This document shows, piece after piece, positions 1 through 64,000 of a DNA stretch of 64,000 bases. Source of the stretch: Alphaproteobacteria bacterium (GTDB lineage Bacteria; Pseudomonadota; Alphaproteobacteria; Micropepsales; Micropepsaceae); the NCBI GenBank assembly GCA_947474645.1, contig CANJJD010000004.1:62001-126000 (forward strand), written 5' to 3'. Each line of letters begins with the position of its first letter. The first letter of the stretch is position 1. The notes below the pieces were generated by a model. It was not told the DNA's origin. It was given only the letters and a program-made list of their open reading frames with translations, and made no database searches. A program made the translations under genes and the position numbers.

Positions 1-183
1 GGCATCAAGGCCGAACCCTTCCATGCTTACATGTGGTACGCGCTGGCCGCCGACATGGGCAACATGCCCAATGCCAACGCTCATCGTGACTCTCTGTGGC
101 GCCGCATGACACCGGCCGCGCAGAACCAGGCCCGCCAGTTGGCCATCGCCTGCAAGCGCGCCAACTATCGCAACTGCCGCTAA
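1..183 (+). CDS. C-terminal fragment of a Sel1/TPR-repeat protein (5' end outside window)
   Basis: Frame from base 1 reads GIKAEPFHAYMWYALAADMGNMPNANAHRDSLWRRMTPAAQNQARQLAIACKRANYRNCR then TAA at 181-183; the AYMWYALAA pattern is Sel1-like. Confidence 0.6.
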   Translation, partial: GIKAEPFHAYMWYALAADMGNMPNANAHRDSLWRRMTPAAQNQARQLAIACKRANYRNCR

Positions 184-204
184 AAGCAGTCAGCGCAAAC
201 AAAC

Positions 205-236
205 AAAAGCGGCCCGGTTTCCCGGGCCGCTTTTTT
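205..236 (+). terminator. Rho-independent terminator
   Basis: aaaagcggcccggtttcccgggccgctttttt: GC-rich inverted repeat followed by a T-run. Confidence 0.8.
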
Positions 237-256
237 GTTGCCTGATCGGCAGCCGC

Positions 257-406
257 CTAGTGCAGCATGCCCAGCAGGTACAGGATCAGGATGATGATCA
301 GGATGGTGCCGACGGCGCCGCCGCCGCCCACCGCGCCATAACGGCTGAAGCCGAAGCCGCCGCCGGCCAGGAGCAGAACCAGAAGGATGATGAGCAAAAG
401 GGACAT
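257..406 (-). CDS. Small hydrophobic membrane protein, DUF3309-like (49 aa)
   Basis: Reverse strand reads MSLLLIILLVLLLAGGGFGFSRYGAVGGGGAVGTILIIILILYLLGMLH*; not in the supplied ORF track. Confidence 0.65.
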   Translation of the reverse strand: MSLLLIILLVLLLAGGGFGFSRYGAVGGGGAVGTILIIILILYLLGMLH

Positions 407-457
407 GAAATTACCTCGCTATATTGGGAGATAATGTTGTCGGCGGTCTAAAGTTCC

Positions 458-1111
458 CTACTTGCCGAACTCGACCAGGTATCCCGCCGCACCCTCCTGC
501 GGCTCGCCATTGCCCAGCGAGGTGCTGAACAGGCGGCGGCGATAGGAAAAGATGGTGACGCAGCAGACCTTTTTCACGTCCCACATGCCGCCATGCTGGA
601 AGGCGCTGAAATTCCACGTGGCGAAATGGCCCCCCTCGACATGGCCGCTTTCAAAACCAGTCCAGAACAGGGTGCCCTTGCCGCCATCGGCAGCGGCTTC
701 CGGCCCTGTCACCCAGCGCCATTCCCCGCGCGCGGTCTGGCGCCCGCCCAGGAAGGTGGTGTCGGTGTCGCCGCCATTGGGAAACACCTTGGCCATGATG
801 AAATCGAACTCGGCCTTGTCCACGATGGTGGCCAGATAGCCGTTCTGGCCCTCATAGACATACTTCGACGCTGCGGCGCGCGCCGCCGCCCAGGTGATGT
901 TCGGGGCCACCACATATTTGTAGGCATGGCCGGTGGGCGCCTTGACCACTTCGCTGCTTTCCAGGGCGGGGAAGGTTTCCTGGCCCGGGTCAGGGGCGCT
1001 TTCAAACAGCAGCCGCCAGGTGACCGCCACCACCAGCACCGCCGCGGCGCCCCACAGGCCCCAGACGATGCCGCGCATGATTTGCGGTGTAAGACGAAAC
1101 GCCATGACCAT
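458..1111 (-). CDS. Membrane-anchored C-type-lectin-like domain protein
   Basis: N-terminal TM segment; HAYKYVVAPNITWAAARAAASKYVYEGQNGYLATIVDKAEFDFI ... TFLGGRQTARGEWRWVTG ... WTGFE resembles the bacterial C-type lectin fold. Confidence 0.6.
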   Translation of the reverse strand: MVMAFRLTPQIMRGIVWGLWGAAAVLVVAVTWRLLFESAPDPGQETFPALESSEVVKAPTGHAYKYVVAPNITWAAARAAASKYVYEGQNGYLATIVDKAEFDFIMAKVFPNGGDTDTTFLGGRQTARGEWRWVTGPEAAADGGKGTLFWTGFESGHVEGGHFATWNFSAFQHGGMWDVKKVCCVTIFSYRRRLFSTSLGNGEPQEGAAGYLVEFGK

Positions 1112-1173
1112 CCCCTGCCCCGGCGGGGATCATAATGAGGACCGCGCGGAAATCTACGGTTGCAGGCGTACCG

Positions 1174-2157
1174 TTATGGCAGGATGCGAAAGCGACGCAA
1201 CAACCCCCAGCCGGACAGCACCAAAAGAAAGCAGAATCCCACCGCCGCCCAGAAGCCCTCGGGACTTTGCGCCCAGGGGATGCCTCCCACATTCATGCCG
1301 AAGGCCCCCACCACAAAGGTCGCCGGCAGCAGCAGGGTGGAGATCACGGTCAAGGCTGACAGCGCCCGGTTGCTGCGGTCGGCCAGGCGGCTGCCGATCT
1401 CTTCGTACAAAAGCCGGGACCGTTCCGACAGGGCGGCGGCATCGCGCTCGAAATCTTCGGCTTCCTGCAACAAGAGGGGCAACTGCTCCAGCAAGGGCCC
1501 GCCCTGGACGACATAGCGGGCCGACATGGCGCGGTGGATCGCCCCGCGCAGGGCGGAGAATTCGCGGGCATAGCGCGACAGTTCGCGGCGAAGCGGCCCC
1601 AGCACATCGCGCCCGATATGATCGCGGTCGGCCAGCACCTCGTCCTCGATCCGGCCAAGCTCGCTGCCCAGCGCCACCAACCGCTGCTCCACCAGGCCGA
1701 CAAATTCCTCCTGCAGCCGCACCAGCGCCATCACCGGCGCCGCCAGGGTGCCGCCGCCAGCCACGGCCTGGCGCACATGCTCCACCCCGCGCATGGCATG
1801 CAGGCGCGTGGTCACCAGATGGCCGGCATCGAACCAGAAGGCCAGCCGTCCTGTCCCCAGGGAATGGTCGGCAAAGTCGCGCTCGATGTCGGGCAGCACG
1901 CCATAGGCGCCGGTGGCGGTGAGATGAAACTGGATGCGCTCCTCGCGCGGCGCCAGCAGCAGCCCTCGCGCCGGGGCGGGCAGAAGATCGAGACCCTCGA
2001 TGAAACGCTTGGCGCGATGATCGGCCAGGCTCAGATGCAGCCAGATCCAGTCACGCGGCTGATCCAGATGCGCCGCCAGGCTTTCATCGCTGACGCGGCT
2101 CGCCCGGCCCTCATGGAACAGGAAGCCGAAGACCAAACCCGCGCAGCGCTCCAGCAT
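1174..2157 (-). CDS. CorA/ZntB-family divalent cation transporter
   Basis: C-terminal two-TM region with GMN motif (FVVGAFGMNVGGIPW) typical of CorA/ZntB. Confidence 0.85.
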   Translation of the reverse strand: MLERCAGLVFGFLFHEGRASRVSDESLAAHLDQPRDWIWLHLSLADHRAKRFIEGLDLLPAPARGLLLAPREERIQFHLTATGAYGVLPDIERDFADHSLGTGRLAFWFDAGHLVTTRLHAMRGVEHVRQAVAGGGTLAAPVMALVRLQEEFVGLVEQRLVALGSELGRIEDEVLADRDHIGRDVLGPLRRELSRYAREFSALRGAIHRAMSARYVVQGGPLLEQLPLLLQEAEDFERDAAALSERSRLLYEEIGSRLADRSNRALSALTVISTLLLPATFVVGAFGMNVGGIPWAQSPEGFWAAVGFCFLLVLSGWGLLRRFRILP

Positions 2158-2199
2158 ATGAAGCTGGTACAGCGACGGTATGACGGTTTTGTTACAGCG

Positions 2200-2970
2200 T
2201 CAGACGTGCTGGCCGCCATTGATCATCAGCTCGGCGCCGGTGACATAGGAGGACTGGTCCGTACACAGATAATAGATCGCCTTGGCCACTTCCGCCGGCT
2301 GGCCCAGGCGGCGCAAGGGAATGGTCTCCACGATCTTCTCGGTGCCGGGCGACAGGATGGCGGTGTCGATCTCGCCCGGGGCAATGGCGTTGACGCGCAC
2401 GCCCCAGGGGCCGAAGTCGGCCGCCATTTCCCGCGTCAGCGCCGCCGCCGCCGCCTTGGAGATGGAATAGGCCGCGCCCGCGAAGGGATGCACCCGGCTG
2501 CCGGCGATGGAGGTGACATTGACGATCGAGCCCTTGGCCGCGGCCAGTTCGGCCTTCAGCCCCTGGGCCAGCCAGATGGTGGAGAAGAGATTGACCTCGA
2601 ACACCTGGCGCCACAGGTCCTGGGAAGACTCCAGGCTGCCCAGCCGCTCGCCCTTGGGGCCCTTGGGCGAGATGGCGGCATTGTTGACCAGGGCATGCAG
2701 CTTGCCGTCGGCCCCATTGCCTGTGTGAAGGCGGCTGCGCATTTCCTCGGCGGCGCGCATGGTGTCCTTGGGGTCGGATAGGTCCACCTGGATGTGATCC
2801 TCCGGCCCCGCCGCCCAGGGGCAATTTTCCGGAAAGGCGTGGCGCGAACAGGTGATGACCCGCCAACCGGCGCTGGAGAAGCGCTTCACAGTGGCATGGC
2901 CGATGCCGCGCGAGGCCCCGGTCAGGATCAAGGTGCGCTTTTCGTCATCTGCTTGGTTGGGCTCTGCCAT
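2200..2970 (-). CDS. SDR family oxidoreductase
   Basis: TGASRGIGHATV cofactor motif, NNAAIS, YSISKAAAAALTR active site. Confidence 0.9.
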   Translation of the reverse strand: MAEPNQADDEKRTLILTGASRGIGHATVKRFSSAGWRVITCSRHAFPENCPWAAGPEDHIQVDLSDPKDTMRAAEEMRSRLHTGNGADGKLHALVNNAAISPKGPKGERLGSLESSQDLWRQVFEVNLFSTIWLAQGLKAELAAAKGSIVNVTSIAGSRVHPFAGAAYSISKAAAAALTREMAADFGPWGVRVNAIAPGEIDTAILSPGTEKIVETIPLRRLGQPAEVAKAIYYLCTDQSSYVTGAELMINGGQHV

Positions 2971-3025
2971 GGCCCCAGCCTATCATTCCGCTTGATCCCT
3001 GTTCCACCCTGTTAGAAACAAGGTC

Positions 3026-4252
3026 ATGCACGAACAACAGTCCCTGTCCGCCCTTGCCCTGCTCCTGGCCGCCGCCGTGGGTTGCGGGTTGTTGATGAAC
3101 CGGCTTCGTATGCCCGCCGCCGCCGGCTTCATCCTGGTGGGCATGGTGCTGGGCCCCACCGGCATCGGCCTGATCCAGACCGATGACAGCATCGAGACCC
3201 TGGCCGAGCTGGGGGTGCTGATGCTGCTGTTCATCATCGGCATGGAGATGCGGCTGGCGGCTTTCGCCAAATCCCTGCCCCTGGCCCTGGGGGTCACCGC
3301 CGTGACCTGCGCCATCATTCCCATCTCGGTGGCGCTGTTCACCTATGCGGTGGATGGCGAAGTGGTGGGCGGGGTGGTGATCGGCTTCATGCTGTCCATT
3401 TCCTCCACCGCCGTGGCGATGAAGATGATCGAGGACAGCGAGGAAAAGGACACGCCGGCAGGACGGCTGGCGGTGGCAATCCTGGTGGCCCAGGACCTGG
3501 CGGTGGTGCCGCTGTTGCTGATCACCAACACGCTGGGCGGGGAGCTGACCAAAGGCGCGCTGATCGGCGTGGGCACCAAGCTGGCGCTGGCCTTCGCGCT
3601 CTTGGCCGCTTTCATCCATGTGCTGAACAAGATCAAAAGCTTCCGCTTTCCGGCGTCCGAATATCTGCTCAAGAATTTCGACGTCGGCACCCTGGGCGTG
3701 CTGGGCATCTGCTTTGCCGCCGCTGCGGCTTCCGGCCTTCTGGGATTGTCGCCGGCGCTGGGCGCCTTCCTGGGCGGGCTGGCGGTCGGCCATTCCACCT
3801 TGCGCCGCGGCGCGCTGACCATGGCGCAGCCGGTGCAGAGCATCCTGCTGTTCGTCTTCTTCCTGTCGGTGGGCCTGTTGATCGACCTGCATTACCTGGT
3901 CAGCCAGGTCTGGGTGATCGCCGCAGCCCTGGTGGTGGTGACCGGCGGCAAGACGGTGCTGAATTTCATCCTGCTGACTTTGGCGGGCAAGAACTTCGAC
4001 ACTGCCTTTGCCGCCTCGCTGTTCCTGTCGCCGGTGGGAGAATTTTCCTTCGTCATTGCCGCGGCAGGCCTGGCGGCGCACGCCCTCAGCCCCAGCGGCC
4101 ACAAGCTGGCGATCGCGGTGATCGCCATGTCGCTGCTGGTAAGCCCGATCTTCTTCTTGCTGGCGCGCTTCGCCCACCGGCTGGCGATGAAGCATCTGGG
4201 CCGCGCCGCCGCCCCCCAGCCGGTCTATTTTTCCGCCGGCGCCGACATCTAG
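3026..4252 (+). CDS. Cation:proton antiporter (CPA2/KefB-like), no visible C-terminal RCK domain
   Basis: Multi-TM; AAGFILVGMVLGPTGIGLI, ILVAQDLAVVPLLLI, SPVGEFSFVIA motifs. Confidence 0.88.
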   Translation: MHEQQSLSALALLLAAAVGCGLLMNRLRMPAAAGFILVGMVLGPTGIGLIQTDDSIETLAELGVLMLLFIIGMEMRLAAFAKSLPLALGVTAVTCAIIPISVALFTYAVDGEVVGGVVIGFMLSISSTAVAMKMIEDSEEKDTPAGRLAVAILVAQDLAVVPLLLITNTLGGELTKGALIGVGTKLALAFALLAAFIHVLNKIKSFRFPASEYLLKNFDVGTLGVLGICFAAAAASGLLGLSPALGAFLGGLAVGHSTLRRGALTMAQPVQSILLFVFFLSVGLLIDLHYLVSQVWVIAAALVVVTGGKTVLNFILLTLAGKNFDTAFAASLFLSPVGEFSFVIAAAGLAAHALSPSGHKLAIAVIAMSLLVSPIFFLLARFAHRLAMKHLGRAAAPQPVYFSAGADI

Positions 4253-4303
4253 GCGGCCAGCCCGTCCGGGTCCTGGTGAATGATCAGGCCTGGGCCTTGC
4301 TGT

Positions 4304-4927
4304 TCACGGAAACAGTCTTTCGGTACGCCAACCCGCGCCGTCGCGGACATAGACCAAACGGTCATGCAATCGAAAAGGCCGGTCGCGCCAGAACTCGATG
4401 CGCGAGGGGGTCAGCCGCCAGCCGGTCCAGTGCGGCGGACGCGGCACCTTGGTCAGCGCAAACTTCAGCGCGTATTCGGCAATGGATTTCTCGAACACAA
4501 ATCGCCCTTCCATGGGCCGCGACTGGGGCGAGGCCCAGGCGCCGATCTGGCTGTCCTTGGCCCGGCTGGCGAAATAGGCGTCGGCCTCGGCGTCCGAAAC
4601 CTGCGCCACCGTGCCTTGCACCCGCACCGCCTTGCGCAGGGTCTTCCAGTGAAAATTGATGGCGGCGCGGGCGTTGGCCGCCAGCTCGCCGCCCTTGATG
4701 CTTTGGGAATTGGAATAGAACACAAAGCCGCCCGCATCGGCGCCCTTCAGCAGCACCATGCGCACATTGGGAACGCCATCGCCGTCGGCCGTGGCCAGCG
4801 CCATGGCGTTGGGATCGTTGGGCTCGGAGGCCTCGGCCTCCTTCATCCATTCCTGGAACAGGGCGAACGGGTCCGGACCGGCGGCAATGCCGCCATCGTC
4901 CAGTGGTCCGCCTGTCTCCATCGTCAT
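4304..4927 (-). CDS. pdxH: Pyridoxamine 5'-phosphate oxidase
   Basis: [56 protein letters not shown] ... C-terminal [29 protein letters not shown]; start MTMETGG. Confidence 0.93.
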
Positions 4928-4976
4928 GCGCGCCGTCCTAGCAGTTTCATCTTGGGCAGGGTAGCCTTGGGCCCGC

Positions 4977-5636
4977 ATGTCCCCAATACACAAGATTTTT
5001 CCGCATCTTGCCGCCGCGCTGGCGCTTTGCCTCGCCGCCACACCAGCCTCGGCCGCCCATTCCGGCGCCGAGCTGGCGGCGATTTTCGATACCGGCGTCG
5101 CCGCCTATGACGCGGGCGATTACGACAAAGCCTTCAGGATCTGGTGGGACCTGCGCTTCGAGGATCTCGCCGCCATGCGCAACCTGGGCATGATGCTGCG
5201 CAAGGGCCAGGGCACGCCCAAGGACGTGGACAAGGCCGCAGAGGTTTACCTGCGCGCCGCCAAGGCGGGCCTGCCCACCGCCCAGGCCGACCTGGCCGAC
5301 ATGTACCTGAAGGGCGAGTTGGGGCCGCCGGATTTGCGGCACGCCTTGCCGCTGCTGGAAGCCGCCGCCGCGGCCAATCATCCGGTGGCGCAATTCCAGT
5401 TGGGCCAGTTCTATGAGACCGGCGCGCCGCCCCTGGTGCCGCAGGATCTGGAAACCGCCCGCCAGCTTTATGCCGCCGCCGCCAGCCATGGCATGAAGGA
5501 TGCCGCCGCCCGCGCCGCCTTCCTGGGGCCGCCTGCGCCAAAACCTTCGGCGCCTGCGCAAACACCATTGGCATCCGCAACGCCTGCGCCGGAGCCGCAG
5601 GCGACTGCGCCCGCAACGCCCGCGCCGGCGCCCTAA
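4977..5636 (+). CDS. Exported Sel1-repeat/TPR protein with Ala/Pro-rich tail
   Basis: Signal peptide; repeated [14 protein letters not shown] / [15 protein letters not shown] / [13 protein letters not shown] units. Confidence 0.8.
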
Positions 5637-7555
5637 AGCGACGCCAGCGCGCGCTTCAAGTCATGCTCACTGAACGGCTTGTTGAGGCGGGGCGTCTTGA
5701 CCTGGATGCCGCCCGGCAATTCCGCATAGCCGGTGGCCAGGATCACCTTCACATGCGGCCAATCGCGGGCGATGGCGTCCATCAACTGGGTGCCGCTCAT
5801 CTTGGGCATGGATTGGTCGGTGATCACCAGGTCGAAATCCTGCCCGGCCAGCAATTCCAGCGCCTCGGCGCCCGATCCCGCCTCCACCGCTTCGTGTCCA
5901 AGATCTTCCAGCATGGCGACGGTGTTGAACAGCACCAGCATGTCGTCATCCACTGCCAGCACCTTGAGCTTGCGGGTGTCGCGCGGCTCCGGCGCTGCGC
6001 CCGGGTCGGATTTGGGCGCGGCATCGGCCACGGCCGCGGGCAGCCAGATTTCCGCGATGGTGCCCTCGCCCGGCTTGCTGAAGATGGCCAGGCGCCCGCC
6101 CATCTGGGCGGCCATGCCATGCACCATGGAAAGCCCCAGGCCCGTGCCCTTGCCGACGCCCTTGGTGGTGAAGAAGGGTTCCGTGGCGCAGGCCAGCGTG
6201 TCTTCATCCATGCCCTCGCCGCTGTCGGTGACCGACAGGCAGACATATTTTCCCGGCGCCAGCCCGCTGCGCAGGTCCACTTTTTCCTCGCGCGCCGCGA
6301 TAGTGATGCGCCCGCCGCCTTTCATGGCGTCGCGGGCATTGACGCAAAGATTGAGCAGCGCCAGCTCCAACTGGTTGTCGTCGGCCACCACCTTGCCCAG
6401 CGCCAGTGGGAACTCGGTGTGGATTTCCACATCCTTGCCCAGGGTGCGCTCCAGCAGGTCGGCCATGCCGCGCACCAGCGCCGCCGCGTCCAGGGGGTGC
6501 ACATCCATGTCCTGCCGGCGCGCGAAAGCCAGCATGCGTTGGGTCAGGACCGCGCCCCGCCGGGCGCCCTGCAGGGCGTTGTCCAGCAGGCGCAATTGGG
6601 CGGGATCGTCCGGCAGCCGCTTGCGCAGCAGTTCCAGGCTGCCCAGCACCGCCATCAACAAATTATTGAAGTCGTGCGCCACCCCGCCGGTCAACTGGCC
6701 CACCGCTTCCATCTTCTGGGACTGGAACAGCGCCTCGCGGGCCTGATCCAGCGTTTCCTGCGCCGCTTTGCGCTCGGTGACGTCGCGGGTGATCTTGGCG
6801 AAGCCCAGCAGCTTGCCCTGGTCGTCGCGGATGGGATCGATGATGACGTGCGACCAGAAGCGGCTGCCGTCCTTGCGCACCCGCCAGCCTTCGGCTTCGA
6901 ACTTGCCTTCATGGGTCGCGGTTTCCAGCGCGCGCTGGGGCTTTCCCGCGCCGCGATCCTCCGGTGTGTAAAATCGGGAGAAATGCTGGCCGATGATCTC
7001 TTCCGGGCTATAGCCCTTGATGCGCGCCGCGCCGGGATTCCAGTTGGTGACGATCCCTTCGGGGCTGAGCATGTAGATGGCATAGTCGGTCACACCCTGG
7101 ATCAGCAGGCGGAATTGCTGCTCGCTGTGGCGCAACGCCTCCTCCGAGGCGCGGCGTTCGGTCAGGTCGCGGGTCACCTTGGCGAAGCCGGTCAGCGTTC
7201 CCGACGAATCGCGAATGGGATCGATGACGACATGCGCCCAGAAGCGGCTGCCATCCTTGCGCAAGCGCCAGCCTTCGGCCTCGAACTTGCCTTCGCGGGC
7301 CGAGGTTTCCAGGGCGCGGGCCGGCAGGCCCGAGGCGCGGTCTTCCTCGGTGTAGAAGCGCGAGAAATGCTGGCCGATGATCTCTTCGGGCTTGTAGCCC
7401 TTGAAGCGTTCCGCCCCGGCGTTCCAGCTCGACACGATGCCGCTGGGATCGAGCATGTAGACGGCATAGTCGGTGATCGCCTCGACCAGGATGCGATAGC
7501 GGGCGCTTTCTTCGGCCGTATAGGCGCGATCTACGGCCAATTGCTTGTTCTTCAT
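5633..7555 (-). CDS. Hybrid sensor histidine kinase (PAS-PAS-HisKA-HATPase-REC)
   Basis: Two PAS domains, GGVAHDFNNLLMAV H-box, GVGKGTGLGLSMVHGM G2 box, REC domain VLAVDDDMLVL...DLVITDQSMP; start at MKNKQLAV. Confidence 0.92.
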   Translation of the reverse strand: MKNKQLAVDRAYTAEESARYRILVEAITDYAVYMLDPSGIVSSWNAGAERFKGYKPEEIIGQHFSRFYTEEDRASGLPARALETSAREGKFEAEGWRLRKDGSRFWAHVVIDPIRDSSGTLTGFAKVTRDLTERRASEEALRHSEQQFRLLIQGVTDYAIYMLSPEGIVTNWNPGAARIKGYSPEEIIGQHFSRFYTPEDRGAGKPQRALETATHEGKFEAEGWRVRKDGSRFWSHVIIDPIRDDQGKLLGFAKITRDVTERKAAQETLDQAREALFQSQKMEAVGQLTGGVAHDFNNLLMAVLGSLELLRKRLPDDPAQLRLLDNALQGARRGAVLTQRMLAFARRQDMDVHPLDAAALVRGMADLLERTLGKDVEIHTEFPLALGKVVADDNQLELALLNLCVNARDAMKGGGRITIAAREEKVDLRSGLAPGKYVCLSVTDSGEGMDEDTLACATEPFFTTKGVGKGTGLGLSMVHGMAAQMGGRLAIFSKPGEGTIAEIWLPAAVADAAPKSDPGAAPEPRDTRKLKVLAVDDDMLVLFNTVAMLEDLGHEAVEAGSGAEALELLAGQDFDLVITDQSMPKMSGTQLMDAIARDWPHVKVILATGYAELPGGIQVKTPRLNKPFSEHDLKRALASL

Positions 7556-7657
7556 GATAATCTTGCCCAACAAGACGGAACGCGGGGCGGCGTAAAAAGT
7601 TCCATAAGCTGTCAAGGTCTTGATATAGTGATATAAACGGCCCAGTTAAAGGACGGC

Positions 7658-8596
7658 ATGAAAGACCCTTATGAAGTCCTTGGCGTAACCAAGAGCGCCA
7701 GCGAGGCCGAGATCAAGAAGGCGTTTCGCGGCCTGGCCAAGAAGCATCATCCCGACAAGCATGCGGGTGACGCCGCCGCGCAGAAGCGCTTCCAGGAAAT
7801 CTCCGGCGCCTATGACATTCTGGGCGACAAGCAGAAGCGCGCCCAGTTCGACTCCGGCGTCATCGGCGCCGACGGCAATCCCAAGGGCTTTGATCCGCGC
7901 GCCGGAGGCGGCTTCCGCCAGGGCAATCCGTTCGGCGGCGGCGCACCGGGCGGCGGCCCCGGCGGTTTTCATTTCAGCTTCGACGACAACCCGGGCGGCC
8001 CGGCGGGCTTTGAGGATATCTTCGCCGACCTGATGGGCGGTGGCCGGCGCGGACGCGGCCAACCGCGCGCCGCCAGGGGCGAGGATTTCGCCGCCGCTGT
8101 GACGGTCAGCTTCGATGAATCCGCTTCCGGCGGCACCCGCCGGGTGGTGCTGCAGAATGGCGAACAGATTGACGTCAAAATTCCCGCAGGCGTGAAGGAC
8201 GGCCAGACCATCCGGGTCAAGGGCCGGGGCGGCGCCGGCCGCGGCGGCACGCCCAATGGCGACATCCTGCTGACCGTTTCGGTGGCGGCGCATCCCTGGA
8301 TGACGCGCGATGGAAACGACATCCGCATGGACCTGCCGGTGACCCTGAAAGAAGCGGCACTGGGCGGCAAGGTGCCGGTGCCGACCCTGACCGGCACGGT
8401 GTCGCTGAGCGTGCCGCCCAATTCCAACACCGGCACGGTGCTGCGGCTGAAGGGCAAGGGCATCGCCGCCAAGGATGCGCCGGGCGATCTGTATGTCCGG
8501 CTGGTCGTCTCGCTGCCCGATAAGCCCGACGAGTCCCTCAAGGCCTTCCTGGAGGGCTGGGGGCACGATTATGACCCCCGCGCAAAGCTGCGATAA
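7658..8596 (+). CDS. J-domain protein (DnaJ/CbpA-like)
   Basis: N-terminal MKDPYEVLGVTKSASEAEIKKAFRGLAKKHHPDKHAGD (HPD), G/F region, DnaJ C-terminal domain. Confidence 0.93.
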   Translation: MKDPYEVLGVTKSASEAEIKKAFRGLAKKHHPDKHAGDAAAQKRFQEISGAYDILGDKQKRAQFDSGVIGADGNPKGFDPRAGGGFRQGNPFGGGAPGGGPGGFHFSFDDNPGGPAGFEDIFADLMGGGRRGRGQPRAARGEDFAAAVTVSFDESASGGTRRVVLQNGEQIDVKIPAGVKDGQTIRVKGRGGAGRGGTPNGDILLTVSVAAHPWMTRDGNDIRMDLPVTLKEAALGGKVPVPTLTGTVSLSVPPNSNTGTVLRLKGKGIAAKDAPGDLYVRLVVSLPDKPDESLKAFLEGWGHDYDPRAKLR

Positions 8597-8700
8597 GTAT
8601 TTGATATATTTATGCTTTTAACGCACAGAAAATCCCGTTTGGCGGCTGGCCTATTCAGGGTAAATGACTAGGCTTCACGCCGAACAGCGGGGATACCGGC

Positions 8701-9528
8701 ATGCCATTTCCAGGCCTGATGAAAGGCAAGCGCGGCCTTGTCATGGGCGTGGCCAACCAGCACTCCATCGCCTGGGGCATTGCCCAGGCGCTGCATGAAG
8801 CCGGTGCCGAGCTCGCTTTCTCCTACCAGGGCGACCTGTTCCGCAAGCGCGTGGTGCCGCTGGTGGAGCCGTTAAAGCCGGCGGCGCTGATCGATTGCGA
8901 CGTCAGCAAGCCGGAGTCCATTGACGCCGCCTTCGCCGAACTGGCCAAGGTGTGGGACAGCATAGACTTCATCGTTCATGCCATCGCCTTCTCCGACAAG
9001 GAGCAGCTCAAGGGCCGTTATGTGGATACCACGGCGGACAATTTCCGCATGACCATGGACATTAGCTGCTATTCCTTCACCGCGGTGGCCCAGCGCGCCG
9101 AGAAGATGATGACCAATGGCGGCAGCATGGTGACGCTGACGTACCTCGGCGCGGAACGGAACATGCCGCACTACAATGTGATGGGCGTGGCCAAGGCGGC
9201 ACTGGAAGCATCCGTGCGCTACATGGCCGAAGACCTGGGCAAGAAGAATATCCGGGTCAATTCCATTTCGGCCGGCCCGATCAAGACTTTGGCCTTCGCC
9301 GGCATCGCCGACAGCCGCTATATCCTGAAGTGGAACGAATACAACTCGCCCCTGCGCCGCACCGTGACGCAAGGCGAAGTGGGCAATGCGGCGCTCTACC
9401 TGCTGTCGGACATGGGCAGCGCCGTCACCGGCGAAAACCTGCATGTCGATGCCGGCTATCATGTCGTGGGCATGAAGGCCGAGGACGCGCCCGACATCTC
9501 CGTGCCGCAAAAGTCGGATGACGCTTAG
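8701..9528 (+). CDS. fabI: Enoyl-[acyl-carrier-protein] reductase
   Basis: KGKRGLVMGVANQHSIAWGIAQALHEAGAELAFSYQGD, GRYVDTTADNF, YNVMGVAKAALEASVRY. Confidence 0.96.
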   Translation: MPFPGLMKGKRGLVMGVANQHSIAWGIAQALHEAGAELAFSYQGDLFRKRVVPLVEPLKPAALIDCDVSKPESIDAAFAELAKVWDSIDFIVHAIAFSDKEQLKGRYVDTTADNFRMTMDISCYSFTAVAQRAEKMMTNGGSMVTLTYLGAERNMPHYNVMGVAKAALEASVRYMAEDLGKKNIRVNSISAGPIKTLAFAGIADSRYILKWNEYNSPLRRTVTQGEVGNAALYLLSDMGSAVTGENLHVDAGYHVVGMKAEDAPDISVPQKSDDA

Positions 9529-10123
9529 CCTCAAGCCCGGGCTGACGCTGTATTTCGCGCGCCACGGCCAGACCAGGGCCAATGTGGAAAAGCGTTTCTC
9601 CGGCGAGCGCGACACGCCGCTCACCGATCTGGGCCTGACGCAGGCCGCACAAGTCGGCCATATCCTCAAACGCGAATTGGGAGCGGCGGAGGGTTACCGG
9701 TTCATCTCTTCGCCCCTGACACGCGCCGTCGCCACCATGACCATCGCCCGCCGGGAAATGGGCCTCACCCCTGGGGGCTTTGCCACCGACAACCGGCTGA
9801 AGGAAATCAACCTGGGCGTCTGGGACCAGCTCACCGACGTTGAAGCGCGCGCCCAGAGCCCGATCCTGTTCGAGAAGCGCGGCAACGACAAATGGCATGT
9901 GCGGGTACCGGGCGGGGAGAATTACGCCGAAGTCGCCGCCCGGGTCAGCGACTGGGTGCGGGAGCTGAAGACCGACACGGTGGCCGTCAGCCATGGCGCC
10001 ACCACCCGTATCTTAAGGGGGTTGCTGGCGGGGCTGGACTGGCGGGCCATGAGCGCCCTGGACGAGCCGCAGGGCGTGGTTTTCCGGGTATCAGGCTCGA
10101 CAGTGACGCGGCTGGACCCCTAG
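9518..10123 (+). CDS. Histidine phosphatase (phosphoglycerate mutase-like)
   Basis: [29 protein letters not shown] motif; [12 protein letters not shown]. Confidence 0.88.
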
Positions 10124-10152
10124 CCCCAAATCGCGGTATTCCGGCACCCGTC

Positions 10153-11253
10153 ATGTCGCACAACACCTTTGGCCACCTCTTCCGCGTCACCACTTTTGGC
10201 GAAAGCCATGGGCCGGCGATCGGCTGCGTGGTGGATGGCTGCCCGCCGGGCATCGAGCTGACCGAGGCCGATTTCACCTACTGGATGGACAAGCGCCGTC
10301 CGGGCACCTCCAAGTTTGTCACCCAGCGCCAGGAGCCGGACACGGTGAAAATCCTGTCGGGTGTGTTCCAGGACGAGCGCATGGCGGCCCAAGTCACCAC
10401 CGGCACGCCCATCGGGCTCTTGATCGAGAATGTGGACCAGCGCTCCAAGGATTATGCCGACATCCGCGACAAGTACCGCCCCGGTCATGCTGACTTCACC
10501 TATGAAGCCAAGTATGGCGTGCGCGACTATCGCGGCGGCGGCCGCCAGAGCGCGCGCGAGACCGCGACCCGCGTGGCGGCGGGCGCCATCGCGCGCAAGA
10601 TATTGGACAAGCTTTACGGCAAGGTAACGATCCGCGGCGCCCTGGTTCAGATGGGCACGCAGAAGATCGCCCGCGCCAACTGGTCCTGGGATGCGGTGAA
10701 CCAGAACCCCTTCTTCTGCCCGGACGCCAAGGCGGCGCCCCAATGGGAAGAATACCTCGAAGGCATCCGCAAGAACGGTTCATCGGTAGGCGCCATCATC
10801 GAAGTGGTGGCCGAAGGCATTCCCGCGGGCCTCGGCGCGCCGGTCTATGCCAAGCTGGACAATGAATTGGCCAGCGCGCTGATGAGCATCAACGCCGTCA
10901 AGGGCGTGGAGATCGGCGATGGCTTCGCCACCGCCGCCCTGACCGGCGAGGAAAATGCCGACGAGATGCGCATGGGCAGTGACGGCAAGCCGGTGTTCCT
11001 GGCCAACCATGCCGGCGGCATCCTGGGCGGCATCTCCACCGGCCAGCCCATCGTGGCGCGTTTCGCGGTCAAGCCGACCTCGTCCATTCTCAGCCCGCGC
11101 AAGACCATCGAGAAATCGGGCGCGGAGACGGAAATCCTCACCAAGGGCCGCCATGATCCGTGCGTCGGCATCCGCGCCGTGCCGGTGGGTGAAGCCATGA
11201 TGGCCTGCGTGCTGGCAGACCAGGCGCTAAGGCATCGCGCTCAAAACGGCTAG
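10153..11253 (+). CDS. aroC: Chorismate synthase
   Basis: [33 protein letters not shown]...[39 protein letters not shown]. Confidence 0.97.
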
Positions 11254-13208
11254 TTCGGCGGCCAGGGTCCCGGCCCCTGCTTGCGTGCAGGATAGGGCGC
11301 GATGATGTCCACCGGCTTTTCGCCGTCCTTGGGCAGCGCAAAGGCAATCAGCACTTGGCGATAGACGGAATTCTCCCGCGGTGAGGGACGGTGCGCGTTG
11401 CCCGGCCCGCCCGCGGCGATCACCACATATTGGCGGCCATCCTTGCCCATATAGGTCATCGGCCCGGCATCGGATGACGCGGGCATTTTCATCTCCCACA
11501 GCTTGCGGCCCGTGCGCGTGTCATGGGCGTAGAAATGATCGTCGGACGGCGCTGCGAAGACGACGCCGCCGCGCGTCGCCAGGGTCGGGCCGATGCTGGC
11601 CGCGCCCATGTCCTTGGCGCCCACGCCATACTCGCTTTCCAGCGAACCCAGCGGCACGCGCCAGGCGATGGTGCCCGATCCCAGATTGACGGCGACCAGT
11701 TCGCCCTGCAGGCCGCCATTGCAACTGCGGCCGCCCTTGTCGTGGAAACGGACATTGCCGACATTGGAATGCACGCCGCCATTGCCCGGCGTGCCGTTGC
11801 TGGTCGGCGTGACCGTGACCATGGTCGGCATATTGTCGACATTGGCGAAGGCAAGCTCGCGCTCCGGATCGATGGAGACCCCGCCCCAGTCCATGCCGCC
11901 GATGGCGCCGATGCTGTTAAGGGCCCACACACCGCCGCCCTTGGGCACCGAGAAGGGCCCGACATCTTCCAGCTTGCGCTCATCGAACAGCGCCTTGCAT
12001 TCCTCATTGGCGCGCGCGGAAAGCTGGCTGAGATGGTCGCGCTTTACCGTCGCGGGGATCAGCGGCGGCGGCGCGATGGTGAAGGGCTGGGTGGGCGAAG
12101 ATTTTTCGCCCGGGATCTGGCTCTGCGCCACCGGCCGCTCTTCCCAGGGATGGATCGGCTTGCCGGTTGCCGCGTCCAGGATCCAGATCATGGCCTGCTT
12201 GGTGGCCTGCACCACCACCTTCACGCGCTTGCCGTCCTTGGTGACGGTCAGCGGCGCAGGCGCGGCGTTGGTGTCCAGGTCGAAGATGCCATGATGCTGT
12301 TGCTGGTGGCGCCACTTGACCTTGCCCGTGGCCGCGTCGATCGCGACGGTGGAGCCGGAGCCGGCATTGTCGCCTGGCCGCCAGATGCCGACATAGTCGG
12401 GACTGGGCGAATCCGTGGGGACATAGACGGTACCGCTGGCTTCATCCAGGGCCAGGTGACCCCAGCCCCCCATGCTCACGACCTTGTCGGTATCCGGACC
12501 CCAACTGTCGCCGCCCGGTTCGTCCTTGCCGGGGATGACGCGCGCCGTCCACACCAGCTTGCCGGTGCGCAAATCGTTGGCATGGGGATCGGCGGGCTGG
12601 GCCGGCGGCGGCAGAAAGCCGGTGGCGCCGGTGGTGATGATCAGGTTCTTGTAGATGATGGGCGGCGAATTGGTCTGCACGCCGCCATTGATCTTGCCGC
12701 CTTCCGCCGGATTGGGCAGGCCGAGCTCCAGACCCGTGGCGGGCCAGTCCGAAACCAATTGGCCGGTCTTGAGGTCGAAGCCGAACGCCTTGTGACCCCA
12801 CAGCGCCACCAGCCTGGGCTTCATTTTGCCGTCGCCGGCCCAATAGGCATAGCTGCGGCGGTTGAAGCCGGCGCCCACCGTGACCGGCGGCTTGGCGCGC
12901 CACACCTGTTTGCCCGTTTCCGGCTCCAGCGCGATGGTATCGCCGGTCTGGCTGTCCGTCAGATAAAGCAGCCCGTCGATCAGCAGCGGCCTGGTTTCCC
13001 AGGTGCGGCCGAACTTGCCGCTGTCCCAGACCCAGACGGGCTTCAGGCCGGCGACATTGGCCGGGGTGATCTGGCTCAGCGGCGAAAAGTTCTGCCGCGC
13101 GCTGCTTCCGCCCCAGTCCGTCCATTCCGAGACCTGCCCCTGCGCGCCGCCCGCGACGGCGGCCAGCGCCACGATCCCGATTGCCAGTTTGCGATTTTTC
13201 ATGGACAT
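11250..13208 (-). CDS. Exported PQQ-binding-like beta-propeller protein / quinoprotein dehydrogenase
   Basis: Signal peptide [23 protein letters not shown]-motif repeats ([41 protein letters not shown]). Confidence 0.85.
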
Positions 13209-13327
13209 CCCCCGGCGTTATTTTCGCGCAATGGGCTTATGCGCCCATCTTGGGAAGATTGTTCTATTTTCCGATCTGAACGGCAAGCCCGGCAGGGCGA
13301 TGGACTTAAGGGCCCGCCGATGGTGTC

Positions 13328-14611
13328 ATGGCCCCTTCGTTGCTCGAGGGGATGATCATGAAGCGCTATTTTCCGGCCCTGATCGCCGGCGCCATGATCC
13401 TGGGCGTGCTGGCCGGGTTTTTGATCAATACCCACCTGCCGCCCGAAGACGCCAAGGCGGCGGCCGCGGGCCTGTCCATCATCACCGATGTCTTCCTGCG
13501 CCTGATCAAGATGATCATCGCACCTTTGGTCTTCTCCACCCTGGTGGTGGGCATCGCCCATATGGAGGATTCCGCCGCCATCGGCCGGGTCGGCATCAAG
13601 ACCATCGGCTGGTTCCTGCTGGCCTCGCTGATCTCGCTCACATTGGGCCTGATCATGGTGCAGTTGCTGGCGCCGGGCGCGGGCCTGGCGCTGCCACCAC
13701 CGGCCGCCACGTCCGGTGTGGCCACCGCCGGCTTCTCGCTGAAGGAGTTCATCACCCATCTGGTGCCGGCCTCGATCTTCGACGCCATGGCCCGCAACGA
13801 GATCCTGCAGATCGTGGTGTTCTCGGTGTTCGTCGGCTCGGCGGTGGCGGCGCTGGACGGCAAGGCGCCGATGATCCTGACCGCCTGCGAGCAGGCGGCG
13901 GCGGTGATGCTGAAGATCACCTCCTATGTGATGCTGCTGGCCCCCTTGGTGGTGTTCGCGGCGCTGGCTTCCACCGTGGCCACGTCGGGCCTGGGCATCG
14001 TTGTGGTCTATGCCAAGTTCGTGGGCGGCTTTTACCTGTCGCTGCTGCTGCTGTGCTGCATCCTGATCGGTTTTGCCGCGCTGGCGGTGGGGCGGCGCAC
14101 CGGCGCCCTGCTGCGCAACATCCGCGAGCCCTGGCTGCTGGCTTTTTCCACCGCCACATCCGAGGCCGCCTATCCGGGCCTGTTGGCCGGCCTGCCCCGC
14201 TTCGGCGTGCCGCGCAAGATTGTCAGCTTCGTCCTGCCGCTGGGTTATTCCTTCAACCTGGACGGCTCGATGATCTATTGCACCTTCGCCACGCTGTTCA
14301 TCGCCCAGGCCTATGGCATTGATCTGAGCCTGGGCCAGCAGATCACCATGCTGGCGCTGTTGATGATCACTTCCAAGGGCATCGCCGGGGTGCCGCGCGC
14401 CTCGCTGGTGGTGATCGCCGCCACCTTGCCGGTGTTTCACCTGCCCGAAGCGGGCCTGCTCTTGATCCTGGGCGTGGACCATCTGCTGGACATGGGGCGC
14501 AGCGCCACCAATGTGGTGGGCAATTCGGTGGCGGCGGTGATCGTCAGCAAGTGGGAAAAACAGCTTGAAGAGGGCGAACCCGTCTCCCCCGGTTTGCCTC
14601 AGGTCGGCTGA
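13328..14611 (+). CDS. Dicarboxylate/amino acid:cation symporter (DAACS family)
   Basis: DVFLRLIKMIIAPLVFSTLVVGIAHM, YSFNLDGSMIYCTFATLFIAQAYG, GIAGVPRASLVVIAATL; true start may be 13352 or 13361. Confidence 0.92.
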   Translation: MAPSLLEGMIMKRYFPALIAGAMILGVLAGFLINTHLPPEDAKAAAAGLSIITDVFLRLIKMIIAPLVFSTLVVGIAHMEDSAAIGRVGIKTIGWFLLASLISLTLGLIMVQLLAPGAGLALPPPAATSGVATAGFSLKEFITHLVPASIFDAMARNEILQIVVFSVFVGSAVAALDGKAPMILTACEQAAAVMLKITSYVMLLAPLVVFAALASTVATSGLGIVVVYAKFVGGFYLSLLLLCCILIGFAALAVGRRTGALLRNIREPWLLAFSTATSEAAYPGLLAGLPRFGVPRKIVSFVLPLGYSFNLDGSMIYCTFATLFIAQAYGIDLSLGQQITMLALLMITSKGIAGVPRASLVVIAATLPVFHLPEAGLLLILGVDHLLDMGRSATNVVGNSVAAVIVSKWEKQLEEGEPVSPGLPQVG

Positions 14612-15438
14612 TTGCCGTTCTGTGCCGGCGGCCCATTGAACGGGTTCGGCTCCGGCAAGTCGCGCCAGCGCAAGGTAAAGGTCACGGCGGAACCGACACT
14701 GACCTGCGGCTCCGACGGGGGCGTTGCCTTCATTTGCTGTTCGCGCACCGCCACGCATTGCTGCACACCAGCGCCCAAGCCGGGAAAATCGCCGGCGATC
14801 TGCATCGCCCGCAGGAAACAGTCGTCGAAGAAGGTGTAGTGGTCCAGCTCGCCGCAGCCGAAACTGGTGCGGTCGGTGCGCGAGGCGGTCATGATGATGC
14901 GGTTCTCGCCCTGCAGCGGCGTCACGAACTGGCCTGAATAGCAGGCCGACATCACGATCACGGACGGGCGCTTGCCGCAGGCGCCATTGATCATGTCGCG
15001 CAACTGCTCCGGCCCCAGCACGCCATCGCCCATGATGATGCCGGTGGGCACGCCATGGGAGGTGAAATAGATCAGGCAACCGGCCTTGGCCTTGCCCGCG
15101 GCTTCGTGCATGGCGGCGGCGATTTCGGGAATGGTGGTGTGCTGGGTGCCCTCGTCATAATCAACCGAGAACTGCACCATGTTGGCCTTGGCAAAGCCGA
15201 TCTTGGCGAAGGCCGCCGCCAAATCGCGGCGGGCATTGTTGAACACCTTGGACGGCGCGCCGGAATGGGCCCGGTAGTCGCCCGCCACCAGCACCACCGC
15301 CCAATCCTTGAAACTGGTAAGGTCGGATTCGGGCGCCGCGGCCGCCTTGGCCGGCGGCGGTTCTTGCAGCAGCCACAGCCCTGCCCCGCCCAGCGCCAAC
15401 GCCAGCACAGCACCCAGCGCGATTAGAGTTTTCCTCAA
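14599..15438 (-). CDS. Exported peptidase C13 (legumain/caspase-like, clan CD) family protein
   Basis: Signal anchor; DWAVVLVAGDY..., LIYFTSHGVPTGII (His-Gly), SVIVMSACYSGQFV (Ala-Cys) catalytic dyad context. Confidence 0.78.
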   Translation of the reverse strand: MRKTLIALGAVLALALGGAGLWLLQEPPPAKAAAAPESDLTSFKDWAVVLVAGDYRAHSGAPSKVFNNARRDLAAAFAKIGFAKANMVQFSVDYDEGTQHTTIPEIAAAMHEAAGKAKAGCLIYFTSHGVPTGIIMGDGVLGPEQLRDMINGACGKRPSVIVMSACYSGQFVTPLQGENRIIMTASRTDRTSFGCGELDHYTFFDDCFLRAMQIAGDFPGLGAGVQQCVAVREQQMKATPPSEPQVSVGSAVTFTLRWRDLPEPNPFNGPPAQNGNQPT

Positions 15439-16499
15439 GTCCCGGCCCGCTTAAAGCTTCCGACCAACTCAATATGCGACGACCAGAGGAATTGGTCTAT
15501 CGGGCTGACGGGCCCAGGCCGGTAGCCCCCGGCCGCCAGCAGGGCGGCATCCCGGGCAAAAGTGGCGGCATCGCAGGAGACATAGGCGATCACCGGAACC
15601 CTGGATTTGGCCAGGGCGCGCACTTGCGCCTCGGCGCCGGCGCGGGGCGGGTCCAGCACCACGGCGTCATACGGGTTCAGTTCCACCACCGTCAGGGGCA
15701 GCTTGAAGAGGTCGCGCCGTTCGGTGGTGATCGGCTTGAGGCCCGTGGCGCCCCGGACGGCCGCGGCCAGCGCCTCCAGCGCGGCGGCGTCCTGCTCCAC
15801 GGCATGAACGCGCGCCTTTTTCGCCAGCGGCAGGGCGAAAGTGCCCAGCCCCGCGAACAGGTCGCAGACGGTCTTGGCCTTGCCGGTGATTTTCAAAACC
15901 TGCGCCTGCAGCGCCGCCTCGCCTTGCGCGGTGGATTGCAGGAAGGGGCCCGGCGGCAACATCACGGACACGCCGCCAAGGGTGACGCGGGGTACCGCCG
16001 TTTCAAACACCCTCTCGCCCGCCATTGTCAGGCGGGCGATGCCCAGATCGGCCAAATTCGTGGACAGCGCGGCGGCAAGCGCCGGCGGCAAGCTGCTGCG
16101 CCAGCGCAAGGCGCAGTCGAATCCAGTGTCGCTCTCGGTGACATGCAGCTCCGCCATCTCGCCGACGCCGAACAGCGGCTCCAGCTTCTGGCGCAATCCC
16201 GCCACCAGCGCGAACAGGCCTGGGGTCAGTACATCGCAGTGATGCATGTCGATGACGGTATGGGACTTGGCGGCGTGAAAACCGATATGCAGGCCGTCGG
16301 CCAGGCTCTTGATCTTGAAGGCGGCGCGGCGGCGCGAGCGGGGCGGCACGATCACCGGCGCCAGAACCTCGGCGGTGACCCCGGCCTTCATCAGGGCATT
16401 CTGCACAGCGGCGCGCTTGGCCGCGGCGTAGTCGGCCGGGCCTAAATCCTGCAGCGCACAGCCGCCGCAGCTTCCGAAATGACGGCAGGTTTGATTCAG
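15435..16499 (-). CDS. TrmA/RlmD-family RNA (uracil-5-)-methyltransferase, N-terminus extended upstream of the GTG-start ORF
   Basis: SAM motif [42 protein letters not shown]; in-frame upstream residues [19 protein letters not shown] give the family CxxxxxCxxC Fe-S motif. Confidence 0.82.
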
Positions 16500-18433
16500 G
16501 CCAGTTTCCCGGCAGCCAGATGGCTGACTTCGCTGCCCCGTCCCAGCGCCAGCAAGGCCGTGCGCAGGATGCCGTCGGCATCCAGGCCCGCCTGGGCATA
16601 CATCTTCTCAGGGCTGTCATGGTCCTGGAACACGTCGGGCAAGGTCATGGGACGGATCTTGAGGCCTTTGTCGAGCAACCCGTCATGCGCCAGGAAGTGC
16701 ATGACATGGGCGCCGAAGCCGCCCGAAGAGCCTTCCTCGATGGTGATGAGCACTTCGTGCTCCTTGGCCAGGCGGCGGATCAGGTCGGTGTCCAGCGGCT
16801 TGGCGAAGCGAGCATCGGCGATGGTGGCCGACAGGCCGTAGCCGCCCATGCGCTCGGAGGCCAGCAGCACCTGGGTCATGCGGGTGCCGAAATTCAGGAT
16901 GGCGATGTTGCTGCCCTGCTTGATGATGCGGCCCTTGCCGATTTCCAGCGGAATGCCTTCGGCGGGACGGGCCACGCCCGTACCCTCGCCGCGCGGATAG
17001 CGGATGGCGCTGGGCCGGTCGTCAATCTGGGCGGCGGTGGCCACCATGTGGGTCAGCTCGGCCTCGTCGGACGGGGCCATCAGGACGAAATTGGGCAGCG
17101 CCGCCAGATAGGCGATGTCGAAGGAGCCGGCATGGGTGCAGCCGTCCTGGCCCACCAGGCCCGCGCGGTCCATGGCAAAGCGCACCGGCAGCGACTGGAT
17201 CGCCACGTCATGCACCACCTGGTCATAGGCGCGCTGCAGGAAGGTGGAATAGATGGCGCAGAAGGGCTTCATGCCTTCGGTGGCCAGGCCCGCCGCGAAG
17301 GTCACGCCATGCTGTTCGGCGATGCCGACATCAAACGTGCGTTCCGGAAAGGCTTTCTCGAACAGATCGACGCCGGTGCCCGAGGGCATGGCGGCGGTGA
17401 TGGCGACGATGCGGCTGTCCTTCTTGGCTTCCGCGATCAGGGCCTCGCCGAACACCTTCTGATAGGCGGGTGACTTGGGGGTGGACTTGGCCTGCTCGCC
17501 GGTCAGCACCGTGAACTTGGCGACGGCATGATACTTGTCGGGCGCGGCTTCGGCGGGGGCATAGCCGTGACCCTTCTTGGTCACCACATGCACCAGCACC
17601 GGGCCCTTCATGGTGTCGCGCACATTCTCCAGCACCGGCACCAGGTGATCCAGGTTATGGCCGTCGATCGGGCCGACATAGAAGAAGCCCATTTCCTCGA
17701 ACAGCGTGCCGCCCATCGCCATACCGCGGGCATATTCCTCGGTGCGGCGCGCCACATTGAACAGCGCGCGCGGCAACAGCTTGCGCGCCCAGCGCTTGGC
17801 CAGGTTGCGGATGCCGGTATAGGGACGCGACGACACCAGCCGCGCCAGGTAGGCGCTCATCGCGCCGACCGGCGGGGCGATGGACATGTCGTTGTCGTTG
17901 AGGATGACGATCAGCCGGTTCTTGTTGGCGCCGGCATTGTTCATGGCTTCATAGGCCATGCCCGCGCTCATCGAGCCGTCGCCGATCACCGCGATCACAT
18001 TGTTGTCGCCGCCCTTGAGGTCGCGCGCCACCGCCATGCCCACGCCCGCAGAGATGGAGGTGGAGCTGTGCGCCGCGCCGAAGGGGTCATATTCGCTTTC
18101 GCTGCGCTTGGTGAAGCCGGACAGCCCGCCGCCCTGGCGCAGGGTGCGCATGCGCGCGCGCCGGCCGGTGAGGATCTTGTGGGGATAGGCTTGGTGGCCG
18201 ACGTCCCAGATGACGCGGTCCTTGGGCGTTTCAAACACGTAATGCAGCGCCGTGGTCAGCTCGACCACGCCCAGTCCCGCACCAAAGTGACCGCCGGTGA
18301 CCGACACGATGTCGATCAGGTCGGTGCGCAGCTCATCGGCGAACTGGCGCAGTTGCGACTTGTCCAGCTTGCGCAGGTCTTCGGGCAGGTCCACCTGGTC
18401 CAGCAGCGGGGTCTTGGTATTGGGAATGTTCAT
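16496..18433 (-). CDS. dxs: 1-deoxy-D-xylulose-5-phosphate synthase
   Basis: [70 protein letters not shown]; start [11 protein letters not shown]. Confidence 0.97.
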
Positions 18434-18437
18434 CGCG

Positions 18438-18755
18438 TTACGCCGTTTCCATGCTCTCGCCGACCTGCGGTCCGCCCGCACCCAGCACGATTTTTTCCAG
18501 ACGGCTCTCGGCCGATTTCAACTTTGTCTCGCAATGGGCCTTCAGCGCCTGTCCGCGTTCGTACAAGGCGATGGAATCCTCAAGATCCACCTCGCCCTGC
18601 TCCAGCCGGGAGACAATGGCTTCCAGCTCCTTGAGCGCACCTTCGAAGCTCAGCTCCTCGATGGCTTTGTCGGTCTTGGCGGGGGGAATGGCGAAGGCTC
18701 CAGCTATGCTTTTAGTCTCGGAAACAACCGAAACTGCAGCGCACCATAATCGCAA
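18438..18755 (-). CDS. xseB: Exodeoxyribonuclease VII small subunit (start uncertain)
   Basis: [49 protein letters not shown]; the only in-frame starts are non-ATG. Confidence 0.9.
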
Positions 18756-18763
18756 TTATGGTG
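18742..18763. repeat. Perfect 9-bp inverted repeat with 4-nt spacer at the 5' end of xseB
   Basis: caccataat-cgca-attatggtg, AT-rich in a GC-rich context. Confidence 0.6.
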
Positions 18764-18857
18764 ACGCCAAGCCAGCTCCGTGCCCCCGCACCGTGCAACT
18801 ATAATTCAAGAAATCCCGGCAGCAAGCAGTTTCCTTGCCGCCACTGTGCGGTTGGTG

Positions 18858-20639
18858 TCACGGCCGTGGCAGATGCGTCGCCCGAAGCTGCAAGGAGGTT
18901 CCGGGACCGCCCTGGGGCAGGCTGGAAACCTCGCCCAGGACAGCCTGCAGCGCCGGCAGGTTGAGCAGCGATTCGATCCGCCCGAAAAGGGTCAGGCTGG
19001 CCTCCAGGCCGTCCGAAAGCACCCCCAGCCGGGCCAAAAGCCCGGTGCGGCGGGGATAGACCTTGAAGGTCATGCTGTCCGCGGGAACTTTGCCCAGGAT
19101 GGCCGCCTGGTCTGCCGCGGTCCAGAAGCCGCCCAGCAGGTCCACCAGCCCCTGCGCCTTGGCATCCGTGCCGGACCAGACCCGGCCGCGCGCGGCCTCG
19201 CGCACCTTGGCCAGCGGCAGCTTGCGGCCGGCCGCCACCTTGGCGGTGAAGTCGTCATAGATCACATCGGCCTGGTGATTGAGGTTGGCCCATTGCTCCT
19301 CGGTGAAGGGCTGGAGCGGCGAGTCCATCAGCGTGTTCTTGCCCACCGCCACCGTCTCGGCATTGGCGCCCACCAGCTTCAGCGTCTCGCCGAAACTGAC
19401 CTTGCCGGTCAGCACCCCGATGGAGCCGGTGATGGTGCCGGGCTCGGCGACGATCTTGTTGGCGCTGAGCGAAATGTAATAGCCGCCCGAAGCGGCCACC
19501 CCGCCCATGGAAACCACCACCGGCTTGCCGGCCTTCTGCGCCACCTTCACGGCATGCAGGATCTGGTCGCTGGCCGTGACCGAGCCGCCGGGCGAATCCA
19601 CCCGCAGCACAATGGCCTTGATGTCCTTGTCGCGCGCGGCCTGGCCGATGGCCGCCGACAGGTCGTCGCTGGCGATGCCCGACGAGGTGTTGAACAGCGA
19701 ATTCTTGGCGGTGCCGTCACGGATTTCGCCCGCCGCCTGGACGATGGCGATATTGGCGGTGCCGAAACGCTCCACCGCGTTCTTCACATAATCGGTGAAC
19801 TTGACCGACTTGGCGCCGGCTCCGGCGCGGGTGGTGGCCGCGGCGCGCGCCTCATCCTCATAGCCGATGCGATCCACCAGCTTGCGGGACCGCGCGTCTT
19901 CGGCGAATTGGGGGCTGGCCTCCAGCGCGGCGATCACTTCGCTGCGGGAAATACGGCGGTTGGCCGCCATCTGGCCCACGGCGCCGTCATAGACCGAGTT
20001 CATCAACTGGGTAAGCTGCTCGCGGTCCGCCGGCGACATCTGCTTTTCCATCATCATGTCGGCGGCGCTTTTGTATTCAGAGCGCTTGGCGATCTGTGGC
20101 ACCGCCTTGATCTTGTCCAGGGTGCCACGCAGGAAGATTTCGCCGCCGCCCGCGCCCGACACCGAGAAGGGGCTCTTGGGCATCACCCAGATTTCCGTGG
20201 CGGCGCTGGCGGCGAGGTAATCGCCAAGGCCGGCGCCGAAAAAGGCCGATGCCTGGGCGATGACGAATTTGCCCTTGGCCTTGAAGCGGTGAATGGCGGC
20301 CCCAACCTCCTGGGCTTCGGCGGTGGACAGCGCTCCATTGCCCAGCTTGAGCACCATGCCCTTGACGCGGGCATCGCGGCCCGCCGCATCCAGCCCCAGC
20401 ACCACATCCATCACCGTCGCGCGGCTGGGGGTAAAGATGCTGCCCGGCGCGGCGGCACTGTCGTCAATCGGCTCGCGCAGATCCAGCGCCAGCACCATGT
20501 TGCCGGGCTGCCCGTCGCCGCGCGCCAGGGAAATCACCAGCAGCAGGGCGACCAGCAACACAATGACGACCGCCGCCTTGGCGAACATGTTCACCACCGA
20601 CATCAGGATGGCGCGCAACCAGGTAAGAAAACGGATCAT
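18858..20639 (-). CDS. sppA: Signal peptide peptidase SppA, 67K type
   Basis: KAIVLRVDSPGGSVTASDQI, VVSMGGVAASGGYYISLSANKIVAEPGTITGSIGV; start MIRFLTWLRA with TM segment. Confidence 0.93.
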   Translation of the reverse strand: MIRFLTWLRAILMSVVNMFAKAAVVIVLLVALLLVISLARGDGQPGNMVLALDLREPIDDSAAAPGSIFTPSRATVMDVVLGLDAAGRDARVKGMVLKLGNGALSTAEAQEVGAAIHRFKAKGKFVIAQASAFFGAGLGDYLAASAATEIWVMPKSPFSVSGAGGGEIFLRGTLDKIKAVPQIAKRSEYKSAADMMMEKQMSPADREQLTQLMNSVYDGAVGQMAANRRISRSEVIAALEASPQFAEDARSRKLVDRIGYEDEARAAATTRAGAGAKSVKFTDYVKNAVERFGTANIAIVQAAGEIRDGTAKNSLFNTSSGIASDDLSAAIGQAARDKDIKAIVLRVDSPGGSVTASDQILHAVKVAQKAGKPVVVSMGGVAASGGYYISLSANKIVAEPGTITGSIGVLTGKVSFGETLKLVGANAETVAVGKNTLMDSPLQPFTEEQWANLNHQADVIYDDFTAKVAAGRKLPLAKVREAARGRVWSGTDAKAQGLVDLLGGFWTAADQAAILGKVPADSMTFKVYPRRTGLLARLGVLSDGLEASLTLFGRIESLLNLPALQAVLGEVSSLPQGGPGTSLQLRATHLPRP

Positions 20640-20690
20640 GAAAATTCCTTCAGGGGCAGAATAGTGCAGCGCCGCGACAATCTCACGAAA

Positions 20691-20720
20691 AAGCCCGGCC
20701 CCCAACAGGGGACCGGGCTT
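20691..20720. terminator. Intrinsic terminator hairpin
   Basis: aagcccggcccccaacaggggaccgggctt between sppA and the CsbD gene. Confidence 0.65.
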
Positions 20721-20740
20721 ATCGCATTTTAGCGAAAAGG

Positions 20741-20920
20741 TTAGTTGATGGCGTCGCGAACAGCGTCCTTCATGCCGCCCACCGCATTCTGCACCTTGCC
20801 GGCAGCCTTGTCGGCAGCGCCTTCGGCCTTGAGCTTGGCGTCGCCGGTGATCTTGCCGGCGGCTTCCTTGATGGCGCCCTTGGCCTGGTTGGCCGAGCCT
20901 TCAATACGATCCTTGTCCAT
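20741..20920 (-). CDS. CsbD family stress-response protein (59 aa)
   Basis: MDKDRIEGSANQAKGAIKEAAGKITGDAKLKAEGAADKAAGKVQNAVGGMKDAVRDAIN. Confidence 0.92.
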   Translation of the reverse strand: MDKDRIEGSANQAKGAIKEAAGKITGDAKLKAEGAADKAAGKVQNAVGGMKDAVRDAIN

Positions 20921-21055
20921 TACCTGTCTCCAATATGGGGGTTTTGCGTGGGGAATACGCTGGTAGGATAACGGGCTGGCCGCGCCCGAGTTCCCGTAAC
21001 CTTTTGGGGCGATCCGGCGAACGAATACCTGCGTATAGAGAATACGGAGACCAAA

Positions 21056-21514
21056 ATGCAGCGACGCACATTCCTGGCCGCCCTGATGGGCACTGCCGCC
21101 GTTGGCGCAAGCCCTGCCCTCGGCTACGAAATCACCAAAAGCGACGCGGAGTGGAAGAAGCAGCTTTCCCCCGCCGCCTATACCGTCTTGCGCCATGAAG
21201 GCACCGAGCCGCCTTTCACATCGCCGCTGAACAGCGAGCATCGCAAGGGCATTTTCGCCTGCGCCGGTTGCGCGCTGGAGCTTTATTCCTCGGACACCAA
21301 GTTCGAGAGCGGCACCGGCTGGCCCAGCTTCTGGAAACCGCTGGACAAGGCGGTCGAGGAAAAGACCGACACCAGCCTGGGCATGCGCCGCACCGCGGTG
21401 AACTGCCGACGCTGCGGCGGCCATCTGGGCCATGTCTTCGACGACGGCCCCAAGCCGACGGGGTTAAGGTATTGCATGAATGGCGTGGCGATGACGTTCA
21501 GGGCGAAGGCCTAA
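21056..21514 (+). CDS. msrB: Peptide-methionine (R)-S-oxide reductase, predicted exported
   Basis: MQRRTFLAALMGTAAVGASPALG signal; CAGCALELYSSDTKFESGTGWPSF, RRTAVNCRRCGGHLGHVFDDGP..LRYCMN. Confidence 0.94.
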   Translation: MQRRTFLAALMGTAAVGASPALGYEITKSDAEWKKQLSPAAYTVLRHEGTEPPFTSPLNSEHRKGIFACAGCALELYSSDTKFESGTGWPSFWKPLDKAVEEKTDTSLGMRRTAVNCRRCGGHLGHVFDDGPKPTGLRYCMNGVAMTFRAKA

Positions 21515-21620
21515 CCGGCCTTGTCCCGCCTCGCGACGCGCTTGGTCGCGCGCCGCTGCGGCGTTCGGGCGGGCAAAAGGTCCACCGGACCTTTTGCTAT
21601 TTCGCCCTCACCCTAGAAAC

Positions 21621-21651
21621 AAAAAAGGCCGGTCTCGCGACCGGCCTTTTT
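21621..21651. terminator. Bidirectional intrinsic terminator between msrB and IalB genes
   Basis: aaaaaaggccggtctcgcgaccggccttttt. Confidence 0.8.
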
Positions 21652-21669
21652 CTTGCTCAATATTCAATC

Positions 21670-22281
21670 TTACGGCGTAGCCGCGGGAGCCGCCGGCGCG
21701 GCAGCTTCTGCGCCGGGCTGAGACACCGACTTGGCCTTGGCGCGGGCCTTGGCGACCATGTCGTCATGGGCGGCGGTAAAGCCCTTGAGCGAGAAATTCA
21801 AGCCATAGGCCTTGCCATTGTCGGCGGCGATGTTGACCTTCGCGGCGGGGCCGGAGCGGGCCAGCGACTCGATCAGCGCATTGTCCACCGCCATCTCGAC
21901 ATAGCAGCCGCTGCGGTCGCAGCGGCGATATTTGAGGACCGGCGAGGTGTAGTTGTCGGTCTGGAGCGTCAGGCCCTTGGGAATGGAGATTTCCAGCGGC
22001 ACGCTGATCTGCAGCGCATGGCGGTTCAGGCTGGGGACAAAGGCAAAGGACAGCGATACCACGCGCTGTTGGGTCCGCTGGTCGTCCAGCTCCTGGAACA
22101 TGTCGCAGGGGCTGGGGCTGTTCACCGGAAAGCAGCGCACGAACCAGTCCTGAACCCGGTTCACATCCGGCTTGCCGGGGACGGGAGCGGCGGGGGCCGC
22201 GGGCGCGGCTTCCTGCGCCCCGGCCGCTGCGCAATTGAGCATCAGGCCGGCAACGGCGACCAACAGGATATGCTTTTTCAT
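21670..22281 (-). CDS. Invasion-associated locus B (IalB) family exported protein
   Basis: Signal peptide; VQDWFVRC..SPCDMFQELDDQRTQQRVVSLSFAF...LEISIPKGLTLQTDN...YRRCDRSGCYVEMAVD. Confidence 0.88.
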   Translation of the reverse strand: MKKHILLVAVAGLMLNCAAAGAQEAAPAAPAAPVPGKPDVNRVQDWFVRCFPVNSPSPCDMFQELDDQRTQQRVVSLSFAFVPSLNRHALQISVPLEISIPKGLTLQTDNYTSPVLKYRRCDRSGCYVEMAVDNALIESLARSGPAAKVNIAADNGKAYGLNFSLKGFTAAHDDMVAKARAKAKSVSQPGAEAAAPAAPAATP

Positions 22282-22292
22282 CGAAACCTCGA

Positions 22293-22883
22293 TCAGGGAT
22301 TGGCGGCGGGCGCAGCCGGCGAGGCCGGCGCCTTGGCCTTGGCGCGAGCCTGGCTCACCATGTCGTCATGGGCGGCGGCAAAGCCCTTGAGCGAAAAGTT
22401 GACCGTATAGGGCTTGCCGTTGTCGCCAACGATATTGACCTTGCCGGTATCTCCGCCGGAACGCGCCATGGATTCGATCATCCCGTTGTCCACCGCCATT
22501 TCGACGTAACAGCCATTGGTGTCGCAGCGGCGGTATTTGAGGGACGGCGTGGTGTAGGTGCCGGTCTGCAGCTTCACGCCCTTGGGAATCGAAATTTCCA
22601 GCGGCACCGCGACCACCAAAGCGTGACGGTTCAGGCTGGGATAGAAGGCGATCGACAGCGAGATCACCCGCTGGCCGGTGCGCTGGTTGGCCAGTTCCTG
22701 GTACATGTCGCAGGGACTGGCGCTGGTCACCGGAAAGCAGCGCACTAACCAGTCCTGCATGGTTTTGACGTCAGGTTTGCCTTGGGCAGCAGGCGCGGCC
22801 GGCGGCGCGGCCGCCGGCGCCTGCGCCAGTGCGGCGCCGGTCATCAATCCCAGGAAGGCGCCCGCAAGGACGGTCTTCATCAT
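22293..22883 (-). CDS. IalB family exported protein, close paralogue of the neighbour
   Basis: MQDWLVRCFPVTSASPCDMYQELANQRTGQRVISLSIAFYPSLNRHALVVAVPLEISIPKGVKLQTGTYTTPSLKYRRCDTNGCYVEMAVDN. Confidence 0.88.
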   Translation of the reverse strand: MMKTVLAGAFLGLMTGAALAQAPAAAPPAAPAAQGKPDVKTMQDWLVRCFPVTSASPCDMYQELANQRTGQRVISLSIAFYPSLNRHALVVAVPLEISIPKGVKLQTGTYTTPSLKYRRCDTNGCYVEMAVDNGMIESMARSGGDTGKVNIVGDNGKPYTVNFSLKGFAAAHDDMVSQARAKAKAPASPAAPAANP

Positions 22884-23446
22884 GAGAAGAGTCTCCAGAA
22901 CCAGGTCTTGCGGCGGGAGTCCTGCGAGCGCCAGGCGCCATAGGAGGTGCCGTAGCCCTTGAAGGACAACTGATAGGAAACCGGCTTGCCGTCCAGGCCG
23001 GCGAACATCACCGCCACATCGTCGGCGCTCTTCAGGCTTTTGGAGAGCGGATCATCGAACGCGGTCTGGGCGATGCAGCCCACCGTGTTGCAGGTGCGGT
23101 ACGGAATGACCTTCACCGGATCCTTGCCGATGCGCAGGCCCATGCCCGCTTCCAGCGACACGCCATAGGGCACGATGAAGCCCATGATCTGCTTGCCATC
23201 CTTGTCGGTGGTGATGGTGGCGCGGGCGATCGGCGTCGGCTGCGGCTGCGAGCGGTCCATGATGTCGGTGCTGATTTCGCAGGCGCCTTCCTTGGTTTCG
23301 GCGGCGGGGCAGGCCACGCGCCAGTCGTCATAGGTGGCGACCTGGGCGGCGTGAGTGTTGTAGGTGGACACACCGCGTACCATCCAGCCCAGCAAGAGGC
23401 CGACCAGCAGCGCGACACCGCCCACAATCAGACGTTCAGTTTTCAT
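22880..23446 (-). CDS. Diverged IalB family protein with N-terminal membrane anchor
   Basis: MKTERLIVGGVALLVGLLLGWMVRG; YDDWRVACP...MGFIVPYGVSLEAGMGLRIGKDPVKVIPYRTCNTVGCIAQTAFDD. Confidence 0.8.
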   Translation of the reverse strand: MKTERLIVGGVALLVGLLLGWMVRGVSTYNTHAAQVATYDDWRVACPAAETKEGACEISTDIMDRSQPQPTPIARATITTDKDGKQIMGFIVPYGVSLEAGMGLRIGKDPVKVIPYRTCNTVGCIAQTAFDDPLSKSLKSADDVAVMFAGLDGKPVSYQLSFKGYGTSYGAWRSQDSRRKTWFWRLFS

Positions 23447-23618
23447 GGGTCCGTTTCGCTTTAATTTCTTCGGTTTTGCCCGCAAAACCACACGCTTGCG
23501 GCATGGGGGCGTCAAACCGGGGCACGAACTACCAGATCAGAACGCCAAAGGGAACGCCCCCGCCCCGCCCTCGCGGACTTTTACCGCCGATTGGTGAATG
23601 TGACGGCGCGTTAATACC

Positions 23619-24317
23619 CTATTTCTGCGCCAGCAAAACCGGCTTTTCCCGGTAAGAATCGGGCCAGACCTGCTTGAGGGCGGCGATCTTGGGCAGGTCG
23701 TTGACCCGGATATAGGCCTCGCCGGGGTTCAGGAACAAATAGTCCTGGTGATAGGCCTCAGCAGGATAAAAGGCCTTCAACGGCTCTACCTTGGTGGCGA
23801 TGGGGGCGGCAAAGACATGCGCCGCATCCAGCTGGGCAATATAGGCGCGGGCGGTCGCTTCCTGCGCCGGAGTGACGGCGAAGATTTCCGAACGATACTG
23901 GGTGCCCGTGTCCGGACCCTGGCGGTTCAGTTCGGTGGGATCGTGCGCCACAGAGAAATAAATGCGCAGCAACTGGCCGAAGGTCACCTTGCGGGGATCG
24001 TAGGTGATCTCGACTACTTCGGCATGGCCAGTGGTGCCATTGGAGACCTGGTCATAGTTGGCGGTCTGCTTGGTGCCGCCGGCATAGCCCGACACCACCT
24101 TGCTCACGCCGTTGACGTGGGCGAACACGCCTTGCTGGCCCCAGAAGCAGCCCCCAGCCAGCACCGCGACCTCGGTCGAGCCGGTGGAGGCCGTATCGGA
24201 AACCGGGGCGGGAATCACCTTGTTCAGCTCACCGGCATAGGTGCGCGACATCAGGGTGGGCAGGAACACGGCGGCCGCCGCCGCGGCCATCACCAGATAA
24301 AGCGGTTTGATCGTCAT
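23619..24317 (-). CDS. msrA: Peptide-methionine (S)-S-oxide reductase, predicted exported
   Basis: Signal peptide; VAVLAGGCFWGQQGVFAHVNGVSKVVSGYAGGTKQTANYDQVSNGTTGHAEVVEITYDP. Confidence 0.94.
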   Translation of the reverse strand: MTIKPLYLVMAAAAAAVFLPTLMSRTYAGELNKVIPAPVSDTASTGSTEVAVLAGGCFWGQQGVFAHVNGVSKVVSGYAGGTKQTANYDQVSNGTTGHAEVVEITYDPRKVTFGQLLRIYFSVAHDPTELNRQGPDTGTQYRSEIFAVTPAQEATARAYIAQLDAAHVFAAPIATKVEPLKAFYPAEAYHQDYLFLNPGEAYIRVNDLPKIAALKQVWPDSYREKPVLLAQK

Positions 24318-24379
24318 GGGCTTTCCTCAAAGCTTATACGCCAGGTAGTTCGCGCAGGATCACCGGATGGTTACGCGAA

Positions 24380-25630
24380 TTACTTTATACCAAACTTTTG
24401 GCCCGCCGCCGCGATGGCATCATACACCAGATCGAGTTCCGCCGCCGTGACCCCGTAAGGCGGCATGACATAGATGGTATTGCCCAGAGGCCGCAGCAAC
24501 ACCCCCCGTTCCAGGAAAAAAGCCATGAGCCTGGGCCCGATTCCCGACAGGTAGCCGGGATCGGGAACCGTCAGTTCCAGGGCGGCGATGGTGCCCAGGC
24601 GCCGGACATTGGTGAAACGGGAATCGGCACGGAACCGGGCCAGGCGCTCCTCCTGCATGTCCGCCAGGCCCGCGATGCGCTCCAGCACCGGCTCGTCCTG
24701 CCAGATCTCCAGATTGGCGCGGGCGGCGGCGCAGGCGATGGGATTGGCGGTGAAGGAGCTGGAATGAAAGAAGGTGCGGCTGCGGTCTTGCGAATAATGC
24801 GCCTGGAAAATCTCCGGCGTGCACAGGGTGACCGCCAGAGGCAGGCTTCCGCCGGTCAGGCCCTTGGACAAGCACATGATGTCGGGCGCGACACCGGCCT
24901 GCTTGCAGGCGAACAGGGTGCCGGTGCGGCCGAAGCCGGTCATCACTTCATCGGCGATCAACAGCGTGCCATTGCGCCGGCAGATGACGGCCAGGGCGCG
25001 CAGCACCTCCGGCGAATAGATCAGCATGCCGCCGGAGCCCAGGATCAGGGGCTCGACGATCAGGGCGGCGGCGTCTTTGGCCGCCACCTTCAGCATGTCC
25101 AGCGTTTCCTGTTCACGGCCGGCTGCGGGAAACGGCAGGCGCACCACGTCGAACAGAAACGGCGCATAGGCGTCGGTGAACACCCCGCGCGCACCCGGCG
25201 ACATGGTGCCCACCGTGTCGCCATGATAGGCGTGCTCCAGCGCGATGATTTTGGTGCGCGGCTTGCCGCCATTTTTCCAGAAGCCCAGCGCCATTTTCAG
25301 CGCCACCTCCACCGCCGTGGAGCCGCTGTCGGAATAAAACACATGGCTCAGTCCCAGCGGCGCGATGGCGATCAGTTCGCGCGCCACATCCTCCGCCGGC
25401 TGATGGGTGAGGTTGGCAAAGATCACCTGGTCCAGTTGATCGGCCTGCGCCTTAATCGCCGCCACGATCTTCGGGTGGCGATGGCCATGGGTGATCACCC
25501 ACCAGGAAGAGATGGCATCGAGCAATCTTCCTTTGTCGGTTTCCAACCAGACGCCCTCGCCCCGTGACACCAGCGGAAAATCCGGGGTCAGGGCATGCTG
25601 GGTGAAAGGGTGCCAGACAGGGGAGCTCAC
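24380..25630 (-). CDS. bioA: Adenosylmethionine-8-amino-7-oxononanoate aminotransferase
   Basis: VWHPFTQHALTPDFPLVSRGEGVWLETDKGRLLDAISSWWV, ALEHAYHGDTVGTMS, LIADEVMTGFGRTGTLFAC; adjacent bioD and bioF. Confidence 0.95.
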   Translation of the reverse strand: MSSPVWHPFTQHALTPDFPLVSRGEGVWLETDKGRLLDAISSWWVITHGHRHPKIVAAIKAQADQLDQVIFANLTHQPAEDVARELIAIAPLGLSHVFYSDSGSTAVEVALKMALGFWKNGGKPRTKIIALEHAYHGDTVGTMSPGARGVFTDAYAPFLFDVVRLPFPAAGREQETLDMLKVAAKDAAALIVEPLILGSGGMLIYSPEVLRALAVICRRNGTLLIADEVMTGFGRTGTLFACKQAGVAPDIMCLSKGLTGGSLPLAVTLCTPEIFQAHYSQDRSRTFFHSSSFTANPIACAAARANLEIWQDEPVLERIAGLADMQEERLARFRADSRFTNVRRLGTIAALELTVPDPGYLSGIGPRLMAFFLERGVLLRPLGNTIYVMPPYGVTAAELDLVYDAIAAAGQKFGIK

Positions 25631-26226
25631 GCGAAATCCGCCCGGTTGAAGGCCTTGCCGAACGCGCCCGCCAGCGTTGCGCGGGTCAAAGGTTCGATTA
25701 TCGGCAAGCGGCCCAGCCGTTTGACCTTGCCCATTTCAACGATGATCTTTTCGCTCTGATCATTGGCCTCGCCGATGAAGGCCACGCCATGCAAGGGAAT
25801 GCCGCGGCGGCGGACGGCCTCGATGGACAGCAAGCTATGGTTGATGGTGCCCAGCTTTGTACGGGCGCACAGGATCAGGGGCAACTTCCAGCGCGCGAAC
25901 ACATCAATGAAAAGAGTTTGGGGGGTCAGCGGCACCATCAATCCCCCAGCGCCTTCGATCACCAGCGGTCCTTCGGGCGGATTGAGCGTATCGGGTTCAA
26001 TCGCGATCTCCTCCTCCGCGGCCGCCTGGTGCGGCGAGGCGGGAAGCTGAAGCGTATAGGCTTCGGGCGCGATCTCCACACCGGCCAACTCTTTCACCAC
26101 GGCGCTGTCGCCCGGCAGCCCGGCCTGCACCGGCTTCCAGTAGCGTGCACCCAGCATCCCGCACAGCCCGGCACAGAACACGGTCTTGCCGATATTGGTG
26201 TCGGTGCCACTGACGACAAACCTCAT
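25627..26226 (-). CDS. bioD: Dethiobiotin synthase
   Basis: MRFVVSGTDTNIGKTVFCAGLCGMLGARYWKPVQAGLPGDS, VIEGAGGLMVPLTP. Confidence 0.95.
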   Translation of the reverse strand: MRFVVSGTDTNIGKTVFCAGLCGMLGARYWKPVQAGLPGDSAVVKELAGVEIAPEAYTLQLPASPHQAAAEEEIAIEPDTLNPPEGPLVIEGAGGLMVPLTPQTLFIDVFARWKLPLILCARTKLGTINHSLLSIEAVRRRGIPLHGVAFIGEANDQSEKIIVEMGKVKRLGRLPIIEPLTRATLAGAFGKAFNRADFA

Positions 26227-27347
26227 AAGCGCGCCATCTCGGCGGCGAGGTCGGCCAGCAGCCGGTCCACGTCATCCTGGGTGACATTCAAGGTCAGCGC
26301 CAGGCGCAGCCGCGCGGTGCCTTCCGGCACGGTGGGCGGACGGATGGCGCGGATGTCGTGGCCGCGAGCCTGCAAGGCATCCGCCAGCGCCACGGCGCGC
26401 GTATCCGCGCCCAGGATCACCGGCTGGATCTGCGTACCGGACGGCGTGATGCCAAGCTTGCGCAAACCGTCACCAGCATGACGCACCAGGGCGCCAAGTT
26501 GCGCCCGTTCCTGCTCAGCGCCGGCGCAGAGCTTCAAGGCCTCGCGCACCACGGCCGCCATCAGCGGCGACGGCGCGGTGGAATAGATGAAGGCGCGGCC
26601 CCGGTTAACCAGGAAATCGCGATAAAGCCGCGGCAGGCAGATCAGGGCGCCGGCCGCACCCAGCGCCTTGCCGCAGGTATGCAGCGAAATGATGTTGGGC
26701 GCGCCTTCATGGGGCGCGCTGAGGCCCCTGCCCTGGTCGCCATGCACGCCGGTGGCATGGGCTTCATCCAGCAGGAGCATCGCGTCGTGCCGCGCCGCCA
26801 ACGCCACAAGTTCGGCCAAGGGCGCTAGGTCGCCATCCATGGAGTACAGCGTCTCCACCGCGATCCAGACCCGGCCTTTCCCGCCGGCGGCGCGCCAACC
26901 CTTGATGATCGCATCCATGGCGTCCACGTCATTATGCGGCGCTTCGATGGCCTGGATGCGCGCCGGGTCGAGGCCATCGCGGAAGCTGCCATGAATCAGG
27001 GCGTCATAAACGATCAAGTCACCGGGCCGCGGCAAAGTGGCGGCCAGCGCGGCGTTGGCGGCAAAGCCGGTGGGAAAATACAGCGCCGTCTCGCTGCCGA
27101 AGAAGCTGGCGGCTTCCTCCTCCAGCGCTTCATGCTCGGGATGATTGCCACGCAAGAGGCGCGAGCCGCCCGCGCCCAGCGGCACGCCACGCGCCAGCGC
27201 CGCTGCCGCCGCATCGCGCAGGGCCGGGCTTTGCGCCAGTCCCAGAAAATCATTGGAGGTGAAATCGGCGCCCCGCGCCGGCGCCAGCGCACGCAGCCGC
27301 CCCTTGGCGGCCAGCGCGTCCAGCACGGTTTTATGCGGGTCTTCCAC
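26223..27347 (-). CDS. bioF: 8-amino-7-oxononanoate synthase (GTG start preferred)
   Basis: FTSNDFLGLAQSPALRDAAAAAL, GAGGSRLLRGNHPEHEALEEEAASFFG, LLLDEAHATGVHG; the longer ORF to 27509 runs into glnK. Confidence 0.93.
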   Translation of the reverse strand: MEDPHKTVLDALAAKGRLRALAPARGADFTSNDFLGLAQSPALRDAAAAALARGVPLGAGGSRLLRGNHPEHEALEEEAASFFGSETALYFPTGFAANAALAATLPRPGDLIVYDALIHGSFRDGLDPARIQAIEAPHNDVDAMDAIIKGWRAAGGKGRVWIAVETLYSMDGDLAPLAELVALAARHDAMLLLDEAHATGVHGDQGRGLSAPHEGAPNIISLHTCGKALGAAGALICLPRLYRDFLVNRGRAFIYSTAPSPLMAAVVREALKLCAGAEQERAQLGALVRHAGDGLRKLGITPSGTQIQPVILGADTRAVALADALQARGHDIRAIRPPTVPEGTARLRLALTLNVTQDDVDRLLADLAAEMARL

Positions 27348-27384
27348 GGGGCATGGATTCCACAGCCCCCCGCAAAGGGCAAGC

Positions 27385-27723
27385 TTAGAGCGCGTCGTCC
27401 CCGGTTTCGCCAGTCCGGACTCGCAGAGCAGCATCCAGATCGATGGTGAAAATCTTTCCGTCGCCGATCTTGCCCGTGCGCGCCGCCTTGGTGATGGCGC
27501 CGATGACATCCTCCACCCGGTCGTCGGGCAGCGCCACTTCCACCTTCAACTTGGGCATGAAGGAAATCGTGTATTCGGCGCCGCGGTAAATCTCGGTATG
27601 GCCCTTCTGACGGCCATAACCGCGCACTTCGGTCACCGTCATCCCGTTGATGCCGATCTCGGTAAGGCTTTGGCGCACGCTGTCCAGCCGGTGCGGCTGG
27701 ATGATGGCGACGACGAGTTTCAT
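27385..27723 (-). CDS. glnK: PII nitrogen regulatory protein
   Basis: MKLVVAIIQPHRLDSVRQSLTEIGINGMTVTEVRGYGRQKGHTEIYRGAEYTISFMPKLKVEVALPDD; T-loop Tyr present. Confidence 0.95.
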   Translation of the reverse strand: MKLVVAIIQPHRLDSVRQSLTEIGINGMTVTEVRGYGRQKGHTEIYRGAEYTISFMPKLKVEVALPDDRVEDVIGAITKAARTGKIGDGKIFTIDLDAALRVRTGETGDDAL

Positions 27724-27734
27724 AATTTCAACTC

Positions 27735-28952
27735 CTACCGATTGATGTGATAGCCGGTTTCGCCATGGCTGGCGAAATCCAGGCCCTGGGTTTCATGCTC
27801 CAGATCCACGCGCAGCCCCACCAGCATATCGGCCAGCTTGGCGATCAGGAACGTGGCGATGGCGGAGAACAGCGCCACGGCCACGACGCCGATAGCCTGC
27901 ACGGTCAATTGTTGCACTGGCGCGTGGGTGAGATGCCCGGTGCCGCTGCCGATCAGCGCTACCAGTGGCAGCGACAGGGTGCCCAGCGCCCCGCCCACGC
28001 CGTGCACGCCCAGCACGTCCAGCGCATCGTCCACCGCCATCACGCGCTTGACCAGCCACACGCCCAGATAACAGACGCAACTGGCAGCGGCGCCCAGCAA
28101 CACCGCGCCCAGCGGTCCCGCTACGCCGGCGGCGGGTGTGATGGTCGCCAGCCCCGCGATGGTGCCGGTGACGGCGCCCACCAGGCTAGGCTTGCCGAAC
28201 TTGATCCATTCGATAGCCATCCACACCAGGGTGGCGCTGGCCGCCGACAGATGCGTCACCAGCATCGCCATGCCGGCATCGGCGCCGGAGGACACCGCGC
28301 TGCCGGCATTGAAGCCGAACCAGCCCACCCACAGCAGCGAGGCGCCCACCATCACCATCCAGGGCGCATGCGGCGGGCGGATGCCGTGGGGAAATTCGTG
28401 ACGCGGCCGGATCATCCAGGCGATCACCAGCGCCGAGACACCGGCAGTGACATGCACCACAATGCCGCCGGCGAAATCCATCACCCCCATCTTGGCCAGC
28501 CAGCCGCCGCCCCACACCCAGTGGGCGACCGGCGCATAGACGATCAGCATCCACAGCGCCGAGACCAGCAGCACGGCGGCGAAGCGGATGCGCTCGACAT
28601 AGGCGCCGATGATCAGCGCCGGGGTGATGACCGCGAAGGTCATCTGGAACATGACATAGACGCTTTCGGGAATATGGGTGCCGGGGCGCACCGTGTCGCG
28701 GCCCATGCCGTTCAGGAAGAAGGCGGCGCTGTCGCCCAGCCAGTCGCCGTCGCCGCTATAGGACAGCGAATAGCCAACGGCGAACCACAGCACCGAACAG
28801 ATCGCGGCGACGGCGGCGCATTGCACCAGCACCGACAGGATGTTCTTGGCCTGGACCAGCCCGCCGTAAAACAGCGCCAGCGCCGGCAAGGTCATCAGCA
28901 GAACCAGCGCCGTGGCGGTCAGCATCCAGGCGGTATCGGCGGCGTTTATCAC
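27735..28952 (-). CDS. amtB: Ammonium transporter (GTG start)
   Basis: MINAADTAWMLTATALVLLMTLPALALFYGGLVQAKNILSVL, FAGGIVVHVTAGVSALVIAW, DVLGVHGVGGALGTL. Confidence 0.95.
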   Translation of the reverse strand: MINAADTAWMLTATALVLLMTLPALALFYGGLVQAKNILSVLVQCAAVAAICSVLWFAVGYSLSYSGDGDWLGDSAAFFLNGMGRDTVRPGTHIPESVYVMFQMTFAVITPALIIGAYVERIRFAAVLLVSALWMLIVYAPVAHWVWGGGWLAKMGVMDFAGGIVVHVTAGVSALVIAWMIRPRHEFPHGIRPPHAPWMVMVGASLLWVGWFGFNAGSAVSSGADAGMAMLVTHLSAASATLVWMAIEWIKFGKPSLVGAVTGTIAGLATITPAAGVAGPLGAVLLGAAASCVCYLGVWLVKRVMAVDDALDVLGVHGVGGALGTLSLPLVALIGSGTGHLTHAPVQQLTVQAIGVVAVALFSAIATFLIAKLADMLVGLRVDLEHETQGLDFASHGETGYHINR

Positions 28953-28973
28953 GGTTTTCCTGCCCCTTTTTTA

Positions 28974-28990
28974 TGCAAATCCGTTGCCCG
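28974..28990 (-). promoter_or_regulatory. Candidate sigma-54 (-24/-12) promoter for amtB-glnK
   Basis: Minus strand cGGGCAACGGATTTGCA: GG-N10-GC spacing, partial match to TGGCACGNNNNTTGCW, just upstream of amtB. Confidence 0.4.
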
Positions 28991-29097
28991 GATTTTGCCT
29001 GTTCTATGGGCAGATTGGCCAGATTTCGGCCTATCTGCAAGCGGGCGCCGGGGCCAAACTGAGGACAGGGCACAGGACCCATGATAAAGACCCCGGC

Positions 29098-30585
29098 ATG
29101 AAGGCCATCGCACACATTATCGCCGGAAAGGCCCTGCCCGGGTCCGGCGGCACGCCGGTGTTCAACCCTGCCACCGGCGAACAGACGGGTCAGGTGGCCA
29201 GCGGCGGCGGCGGCGAGATTGACGCCGCCGTGACGGCGGCGCGCGCGGCCTTTCCCGGCTGGGCCGCCACCCCGCCCGCCAAGCGCGCCAAGGTGATGTA
29301 CGAAATGCGCCGCCTGCTGGAGGCGAACAAGGACAAGCTGGCGCGCACCATCAGCGCTGAGCATGGCAAGACCCATACAGATGCGTTGGGCGAAGTGGCG
29401 CGCGGCCAGGAAGTGGTGGAGTTCGCCTGCGGCATTCCCCATCTGCTCAAAGGCAGCTTCAGCAAGAATGTCTCGGCCGGGGTGGATTGCTATGACGAGC
29501 GCCAGCCGCTGGGCGTGGTGGCCGGCATCACCCCGTTCAACTTTCCCGTCATGGTGCCCTTGTGGATGATGCCCATGGCGCTGGCCTGCGGCAACAGTTT
29601 CATCCTGAAGCCGTCGGAACGCGATCCGTCCGCCCCCAACCTGCTTTACGAATTGTGGCGCGAGGCGGGACTTCCCGACGGCGTGCTCAATGTCGTGCAT
29701 GGTGGCAAGGCGGCGGTGGACGCCATTCTCGATCATCCGGGCATCGCCGCGGTCAGCTTTGTCGGCTCCACCCCCATCGCCTCCCACGTTTACACGCGCG
29801 GTTGCGCGGCCGGAAAGCGGGTGCAGGCGCTGGGCGGGGCCAAGAACCATCTGGTGGTGATGCCCGATGCTGACCTGGACCAGGCGGCTGATGCCTTGAT
29901 GGGCGCCGGGTATGGTTCGGCCGGAGAACGCTGCATGGCGGTGGCGGTGGCGGTGCCGGTGGGCGAGAAAACCGCCGACGCGCTGATCGCCAAATTGAAG
30001 CCGCGCGTCGCCGCGCTGAAGATCGGCCCGGCCGGCGATGCCGCCGCCGAAATGGGGCCGCTGGTGACCGCCGCGCATCGCGACAAGGTCTCGTCTTATA
30101 TAGATGCCGGCCAAGCTGCGGGTGCGGACGTGGTGGTGGATGGGCGCGGACTGAAACTGCAGGGCTATGAAAAAGGCTTCTGGCTGGGCGGCACCTTGCT
30201 GGATCGGGTCACGCCGCTAATGAGCGTCTATACCGATGAGATTTTCGGACCTGTCCTGTCGGTGGTGCGCGCCGGGACCTATGAAGAGGCGGTGGGACTG
30301 ATCAATGCCAATCTCTTCGCCAACGGCACCGCGCTTTTCACCCGCGATGGCGACGCCGCCCGCGATTTCGCCGAGCGTATCCAGGTCGGCATGGTGGGCA
30401 TCAATGTCCCCATCCCGGTTCCGGTGGGCTATCATTCCTTCGGCGGCTGGAAATCCTCACTGTTCGGATCGCATGGCGTGTATGGCCCCGAAGGGGTACA
30501 TTTCTATACAAGGTTGAAGACCGTAACTTCGCGCTGGCCGGCCGGCCTCAAGTCCGGGGCGCAGTTCCACTTCACCGAACGTTGA
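29098..30585 (+). CDS. mmsA: CoA-acylating methylmalonate-semialdehyde dehydrogenase
   Basis: MKAIAHIIAGKALPGSGGTPVFNPATGEQTGQV, GITPFNFPVMVPLWMMPMALACGNSFILKPSE, GSAGERCMAVAVAVPVG. Confidence 0.93.
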   Translation: MKAIAHIIAGKALPGSGGTPVFNPATGEQTGQVASGGGGEIDAAVTAARAAFPGWAATPPAKRAKVMYEMRRLLEANKDKLARTISAEHGKTHTDALGEVARGQEVVEFACGIPHLLKGSFSKNVSAGVDCYDERQPLGVVAGITPFNFPVMVPLWMMPMALACGNSFILKPSERDPSAPNLLYELWREAGLPDGVLNVVHGGKAAVDAILDHPGIAAVSFVGSTPIASHVYTRGCAAGKRVQALGGAKNHLVVMPDADLDQAADALMGAGYGSAGERCMAVAVAVPVGEKTADALIAKLKPRVAALKIGPAGDAAAEMGPLVTAAHRDKVSSYIDAGQAAGADVVVDGRGLKLQGYEKGFWLGGTLLDRVTPLMSVYTDEIFGPVLSVVRAGTYEEAVGLINANLFANGTALFTRDGDAARDFAERIQVGMVGINVPIPVPVGYHSFGGWKSSLFGSHGVYGPEGVHFYTRLKTVTSRWPAGLKSGAQFHFTER

Positions 30586-30619
30586 TGAACCGAAAGGCGC
30601 CGCGGGGCGTTTTGACATT

Positions 30620-30871
30620 ATGAAACCGATTCTCGCTCTTGCCGTCCTGATAGCCGCCACGCCTGCGATGGCGCAGCCCACCATCGTGTGCCCCTATGGC
30701 CAGACCTGCCCGAACGGCGCGGCGCGGGTGCCTTTTCCGGTGATCAATCCCGGCCAGGCCCTGAGCAACCTTTTGACCGCGCCGGTCCGGCAAAATCAGC
30801 CGCCGCCGCAGCAATCGCTTTACAGGGCGCCCATCGCGACGCCGCCGCCGGTGATGCCGCCTGGCCGGTAA
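30620..30871 (+). CDS. Small exported hypothetical protein
   Basis: MKPILALAVLIAATPAMAQ signal peptide, Pro-rich tail; no family recognised. Confidence 0.5.
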   Translation: MKPILALAVLIAATPAMAQPTIVCPYGQTCPNGAARVPFPVINPGQALSNLLTAPVRQNQPPPQQSLYRAPIATPPPVMPPGR

Positions 30872-30974
30872 GCGTTTCGTAAAATCCGCCCTCGCCGCTT
30901 TGTGACGGTTGCCACATCCGCTAGTGTCCCGCCGCTCCAGCCGGAGCGGAGAATCTTTGCAGGACTTGGGTGAC

Positions 30975-32963
30975 ATGCGGGCGCTGACCAGACGTTTGAT
31001 GCTTTCCACCACCGCCGCCGGTGTGGCGCTGGCCGCCGCGCCGCTGCACGCGCAACCTGCGACACCACCTGATACCGATTGGCCGACCTATGGCGGCAAT
31101 CTCGCCTATTGGCGCTACAAGGCGCTGGACCAGATCAATGGCGCCAACTTCAACCAGCTTCAGGTCGCCTGGCAGTTCAAGACCGAGAACCTGGGCAGCC
31201 GTCCCGAATTCATCCTGCAATGCACGCCGCTCTTGATCAAAGGGCGGCTGTTCGCCACCGCCGGTTCGCGCCGCGACGTGATTTGCCTCGATCCCGCCAG
31301 CGGCGAGCTGCTCTGGATGTATCGCACCCCCGATGAAGGCCCGCGCGCCACCAACGCACCGCGCCAGTTGTCGGGCCGCGGCGTCGGCTATTGGAGCGAC
31401 GGCGATCAGGAACGCATTCTCTATGTCACCATCGGCTATCAGCTTATCTCGCTGGACGCCAAGACCGGCCTTCCCGATCCCAATTTCGGCACCAGGGGCA
31501 TCGTCGATCTGAAGCTCAACAACGACCAGGAACTGAACCTGGACAGTGCCGATATCGGCCTGCACAGCGCGCCCACCATCGCCAAGGGCGTGGTGATCAT
31601 CGGCGCCGCCCATACCGCCGGCAACACGCCGCGCGTGAAAAACAACGCCAAAGGTTATGTGCGCGGTTTCGACGTCAAGACCGGCAAGCGGCTATGGATA
31701 TTCCACACCATCCCCCTGAAGGGTGAGTTCGGCTATGACACATGGCTGAAGCCCGGCAGCGCGGAAGCGGCGGGCAATGCCGGCGACTGGGCGCAGATTT
31801 CCGCCGACGAGGAACTGGGCCTGGCCTATCTGGGCATCGAGCTGCCCACCGGCGACCAGATGGGCTTCTACCATCCCGGCAACAGCCTGTTCAGCGAAAG
31901 CATCGTGGCGGTGGACATCCTCACCGGCAAGCGCAAATGGCATTACCAGATGATCCATCATGGACTGTGGGACTATGACGTCGCGTGCGCCGCCATCCTG
32001 TGCGACATCCCCCACAACGGAAAAATCGTCAAGGCGCTGGCCCAGCCCACCAAGCAGAGCTTCCTCTATGTCCTGAACCGCGAGACCGGCGAGCCGATCT
32101 GGCCGATTCCGGAGAGGAAAGTGCCCAAGGGCGACGTGCCGGGCGAATGGTATTCCAAAACCCAGCCCATCCCCACCAAGCCGCCGGCGTTCGATCGCCA
32201 GGGCGTCACCACCGACGATTTCATCGACTGGACGCCGGAGCTGCGCCAGAAGGCGCTGGCGGTGGCCAGCCATTACAAGCTGGGGCCGATCTACACCGCG
32301 CCGATCATGGAAAATCCCAAAGGCCCGTTCGGAGTGATCAACCTGCCGGGCTATATCGGCGGCATCAACTGGCCGGGCGGCTCCTATGATCCGGAAACCC
32401 ACACCGTCTTCACCTATTCCCAGACCAACCCGCTGACCATCGGCGGCATCATTCCCAATCCCGAACACAAGATGGGCGCCTTCGATTATGTCCATGCCAA
32501 CCTGCCGCCGCAGAATGGCGTGAAGGTGGGCGACCTGACGGTGGACGGGCTGCCGCTGATCAAGCCGCCTTATGGCCGCATCACCGCCACCAACCTCGCC
32601 ACCGGCACCCAGAGCTGGCAGGTGGCCCATGGCGAGACGCCGGATTTCATCCGCGACCATCCGGCGCTGAAGGGCATCAAGATCCCGCGCACCGGCATGA
32701 TCGGCAAGGTCGGGACGCTGACCACCAAGAGCCTGGTGATCTGCGGCGATCCCCAGACTTATACCGACGAGACCGGACGCAAGGGGGCACGGCTTCGCGC
32801 CTATGACAAGACCAATGGCGAGGAGAAAGGCGCGGTGTTCCTGCCGGCCGAACAGTCAGGCTCGCCCATGACCTATATGTACAAAGGCAAGCAATATATC
32901 CTGCTGGCCATCGGCGGACGCGCCTTCACCAGCGAGTTCATCGCCTTCAAGCTGCCGGCGTAA
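30975..32963 (+). CDS. Exported PQQ-dependent (quinoprotein) dehydrogenase, glucose-dehydrogenase type
   Basis: MRALTRRLMLSTTAAGVALAAAPLHA; DWPTYGGNLAYWRYKALDQINGANFNQLQVAW, GELLWMYRTPDEG, KRKWHYQMIHHGLWDYDVACAAIL. Confidence 0.9.
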   Translation: MRALTRRLMLSTTAAGVALAAAPLHAQPATPPDTDWPTYGGNLAYWRYKALDQINGANFNQLQVAWQFKTENLGSRPEFILQCTPLLIKGRLFATAGSRRDVICLDPASGELLWMYRTPDEGPRATNAPRQLSGRGVGYWSDGDQERILYVTIGYQLISLDAKTGLPDPNFGTRGIVDLKLNNDQELNLDSADIGLHSAPTIAKGVVIIGAAHTAGNTPRVKNNAKGYVRGFDVKTGKRLWIFHTIPLKGEFGYDTWLKPGSAEAAGNAGDWAQISADEELGLAYLGIELPTGDQMGFYHPGNSLFSESIVAVDILTGKRKWHYQMIHHGLWDYDVACAAILCDIPHNGKIVKALAQPTKQSFLYVLNRETGEPIWPIPERKVPKGDVPGEWYSKTQPIPTKPPAFDRQGVTTDDFIDWTPELRQKALAVASHYKLGPIYTAPIMENPKGPFGVINLPGYIGGINWPGGSYDPETHTVFTYSQTNPLTIGGIIPNPEHKMGAFDYVHANLPPQNGVKVGDLTVDGLPLIKPPYGRITATNLATGTQSWQVAHGETPDFIRDHPALKGIKIPRTGMIGKVGTLTTKSLVICGDPQTYTDETGRKGARLRAYDKTNGEEKGAVFLPAEQSGSPMTYMYKGKQYILLAIGGRAFTSEFIAFKLPA

Positions 32964-33013
32964 GGCGCGGGTCCGCCGCGAGCCGAAACGAGCGGCCGGG
33001 CAGCGCCGCGCCG

Positions 33014-34357
33014 TTACTGGGCCGGTTCCAGCTTGAGCAGTTCGCCTGTCGCCGGCGTGGTTTCGGTGATGGAGGTGCCGCCGCTGTCGGTCACGACATA
33101 GATGGCGCCGTCCGATCCCATCCGCACATCGCGGATGCGTTGCCTGCGCTCGGTCAGCAGGGCTTCTTCCTCGACCACCTTGCCGTTCACCATCTTGAAG
33201 CGGGACAGCATGTGGCCGTTCAGCATGCCGACGAACACGCTGCCCGCCCAGGCCTTGGACTTGCCGGTGTAAAAGGCCAGCCCGCCGGGCGCGGTGGACG
33301 GCGACCAGTAATAGACCGGCTGCTCCATGCCCGCCTTGGCGACTTCGCCTTCGCCGATCGGCGCGCCGCGATAATCAATGCCATGGCTGATGAAGGGCCA
33401 GCCGTAATTGGCGCCCTTCTTGATCAGGTTGAGCTCGTCGCCGCCGCGCGGGCCGTGCTCGACTTCGTACAGGCCGCCATCAGGCGCGAAGGCCAGGCCT
33501 TCGGGACTGCGAAATCCGAGCGCCCAGATTTCCGGCAATGCCCCTGCCTTGCCGATGAAGGGATTGCCCGGCGCCGGCGCGCCGTCCTTGGTGATGCGGA
33601 TCACCTTGCCCAGATGGGTGTCGAGATATTGCGCCACCGGCCAGGGACGCGGCCCCGCATTGTCGCGGTCACCGAGACAGACATAGAGAAAACCATCCGG
33701 ACCGATGGCGATGCGGCCGCCTGTCTTGGTGCCCGCCGCCAATGTCTGGTCGTTCGGCGCGAAGGGCGAGGTCTTGAGCAGCACCTTGACGTTGCGGATG
33801 GTGCCGGCCGCTTCATCCAGCACGGCGCGCGCCACCGCGGTGTTGTAGACCGTCTTGTCCAGATATTCGAAGTAGGTGAAATAGATGGTGTGATTGGTGG
33901 CGAAAGCCGGATCCAGCACAACGTCCAGCAATCCGGTCATCGGGGTGGAGACGTGCAGACCGTCCAACCCCTTCAGCGGCGCGCCGACACCATCCTTGTC
34001 CACGATGCGAAATGCGCCGGGCAGCCGCTCAGTCACCAGCACCTTTCCGTTCGGCAACAGGGCGCTGGCCCAGGCGGCATGCAACTGGTTGGTCAGCACC
34101 GTCACCTTGAAATCGGTGGCATGGTGATAGGGGGCGCGGGTCTGCTGGGGAAATTGGCGCGTATCGGCCTTCTTTTCCGGCGCCCTTGCGTCAATCGGCT
34201 GGCCTTCGACGGCGCCATAGGTCGGCACCCGCGGCAGGCCGCCGGCATTATAGTCCGGCGCCGGACCCGGAGCGCGCGGCTGGGTCGGCGCTTGTGTCTG
34301 GGCGTACAAAGCGGCGGGCAGGCCGGCCAGGGCCAGCACAAGAACAAGGCGTTTCAT
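33014..34357 (-). CDS. PQQ-dependent sugar (aldose) dehydrogenase, soluble GDH-B type
   Basis: LLPNGKVLVTERLPGAFRIVDKDG, FLYVCLGDRDNAGPRPWPVAQYLDTHLGKVIRITKDG, EVEHGPRGGDELNLIKKGANYGWPFISHG. Confidence 0.92.
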   Translation of the reverse strand: MKRLVLVLALAGLPAALYAQTQAPTQPRAPGPAPDYNAGGLPRVPTYGAVEGQPIDARAPEKKADTRQFPQQTRAPYHHATDFKVTVLTNQLHAAWASALLPNGKVLVTERLPGAFRIVDKDGVGAPLKGLDGLHVSTPMTGLLDVVLDPAFATNHTIYFTYFEYLDKTVYNTAVARAVLDEAAGTIRNVKVLLKTSPFAPNDQTLAAGTKTGGRIAIGPDGFLYVCLGDRDNAGPRPWPVAQYLDTHLGKVIRITKDGAPAPGNPFIGKAGALPEIWALGFRSPEGLAFAPDGGLYEVEHGPRGGDELNLIKKGANYGWPFISHGIDYRGAPIGEGEVAKAGMEQPVYYWSPSTAPGGLAFYTGKSKAWAGSVFVGMLNGHMLSRFKMVNGKVVEEEALLTERRQRIRDVRMGSDGAIYVVTDSGGTSITETTPATGELLKLEPAQ

Positions 34358-34473
34358 GAATTCTCCCCGATTTTTGCGGCATTAAAGCCGTGAGAGGTCC
34401 CACGAACAAGGGTAGCCGGAACCCAATCCGCCACGCGATGCTTTTATTGTTGGATAATGGACGGGATAAAAAA

Positions 34474-34728
34474 ATGAGATTTTCAATCGCCGCCGCCGCC
34501 CTGCTGGCCGCCACCGCCTTGAGCGCCTGCGTTGGGCCGGAAGGCAACCCCAACGGATCGCCCTATGCCGATGAGCCGGGCGGCACCCTGGCGGTCAGGC
34601 CGCAAGTGCTGGGCATGGTGAGCTACGATCCCTATGCCCCGGCCGCGCCCTTCGCCGACATGCAGGCGGGCCAGCCCGCGATCAATCCCGCGCCGGTCAC
34701 GCCGCTCAATCTCAGGCCGGTGCGTTAA
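34474..34728 (+). CDS. Small predicted lipoprotein
   Basis: [35 protein letters not shown] lipobox. Confidence 0.6.
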
Positions 34729-35683
34729 GACAGGCTCGGCTGAGGATCTCGAAGGATTTCAGCCGCGCGGCGGGATCGAAGATCTGCGCCGTGACGATGA
34801 TCTCGTCGGGGCGGTAGCGGGTGATGAAATCCGCCACGCCCTTTTTCACCGTCTGCGCACTTCCCACTACCGAATGGCGGAAGAAATTGTTGATCAAGGT
34901 CCGGCGTTGCGGGTCCAGGCTCTGTTCATAGTTGGCAATGGGCGGCGCCAGCGGTGCGTCATTGGCCTGTAGCGCAGTGGAAAACAGCAGCTGTGCTTCT
35001 TCATCCGTATCGGCGGCCACCACGGTCAGCGACAGCATCACCTGCGGCTTGTCCAATCGCGCCGAGGGCACAAAGCGCCCACGATAGGTGGCCAGCGCCA
35101 CCTCCAACGGGTTCGGCGCGAAATGCGAGGCGAAGGCAAACGGCAGACCAAGGCCTGCGGCAAGCTGCGCGCCGCCCGCGCTGGCGCCCAGCAGCCACAC
35201 CGGAACCGACGCGCCCTCGCCCGGTATGGCGCGAACTTTCTGGCCAGGCACGGCCGGCTGCAGGAAAAACAGCAGCTCCTCGACATCGCGGGGAAAATCG
35301 GCGCCGTCATTGGGCTGGCGGCGCAGCGCCTGCAGGGTGGCCGGATCATTGGCGATGCCGCGCCCCAAACCGAGATCAATGCGCCCCGGATGCAGCGCCG
35401 CCAGGGTGCCGAACTGCTCGGCCACCATCAGCGGCGCATGATTGGGCAGCATGATGCCGCCGGCGCCGACGCGGATGGTTTTGGTGTTGGCGGCGACATG
35501 GGCCATCACCACCGCGGTGGCGGCGCCCGCCACGGACGGCGTGTTATGATGCTCCACCAGCCAGTAGCGGTGATAGCCGAGCGCCTCGGCGCGCTGCGCC
35601 AGCGCCACGGTCTCGCGCAAGGCGGTGGCGGCGTCGCCGCCCTGGCGGATGGGCGTGAGGTCGAGAATGGAAATCGGCGTCAT
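34712..35683 (-). CDS. LLM class (luciferase-like) flavin-dependent oxidoreductase
   Basis: [76 protein letters not shown]. Confidence 0.93.
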
Positions 35684-35739
35684 GCCGGGAGCCTAGCCGA
35701 ATGCGCCGGGCGCAGATAGCGCGCCCGGCTCCCATCACA

Positions 35740-37377
35740 TCAGGGCGTGCCGGGCTTGTAGCCGGGCCCGCGCAGCACCCGCCCGGGTGTTGCGTTGGTG
35801 GGCTTGCTGTCGGCCACAACCGCCTTGCCGTTGACCAGCACCCAGGAGATGCCGGTGGGATACTGGTCCGGCTTGGCATAGGTGGCGGTGTCCTTGACCG
35901 TGTCGGGATTGAACACCACCACGTCCGCCTTCATGCCCTCGCGGATAAGCCCGCGGTCATGCAGGCTCAGCCGGTTGGCTGCCTGGGAGGACAGTTTGCG
36001 CACCGCTTCTTCCAGCGAAATTATGTGCCGTTCGCGCACCACGTCGGACAGGATGCGGGCGTGGCTGCCGAAGGAACGCGGATGCGGGATGCCGAACGAG
36101 GTGTGCACCCCGGCCGGCAGGGCGATGCCGTCCGAACCGATATCCACCCAGGGATACCTGAAGGACTCGGCCACCGCCTGTTCGCGGGCGGGATTGGGCG
36201 GGCCGATATGGAAGCCCTCGGCCTTCTGCTCGACCAGGAAATCCACCATCGCTTCTTCCGGCGAGATGCGGGTGCGATCGGCCACCTGCTGCATGGTGTA
36301 GCCGTCATACTTCAGGTTGGCGGAAGCGAAGTGATAGTCCTTGTACTGGCCGGGATTCTGCTGAAGCTCCTTGACCACGCGGGCGCGGTTGGCCGGGTCC
36401 TTCAGCCGCGCGGTGATGGCGGCGGCGTCACCGACCTGCGCCCATACCGGCAGCAACTGGCGCACATAGGTCCAGCCGATGGTGTAGGGATAGGCGTTGG
36501 CGGTGATGTCCACGCCTTCGGCGCGCGCTTTCTCAATCATCGGCGCGAAGTCGGGATTTCCGGCGATGGTGCCGCCGACATGCAAAATCTCCACCGGGAT
36601 ATGGGCGCCGCGCGCGATGGCGATGGTTTCCTCCAGGCCGGACAGGCCGGGACCGGGGCGCATATGCACTGTGTAGATGCCGCCATATTCGGCCGCGACC
36701 TTGGCCAGCTCGATCATCTGGGCGGTGTTGAAAAAGGAGTTTGGCAAGTAATAGAGGCCGGCGGAAAGGCCGGCTGCCCCCTGCTCCATGCCCTGGCGGA
36801 TCAGGGCCTTGATCCGGTCCATCTCGGCCGGTGTCGGCTGGCGATCCTCATACCCCATCGCCGAGGCGCGCACCTGGCCCGCACCGACATAGGATACGAC
36901 ATTGGGGCCGATGCCCTTCTTCTCCAGGTAATCGAAGAACCCGCCCAGGGTGGTCCAGGTCCGCTTGACCGGCGGCGCCAGCATCATGGGATCGTCCACC
37001 GCCGGGCCCAGCACCGGACCGGCCGACAGATGCTCGCCCATCAGTTCGGTGGTGATGCCTTGCGTCACCTTGGAAAGACCGCGGCCGTCAAAGGCCAGGC
37101 CGAATTCCGAATGGCTGTGCATGTCGATGAAGCCCGGCGCCACCACCTGGCCGGTGGCGTCGACGGTCTTCTTCGCCCTTACCGGAGCGCGGCCGACATA
37201 GACGATCTTGTCGCCGGTGATGGCGACATCGGCCTGCATGCGCGGGCCGCCGCTGCCGTCCACCACCTGGCCGTTCTTGATCAGAAGGTCTACCTCGCCC
37301 GCAGGCGCGGCAAAACTTGCCAGCACCGGAACGGAAGCGAACAAAAGCGTGGCGGCGAGAAATTTGCGTAAAATCAT
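35740..37377 (-). CDS. Exported N-acyl-D-amino-acid deacylase / D-aminoacylase family amidohydrolase
   Basis: Signal peptide; DLLIKNGQVVDGSGGPRMQADVAITGDKIVYVG, VVAPGFIDMHSHSEFGL, QGITTELMGEHLSAGP, DADVVVFNPDTVKDTATY-like C-terminus. Confidence 0.88.
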   Translation of the reverse strand: MILRKFLAATLLFASVPVLASFAAPAGEVDLLIKNGQVVDGSGGPRMQADVAITGDKIVYVGRAPVRAKKTVDATGQVVAPGFIDMHSHSEFGLAFDGRGLSKVTQGITTELMGEHLSAGPVLGPAVDDPMMLAPPVKRTWTTLGGFFDYLEKKGIGPNVVSYVGAGQVRASAMGYEDRQPTPAEMDRIKALIRQGMEQGAAGLSAGLYYLPNSFFNTAQMIELAKVAAEYGGIYTVHMRPGPGLSGLEETIAIARGAHIPVEILHVGGTIAGNPDFAPMIEKARAEGVDITANAYPYTIGWTYVRQLLPVWAQVGDAAAITARLKDPANRARVVKELQQNPGQYKDYHFASANLKYDGYTMQQVADRTRISPEEAMVDFLVEQKAEGFHIGPPNPAREQAVAESFRYPWVDIGSDGIALPAGVHTSFGIPHPRSFGSHARILSDVVRERHIISLEEAVRKLSSQAANRLSLHDRGLIREGMKADVVVFNPDTVKDTATYAKPDQYPTGISWVLVNGKAVVADSKPTNATPGRVLRGPGYKPGTP

Positions 37378-37389
37378 GACAGTCCCCTG

Positions 37390-37818
37390 TTATCGCGCCT
37401 TGGCGCGTTTTTTTGGCGGCATGGAATCGAATGTGATGGCCTTCTGGTCGCTGGCGGAGGTGCCCAGTTCCTTTGTCCCCGCCGGAAAGCCGTTGCTCTT
37501 GAGAATGAAGGCAGTGATGTCGGCATTGACGGCCGGGCTGAGGGAGCCGGGACGGCCCAGCGGCATCGCCTGGCTGATATACTCCACCAGCACATCCAGG
37601 GTGGTGCCCGACCAATAGGGCACAAAGCGTCCCACCAGCGGCGGAATCTCGAAAGTGCCGGAAAGGTTCGCGCCATGGCAGCGGCCGCAATTCTGCTGGT
37701 AGGAGGTGGCGCCGCGCGCCGCCTGGTCTTCTGTGTAGGCGCCGTCCCACACGGAACGCGCCTGGGCGCCTTGCGCCGCCAGCAGAAAACCAACACCCAG
37801 AATGATTTTGCGCATCAT
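37390..37818 (-). CDS. Exported c-type cytochrome
   Basis: Signal peptide; RGATSYQQNCGRCHGANLSGTFEIPPLVG (CxxCH). Confidence 0.9.
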   Translation of the reverse strand: MMRKIILGVGFLLAAQGAQARSVWDGAYTEDQAARGATSYQQNCGRCHGANLSGTFEIPPLVGRFVPYWSGTTLDVLVEYISQAMPLGRPGSLSPAVNADITAFILKSNGFPAGTKELGTSASDQKAITFDSMPPKKRAKAR

Positions 37819-37826
37819 GTTGCCCT

Positions 37827-39077
37827 TTATGCCTGTTTCACGGAGAAGCGGGCGAACAGATCTTCGATCACCTTCACGGCGCGATCGGATTCGGCACGGT
37901 TCACGCTCTCATCGCTGTTGTTGTAGCCCTTGAGCTCGCCATTCTCGAGCGCGATCACCATGATGCCGTCGCTCTTGGACAGAATCTGCACATTGCGATA
38001 GGTCAGGCCGTAATTGACCTCGGGCTGCGGGATCAGCCAGCCGGTCTGGCCCCGCACCGGCACCATGGCCTTGTCCTTCCACCAGTCGCGCGCCGCCATG
38101 CCGGGGCAGTTGATCACCACCTTCTGCGGCAGGTGGCCCAGCTCGGACGGGGAATGGAAATTGCGCATCACGATCTTGCCGCCCGCCGCGAAGAACTGGT
38201 TGGTGAGCAGATGGCCATATTCGGTGAAGTTGAAGAACAGGTTGGTCGAGCGCGAGGCATACTTGACCGGAAACGGGTTGATGTCCGGCGTGAGCTGCTG
38301 GGGAAACGACGTAATATCCCGGATGCGGTCATTGTAGCGGGCGAAATCCTCGCCATGGGTGGGCGCTCCCGCCCAGGTCGGCGGCGGCAGCGGCATCACC
38401 GTGGCGTCCACCGGCTGCGGCGTGCCGCGCGGCGCATCGGTCAGGTAATAATGGTCGCTGAAGGCGACCGGGTTGCCGGCGATGCCGATATATTGGCGCA
38501 AGGTCTTCCAGGAGGAGCGCGCCATGATTTCCCAGGTCTGGCCGAAATTGGCCGGGGCTTCCGACGTCAGGGCGATGCGCGAATCCGGGGTCCAGGCGCC
38601 GTTGGCCCGCACCGAACGGGTGCGCGGCAACAGCTCGCGTGTATAGATGGTCACCTGGGCGCCGGCGCGCTGGGCGGTGATGGCCGAGGTCAGGCCGATG
38701 ATGCCGCAGCCGATGACCGCGATTTCCTTGGGACTGCGGGACATGGCCTTTTGCACCGCCATGTCGGCCGATCCCCAGGACAGCGACCAGCCCGAGCCGC
38801 CATGGCCGTAATTGTGCACCACCATGGCATCGCCGATCTGCTCCACGTCCAGGTTGGGACCTTTGGTGCGGAAGGGGCGCAGGCAAACTTTAAAGTCGAA
38901 AAAGCGGTCGGCACGGGCGCGGACCGGCGCCAGAACGGGCGGACGGTCCATCAGGGGGACGGTGGAAACCGGCTGGGGCGCCGCACCCGGCGCGGCACCA
39001 GGGGTGGCGGCGCAACCGCCCAGCCCCATGACCCCGCCCAGCGCGAGCGAATTCTTCAACAGATGCCGCCGGTCCAT
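37827..39077 (-). CDS. Tat-type/lipoprotein FAD-dependent oxidoreductase, D-amino-acid oxidase family
   Basis: MDRRHLLKNSLALGGVMGLGGCAATPG (RR motif and lipobox-like Cys); KEIAVIGCGIIGLTSAITAQRAGAQVTIYTRE; VINCPGMAARDWWKDKAMVPVRGQTGWL. Confidence 0.85.
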   Translation of the reverse strand: MDRRHLLKNSLALGGVMGLGGCAATPGAAPGAAPQPVSTVPLMDRPPVLAPVRARADRFFDFKVCLRPFRTKGPNLDVEQIGDAMVVHNYGHGGSGWSLSWGSADMAVQKAMSRSPKEIAVIGCGIIGLTSAITAQRAGAQVTIYTRELLPRTRSVRANGAWTPDSRIALTSEAPANFGQTWEIMARSSWKTLRQYIGIAGNPVAFSDHYYLTDAPRGTPQPVDATVMPLPPPTWAGAPTHGEDFARYNDRIRDITSFPQQLTPDINPFPVKYASRSTNLFFNFTEYGHLLTNQFFAAGGKIVMRNFHSPSELGHLPQKVVINCPGMAARDWWKDKAMVPVRGQTGWLIPQPEVNYGLTYRNVQILSKSDGIMVIALENGELKGYNNSDESVNRAESDRAVKVIEDLFARFSVKQA

Positions 39078-39278
39078 CAACCCAACCCCGCACAACCCCG
39101 GCACTTTTATAGCAGGGAAAAACCGGCGCGTCCCGGCTCCAGGCGCGGCTTCTTCACGCGGCGGCGGTTGGCGGTGTGCACATTTGTCCGGCAAAAACAG
39201 CAGACCTGAGCTGCTGGAACAGCCGGAACGAATAGCGGCGCCCCCGGTTTTCACTCTGTAGAAACCAGGAGTTTTGCC

Positions 39279-39455
39279 ATGAGCGTTAAGGGACAGATCA
39301 AGGAAGCCGCCGGTTACGTCAAGGAAGAGGCGTATGAGCACGGCAAGTCCGCTGAAAGCCAGCAGAAGGCCCAGGAAGGCCGCAACCTGCGCAATGAAGG
39401 CCGGATCGAAGACGGCAAGGCGCCGAAGACCAGCGAGCCGGGCACCAGCCACTAA
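39279..39455 (+). CDS. Small hydrophilic CsbD-like/stress-type protein (58 aa)
   Basis: MSVKGQIKEAAGYVKEEAYEHGKSAESQQKAQEGRNLRNEGRIEDGKAPKTSEPGTSH*; not in supplied ORF track. Confidence 0.6.
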   Translation: MSVKGQIKEAAGYVKEEAYEHGKSAESQQKAQEGRNLRNEGRIEDGKAPKTSEPGTSH

Positions 39456-39476
39456 ATCTGTGGCGACTTGAAAGAG

Positions 39477-39513
39477 CCGCCCCTGGCGCAGCAATGCGCC
39501 GGGGCGGTTTTTT
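39477..39513 (+). terminator. Intrinsic terminator
   Basis: ccgcccctggcgcagcaatgcgccggggcggtttttt. Confidence 0.75.
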
Positions 39514-39520
39514 ATTTGCG

Positions 39521-40081
39521 CTAGCGCGGTACGGGCGCGGTGTAATTCCACACATGCGCGGGTGGGAAGTTGCGCCACACCGGCGTCTTGCTGAGATTCA
39601 TCCCGGAACCCGGCGGCACCGGCGGGCGCCAGCTATAGGAGAGTTGCACAAACCGGCCGCCATGCTCCTGACATTCCAGGGCGCGCCGCAGCAGCGACTG
39701 CCGATCGGCAAGCGGAAACTGCAGCAGCGGCAGTCCGGAGACGATGGCCGCAACGGGCGCGCCTTGGGGAAGAAAACGCTCGAAGTCCAGCGCATCGCCT
39801 TGATGGACCCGCACCGCCGGAAAGCGGCCGCGCAGCAGCCGGGCGAAAGACTCCGTCTGCTCGATCAGGATCAGCCGATGCGAGGCGATGCCCCGCTCCA
39901 ACAGCGCCTGGGTAACGACACCGGTCCCGGGACCCAGTTCGACCACCAGCCCATCTACGCCCGGATCAACCTGGCCGGCGATGATGCGCGAAAGCGTGGG
40001 ACTGGACGGAGTGGGCGCGGAAACGCCGCGCGGATTGCTGATCAGCCCCCGCAGAAACTCCCCATAGGCAACGGCGCTCAT
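39521..40081 (-). CDS. Class I SAM-dependent methyltransferase (phospholipid N-methyltransferase-like)
   Basis: VVELGPGTGVVTQALLERGI, IEQTESFARLLRGRFPAVRVHQGDALDF, IVSGLPLLQFPL; start MSAVAYGEFL. Confidence 0.78.
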   Translation of the reverse strand: MSAVAYGEFLRGLISNPRGVSAPTPSSPTLSRIIAGQVDPGVDGLVVELGPGTGVVTQALLERGIASHRLILIEQTESFARLLRGRFPAVRVHQGDALDFERFLPQGAPVAAIVSGLPLLQFPLADRQSLLRRALECQEHGGRFVQLSYSWRPPVPPGSGMNLSKTPVWRNFPPAHVWNYTAPVPR

Positions 40082-40139
40082 CTCGGCCCCTGGCTGGTGA
40101 CCTTGGGTCAATGCAGAGCGGGCGCGAGAGTTCCCTTCT

Positions 40140-41192
40140 CTAGCGTCCCAACCGCGCACGCTGGGCGGAAAGCCGTTGCGCCCAGGAAGAATTGTCCAGC
40201 GCAGCGCGATTGACGATAGTTCCGGTGGGGACGCGGCCATCGCAATATTCCAGCACCGCCTGGATATCCAGCGCGCCCTGACGGGCAAAGCATTGATCGG
40301 TCCAGCACAAGGCGTGCGGCGTCAGGATGACGTTATCCAGCGCGAGGATGGGATCGCCGGGATCGGGCGGCTCCTGCTCCAGAACATCCAGGCCGGCGCC
40401 CGCAATACGGCGCTCCTGCAGCGCCTTGGTCAGCGCTTTCTGGTCCACCACCGGACCGCGCGCCGTATTGATCAGGTAGCTGGTGGGCTTCATCAGCGCC
40501 AGGCGCTCCGCACTGACGATATGCCTGGTTGTGTCGGTCAGGGGACAACTGACCGACAGCACGTCGGAGCGGCGAAACAGATCTTCAATGCCGACCAGCT
40601 CCACGCCGAGCTCCGCCATCCGTCCGGCGTCGGCGAACGGATCATGGGCGATCAGCTTCATGTCGAAGGCCTTGGCCAGGCGCAAAGCCTCGGCGCCGAT
40701 ATTGCCGACACCCAGCGAGCCGAAGGTGCGCCCCACCAGGCCCACGCCCATATGGGCGCCGCGCTGGGCAAACCCCGCCGCGCCCGCACGGGTCAATTTT
40801 TCCTTGATGGCCAGCTTTCCCGTCAGCGCCAGCATCAAGGTGATGATCGACACCGCCACCGGCCGGCGCACCGATTCCGGCGTGATCACCAGGGCAATGC
40901 CCGCATCGGTGCAGGCCTTCACGTCCACCGTGTCGTATCCCACCCCGAAGCGGGCGATGACGCCCAGGCGGCCGCTCCTGGGCACGCTGCTTTTATCGAA
41001 GCGATGGGCCAGAAGAATGAGTGCATCGACATCTTCCAACTGCCCGGCGCTGATCGGGCTCTCGGATTCCAGAAACACGGTTTCGACGCGGGGATCCTGC
41101 AGCAACGGCGCAAGATCGAAATCGCGGAAGGTCGCAGAACCGTCGGCATTGCGAAAATCCGCCGAAAGCGCGACACGAAATTTTTCTGCCAT
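40140..41192 (-). CDS. D-2-hydroxyacid dehydrogenase family protein
   Basis: RTFGSLGVGNIGAEALRLAKAFDMKLIAHDPF, LINTARGPVVDQKAL, GAGLDVLEQEPP. Confidence 0.9.
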   Translation of the reverse strand: MAEKFRVALSADFRNADGSATFRDFDLAPLLQDPRVETVFLESESPISAGQLEDVDALILLAHRFDKSSVPRSGRLGVIARFGVGYDTVDVKACTDAGIALVITPESVRRPVAVSIITLMLALTGKLAIKEKLTRAGAAGFAQRGAHMGVGLVGRTFGSLGVGNIGAEALRLAKAFDMKLIAHDPFADAGRMAELGVELVGIEDLFRRSDVLSVSCPLTDTTRHIVSAERLALMKPTSYLINTARGPVVDQKALTKALQERRIAGAGLDVLEQEPPDPGDPILALDNVILTPHALCWTDQCFARQGALDIQAVLEYCDGRVPTGTIVNRAALDNSSWAQRLSAQRARLGR

Positions 41193-41355
41193 TGGGTGCC
41201 CCTACCCTGCCTGTTGCCGGCGGCATGCTGCTGTGCGGCATCGGACACCATGTTGCCGAGTATGCCGAATTCGAGCAAGTATGAACGACGGCATCGTCCG
41301 GACATGGCTCGCAAACAGTTCAAATCAGAACGAGCCTTCAGGGTGGGGAATATCC

Positions 41356-42132
41356 ATGCGCGTAAACCAGGTGAAGTCTGACCTCGGTGCCGGCCGCCAC
41401 GTTTTCGGCACCATGGTGTTTGAGTTCTTTACACCCGGCATGCCGCAGATCGCCAAGGCGGCGGGCGCGGAATTCATCCTGTTCGACATGGAGCATTCCG
41501 GCGTCACCATCGAGACACTCAAGGGACAGATTGCGGCCTGCCGCGGCATCGGCCTGATCCCCATGGTCCGGGTGCCTGCCCTGCAATATCACTTCATCGC
41601 GCGCTGCCTGGACATGGGCGCCATAGGCATCATGGTGCCGATGGTCGAAAGCGCGGCACAGGCGCGCGAGATCGTTTCGGCAACCCGTTATCCCCCGCAT
41701 GGCCGGCGCGGCGCCGCCTTCGGCATGGCGCATGACGATTATGAAGGCGGCGCGGTGCCCGACAAGATGGCGGCGGCAAACGCCCGCACCTTGGTCATCG
41801 CCCTGGTGGAAACCGCCGACGGGATTGCCGCGGTGGACGACATCGCGGCGGTGGACGGCGTTGACGTTGTCTGGCTGGGCCATTTCGACCTGACCAATTT
41901 CATGGGCATCCCGGGCCAATTCGAACACCCCGACTATCTGCGGGCCGTGGACAAGATCGTTCAAGCCGCCGCAAATCACGGCAAGGTCGCAGGGATGATG
42001 GTCGCGGACGAAGGCTGGGCGCGCACCTATCTGGCGAAAGGTTTCCGCATCCTCGCCTATGGCATTGACCACCTTCTGCTTCAGCGCACCCTGGCCGATG
42101 GGCTGTCCCGCATCCGGGACATGACAAAATAG
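41356..42132 (+). CDS. HpcH/HpaI aldolase family protein (cytoplasmic)
   Basis: FGTMVFEFFTPGMPQIAKAAGAEFILFDMEHSGVTIETLKGQIAACRGIGLIPMVRVPALQYHFIARCLDMGAIGIMVPMVESA. Confidence 0.9.
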   Translation: MRVNQVKSDLGAGRHVFGTMVFEFFTPGMPQIAKAAGAEFILFDMEHSGVTIETLKGQIAACRGIGLIPMVRVPALQYHFIARCLDMGAIGIMVPMVESAAQAREIVSATRYPPHGRRGAAFGMAHDDYEGGAVPDKMAAANARTLVIALVETADGIAAVDDIAAVDGVDVVWLGHFDLTNFMGIPGQFEHPDYLRAVDKIVQAAANHGKVAGMMVADEGWARTYLAKGFRILAYGIDHLLLQRTLADGLSRIRDMTK

Positions 42133-42359
42133 TCAGCTTCCGCGGTACTGGCACACGCTGGCAAACCCGGCGTAACCTTCCCGGCAAAGGGAGATCGCCA
42201 TGCCAACGCTGTTTCGCCGCCGCACCCTGATCGAGACCGGCAACGTCCACCACCAAGGTTTTCACATTCCTTACAATGCTCTTACGAACACTTTACCCCG
42301 CCTCAAGGCATTCCTGCTTAACGTTACATCATGAATACGCGCAGCAGGACTAGGCTTTG

Positions 42360-43631
42360 ATGTTCGACCGAATTCTGGGATGGGTGGTGGAAGTCAAACC
42401 CGGCGAACGTCGCGCGCTATTCTGGTCCTTCGCCTATTTCTTTCTGATCCTCACCACCTACTATGTGCTGCGCCCGTTGCGCGACAATGCCGGTATTACC
42501 GGCGGCACTCGCGCGCTGCCCTGGCTAGTCACTGCTACCTTCGGCGTGATGCTGATCGCCGCCCCGATCTATGGCTGGCTGGTAGCGCGATTGCCCCGTC
42601 GCCGCCTGATCCCGCTGGTCTACCATTTCTTCGCTGCCAACATCCTGGGATTCTGGCTGCTGCTGACCCTCGGCATCGGCGGGACAATCGTGCCGCAAGT
42701 CTTCTTCGTCTGGCTTACCGTCTTTTCCATTTTTGCAGTGCCGGTTTTCTGGTCCTATCTGGCCGATCTCTATCACAGCGACCAGGGCAAACGGCTATAT
42801 GGCTTCATCGCGGCGGGCGGCTCGCTGGGCGCGCTGGCCGGCCCTACCATCACGCGGCTGCTGGTCGAGCCGCTGGGGCCGGTGAACCTGCTGCTGCTGC
42901 CAGTCCTGCTGATTGAACTGACGGTAATTTGTGCCCTGCGTCTGGGGCCCGCCGCGTCCGGCTTCAATAAGACTTCGCAGTCGCCGCCCGCCATTGGCGG
43001 CAGCGCCTTCGAAGGCTTCTCCGCCATCCTGAAATCACGGTATCTTGGCGGCATCGCCATGTGGGTTGTGCTGCTCTCGCTGGGCAACAGCATGCTGTAC
43101 ATGTCCCAGGCTGAAATAGTGAGCGCCGCCACGCAGGACGCGGTGGAGCGCACCCGCATCTTCGCCACCATTGAGCAATGGACCGGGCTTCTGCAGATCC
43201 TGCTTCAATTGGCGCTGACTGGCCGCCTGATTAAACATTTCGGCACTGGTATAGCCGCCGCTTTCCTGCCGGTGGTGTTCGCGATGGGCTACGGCGCAAT
43301 GTTCTTCGCGCCGGTGCTTGCGGTAGTCATGCCTTTCCAGGTGGCGCAGCGCACTGCCAACTTCGCAATCTCCAATCCTGCACGAGAAATTTTATTCACT
43401 GTTGCGGACCGCGAGGACAAATACAAAGCCAAGAATGTGGTCGACGGCGTGATGTTTCGCGGCGCCGACGTGCTATGGGCTTGGGTGTTCAACCTGTTGT
43501 CCAAGACACTGATGATGACCCTTCCGGCCATCGCCGCAGTGACCCTGCCCGCAATGCTGGGCTGGGCGGGCCTTAGCCTTCTGCTCGGCCGCATGCAGGA
43601 AAAACGCGCCCGTCTTCAGTCCAAAAGCTAA
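42360..43631 (+). CDS. NTP/NDP exchange (ADP/ATP translocase-like) or related MFS-type transporter
   Basis: VEVKPGERRALFWSFAYFFLILTTYYVLRPLRDNAGI, WSYLADLYHSDQGKRLYGFIAAGGSLGALAGP. Confidence 0.7.
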   Translation: MFDRILGWVVEVKPGERRALFWSFAYFFLILTTYYVLRPLRDNAGITGGTRALPWLVTATFGVMLIAAPIYGWLVARLPRRRLIPLVYHFFAANILGFWLLLTLGIGGTIVPQVFFVWLTVFSIFAVPVFWSYLADLYHSDQGKRLYGFIAAGGSLGALAGPTITRLLVEPLGPVNLLLLPVLLIELTVICALRLGPAASGFNKTSQSPPAIGGSAFEGFSAILKSRYLGGIAMWVVLLSLGNSMLYMSQAEIVSAATQDAVERTRIFATIEQWTGLLQILLQLALTGRLIKHFGTGIAAAFLPVVFAMGYGAMFFAPVLAVVMPFQVAQRTANFAISNPAREILFTVADREDKYKAKNVVDGVMFRGADVLWAWVFNLLSKTLMMTLPAIAAVTLPAMLGWAGLSLLLGRMQEKRARLQSKS

Positions 43632-43658
43632 TCTTCATCCCCCTAAGGAGACGCCCCA

Positions 43659-44576
43659 ATGTCCGACATGTCACGCCGTACCGTTCTTGCCGCCACTGCC
43701 GCTGCCGCCCTGGTGCCCCATGCCGCTCTGGCTCAGACCGCCGCTCCAATACTGAAACGCAAGGTGCCGCAAACCGGCTTCATGTTGCCTGTGGTCGGTA
43801 TCGGTACCTCGCAGGTATTTGAATTCGAGAACGATGCTGCCAAGTTGGATGAGCGCAAGCAGGTGGTGCGAAACCTGGTTGCCGGGGGCGGCAGCCTGAT
43901 CGACACCGGCGCCAGCTACGGCACTGCTGAAGCCAATGTCGGCATCGTGGTGGCGGAGACTAAGACGCGGCCCCAGCTATTCCTGGCAACAAAATTCTCC
44001 AGCCGCGACACCCGCGCTGAAGCCGAGGCCGAACTGAAGCAATCCCTGGTCCGGCTCAAGACCAACTATGTCGATCTGCAACAGGCCCACAACGTAAACG
44101 ACCCTAGTTTCTCCTGCGCCCAGATGAAGGAATGGAAGGCTGCCGGCTATTGCAGGCACTACGGCATTACGTCCAGCTTTGATGCCGCCTATGAGGCGCT
44201 GGCGCCTGTGATCCGGCGTGAGAAGCCGGAATTCTTCCAGATCAACTATTCGTTAGGAGATCGCGATGCCGAAAAAGTGCTGCTTCCGTTGGCACGGGAC
44301 AGCGGCTGTGCCGTCCTTACCAACCTGCCCTTTGGCCGCAACTCCATGTTCAAGCGGGTGGCGGGCAAGCCGATGCCAGACTTCGCGAAGGACATCAACT
44401 GCACCAGCTGGGCCCAGTTGTTCCTGAAATATAACCTTTCGCATCCGGCGGTGACCGCCGTTATCCCGGGCACCGACCTGCCCAAGTACATGCTGGACAA
44501 TCTTAATGCCGGGCGCGGCCCCATGCCAGATGCCGCCTTCCGGCGCCGCATTGAGGCTTGGTGGGAAACGGCGTGA
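43659..44576 (+). CDS. Aldo/keto reductase with Tat-type signal peptide
   Basis: MSDMSRRTVLAATAAAALVPHAALAQ; LVAGGGSLIDTGASYGTAEANVG, FLATKFSSRDTRAEAEAELKQSLVRLKTNYVDLQQAHN. Confidence 0.88.
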   Translation: MSDMSRRTVLAATAAAALVPHAALAQTAAPILKRKVPQTGFMLPVVGIGTSQVFEFENDAAKLDERKQVVRNLVAGGGSLIDTGASYGTAEANVGIVVAETKTRPQLFLATKFSSRDTRAEAEAELKQSLVRLKTNYVDLQQAHNVNDPSFSCAQMKEWKAAGYCRHYGITSSFDAAYEALAPVIRREKPEFFQINYSLGDRDAEKVLLPLARDSGCAVLTNLPFGRNSMFKRVAGKPMPDFAKDINCTSWAQLFLKYNLSHPAVTAVIPGTDLPKYMLDNLNAGRGPMPDAAFRRRIEAWWETA

Positions 44577-44607
44577 TCATTTAGCCATCGGCTCTTCCAG
44601 GGCCAGG

Positions 44608-45477
44608 CTAAATGTACGGGTTCCGTGGAAGGTCAACCACGCGCCAGCCATCATTCTTCATCTTCTTGCGCTGTTCATCACCGAGCGGAATATGCAACAG
44701 ACAGGCCATGAGCAACATGCTGTGATCGAGGCCCCATGCGCAGAGAGTATCGCGGATCGCTATTTTTCGCCGCATTGCGCGGCCCGCAGGGCTGTCCAGC
44801 GGAGCAAACTCCAAGCCCGGCACATAGGCATCGTTCAAGCCTTTGAAAGCCACCTGGGGAAGATTTAAGCCCAACGCAACTTTCGTCATCTCCCGCTCGC
44901 TGATGGAATAAACGTAATTGCCACTGTCCTCATATGTCTCAGCGGGGGCCTTGCTGCCCAGGAGGCGCATCAGAAGTCTCAACGGCGAGCGTTCGCGGTC
45001 GTTGGGTTCCGCCAGAATCACACCCCGCTTGGCGACCCGCAGCATTTCATAAAGCGCAATCGCCGGGCGCGGGAAGTGATGGTACGACTCCTTGCACACC
45101 ACATAATCGAACGACGAAGCCGCGAAGGAAAGCTGCTCAGCATTTTCCACCTGGTAATGCTCCAGGTGACCGTCTTGTTGCGCCTTCCGCAGCAAGGATT
45201 CATCCAGGTCGGTGGCCAGAACTTCACAGGCCCCGTGCGCCTTAAGGCGGATGGCATCCAGACCAAACCGCCCGTCCCCCACTGTCAGCCACTTCTCGCC
45301 GGTCACCCCCCCCAAGGAAGCCGCAACTTTATAGAGCCGCTCGGATCGCCAGGAATTGGCGGTCGAGAAATCAAACCAGGAGGCTGCAATCTTTTTCCGT
45401 TCGGGGTTGACCAGATCGTCGGCATAGCTCTGGGCGTGCCGGCAGTAAGATGCTTCAGAAAAGTCTGTCATTGCCAT
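44608..45477 (-). CDS. Class I SAM-dependent methyltransferase
   Basis: KWLTVGDGRFGLDAIRLKAHGACEVLATDLDESLLRKA, FDYVVCKESYHHFPRPAIALYEMLRVAKRGVILAEPND. Confidence 0.82.
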   Translation of the reverse strand: MAMTDFSEASYCRHAQSYADDLVNPERKKIAASWFDFSTANSWRSERLYKVAASLGGVTGEKWLTVGDGRFGLDAIRLKAHGACEVLATDLDESLLRKAQQDGHLEHYQVENAEQLSFAASSFDYVVCKESYHHFPRPAIALYEMLRVAKRGVILAEPNDRERSPLRLLMRLLGSKAPAETYEDSGNYVYSISEREMTKVALGLNLPQVAFKGLNDAYVPGLEFAPLDSPAGRAMRRKIAIRDTLCAWGLDHSMLLMACLLHIPLGDEQRKKMKNDGWRVVDLPRNPYI

Positions 45478-45735
45478 TCTCGAAGGGGCTTGAAGCAGAC
45501 TATAGCCTGCAGGTGGCGTACGCGAGCCCCATCAGCCGACCGGGCCGGCCGCCGCGTCGCGCCCAGCCAGCCTCAGGATAGCCCTGGCTCAGCCCCCATA
45601 TCACGCCGGGTGGGTTACTGGGCCTGTACGTTGCGAAAGGCGGCATTGGCCGAATGGAAGCGTTTGGGTACAATACCGCTTATCAAACTACGCGGGTTCA
45701 CAAGGAATGCTGCGCCAAGAGAAAGTTTCCTTTCG

Positions 45736-46653
45736 ATGTTCAGGATGATCAGACGATACGCCAAAGGCCTGAAAAGTCTCGGCGGCCTGAATGATCGTCT
45801 TGAAGCGCTGCAATTGGCCACGGGCCGCATCGAAGCGCGCCAAACCGCGAACGTTCCTGCCGGCGCCCTTGCTGAAGCAGAATTCAAAGTCTGGTCGCAA
45901 TGGGGCGAGGACGGGATCATCGAACATCTGTTGCGGCACATCCCGGTACCCCGACCAGTCTTCGTGGAATTCGGCGTCGAGAATTATCGCGAGGCAAATA
46001 CCCGATTCCTTTTGCGAAACCGGAATTGGTCGGGGTTGGTGATGGATGGCTCGCCCGAAAATATCGCATTCATCCGCAATGATCCGATTTCCTGGCGTCA
46101 TGACCTGAAGGCGGTGGCTGCCTTCATCACGCGCGAGAATATCAACCAGTTGATAACGGATGCGGGCATCGCGGGAGACATCGGCATTCTCTCCGTTGAC
46201 ATCGATGGCAACGATTATTTCGTTTGGGATGCGATCAGCAGCATCAGTCCACGCCTGGTCATCGCGGAATACAATGCGATATTTGGCCCCTCCGCGGCCG
46301 TCTCGGTGCCCTATGCAGCAGACTTTTGCCGCACCACCGCACATTATTCCAATCTGTACTGGGGATGTTCCCTGGCGGCGCTGCACCATCTTGCTGAGAA
46401 AAAGGGTTACATCCTGGTCGGCTGCAACAGCAACGGCAACAATGCCTTCTTCGTGCGGCGCGACATGGCCGACAAATTCGAGGCGAAGTCACCGGCAACA
46501 GCTTATTGCCCAGCCAAATTCCGTGAATCGCGCGATGCAACCGGCAACCTGACATTCTTGCCCAGCGATGATGCGCGCCGCTTGATTGCCCAAATGCCCT
46601 TGGTGGACGTCTCCAGCGGCGCCTTGCTAACCGTCGGTGATATCGGGACCTGA
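45736..46653 (+). CDS. FkbM-like/Rossmann-type protein of polysaccharide clusters
   Basis: KVWSQWGEDGIIEHLLRHIPVPRPVFVEFGVENYREANTRFLLRNRNWSGLVMDGS, ILSVDIDGNDYFVWDAI. Confidence 0.62.
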   Translation: MFRMIRRYAKGLKSLGGLNDRLEALQLATGRIEARQTANVPAGALAEAEFKVWSQWGEDGIIEHLLRHIPVPRPVFVEFGVENYREANTRFLLRNRNWSGLVMDGSPENIAFIRNDPISWRHDLKAVAAFITRENINQLITDAGIAGDIGILSVDIDGNDYFVWDAISSISPRLVIAEYNAIFGPSAAVSVPYAADFCRTTAHYSNLYWGCSLAALHHLAEKKGYILVGCNSNGNNAFFVRRDMADKFEAKSPATAYCPAKFRESRDATGNLTFLPSDDARRLIAQMPLVDVSSGALLTVGDIGT

Positions 46654-46655
46654 GT

Positions 46656-47465
46656 ATGAGAGAGTTTCTACGAGATTGGGTTCCGCCTGGTCTCGTAAAA
46701 ATCGTGCGGTCCGTATGGCCCCACAACGCCCCACTGAAAGGCCCTTACGCAACTTGGGCCGAAGCATGCCGTCATAGCGATGGCTACGATTCCGCTGTAA
46801 TCCTTGAAGCGATAGATCGCGCGACCGAACGGGCGTTAACCGGCAATCAAGTCAGCCAAGATGGCGTAGTCCTCTCAGACGCACCATTTCCATTTCCGCT
46901 GGCGGCATGCTTGCTGCATTTGGCAGTGACAAAGAGGCGGAGTATCCACGTGATCGATTTCGGAGGCGGGCTGGGTTCGGTATGGCATCGCAGCCATGAT
47001 GTCCTCCACGCTGGAGTCGCAAGCTGGTCCGTGGTCGAACAGCCACATTTTGTTGCCAGGGGTCGCGAGAAATATCAGAAAGCACAGCTAGGCTTCTTTG
47101 AATCCATGGCCGAGGCAGCAGCAACGCATCCCCCCGATGCCATAATTTTTTCGAGCGTCCTTCAATACATCGAACGCCCCTTCGAGCTCCTGGCCGAAGC
47201 GGCGGCGTTGCAGCCGGCGGCTATCTTGATCGATCGAACGCCTTACGCACATTCCCACAAAGATGTGATCCTGGTGCAGGAGGTGCCTGCCAGTGTCTAC
47301 GCGGCAAGCTACCCTTTGTATATTTTTGGGGCTGGAAGTATAGAAGGCAGTCTTCAGCCGGACTATCGCCTTATCCTCAGCTTTGACGCCTCTGATGGCG
47401 CTTGGCCCTACCGCGGTGGCACGGCGCATTTCAGGGGTGAATACTACGTGCGGTCGGAAAAATGA
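46656..47465 (+). CDS. Putative methyltransferase, TIGR04325-like
   Basis: GPYATWAEACRHSDGYDSAVILEAIDRATERAL, RSIHVIDFGGGLGSVWHRSHDVL, ILIDRTPY. Confidence 0.7.
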   Translation: MREFLRDWVPPGLVKIVRSVWPHNAPLKGPYATWAEACRHSDGYDSAVILEAIDRATERALTGNQVSQDGVVLSDAPFPFPLAACLLHLAVTKRRSIHVIDFGGGLGSVWHRSHDVLHAGVASWSVVEQPHFVARGREKYQKAQLGFFESMAEAAATHPPDAIIFSSVLQYIERPFELLAEAAALQPAAILIDRTPYAHSHKDVILVQEVPASVYAASYPLYIFGAGSIEGSLQPDYRLILSFDASDGAWPYRGGTAHFRGEYYVRSEK

Positions 47466-47872
47466 GCTTCGAGGTTATTGAACGAAACGGCGTTCGCTAC
47501 GCCGAAGTGATCAGGGCAGACGCCCGCGTGGAGAAAACGCGATTCTTTTCCGATGCGGGGTCTTCCTTCCAGTTCGGTCTGCTCGCCAATACCGCTGGAT
47601 ACGTTGAGCCCGCGCACGACCATCACCCGATAGTGCGCCAGATAGCCGATCTGCAGCAAATGTTCGTCGTGCAGCGCGGAATAGTCGCCGTGGATTTTTT
47701 CAGCGACGCGGGCGAGCGGTTCGACGAAGTCGTCCTCCAGGTGGGCGATGCCATATGCCTGGTGCATGGCGCGCATTCTTTTCGTGTGATCGAAGATGCC
47801 CAGTGCGTGTCTGTCAAGCAGGGCCCCTTCATGGGGGACGAGATGGACAAAGTCAGCATCAATGCAAAATAG
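47462..47872 (+). CDS. Cupin-fold protein (WxcM/FdtA-like context)
   Basis: HDHHPIVRQIADLQQMFVVQRGIVAVDFFSDAGERFDEVVLQVGDAICLVHGAHSFRVIEDAQCVSVKQGPF. Confidence 0.65.
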   Translation: MSFEVIERNGVRYAEVIRADARVEKTRFFSDAGSSFQFGLLANTAGYVEPAHDHHPIVRQIADLQQMFVVQRGIVAVDFFSDAGERFDEVVLQVGDAICLVHGAHSFRVIEDAQCVSVKQGPFMGDEMDKVSINAK

Positions 47873-48983
47873 AATACCCGTCCACGAACCCAATATCGGT
47901 GAGGAAGAAGCGCAGGCGGTGCTGGCCGCAGTTCGCCGCGGTGAGATTTCAGGCTCCTTTGGCGATACCATTCCAACTTTCGAGAAGAATTTCGCAAGCT
48001 ATGTCGGTTGCGCACATGGCATAGCGGTCACCAGCGGCACGACCGCGCTGCATCTTGCCGTATCGGCTCTGGAACTGGAGCCCGGCGACGAAATCCTGGT
48101 CAGCGCTTCAAACAACATCGCCGGCGGGCTGGCCGTCTATCACAACAATCTTGTCACTGTACCCGTGGATTCCGAGCCGGTTACCTGGAACATGGATCCG
48201 GACGTGATTGAAAAGCTGATAACACCGCGCACGCGCGCAATCATGCCTGTTCATTTGTTCGGTCATCCGGTTGAAATGGACCGGGTCATGGATATTGCGC
48301 GCCGTCACAATTTGCCGGTGATCGAGGATTGCGCGGAATCGCATGGGGCGACCTGGCAGGGCAAGATGACCGGCAGCTTTGGCGACATGGCCTGCTTCAG
48401 TTTCTACGCCAACAAGATCATCACCACGGGCGAAGGCGGGATGATTGTCACAAACAATGACCGCCTGGCCGAAAGAATGCGCCTTCTGCGAAATCTGGCT
48501 TTTACCAAGCCGCGTTTCTACCATCAGGTTCCAGGCTACAATTTCCGCATGACCGGCTATCAGGCCGCGATGGGGCTGGCGCAGCTGGCCAAGATCGGCC
48601 GCATACTGGAAGACAAGCGCAGGGTAGCGCATACTTACAACCGCTTGCTCAGCGGCATTCCTGGCCTGCAGTTACCAGCCGAGATTCCCGGCGCCTACAA
48701 TGTATACTGGATGTACGCTCTCACGGTTGATGCGGCGAAGTTTGGCGTGAATCGCGACACGCTCGCCGAAATTCTCGCGGCGAAGGGCATCGACACGCGC
48801 ACGTTCTTTTGCCCCCTGAATCAGCAGCCATTTCTGCGCGAACAAGCGGGCTATCGTGACGTGCCCTGCCCGGTGGCGGACCGAATCTGGCAGGAGGGTC
48901 TATACCTGCCCTCGAGCGACACATTGGATGAAAAAACCATCGCGCAGATCGCTTCTGTTATCAGAGATGCCGCTGCGCCATGA
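47862..48983 (+). CDS. DegT/DnrJ/EryC1/StrS family PLP aminotransferase
   Basis: NRIPVHEPNIGEEEAQAVLAAVRRGEISGSFGDTIPTFEKNFASYVG, VIEDCAESHGATWQGKMTGSFGDMACFSFYANKIITTGEGGMIVTNN. Confidence 0.93.
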   Translation: MQNRIPVHEPNIGEEEAQAVLAAVRRGEISGSFGDTIPTFEKNFASYVGCAHGIAVTSGTTALHLAVSALELEPGDEILVSASNNIAGGLAVYHNNLVTVPVDSEPVTWNMDPDVIEKLITPRTRAIMPVHLFGHPVEMDRVMDIARRHNLPVIEDCAESHGATWQGKMTGSFGDMACFSFYANKIITTGEGGMIVTNNDRLAERMRLLRNLAFTKPRFYHQVPGYNFRMTGYQAAMGLAQLAKIGRILEDKRRVAHTYNRLLSGIPGLQLPAEIPGAYNVYWMYALTVDAAKFGVNRDTLAEILAAKGIDTRTFFCPLNQQPFLREQAGYRDVPCPVADRIWQEGLYLPSSDTLDEKTIAQIASVIRDAAAP

Positions 48984-50182
48984 AAATTGCCGTTTACATG
49001 TCGGGCTATCAGCCGGAAACGGGTGGCGGTCATACATTCGAGAGAGAAGTCTTCGAGGCCCTTCTGCGCCGGCACAACGAATATCGCCACACTTTTTCCG
49101 TCCTTTCGCGGTCATCGTCTGAAGCCGCGCTACATCAGCGCCTCGATGGTCTGCCGATCTCCAATCACACGGTTTCTGTCACCGCGGCGGAATGGCTGTT
49201 TCAGGGGGTTACCCGGGGCATGGCGCAGCGCCATCGCTTCGGCAGCCGGGCAAGCGGTCTGGACCGCGCCATGAAGCAGGCCGGTGCGGATCTGCTATGG
49301 TTCGTAGGCCAGCCGGCCAGTCCGCAATGGACCGATTACCCCTACATCACCACGATATGGGACGTGCAGCACCGCGTTACACCCTGGTTTCCGGAACTCA
49401 CTTCAAATGGGGAGTGGGAAAATCGGGAATGGGTGAATACCTCCGTCCTGCAACGCGCCACCGCGGTTATCATTGGTACCAAAACCGGTCAGGCGGAAGT
49501 TGAGCGCTATTATCAGGTACCGCCGGAACGGATTTTGAAACTGCCGCATCCGACCCCGCAGTTCGCTCTCAACGCCACGGGGTTGCCGCAGGACGAACTG
49601 CCGGCCTCACTCGAATTGAAAGAGCCGTATCTGCTTTACCCCGCGCAATTCTGGGCTCACAAAAATCACGCAAATATTCTTTTGGCGTTGGCTGAACTGC
49701 GTGACCGCCATGGGTATGCGCCGCAACTGGCGCTAGTCGGCGCCGACAAGGGCAATAAAAAACATATCGCCGCCATGGCTGAGCAGTTGCGGCTTGGCGA
49801 CCGTGTGCGCTTTTTGGGCTTCGTGCCGCAAAAGGATCTCATAACATTGTACCGGCGCGCAGCAATGCTGGTTTACCCATCCTGGTTCGGCCCGGAAAAT
49901 CTGCCCCCCTTGGAGGCATTTGCCCTGGGCTGTCCGGTGATAGCCAGCCGGATTCCCGGCGCGGAGGAGCAGCTTGGTGATGCCGCAATCTACTGTGATC
50001 CCTCAAGCCCATCCGACATCGCAGAGAAAATCGCAGATGTGCAGGCCAGCGCAGAATTGCGCGCAAGCCTGGTAACTGCCGGACATGCGCGCGCCAAAAG
50101 CTGGACGGCTGATGACTATGTCGGCGGCGTAATGGCTTTTGCCGATAAACTGGAGCCCGCACTGCGGAGCTGGGCACGCTGA
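48980..50182 (+). CDS. Glycosyltransferase family 4/1-like protein
   Basis: YQVPPERILKLPHP, YLLYPAQFWAHKNHANILLALAEL, RVRFLGFVPQKDLITLYRRAAMLVYPSWFGPENLPPLEAFALGCPVIAS. Confidence 0.9.
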   Translation: MKIAVYMSGYQPETGGGHTFEREVFEALLRRHNEYRHTFSVLSRSSSEAALHQRLDGLPISNHTVSVTAAEWLFQGVTRGMAQRHRFGSRASGLDRAMKQAGADLLWFVGQPASPQWTDYPYITTIWDVQHRVTPWFPELTSNGEWENREWVNTSVLQRATAVIIGTKTGQAEVERYYQVPPERILKLPHPTPQFALNATGLPQDELPASLELKEPYLLYPAQFWAHKNHANILLALAELRDRHGYAPQLALVGADKGNKKHIAAMAEQLRLGDRVRFLGFVPQKDLITLYRRAAMLVYPSWFGPENLPPLEAFALGCPVIASRIPGAEEQLGDAAIYCDPSSPSDIAEKIADVQASAELRASLVTAGHARAKSWTADDYVGGVMAFADKLEPALRSWAR

Positions 50183-50274
50183 TCTGACGACTATCGGCCT
50201 TTTACAGCCATCGCAACGCTTTCCCGTCTTGGGAATGCACCCGGATTTCTATGGAATTCGAACGCGTTAGGGAA

Positions 50275-50350
<76 letters not shown>

Positions 50351-50406
50351 ACAGGGGTGGGACGGCTTATTAGGGGATGGTCCCCGCCCTGTCCAGCGCC
50401 AAGGAT

Positions 50407-50586
50407 TCAGTCCCCCTCGGGGTCATTTTCCGAAGGGTTTGAGGGTGTTGGGTCCACCGCGGGACCGGGGATGGCATAGCCGCCCTTGAACCACTGGTTC
50501 AGGTCCAGATCGGCGCAGCGCTTGGAACAGAAGGGCTTGAACGCGGCACCGGCGGGCTTGCCGCACAGGGGGCACTTAGCGGCCAT
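50407..50586 (-). CDS. yacG: DNA gyrase inhibitor YacG (zinc-binding)
   Basis: [59 protein letters not shown]; CxxC...CxxxC; not in supplied ORF track. Confidence 0.93.
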
Positions 50587-51148
50587 AGCCGCACCCGCCC
50601 AGCAAGGTCACGGTGAGCGACAGCGGCAGCCCCACCACATTGGAATAGGAGCCGGAGATTTCCTTGACCAGCATCTCGGCCCGGCCCTGGATGGCATAGC
50701 CGCCGGCCTTGCCCACGCCTTCGCGGGTCTGGACATAATCGGCGATCTCGGCATCGGTCAGCCGCCGCAGCGACACCCGCGTCAGCGACACGCGGGTGCG
50801 CAGTTTTCCGTCCGGCGTCACCAGCGCCACCGCGGTGATAACCTGGTGGCGGCGGCCCGACAGCGATGTCAGACAGGCGCGCACCTCTTGGTCATCCGCC
50901 GCCTTGGGCAGGATGCGCCGGCCCAACGCGACCACCGTATCGGCGGCCAAAATGAAGGCGGGCTTACCGGTCCATTCGCTCTGTGCCTTGCGCGCTTTCT
51001 CGGCCGCCAGGCGCAGGGCGTGAAGGCGTGGCTGTTCGCCCTTGAGCACGGATTCATCGATGGCGGCGGGACGGATTGCGTCGGGGACGATGCCGGCCTG
51101 CGCCAGCAATGCGGCGCGGCGCGGGCTCTCGCTGGCGAGAACCAGCAA
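50576..51148 (-). CDS. maf: Maf family nucleoside triphosphate pyrophosphatase
   Basis: [65 protein letters not shown]. Confidence 0.95.
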
Positions 51149-51152
51149 GGTG

Positions 51153-51374
51153 TTAGCGGAAGCGGTAGGTGATGCGACCCTTGGTCAGGTCGTAGGGCGT
51201 CATCTCGATCATCACCTTGTCGCCGGTCAGCACGCGGATGCGGTTCTTGCGCATCTTGCCGGCGGTATGGGCGATGATGATGTGGTCATTGGCGATCAGC
51301 TTCACGCGGAAGGTCGCATTGGGCAGCAGCTCCTCGACGATGCCCTCGAACTCCAGCAATTCTTCTTTGGCCAA
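51153..51374 (-). CDS. infA: Translation initiation factor IF-1
   Basis: [73 protein letters not shown]. Confidence 0.98.
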
Positions 51375-51454
51375 TGGGTCCTCTTAAAGCCGTTTGCGAG
51401 GTGGGGAGATAGGGGGGAAAGCCCTGAAAGGCAAGCCTTTCCAAAGGTTTTTCC

Positions 51455-51889
51455 TCAGGTATCGGAGGCGGAAGGCTCCAAAAAACGCTGTTTCAGCCGC
51501 TCCATCAGCCCATCGCGCACCGCCCGGTACGCCGCCAGCCTTTGCTCGCGCGAACCTTCCACCGCCGTGGGGTCCATGGTGGGCCAGTATTCCACCAGGG
51601 TGGCGGCGGTGCGGGTCATCTCCATCGCCTTGTGCTGGGCCTCGGGCGACAGGGTGATGACCAGGTCGAAACTGCCGTCTTCCAGGTCCTCGAAGCGGCG
51701 CGGCCGGTGCTTGGCGATGGCCAGCCCAATCTCATCCATCGCCTCCACCGCCAGGGGATCGAGTTCGCCGGCCCGCACCCCCGCCGATTCGATATAGACG
51801 CTGCTGCGGGTCAGATGGCGCAGCATCGCCGCCGCCATGGGCGAACGCACCGCATTCATGGTGCAGGCAAACAGCACGGCCTGCGCCAT
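51455..51889 (-). CDS. Low-molecular-weight phosphatase family protein
   Basis: VLFACTMNAVRSPMAAAMLRHL (CxxNxxRSP P-loop). Confidence 0.88.
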   Translation of the reverse strand: MAQAVLFACTMNAVRSPMAAAMLRHLTRSSVYIESAGVRAGELDPLAVEAMDEIGLAIAKHRPRRFEDLEDGSFDLVITLSPEAQHKAMEMTRTAATLVEYWPTMDPTAVEGSREQRLAAYRAVRDGLMERLKQRFLEPSASDT

Positions 51890-51892
51890 CGC

Positions 51893-52360
51893 TCAGCCCC
51901 GCATCTGCAGCACGCAGATCAGCGTGAACAGCCGCCGCGCCGTGCCGAAATCGGTCTCCACCTTCCCCGCCAGCCGCGCCTGCAATTCCTTGGCGCCTTC
52001 GTCGTGCAAGGTGCGGCGCGCCATGTCCAGGGATTCGATCTGGTAGGGCGGCGCGGTGCGGATCGCCTTGTAATAGCTGTCGCAAACCAGGAAATAATCC
52101 TTCACCGTCTTGCGCAACGGCATCAGCGACAAGGTCAGGCGCGCATGTTCGCTTCCATCCTCCAGGCGCAGGTCCAGGATCAACCGACTTTCCTCGACGC
52201 CCAAGGTCAGGTGATATGGCCCGCCCGGCGAGCCGTCCGGCTTGAACTGGTTGTCGTCCAGCAGGTCATAGATCGCGACTTCGCGTTCCTGTTCGATGGC
52301 GCGGCTGCGATTGACGACGCTGGCTTCGTCGAGGGTAATCGCGGACAGCCGGTATTCCAC
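51893..52360 (-). CDS. UPF0262 family protein
   Basis: FKPDGSPGGPYHLTLGVEESRLILDLRLEDG..., LSLMPLRKTVKDYFLVCDSYYKAIRTAPPYQIESLDMARRTLHDEGA; position in hisD-infA block. Confidence 0.85.
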   Translation of the reverse strand: MEYRLSAITLDEASVVNRSRAIEQEREVAIYDLLDDNQFKPDGSPGGPYHLTLGVEESRLILDLRLEDGSEHARLTLSLMPLRKTVKDYFLVCDSYYKAIRTAPPYQIESLDMARRTLHDEGAKELQARLAGKVETDFGTARRLFTLICVLQMRG

Positions 52361-52362
52361 CG

Positions 52363-53661
52363 TCAGTCCTTTTGCGTCAGGCGCGCGGAGATTGAGCGGG
52401 CATGGGCGTCCAGGCCCTCGGCTTGCGCCAAGGTCAGGGCGTCGGGACCGAGGAAAGCCATGCTCTTGGCATCCAGTCCCAGCAGGGTGGTGCGCTTGAG
52501 GAAATCCAGCACCGACAGGCCGGAGGAAAAGCGCGCCGTGCGTGAGGTGGGCAACACATGGTTGGGCCCGGCGATGTAATCGCCCATCGCCTCGGGCGTG
52601 TAGCGGCCCAGGAAGATGGCGCCGGCATGGCGCACCTTCTTCAACAGGCTTTCCGGATCGGCGGTGGCGATCTGAAGATGCTCGGGCGCAATGGCATCGG
52701 CCAGCGGCGCGGCATCGTCCAACACCTTCACCACGATGATGGCGCCATTGTCGGCCCAGCTTTTGGCGGCGATGTCCTTGCGCGGCAGGATGGCGATCTG
52801 GCGCTCGGCCGCCGCCGCCACCTTGTCGGCAAAGCCGGCGTCATCGGTGATCAGGATGCTCTGGGACGAAGGGTCGTGCTCGGCCTGGCTCAGCAGGTCG
52901 GCGGCAATCCATTCCGGATCGTTCTGGCCGTCGGCCACCACCAATATTTCCGACGGCCCGGCGATGGAGTCGATGCCCACCTGGCCGAACACTTCGCGCT
53001 TGGCGGCGGCGACATAGGCGTTGCCGGGGCCCACGATCTTGTCCACCGCCGTGATGGTCTCAGTGCCATAGGCCAGCGCCGCCACGGCCTGGGCGCCGCC
53101 GATGCGGTAGATGTCGGTGATCCCTGCCCGCTTGGCCGCTGCCAGCACCAGGGGATTGATGCTGCCGCCGCTGGCTGGAGTGACCATGACGATGCGCGCC
53201 ACCCCGGCGACCTTGGCGGGAACGGCATTCATCAGCACGGAGGACGGATAGGACGCCGTCCCTCCGGGCACATACAGGCCGACACTGTCCAGGCTGGTCC
53301 AGCGCCAGCCCAGCACCGCGCCGCTATCGTCAGTGAAGCGTTCATCTTTGGGTAGTTGGCGCTTGTGATAGCTTTCGATGCGGGTGGCGGCGGTCTCAAT
53401 GGCGGTCAACTGGTCCTTGTTGACCTTGGCCAGCCCCGCCTCGATCTCGGCGGCGGACAATTTCAGCGTCGCGGCCGTGACATTGGCGCGGTCGAACTTG
53501 TTGCTCAATTCCACCAGCGCCGCGTCGCCCCGCGCGCGCACATCGGCGATGATGCCGCGCACCGCGCCGGCGACATCGTCTTCTTCCTCGCGCTTGGCGA
53601 AGAGTAGTTTCTGGAAGTCGGCGGCGAAATTCTTGTCGCCTGCATTCAATCTACGGGCCAT
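52363..53661 (-). CDS. hisD: Histidinol dehydrogenase
   Basis: SVGLYVPGGTASYPSSVLMNAVPAKVAGV, VDKIVGPGNAYVAAAKREVFGQVGIDSIAGPSEILVVAD, GPNHVLPTSRTARFSSGLSV. Confidence 0.97.
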   Translation of the reverse strand: MARRLNAGDKNFAADFQKLLFAKREEEDDVAGAVRGIIADVRARGDAALVELSNKFDRANVTAATLKLSAAEIEAGLAKVNKDQLTAIETAATRIESYHKRQLPKDERFTDDSGAVLGWRWTSLDSVGLYVPGGTASYPSSVLMNAVPAKVAGVARIVMVTPASGGSINPLVLAAAKRAGITDIYRIGGAQAVAALAYGTETITAVDKIVGPGNAYVAAAKREVFGQVGIDSIAGPSEILVVADGQNDPEWIAADLLSQAEHDPSSQSILITDDAGFADKVAAAAERQIAILPRKDIAAKSWADNGAIIVVKVLDDAAPLADAIAPEHLQIATADPESLLKKVRHAGAIFLGRYTPEAMGDYIAGPNHVLPTSRTARFSSGLSVLDFLKRTTLLGLDAKSMAFLGPDALTLAQAEGLDAHARSISARLTQKD

Positions 53662-54081
53662 TGCCGGCCTCATGGTCTGGGATGCCGCGCGCTGCCCAGG
53701 CGCCACTCATGTCGGCCAGTTCGGCGTCAATGCATTCCACCGTCAGGCGCAAACCACCCCCGCCGGCCAGCACGATCTCAATCACCCCGCCCGGGTCTTC
53801 GCCGCCATTCGGTGTAAAACTCACCGCCAGCACAGACACCACGGCTTCGCCGGCGCCCAGCTTGACCTGATTGGATTGCACCTTCAGCACGCCGTCGAAA
53901 TGCAGGCCGGCGCGCACCCGCGTCTTGCCGCCATCTTCCCAGGTCAGCCGGTTCACCACCGCCGCGAAGCGCCGCTTCTTCGGCAACCAGACGAAGTTCT
54001 TGAGCTTGACCACGGCGTCCTGCAGCCGGGCCGACAGGATCTGCAGGTCCTCGGCATCGGCGGCCGCCAGCTTGAGGCGGC

Positions 54082-54085
<4 letters not shown>
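53651..54085 (-). CDS. DUF2948 family protein
   Basis: [51 protein letters not shown]; between murA and hisD. Confidence 0.85.
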
Positions 54086-55362
<1,277 letters not shown>

Positions 55363-55416
55363 GGCCTCGTTTGTAGCCGCCGGGCCAGCCCAAGGAAAGG
55401 CTGGCAAAAGGCAGGG

Positions 55417-55551
55417 CTAGGCTGAGTTTTTCGGGGGCTTAACCGGGGCGTCCGGGGGCGGCGCCGAGGGTTTGGGGGGCTTGGCGGCTTTGCGGCGCTT
55501 GAGGTTGTCCCGCAGCGCCTGGGCCAGCTTTTCGGGGGAGGATTTGGGCAT
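55417..55551 (-). CDS. Small basic Pro/Lys-rich protein upstream of murA (44 aa)
   Basis: MPKSSPEKLAQALRDNLKRRKAAKPPKPSAPPPDAPVKPPKNSA*. Confidence 0.6.
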   Translation of the reverse strand: MPKSSPEKLAQALRDNLKRRKAAKPPKPSAPPPDAPVKPPKNSA

Positions 55552-55666
55552 GGTGGGAAACTGAAAAGTCGCGCTTTCCTTCGCGGAATCCTTACGTTAT
55601 AGCAGCGCTCCCTTGGCCAACGCTTGGTTAAGGGTTGGGGGCTAAGGTCCGCAAAATACCACGGTT

Positions 55667-55741
55667 GCCGTAGTAGCGTAGTGGTAGCGCAATCCCTTGG
55701 TAAGGGATAGGTCGTGAGTTCGATTCTCACCTACGGCACCA
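55667..55741 (+). tRNA. tRNA-Thr (GGT), CCA encoded
   Basis: GCCGTAGTAGCGTAGTGGTAGCGCAATCCCTTGGTAAGGGATAGGTCGTGAGTTCGATTCTCACCTACGGCACCA; anticodon loop TTGGTAA. Confidence 0.97.
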
Positions 55742-55780
55742 TTAAAAAAGCCCGCGTCTTCGGACGCGGGCTTTTTTAAT
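55741..55780. terminator. Bidirectional terminator with UUCG tetraloop, 18-bp perfect stem
   Basis: attaaaaaagcccgcgtc-ttcg-gacgcgggcttttttaat. Confidence 0.9.
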
Positions 55781-55911
55781 GGGGCCGTGCCAAGCCCGCC
55801 GCGCGACAGCGCCTTGAGGCGGGCGCGGCAGTCGAAAACGTAAAGCGCCCATCTCCTCTTGCCCCTTCCTCATTCCGCTCTAATCTCCCCGGCAAACAGG
55901 GAGACAACACA

Positions 55912-56778
55912 ATGTTCCGCACTTTCGCCTTGGGCCTGATCGGCCTGTTCGCCGCCGCCGCTGTTCCGGCGCAGGCGGCCAACGAGTATCTGACGCCCTA
56001 CCCGGCGCATCACGTCATCGCCAACATCTATTATGTCGGCAGCAAGGGCCAGGCGAACTATCTGATCACCACGCCAAAGGGCAACATCCTGGTCAATTCG
56101 GGGCTCGAGGGTAACGTGCCCATGATCAAGGACAGCATCGCCAAGCTGGGCTTCAAGTATAGCGACACCAAGCTGCTGCTGATCAGCCATGCGCATTTCG
56201 ACCATGACGCCGGCAGCGCCCAAGTGGTGAAGGACACCGGCGCCAAGTATGAAGTGATGGACGCCGACGTGCCGACCGTGGAGTCCGGCGGCACCAAGGA
56301 TTTCCAGTACAACAACGTCAAGGAATATCTCTATCCGGCGGTGAAGGTTTCCCGCGCGCTGAAGGACGGCGACACGGTCAGCCTGGGCGGCGTGACCCTG
56401 ACGGCACACAAGACGCCCGGCCACACCCGCGGCTGCACCACCTGGACCATGAAGGTGCAGGACGGGGGCAAGACCCTGGACGTGGCCATCGTCGGCAGCC
56501 CCAACGTCAATCCCGGCTATGTGCTGGTGGGCAACAAGGATTATCCCGGAATCGTCCAGGACTATGAGCAGACGTTCAAAGTGCTGAAGGCGCTGCCGGT
56601 GGATGTGTTCCTGGGCGCGCATGGCGATTACTACGGCATGGACGCCAAGGTGACGAAGCTAAAGGCCGGCGGCACCAATCCCTTCATCGATCCCGCCGGC
56701 TATCGTGCCTACATCACCAACCGCGAAGCGGCCTATCGCAAGGAGCTGGCGCGCCAGCAGGCGGCGGCCAAGCCCTGA
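55912..56778 (+). CDS. Subclass B3-like metallo-beta-lactamase
   Basis: Signal peptide; NYLITTPKGNILVNSGLEGNVPMIKDSIAKLGFKYSDTKLLLISHAHFDHDAGS (HxHxDH), TPGHTRGCTTW, GAHGDYYGM. Confidence 0.87.
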   Translation: MFRTFALGLIGLFAAAAVPAQAANEYLTPYPAHHVIANIYYVGSKGQANYLITTPKGNILVNSGLEGNVPMIKDSIAKLGFKYSDTKLLLISHAHFDHDAGSAQVVKDTGAKYEVMDADVPTVESGGTKDFQYNNVKEYLYPAVKVSRALKDGDTVSLGGVTLTAHKTPGHTRGCTTWTMKVQDGGKTLDVAIVGSPNVNPGYVLVGNKDYPGIVQDYEQTFKVLKALPVDVFLGAHGDYYGMDAKVTKLKAGGTNPFIDPAGYRAYITNREAAYRKELARQQAAAKP

Positions 56779-56782
56779 TCGC

Positions 56783-58066
56783 TCAGCGTGGCGGCTCGAA
56801 CTTGCGGGCGGAGCGCAGGCTCGCCGCGACCACCGCCGACACCAGCGGGCCACAGCCCAGCAGCATGATTCCCAGCGCGTAATTGCCGGTGGAATTCTTC
56901 ACCCAGCCCACCATGTAGGGTCCGAAGAAGCTGCCGATATTGGACAGGGCGTTGATCGCCGCCAGCCCCGCGGCGGCGGCGGCCCCGCTCAGCATCGCCG
57001 ACGGCACCGCCCAGAACACCGACACATAACAGAACACGCCGGTCAGCCCGATGGTCAGCGCCACCATGATGGCCAGGGGGTCGGTGAGCACGGCGCAGGA
57101 CATCAGCGCCACGCCCGAAATGGCGGCGGGAATGGCGGCATGCCAGTTGCGCTCCATGGTGCGGTCCGAATGGGTGGCCCAGGCCATCATCACCACCGAC
57201 ACCACGACAAAGGGAATGGCATTGACCAGCGGCGCCATGCTGTTGGAGACGCCCAGGGCATGGATCATCTGGGGCAGGAACAGGATCAGGCCGTAAGCGG
57301 CGCCATTGATGCCGGCGCCGGCCAAACCGGCCAGCCACACCACCCGGCTGGACAGCGCCGACCTGACGCTGAAGGTCTGGATCTGGTCGCGCCGCTCCTG
57401 CTCGCGCGCCAGTTGCGCCACCAGCCATTCTTTTTCCGCCGGCGGCAGCCAGCGCGCCTCGGCCGGCCCGTTTGGCAGCGCCAGCCAAAACACCACGCCC
57501 AGCCCGATGGTGGGCAAGGCCTGCAGCACGAACAGCCATTGCCATCCGGCAAATCCCCACCAGCCGTCCATCAGCAGGATGGGACCGGAGATCAAAGATC
57601 CCAGCACGATGGAGAATGGCGTGGAGAGGCCGAGCAGGGTCAGCATCCGCGCGCGGTACTTGCCGGGAAACCACAGGGTCATCAGATATAGCAGACCGGG
57701 CAGAAGCCCCGCCTCCCCGATGCCGAGCAGGAAGCGCACGGCATAAAATTGCATCGAAGTCGTGACCCAGGCCGTCATCGCCGAGGCCGTGCCCCACACC
57801 ACCATCAGGATGGGCAGCCAGGTCGCGCCACCCAGCCGCGCCAGCACCAGGTTGGACGGCACGGCGCAGGCGACATAGCCGATAAAGAATAGTCCCGCCG
57901 CCAGGCCATATTGCTCGGCATTCAGGCCCAGCGACGCGTTCATGGTCAGGGCCGCGAAGCCCACATTTACCCGGTCGATATAGGCGGCGAAATAGGCGGC
58001 GAAGAGCAGCGGCAGGATGCGCCAGGCGACGGTCCGCACCGCGGCCTTTTCAAGCGTCTCTACCAT
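56783..58066 (-). CDS. MFS transporter (anion:cation symporter-like)
   Basis: AAYFAAYIDRVNVGFAALTMN, GYVACAVPSNLVLARLGGATWLPILMVVWGTASAMTAWV, RFLLGIGEAGLLPGLLYLMTLWFPGKYRARMLTL. Confidence 0.9.
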   Translation of the reverse strand: MVETLEKAAVRTVAWRILPLLFAAYFAAYIDRVNVGFAALTMNASLGLNAEQYGLAAGLFFIGYVACAVPSNLVLARLGGATWLPILMVVWGTASAMTAWVTTSMQFYAVRFLLGIGEAGLLPGLLYLMTLWFPGKYRARMLTLLGLSTPFSIVLGSLISGPILLMDGWWGFAGWQWLFVLQALPTIGLGVVFWLALPNGPAEARWLPPAEKEWLVAQLAREQERRDQIQTFSVRSALSSRVVWLAGLAGAGINGAAYGLILFLPQMIHALGVSNSMAPLVNAIPFVVVSVVMMAWATHSDRTMERNWHAAIPAAISGVALMSCAVLTDPLAIMVALTIGLTGVFCYVSVFWAVPSAMLSGAAAAAGLAAINALSNIGSFFGPYMVGWVKNSTGNYALGIMLLGCGPLVSAVVAASLRSARKFEPPR

Positions 58067-58177
58067 GACGTGCCCCCTGTTTGCGCCAGCTTAGGGCGCG
58101 GGAGCCGTCGCCTGCAACCAGCCACACTTTACTCAGGCGCGATGCGCTGGCACCGTTGGCGCCACGGGAGATAAAGA

Positions 58178-59059
58178 ATGAAAAACATCCTGTCGGCCGT
58201 GAGCGGGCCCAGCCGCCGGCTTGTGCTGGGCGCCGCCGCGAGCATTGGCGCTACGCCGGCGCTGGGCAGGACAGTGTCCGACGGCTTGGCGGGCTATGCC
58301 GTCAACCTGGATACCTGGTTCAAACAGGTGCCGTTTGAGCAGCGTTTTGCCCTGGCCAGGAAGCTGGGCTTCACCTCCATCGAATATTGGTCGGTGGATC
58401 GCAGCAACACCGGCGGCAAGGCCGAGGCTTGGCGCCGCCTCGCGGACGATAACGGGCTCGCCCTCATCCAGTTCGCCCCGGCCTGGCCCAACTTCGCCGA
58501 TCCGGCCAAGATTCCCGAATTGCTCAAAGTCACGGAACAGGCGATTGCCGACGCGAAAGTCTTGAACTGCACCCAGTTCACCGTCACCGGCCATTCCCTG
58601 GTGGAAGGCATGAGCCGCGAAGCGCAACTGGCCGGCTATACCGCCGGGCTGATGCGCATGGCGCCGATGCTGGAAGCCGCCGGTGTCACCGCCCTGGTCG
58701 AGCCCTTCAACCGCGTCAATCACCTGAACCATCTGATCAACGGCTCGCAGCCGGCGCTGCCGATGATGCGCATCGTGAATTCGCCGCGGGTGAAGCTGTT
58801 GTGGGACTTCTATCACATGCAGTTGGAAGAGGGCGACCTGATCCAGAAGTTCAACGCCGGCGCCGACCAGGTGGCGCATGTGCAGATCGGCGATGTCCCC
58901 GGCCGCCACCAGCCCGGCACGGGCGAGATCCATCACGTCAACCTGCTGCGCGCGGTGCGCGCCGCAGGTTACAAGGGCAAGATCGGGCTGGAGTTCATGC
59001 CGCTGGACCAGGACGATGCCAAAGCGGTGCGCGACATGCTGGCGCTCAACCTGGCCTGA
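58178..59059 (+). CDS. Hydroxypyruvate-isomerase-like TIM-barrel protein with Tat-type signal
   Basis: GPSRRLVLGAAASIGATPALG; RKLGFTSIEYWS, VTALVEPFNRVNHLNHLING, LLWDFYHMQLEEGDLI, HVQIGDVPGRHQPGTGEIHHVNLLRAV. Confidence 0.87.
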   Translation: MKNILSAVSGPSRRLVLGAAASIGATPALGRTVSDGLAGYAVNLDTWFKQVPFEQRFALARKLGFTSIEYWSVDRSNTGGKAEAWRRLADDNGLALIQFAPAWPNFADPAKIPELLKVTEQAIADAKVLNCTQFTVTGHSLVEGMSREAQLAGYTAGLMRMAPMLEAAGVTALVEPFNRVNHLNHLINGSQPALPMMRIVNSPRVKLLWDFYHMQLEEGDLIQKFNAGADQVAHVQIGDVPGRHQPGTGEIHHVNLLRAVRAAGYKGKIGLEFMPLDQDDAKAVRDMLALNLA

Positions 59060-59065
59060 GAAAGC

Positions 59066-59512
59066 TTAGTCCGGCCGCACGGTCAGGTGGGCGCCGCTGA
59101 CGCGGGTTACCAGGATCTTGCTGCCCGATGCCAGCGTTGCGCCGCCTTCCAGCTCCGCCGCCCATTCCTTGCCGTCCACAAACACCCGTCCCTTGCCGTC
59201 GGCAAAGTCGCCGGCCGCCACGCCGTCAGCGCCGGCCAGGCGCGCGCGGGTGTCGTTGATGTCACCGCCGCCCAGCACCGTGGCGTGGGGAAACATGCGC
59301 CGCCCCGCCAGGGTGGTGAGGATGGTCAAGCCGGCAAAGATCATCATCTGGGTGGTGGTGTCCAAAGGCACTGCCACCACCAGCGCCGCCGTCAGCACCG
59401 CCGATCCCGCCGGCCAGAGCAGCCAGCCCGAACCGGTGGCGACTTCCACCGCCAGCAGCACGGCGGCGGCCGCCATCCACAGCGCGAAAGGATGCGCCAG
59501 CAACCACTGCAT
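59066..59512 (-). CDS. NfeD family protein
   Basis: Multiple TM segments then OB-like domain DGVAAGDFADGKGRVFVDGKEWAAELEGGATLASGSKILVTRVSGAHLTV; paired with SPFH gene. Confidence 0.87.
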   Translation of the reverse strand: MQWLLAHPFALWMAAAAVLLAVEVATGSGWLLWPAGSAVLTAALVVAVPLDTTTQMMIFAGLTILTTLAGRRMFPHATVLGGGDINDTRARLAGADGVAAGDFADGKGRVFVDGKEWAAELEGGATLASGSKILVTRVSGAHLTVRPD

Positions 59513-59514
59513 GG

Positions 59515-60480
59515 TCAGCCTCCCACCCGGGGCACGGACGGACGCGGGGGCTGAGGCGTGGTAGCGGGGCGCGGTCCCTCGGCGATCACGCTCTTGACCA
59601 GTTCGCCGATGCCCGCGATCGAGCCGGTGATGCCCGCCATGTCAGCGGGAATGATCACAGTCTTCTGCTGCGGGCTGCGCGCCAGTTCGGCAAAGGCTTC
59701 GATATATTTCTGGGCGACAAAGTAATTGATGGCGTTGACGTCGCCCTTGGCGATCGCCTCCGACACGGCCGCTGTAGCCTTGGCTTCGGCATCGGCGGAA
59801 CGCTCGCGCGCCTCGGCGTCGCGGAAGGCTGCTTCCTTGCGGCCTTCGGCTTCCAGGATCGCCGCCTGCTTGGCGCCTTCGGCGCGGGTGATCGCGGCCT
59901 GGCGATCGCCATCGGCCTCGGTGATCACGGCGCGGCGTTCGCGTTCGGCTTTCATCTGGCGGGCCATGGCGTTGGTGATGTCGGGCGGCGGCACCAGGTC
60001 CTTGATCTCGATGCGGGTCACCTTCACGCCCCAGGGATTGGTGGCGTGGTCGATGGTCGAGAGCAGCCGGGTGTTGATCTGGTCGCGCTGGGACAGCACT
60101 TCGTCCAGGTCCATCGAGCCCACCACGGTGCGCAAGTTGGTCTGGCAAAGCTGGGTGATGGCGAAATTCAGGTTGTCCACCCGGTAGGCGGCCTGGGAGG
60201 CATCCATCACCTGGATGAAGACGATCGCATCCACCCGCACCGAGACATTGTCCTTGGTGATGACGTCCTGCTGGGGCACGTCCAGCACCTGCTCCATCAT
60301 GTTGACCTTGCGGCCGATGCCTTCGACGAAGGGCGTGAGGAAGGCGATGCCGGGCGACAAGGTGCGGGTGTAGCGCCCGAAGCGTTCGACGGTGAATTCG
60401 CGCCCCTGGGGCACGATCTTGATGGCCTGGATCAGGATAATGGCGGCCAGGACAACCAGAACGGCGGCGACAATGGACAT
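59515..60480 (-). CDS. SPFH domain (stomatin/paraslipin-like) protein
   Basis: MSIVAAVLVVLAAIILIQAIKIVPQGREFTVERFGRYTRTLSPGIAFLTPFVEGIGRKVNMMEQVLDVPQQDVITKDNVSVRVD. Confidence 0.93.
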   Translation of the reverse strand: MSIVAAVLVVLAAIILIQAIKIVPQGREFTVERFGRYTRTLSPGIAFLTPFVEGIGRKVNMMEQVLDVPQQDVITKDNVSVRVDAIVFIQVMDASQAAYRVDNLNFAITQLCQTNLRTVVGSMDLDEVLSQRDQINTRLLSTIDHATNPWGVKVTRIEIKDLVPPPDITNAMARQMKAERERRAVITEADGDRQAAITRAEGAKQAAILEAEGRKEAAFRDAEARERSADAEAKATAAVSEAIAKGDVNAINYFVAQKYIEAFAELARSPQQKTVIIPADMAGITGSIAGIGELVKSVIAEGPRPATTPQPPRPSVPRVGG

Positions 60481-60551
60481 CGGTTTCCTCGGCCCTTTTT
60501 GACGGACAAGCCTATCCCGCCGGGCCCCTGGCTGCCAGAGGCGCGGGAAAG

Positions 60552-61415
60552 CTAGAGGCTGCGGGCCGAAAACGTGTCGCAGACCTCGACCCGCCCGCCG
60601 TCCAGGCCGCGCTGAAACCAGCGCACCCGCTGGGCGCTGGAGCCATGGGTGAAGGAATCGGGCACGACATAGCCCTGGCCTTCCTTCTGCAGCGTATCGT
60701 CGCCCACACCGGACGCCGCCGCGATCGCGCCTTCCACATCGCCGCTCTCGATCACGCGGAATTGCTGGTTGGCATGAAACGCCCAAAAGCCCGCGTAACA
60801 ATCCGCCTGCAATTCGGTGCGCACGGACTCGCTTTCGGCGCCCGATTGCGGGCCATAGGAACCCATGCCGCGCCGGTCCATCACCCCCATCAGGTTCTGG
60901 ATGTGATGACCATATTCATGGGCGATGACATAGGCGCGGGCGAACTTGCCCGGCGCGCCGAAGCGCTGGCTGAGCTCGTCGAAGAAACTCAGGTCGAGAT
61001 AAATGTGTTGGTCGCCGGGGCAATAGAAAGGCCCGGCGGAGGATTGGCCGGTGCCGCAGCCGGTCGGCGTGGCGTAATCGTAAGGCGTGAAGACGGCGGG
61101 AGTGAAGCGAACGCCCTGCGCCGCCAGCAGCGGCGACCAGACATCTTCCGCCGAGCCGATGACACGCCGGGCAAAGTCGCAATCGGCATTGTCGGCGCAA
61201 CTGCCGGCGTCCCGCCGGATTTGCCGCTCGGGCGCCGGACCGGCGCCATTCAGAAGCAGGGTCGGGTCCACCCCGAAGAACAGCGAGATCAAGATGACGA
61301 CAAGACCCAGTCCGCCGCCGAACACCATGCGCGGACCAAAGCTGCCGCCACCGCCATAGCCCTCGCCGCGGCGGTCATCCACATTCTCGGAAGGTCGAAG
61401 GTCGTCGAGGCGCAT
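60552..61415 (-). CDS. ypfJ: Neutral zinc metallopeptidase, YpfJ family
   Basis: MRLDDLRPSENVDDRRGEGYGGGG, QHIYLDLSFFDEL, AYVIAHEYGHHIQNLMGV (HExxH), ELQADCYAGFWA. Confidence 0.93.
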   Translation of the reverse strand: MRLDDLRPSENVDDRRGEGYGGGGSFGPRMVFGGGLGLVVILISLFFGVDPTLLLNGAGPAPERQIRRDAGSCADNADCDFARRVIGSAEDVWSPLLAAQGVRFTPAVFTPYDYATPTGCGTGQSSAGPFYCPGDQHIYLDLSFFDELSQRFGAPGKFARAYVIAHEYGHHIQNLMGVMDRRGMGSYGPQSGAESESVRTELQADCYAGFWAFHANQQFRVIESGDVEGAIAAASGVGDDTLQKEGQGYVVPDSFTHGSSAQRVRWFQRGLDGGRVEVCDTFSARSL

Positions 61416-61445
61416 TCAAAAATCCCTTGCCGGCCCCAAAAAGCA

Positions 61446-61483
61446 AAAAGTGCCCCCGCGCATAAACGCGGGGGCACCCTTTT
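61446..61483. terminator. Intrinsic terminator between HpcH-like gene and ypfJ
   Basis: aaaaagtgcccccgcgcataaacgcgggggcacccttt. Confidence 0.8.
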
Positions 61484-61491
61484 GGTTCAGA

Positions 61492-62502
61492 TCAGTACGG
61501 GTCGGTGCGCTTGGTGAAGGCGCGGCCCTTGTCGGCAGCGGGGGAATCGCCGCCGGTGCAGATCATCGTGCCGTCCTTGATCTGTTCGATCACATTGTCT
61601 TCGTTGCAGGCATTGAGGAACTTGATGTTCGCCGCCTTGGTGGCGTCCAGGATGCGCTTGCGCACCGCCACCATGTTGGGCGCCATGTCGCCGCGGCCGC
61701 CCGAGGTGGCCGGATTGCCCACCAGGAAGAAGCCGTGATCGCCCGGACCCCATTCGGCGAAGGAGATGCCCGGCACCCGCACGGACGATTCCACATTGGC
61801 GTCGGAGCGGGGATTTTCGATCTTCAGGCCCAAGAGGATCTCGCCGTCGGGATTGAGCGGCCAGACATCGGCGCGCTGCAGATATTCCTGGGGCGTGATG
61901 CCCCAGATTTTGGAGGCAAAGGACTGGCTCCCATTGCCACGGAAACCCTGGTTGACGCCGGGCACGACCGCCGCAAAGGGATAACGCGAGGCCTCGACCA
62001 TGATCTTGGCCGCTTCGGGGCTTTCGGCATTGCACAGCAGGATGCCGTGCACACCGGCCGCCAGCGCCTGCTGGACCATCCAGGAATTGGCGCGCATCGC
62101 ATCGGCGGTACCCTGGATCGGCAGGGTGACGATCACCGGCACGGTGGCATGGCCGGTGCGGGTGCCGACTTCCTTCAGGCCGCGCATGAATTCGCGCAGT
62201 TCCTTAAAGTCCAGCGCGCCATGCTCCATTTCATAGGTGATATAGTCGGCCTTGGTGGTGGCCATTCGCTTGCCGTCTTCATAGCCGCCGGCTTCGAGCT
62301 GGGCGTAATAGACGGGCTGGCCCTTCAGCCACATGTCGATGACGCGGTTGATATGCTTGCCCGTGCGGGTCGGGCGGCTGGGCATGGCCGGGAAGGTGCC
62401 CGGCGCGAAGGCCGGCCCATTGGGCTGCACCTGGGCACTGACCGGCGTATAGGCCAGGGCCGCAACGGCCAGTCCGGCCAGCAAAAGCTTCTTCGTCTTC
62501 AT
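61492..62502 (-). CDS. Exported HpcH/HpaI aldolase-like protein
   Basis: Signal peptide MKTKKLLLAGLAVAALAYTPVSA; ADYITYEMEHGALDFKELREFMRGL, MVQQALAAGVHGILLCNAESPEAAKIMVEASRYP, LLGLKIENPRS. Confidence 0.8.
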   Translation of the reverse strand: MKTKKLLLAGLAVAALAYTPVSAQVQPNGPAFAPGTFPAMPSRPTRTGKHINRVIDMWLKGQPVYYAQLEAGGYEDGKRMATTKADYITYEMEHGALDFKELREFMRGLKEVGTRTGHATVPVIVTLPIQGTADAMRANSWMVQQALAAGVHGILLCNAESPEAAKIMVEASRYPFAAVVPGVNQGFRGNGSQSFASKIWGITPQEYLQRADVWPLNPDGEILLGLKIENPRSDANVESSVRVPGISFAEWGPGDHGFFLVGNPATSGGRGDMAPNMVAVRKRILDATKAANIKFLNACNEDNVIEQIKDGTMICTGGDSPAADKGRAFTKRTDPY

Positions 62503-62620
62503 GGATCGTCTCCCCTTGTTATGAACTTTGGGCGGCATCCCACCACAAGTCCGGCGACTTGTCTGCCCGGAAAAAGCGCGATTTTACGGGGGGTGGGGGC
62601 GCCCTATTGTAAGGTGTGGC

Positions 62621-64000
62621 ATGCGATTCGAGGCAAAAGCCATGCGGCGGCTTGGAGCGGGATGTCTGGTATTGGGCCTGGCGGCCTCTGCCGCCATGGC
62701 GCAAGGCACCCCTGAGCTTTTCGCACCTGCTCCCAAAACCCCGGCATCGTCCGCCCCGGTGGATGCCCGCACCGTGCCGGTGGTGCGCACCACCCTGAGC
62801 GACGCGCCCGTGCCGCTTCCCCGGCCCGAAATCCGCAGCACCCTGGCGGAAACGCCTGCGCCGCCGGCGTCGCCGCAAATGCCGCCCGCTCCGCTGCCCC
62901 GGCTGCCCCGGCCGCAATATCAGACGCCGCCCATAACCTTTGAAGGCGGCGTCACCGCGCAGTTCGACATTGCCTATGCCGCGGTGTCGGGCTTTCGCCC
63001 CCTGACCCTGGACCTTTACACCCCGCGCGCCCAAGCCTTGCCCGCGCCGATGGTGGTGTTCGTGCATGGCGGAAACTGGAACAGCGGCGACTCCCGCACG
63101 GATCGCGCCTTCGCCGACTTTCCCCGCACCCTGGCCGCGTTGGCGGCCCAAGGTTATGTCGTGGCCAGCATCAACTACCGCCTGGCGCAGGAGGCGCGCT
63201 TTCCCGCCGCGCTCCAGGATGTCAAATCCGCCATCCGCTGGATGCGCAGCCATGCCGCCAGCTTCGGCGCCGATCCCACCCGGCTTGCGGTATGGGGCAC
63301 AGCGTCCGGCGGGCAACTGGCGGCGATGGCGGGCGTCACCTGCGGCGCGGCGCGCTTTGCACCGGAAGGCGAGTTAACCCGCGAAGCGCCCAGCGATTGC
63401 GCCGAAGCGGTGATCGACTGGTACGGTCCCACCGATCTTGCCGCCCTGGCTGGCGACAATGGCCAGCCCGCGGCGCAAGGCTTCGTCCCCGCATCCGCCG
63501 CGTCCAGCCCGGAGGGACGCTATCTGGGCTGCGAGCCCGCCGCCTGCGAACCCGGCGTGACACGGCTGGCTTCGCCCTTGTCCTTTGTCTCGGAGAACGC
63601 GCCGCCCTTCCTGATCCAGCACGGCGCGGCCGATACCGAGGTCTCCCCCAAGCAGGCGCAGAAACTTTATGACGCGCTGAAGCAAAAGGGCGTGCCGGCC
63701 CAGCTCGTGCTGTATCCCGATGCCGGCCACCAGTTCTGGAACAAGAACGGGCCGGACGCCGCTACAGCGAACAAGGCCCTGGCCCAGGTCACTTTATTCC
63801 TGGCCACGACTTTTCCGGCCAAGGCCAAACCGCAAATCCGGCGTACCGCCGCGCTGGGTATCGTGCCAGGCGCCGCCGTGACGCCGCCCGCCGCCAGGCC
63901 CAGCCAGATTCCGGCCCAGGCGATCCCGTCTCAGATGTTCGCCGAGGACCAGCCGACCGGGAAGGTGTCTCGGGTTCCGGTGCCGGTGGTGACGCGTCTT
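62621..64000 (+). CDS. Exported alpha/beta-hydrolase (BD-FAE/esterase type), truncated by window end
   Basis: Open frame to window end; PMVVFVHGGNWNSGD oxyanion motif, VASINYRLA, RLAVWGTASGGQLAAM, HGAADTEV, DAGHQF; absent from ORF track. Confidence 0.82.
   Translation, partial: MRFEAKAMRRLGAGCLVLGLAASAAMAQGTPELFAPAPKTPASSAPVDARTVPVVRTTLSDAPVPLPRPEIRSTLAETPAPPASPQMPPAPLPRLPRPQYQTPPITFEGGVTAQFDIAYAAVSGFRPLTLDLYTPRAQALPAPMVVFVHGGNWNSGDSRTDRAFADFPRTLAALAAQGYVVASINYRLAQEARFPAALQDVKSAIRWMRSHAASFGADPTRLAVWGTASGGQLAAMAGVTCGAARFAPEGELTREAPSDCAEAVIDWYGPTDLAALAGDNGQPAAQGFVPASAASSPEGRYLGCEPAACEPGVTRLASPLSFVSENAPPFLIQHGAADTEVSPKQAQKLYDALKQKGVPAQLVLYPDAGHQFWNKNGPDAATANKALAQVTLFLATTFPAKAKPQIRRTAALGIVPGAAVTPPAARPSQIPAQAIPSQMFAEDQPTGKVSRVPVPVVTRL

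Follow-up and report, generated by a model that had tools for sequence, protein, structure and literature searches.

A circularly permuted D-amino-acid oxidase-type flavoprotein encoded with a cytochrome c and an aminoacylase-like amidohydrolase in a Micropepsaceae genome

A DNA window of 64,000 nucleotides, the whole stretch that was analysed, was found to encode an FAD protein that is a circularly permuted homologue of the eukaryotic-type D-amino-acid and D-aspartate oxidases (DAAO and DASPO). What forms the C-terminal segment of a conventional DAAO here precedes the FAD-binding Rossmann motif. The gene is followed by those of a cytochrome c and an amidohydrolase, and at a probability of about 0.55 we read the cluster as an envelope module for amide hydrolysis and amino-acid oxidation that would feed cytochrome c. 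Natural circular permutation of a DAAO-type catalytic FAD enzyme is apparently unreported: searches of open-access literature for circular permutation in connection with DAAO, FAD enzymes or the order of domains brought up nothing relevant, and a family-profile search of the PDB returned no solved structure in the permuted order. In annotation pipelines such proteins appear as 'FAD-dependent oxidoreductase', and a colinear domain model gives a score to only a part of the chain. The permuted family offers a natural experiment on the folding and export of the DAAO fold and on the determinants of oxidase versus dehydrogenase activity.

Three co-directional minus-strand genes lying 8 and 12 bp apart had been described in the initial annotation, and the open reading frames, all intact, confirmed this layout. 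Its reading of the cluster as an exported route for N-acyl-D-amino acids was partly supported, and the anomaly in segment order, the circular permutation, had gone unnoticed. The features are as follows (window coordinates).

37827..39077, minus strand: FAD protein, circularly permuted DAAO/DASPO-type oxidoreductase, 416 aa (Pfam, phmmer, family profile, structure model)
39012..39077, minus strand: Tat-like RRHLLK signal and lipobox LGGC, putative, FAD protein residues 1-22 (sequence read by eye; pattern in 42 of 69 family members)
38745..38906, minus strand: residues 58-111 (CLRPFR ... VVHNYGHGGSGWSLSWGSA), the C-terminal segment of conventional DAAO, here ahead of the Rossmann motif (phmmer, family profile; Arg67 in 69/69, YGHxGxG in 69/69)
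38634..38729, minus strand: GxGxxG segment that binds FAD, residues 117-148; at the N-terminus of a conventional DAAO (Pfam, profile alignment)
37390..37818, minus strand: single-haem cytochrome c with export-like N-terminus, 142 aa (CxxCH and Pfam; paralogues include PQQ-dehydrogenase haem domains)
37675..37689, minus strand: CGRCH haem-binding motif, cytochrome residues 44-48 (sequence)
35740..37377, minus strand: amidohydrolase of the D-aminoacylase / N-acyl-D-amino-acid deacylase group with export-like N-terminus, 545 aa (Pfam, alignment)
37111..37119, minus strand: HxH metal motif of the amidohydrolase, His87-x-His89 (alignment to 3gip, 1m7j, 9g5m)

The order in the FAD protein is RPxR, with the substrate arginine, then YGHGGxG, then the GxGxxG FAD motif. 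When solved structures were searched with phmmer, residues 60-110 aligned to 321-371 of the DAAO 7ct4 and residues 116-345 to 23-239, and human DASPO and the mammalian DAAOs gave the identical block swap. A rotated sequence was built from residues 112-411 followed by residues 43-111. It matched Pfam DAO without a break from position 2 to 351 of 353 (72.3 bits) and covered 7ct4 26-370 as a single domain; the natural-order sequence covered Pfam DAO 2-297 (61.7 bits), and a control rotation cut at residue 250 broke the match into two pieces. The profile of the 69-member family aligned to human DAAO as two swapped blocks (81.2 and 42.1 bits) and, once rotated, as a single block that spans residues 2-328 and scores 128.4 bits; the human sequence was checked for its length and for residues 224, 228, 283 and 313. 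On the profile alignment, the new ends lie between a helix and a strand near human DAAO residues 265-270.

The permuted order is constant within the family. The link from YGHGGxG to GxGxxG measures 25-30 residues in 67 of the 69 members, and YGHxGxG is located at 0.10-0.31 of the protein length in all of them. Exactly one copy was counted in 69/69, which rules out a leftover second copy of the moved segment at the C-terminus and indicates a permutation and not a duplication. The conventional colinear order, with GxGxxG near the N-terminus and RPxR and YGHGG near the C-terminus, is not that of the permuted family; as it is common to other DAO enzymes, we infer that the permuted order is the derived state. 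An assembly error, a frameshift or chance similarity is practically ruled out as its origin, since RPxR, YGHxGxG and GxGxxG recur at constant spacing in 67/69 members from many genomes, some of them one-contig assemblies, and the window copy and most other members are single open frames. Conservation of the order across the family already refutes an artefact.

An AlphaFold2 model of the FAD protein, built from a 14-sequence alignment, had a pTM of 0.82 and a mean pLDDT of 77, with values of 89-96 in most blocks of the moved segment and of the Rossmann strand next to it; AlphaFold2 on the single sequence gave a pLDDT of 31. The top 33 Foldseek matches of the model were all DAAO or DASPO. The best, human DASPO 6rkf (E 9e-12), had a TM of 0.57, which understates the likeness because Foldseek pairs residues in sequence order only and the moved segment is thus unpairable. 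Strong family-profile scores in the PDB were restricted to DAAO/DASPO structures (E 4e-36 to 3e-22), and the best of these, together with the rotated-profile score, supports homology over the full catalytic core. The initial assignment to the DAO family is supported (Pfam DAO 60.8 bits; nearest solved relatives D-amino-acid and D-aspartate oxidases). Glycine oxidase reached E 1e-4 with the same profile and other amine oxidases were also far below DAAO/DASPO; on these scores the FAD protein was judged to be neither a glycine oxidase nor a member of another DAO subfamily. The D-amino-acid dehydrogenase DadA, which would carry out a comparable reaction and use a respiratory acceptor, was rejected as well on its scores (25.6 bits with PRK00711 and 27.7 with PRK12409, against cut-offs of 383 and 494). 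The match was limited to the FAD motif, and DadA is in the conventional order.

With DAAO (EC 1.4.3.3; human 2du8, Rasamsonia 7ct4) and DASPO (EC 1.4.3.1; human 6rkf) the FAD protein has in common the whole core, the predicted fold, GxGxxG, the GxRPxR-type arginine and YGHGGxG. It differs from them in the N-terminal placement of the C-terminal segment, the apparent Tat-like/lipoprotein signal, the cytochrome c partner and, on the alignment, the residue opposite Tyr228. By alignment the carboxylate arginine, Arg67, corresponds to human DAAO Arg283, and the Arg67-Pro68 pair was present in 69/69 members; His88, Tyr90-Gly91-His92, Gly94 and Gly96 are also invariant. Tyr360 is opposite human Tyr224, and Gln364, at a variable position, is opposite human Tyr228. 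A survey of bacterial DAAOs lists GxRPxR and YGHGGxG as bacterial DAAO motifs, describes the active-site tyrosine as not conserved and the Arg-Pro pair as also present in glycine oxidases, and does not mention permutation (PMC9844085).

Export of all three proteins, as initially annotated, appears probable from their N-termini, read by eye. The FAD protein begins MDRRHLLKNSLALGGVMGLGGC, with an RR motif and then an LGGC lipobox, and the cytochrome c (MMRKIILGVGFLLAAQGAQA) and the amidohydrolase (MILRKFLAATLLFASVPVLASFA) carry what look like ordinary Sec-like signals. Across the family the predicted signal is usually Tat-like and often lipoprotein-like: RR/RK was found near the N-terminus in 62/69 members and RR/RK with a lipobox in 42/69. 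The members from Rhizobium, Bradyrhizobium and Nonomuraea are without a signal.

In the window's order 32 of 96 genomes gave family matches; among genomes sampled more widely the figures were 18 of 387 for the class and 24 of 398 for the phylum, three of the 24 being from outside the class. The permuted family is present in about 5% of the Alphaproteobacteria sampled, and in a few other bacteria. Plasmid records with members came from Kozakia, Niveispirillum, Rhizobium, Bradyrhizobium and Nonomuraea (Actinomycetota). The source genome holds four paralogues, the other three being 64-69% identical to the window copy. No phage match for the permuted family was found in the phage collections searched; the IMG/VR contigs L108, L109 and L110 encode distant permuted DAAOs and may be host DNA and not viral.

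Gene neighbourhoods were compared using gene calls from a codon-position caller and tblastn in the GC-rich loci. At the seven loci with the closest orthologues (76-89% identity) the cytochrome c lies directly behind the flavoenzyme in 7/7 and the amidohydrolase is present in 6/7 (not in L005). The triplet, whose conservation the initial annotation had made a check, is kept among close relatives; most of the wider family has no cytochrome c or deacylase gene alongside, and the more distant members have neither partner. The cytochrome also lies directly behind the flavoenzyme in L008, L009, paralogue C7 and Kozakia. An aminoacylase-like neighbour was found in the window, L001-L004, L006-L008 and C22; that of L008 is divergent, as is that of paralogue C22 (67%), where the cytochrome was not found. 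Around paralogue C7 (L092:7669-10327) the source genome has another such cluster, in which the permuted DAAO and cytochrome c genes are followed by one of the FmdA_AmdA acetamidase/formamidase family. Paralogue C1 has neither cytochrome nor amide hydrolase at its locus. The plasmid-borne copy of Kozakia baliensis (49% identity) has its cytochrome 5 bp downstream, and its locus also encodes two S12-type hydrolases, an S9 peptidase and a DadA-like enzyme that scores 361 bits against a cut-off of 383. The tree places the Kozakia protein as sister to the clade of the window copy, so the cytochrome pairing was probably ancestral to that clade and was then lost in places.

Other members have other neighbours. 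In Rhizobium and Nonomuraea the permuted gene is followed by a TPP enzyme nearest to indole/phenylpyruvate decarboxylases, below cut-off, and a neighbour resembling 2-oxo-acid decarboxylases fits a 2-oxo acid product. Loci with this pairing are L088:5485-9711, L089:5372-9699 and L087:6920-9673, and they possibly encode a route from amino acid to aldehyde. On rhizobial plasmids a berberine-bridge-type flavoprotein gene stands ahead of the permuted DAAO. In a genome of the window's genus (L102:7861-9600) a tyrosinase-family gene is convergent with the permuted DAAO. At L002:3428-4924 the amidohydrolase and an LLM-family gene are separated by a tannase/feruloyl-esterase gene, and in L004 additional DNA is present at the corresponding position (6887-8510); both are absent from the window.

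The amidohydrolase matched Pfam Amidohydro_3 (77.2 bits) and is homologous along its length to D-aminoacylase and N-acyl-D-glutamate deacylase (1m7j, 3gip; E about 1e-55), with HxH, two further histidines and the aspartate of the metal site kept. It differs from these enzymes in its predicted export, in the replacement of the metal-ligand cysteine (NCG by GEH) and in its score with NCBIfam PRK09061, which was below the subfamily cut-off (232 against 340 bits). The replaced residue is the metal ligand Cys96 of Alcaligenes D-aminoacylase. The initial name of N-acyl-D-amino-acid deacylase is borne out as far as an aminoacylase-like amidohydrolase, and weakened by the missing cysteine and the low score.

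In the proposed module the predicted exported hydrolase would act on an N-acyl or amide form and free amino acids, probably of the D type, the putatively Tat-exported and lipid-anchored flavoenzyme would oxidise them to 2-oxo acids, and the co-encoded cytochrome c would pass the electrons on to the respiratory chain. Such a module, provided that the pairing with the cytochrome is a working one, would add a periplasmic D-amino-acid route, one that may make no H2O2. The permutation, the homology to DAAO/DASPO, the conserved carboxylate arginine and FAD motifs and the recurring linkage of cytochrome c and amide hydrolase genes to the flavoenzyme are observed, whereas we infer the export, the D-specificity, the substrate of the hydrolase and the use of cytochrome c rather than O2. 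The variable Tyr228 equivalent and the amidohydrolase, with its lost cysteine and low PRK09061 score, count against the module, and the tyrosinase and a metallo-beta-lactamase fold beside some family members do not point to D-amino acids. A wider proposal, that an undescribed bacterial family has turned a permuted DAAO fold into an exported flavoenzyme which, in the clade of the window and the Kozakia plasmid, serves as a cytochrome-c-linked D-amino-acid dehydrogenase outside the cytoplasm with dedicated amide hydrolases, is offered tentatively, at slightly short of even odds.

The cytochrome is, as annotated, a CxxCH protein of class I type (CGRCH; Pfam Cytochrome_CBB3 40.2 bits, cut-off 27), and its relatives in the source genome include the N-terminal haem domains of PQQ dehydrogenases (33-42%), a kinship that supports an electron-accepting role. 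Quinohaemoprotein PQQ dehydrogenases have such a domain fused, whereas the cluster cytochrome is a separate protein beside the flavoenzyme. The flavoenzyme might instead be a true oxidase that uses O2 and releases H2O2 in the envelope, the cytochrome serving, say, peroxide removal or nearby PQQ dehydrogenases. This holds an appreciable minority chance: the nearest solved relatives are O2-using oxidases, most family members are without a cytochrome c neighbour, so that the family's usual acceptor may be O2 or a quinone, and a PQQ sugar-dehydrogenase-like gene 1.4 kb downstream of the triplet (33014-34357, minus strand) is syntenic in L004 and L006. However, no match to that gene was found in L007, C7 or Kozakia, where the cytochrome stays with the flavoenzyme, which makes the PQQ gene a weaker candidate partner; the cytochrome is also packed 8 bp behind the flavoenzyme gene and resembles haem domains fused to dehydrogenases. 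A different amine as substrate (an L-amino acid, glycine, an N-methylated amino acid or an opine), supplied by the amidohydrolase, is improbable. The Arg-Pro pair of glycine oxidases (PMC9844085) would allow it, as would relatives in the amidohydrolase group that act on other substrates, such as the carbohydrate de-N-acetylase 9kb3, but the DAAO/DASPO scores (1e-36) lie far above those of glycine oxidase (1e-4) or other amine oxidases, and the Kozakia copy is accompanied by the DadA-like enzyme and S12-type hydrolases.

Around the triplet, a further PQQ-type dehydrogenase-like gene was seen at 30909-32963 (plus strand), in addition to the one at 33014-34357. No promoter-like site stands out in the cluster region. 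Immediately upstream of the triplet, on the opposite strand, is a small ORF of 58 aa (39279-39455, plus strand) that resembles CsbD-type stress proteins.
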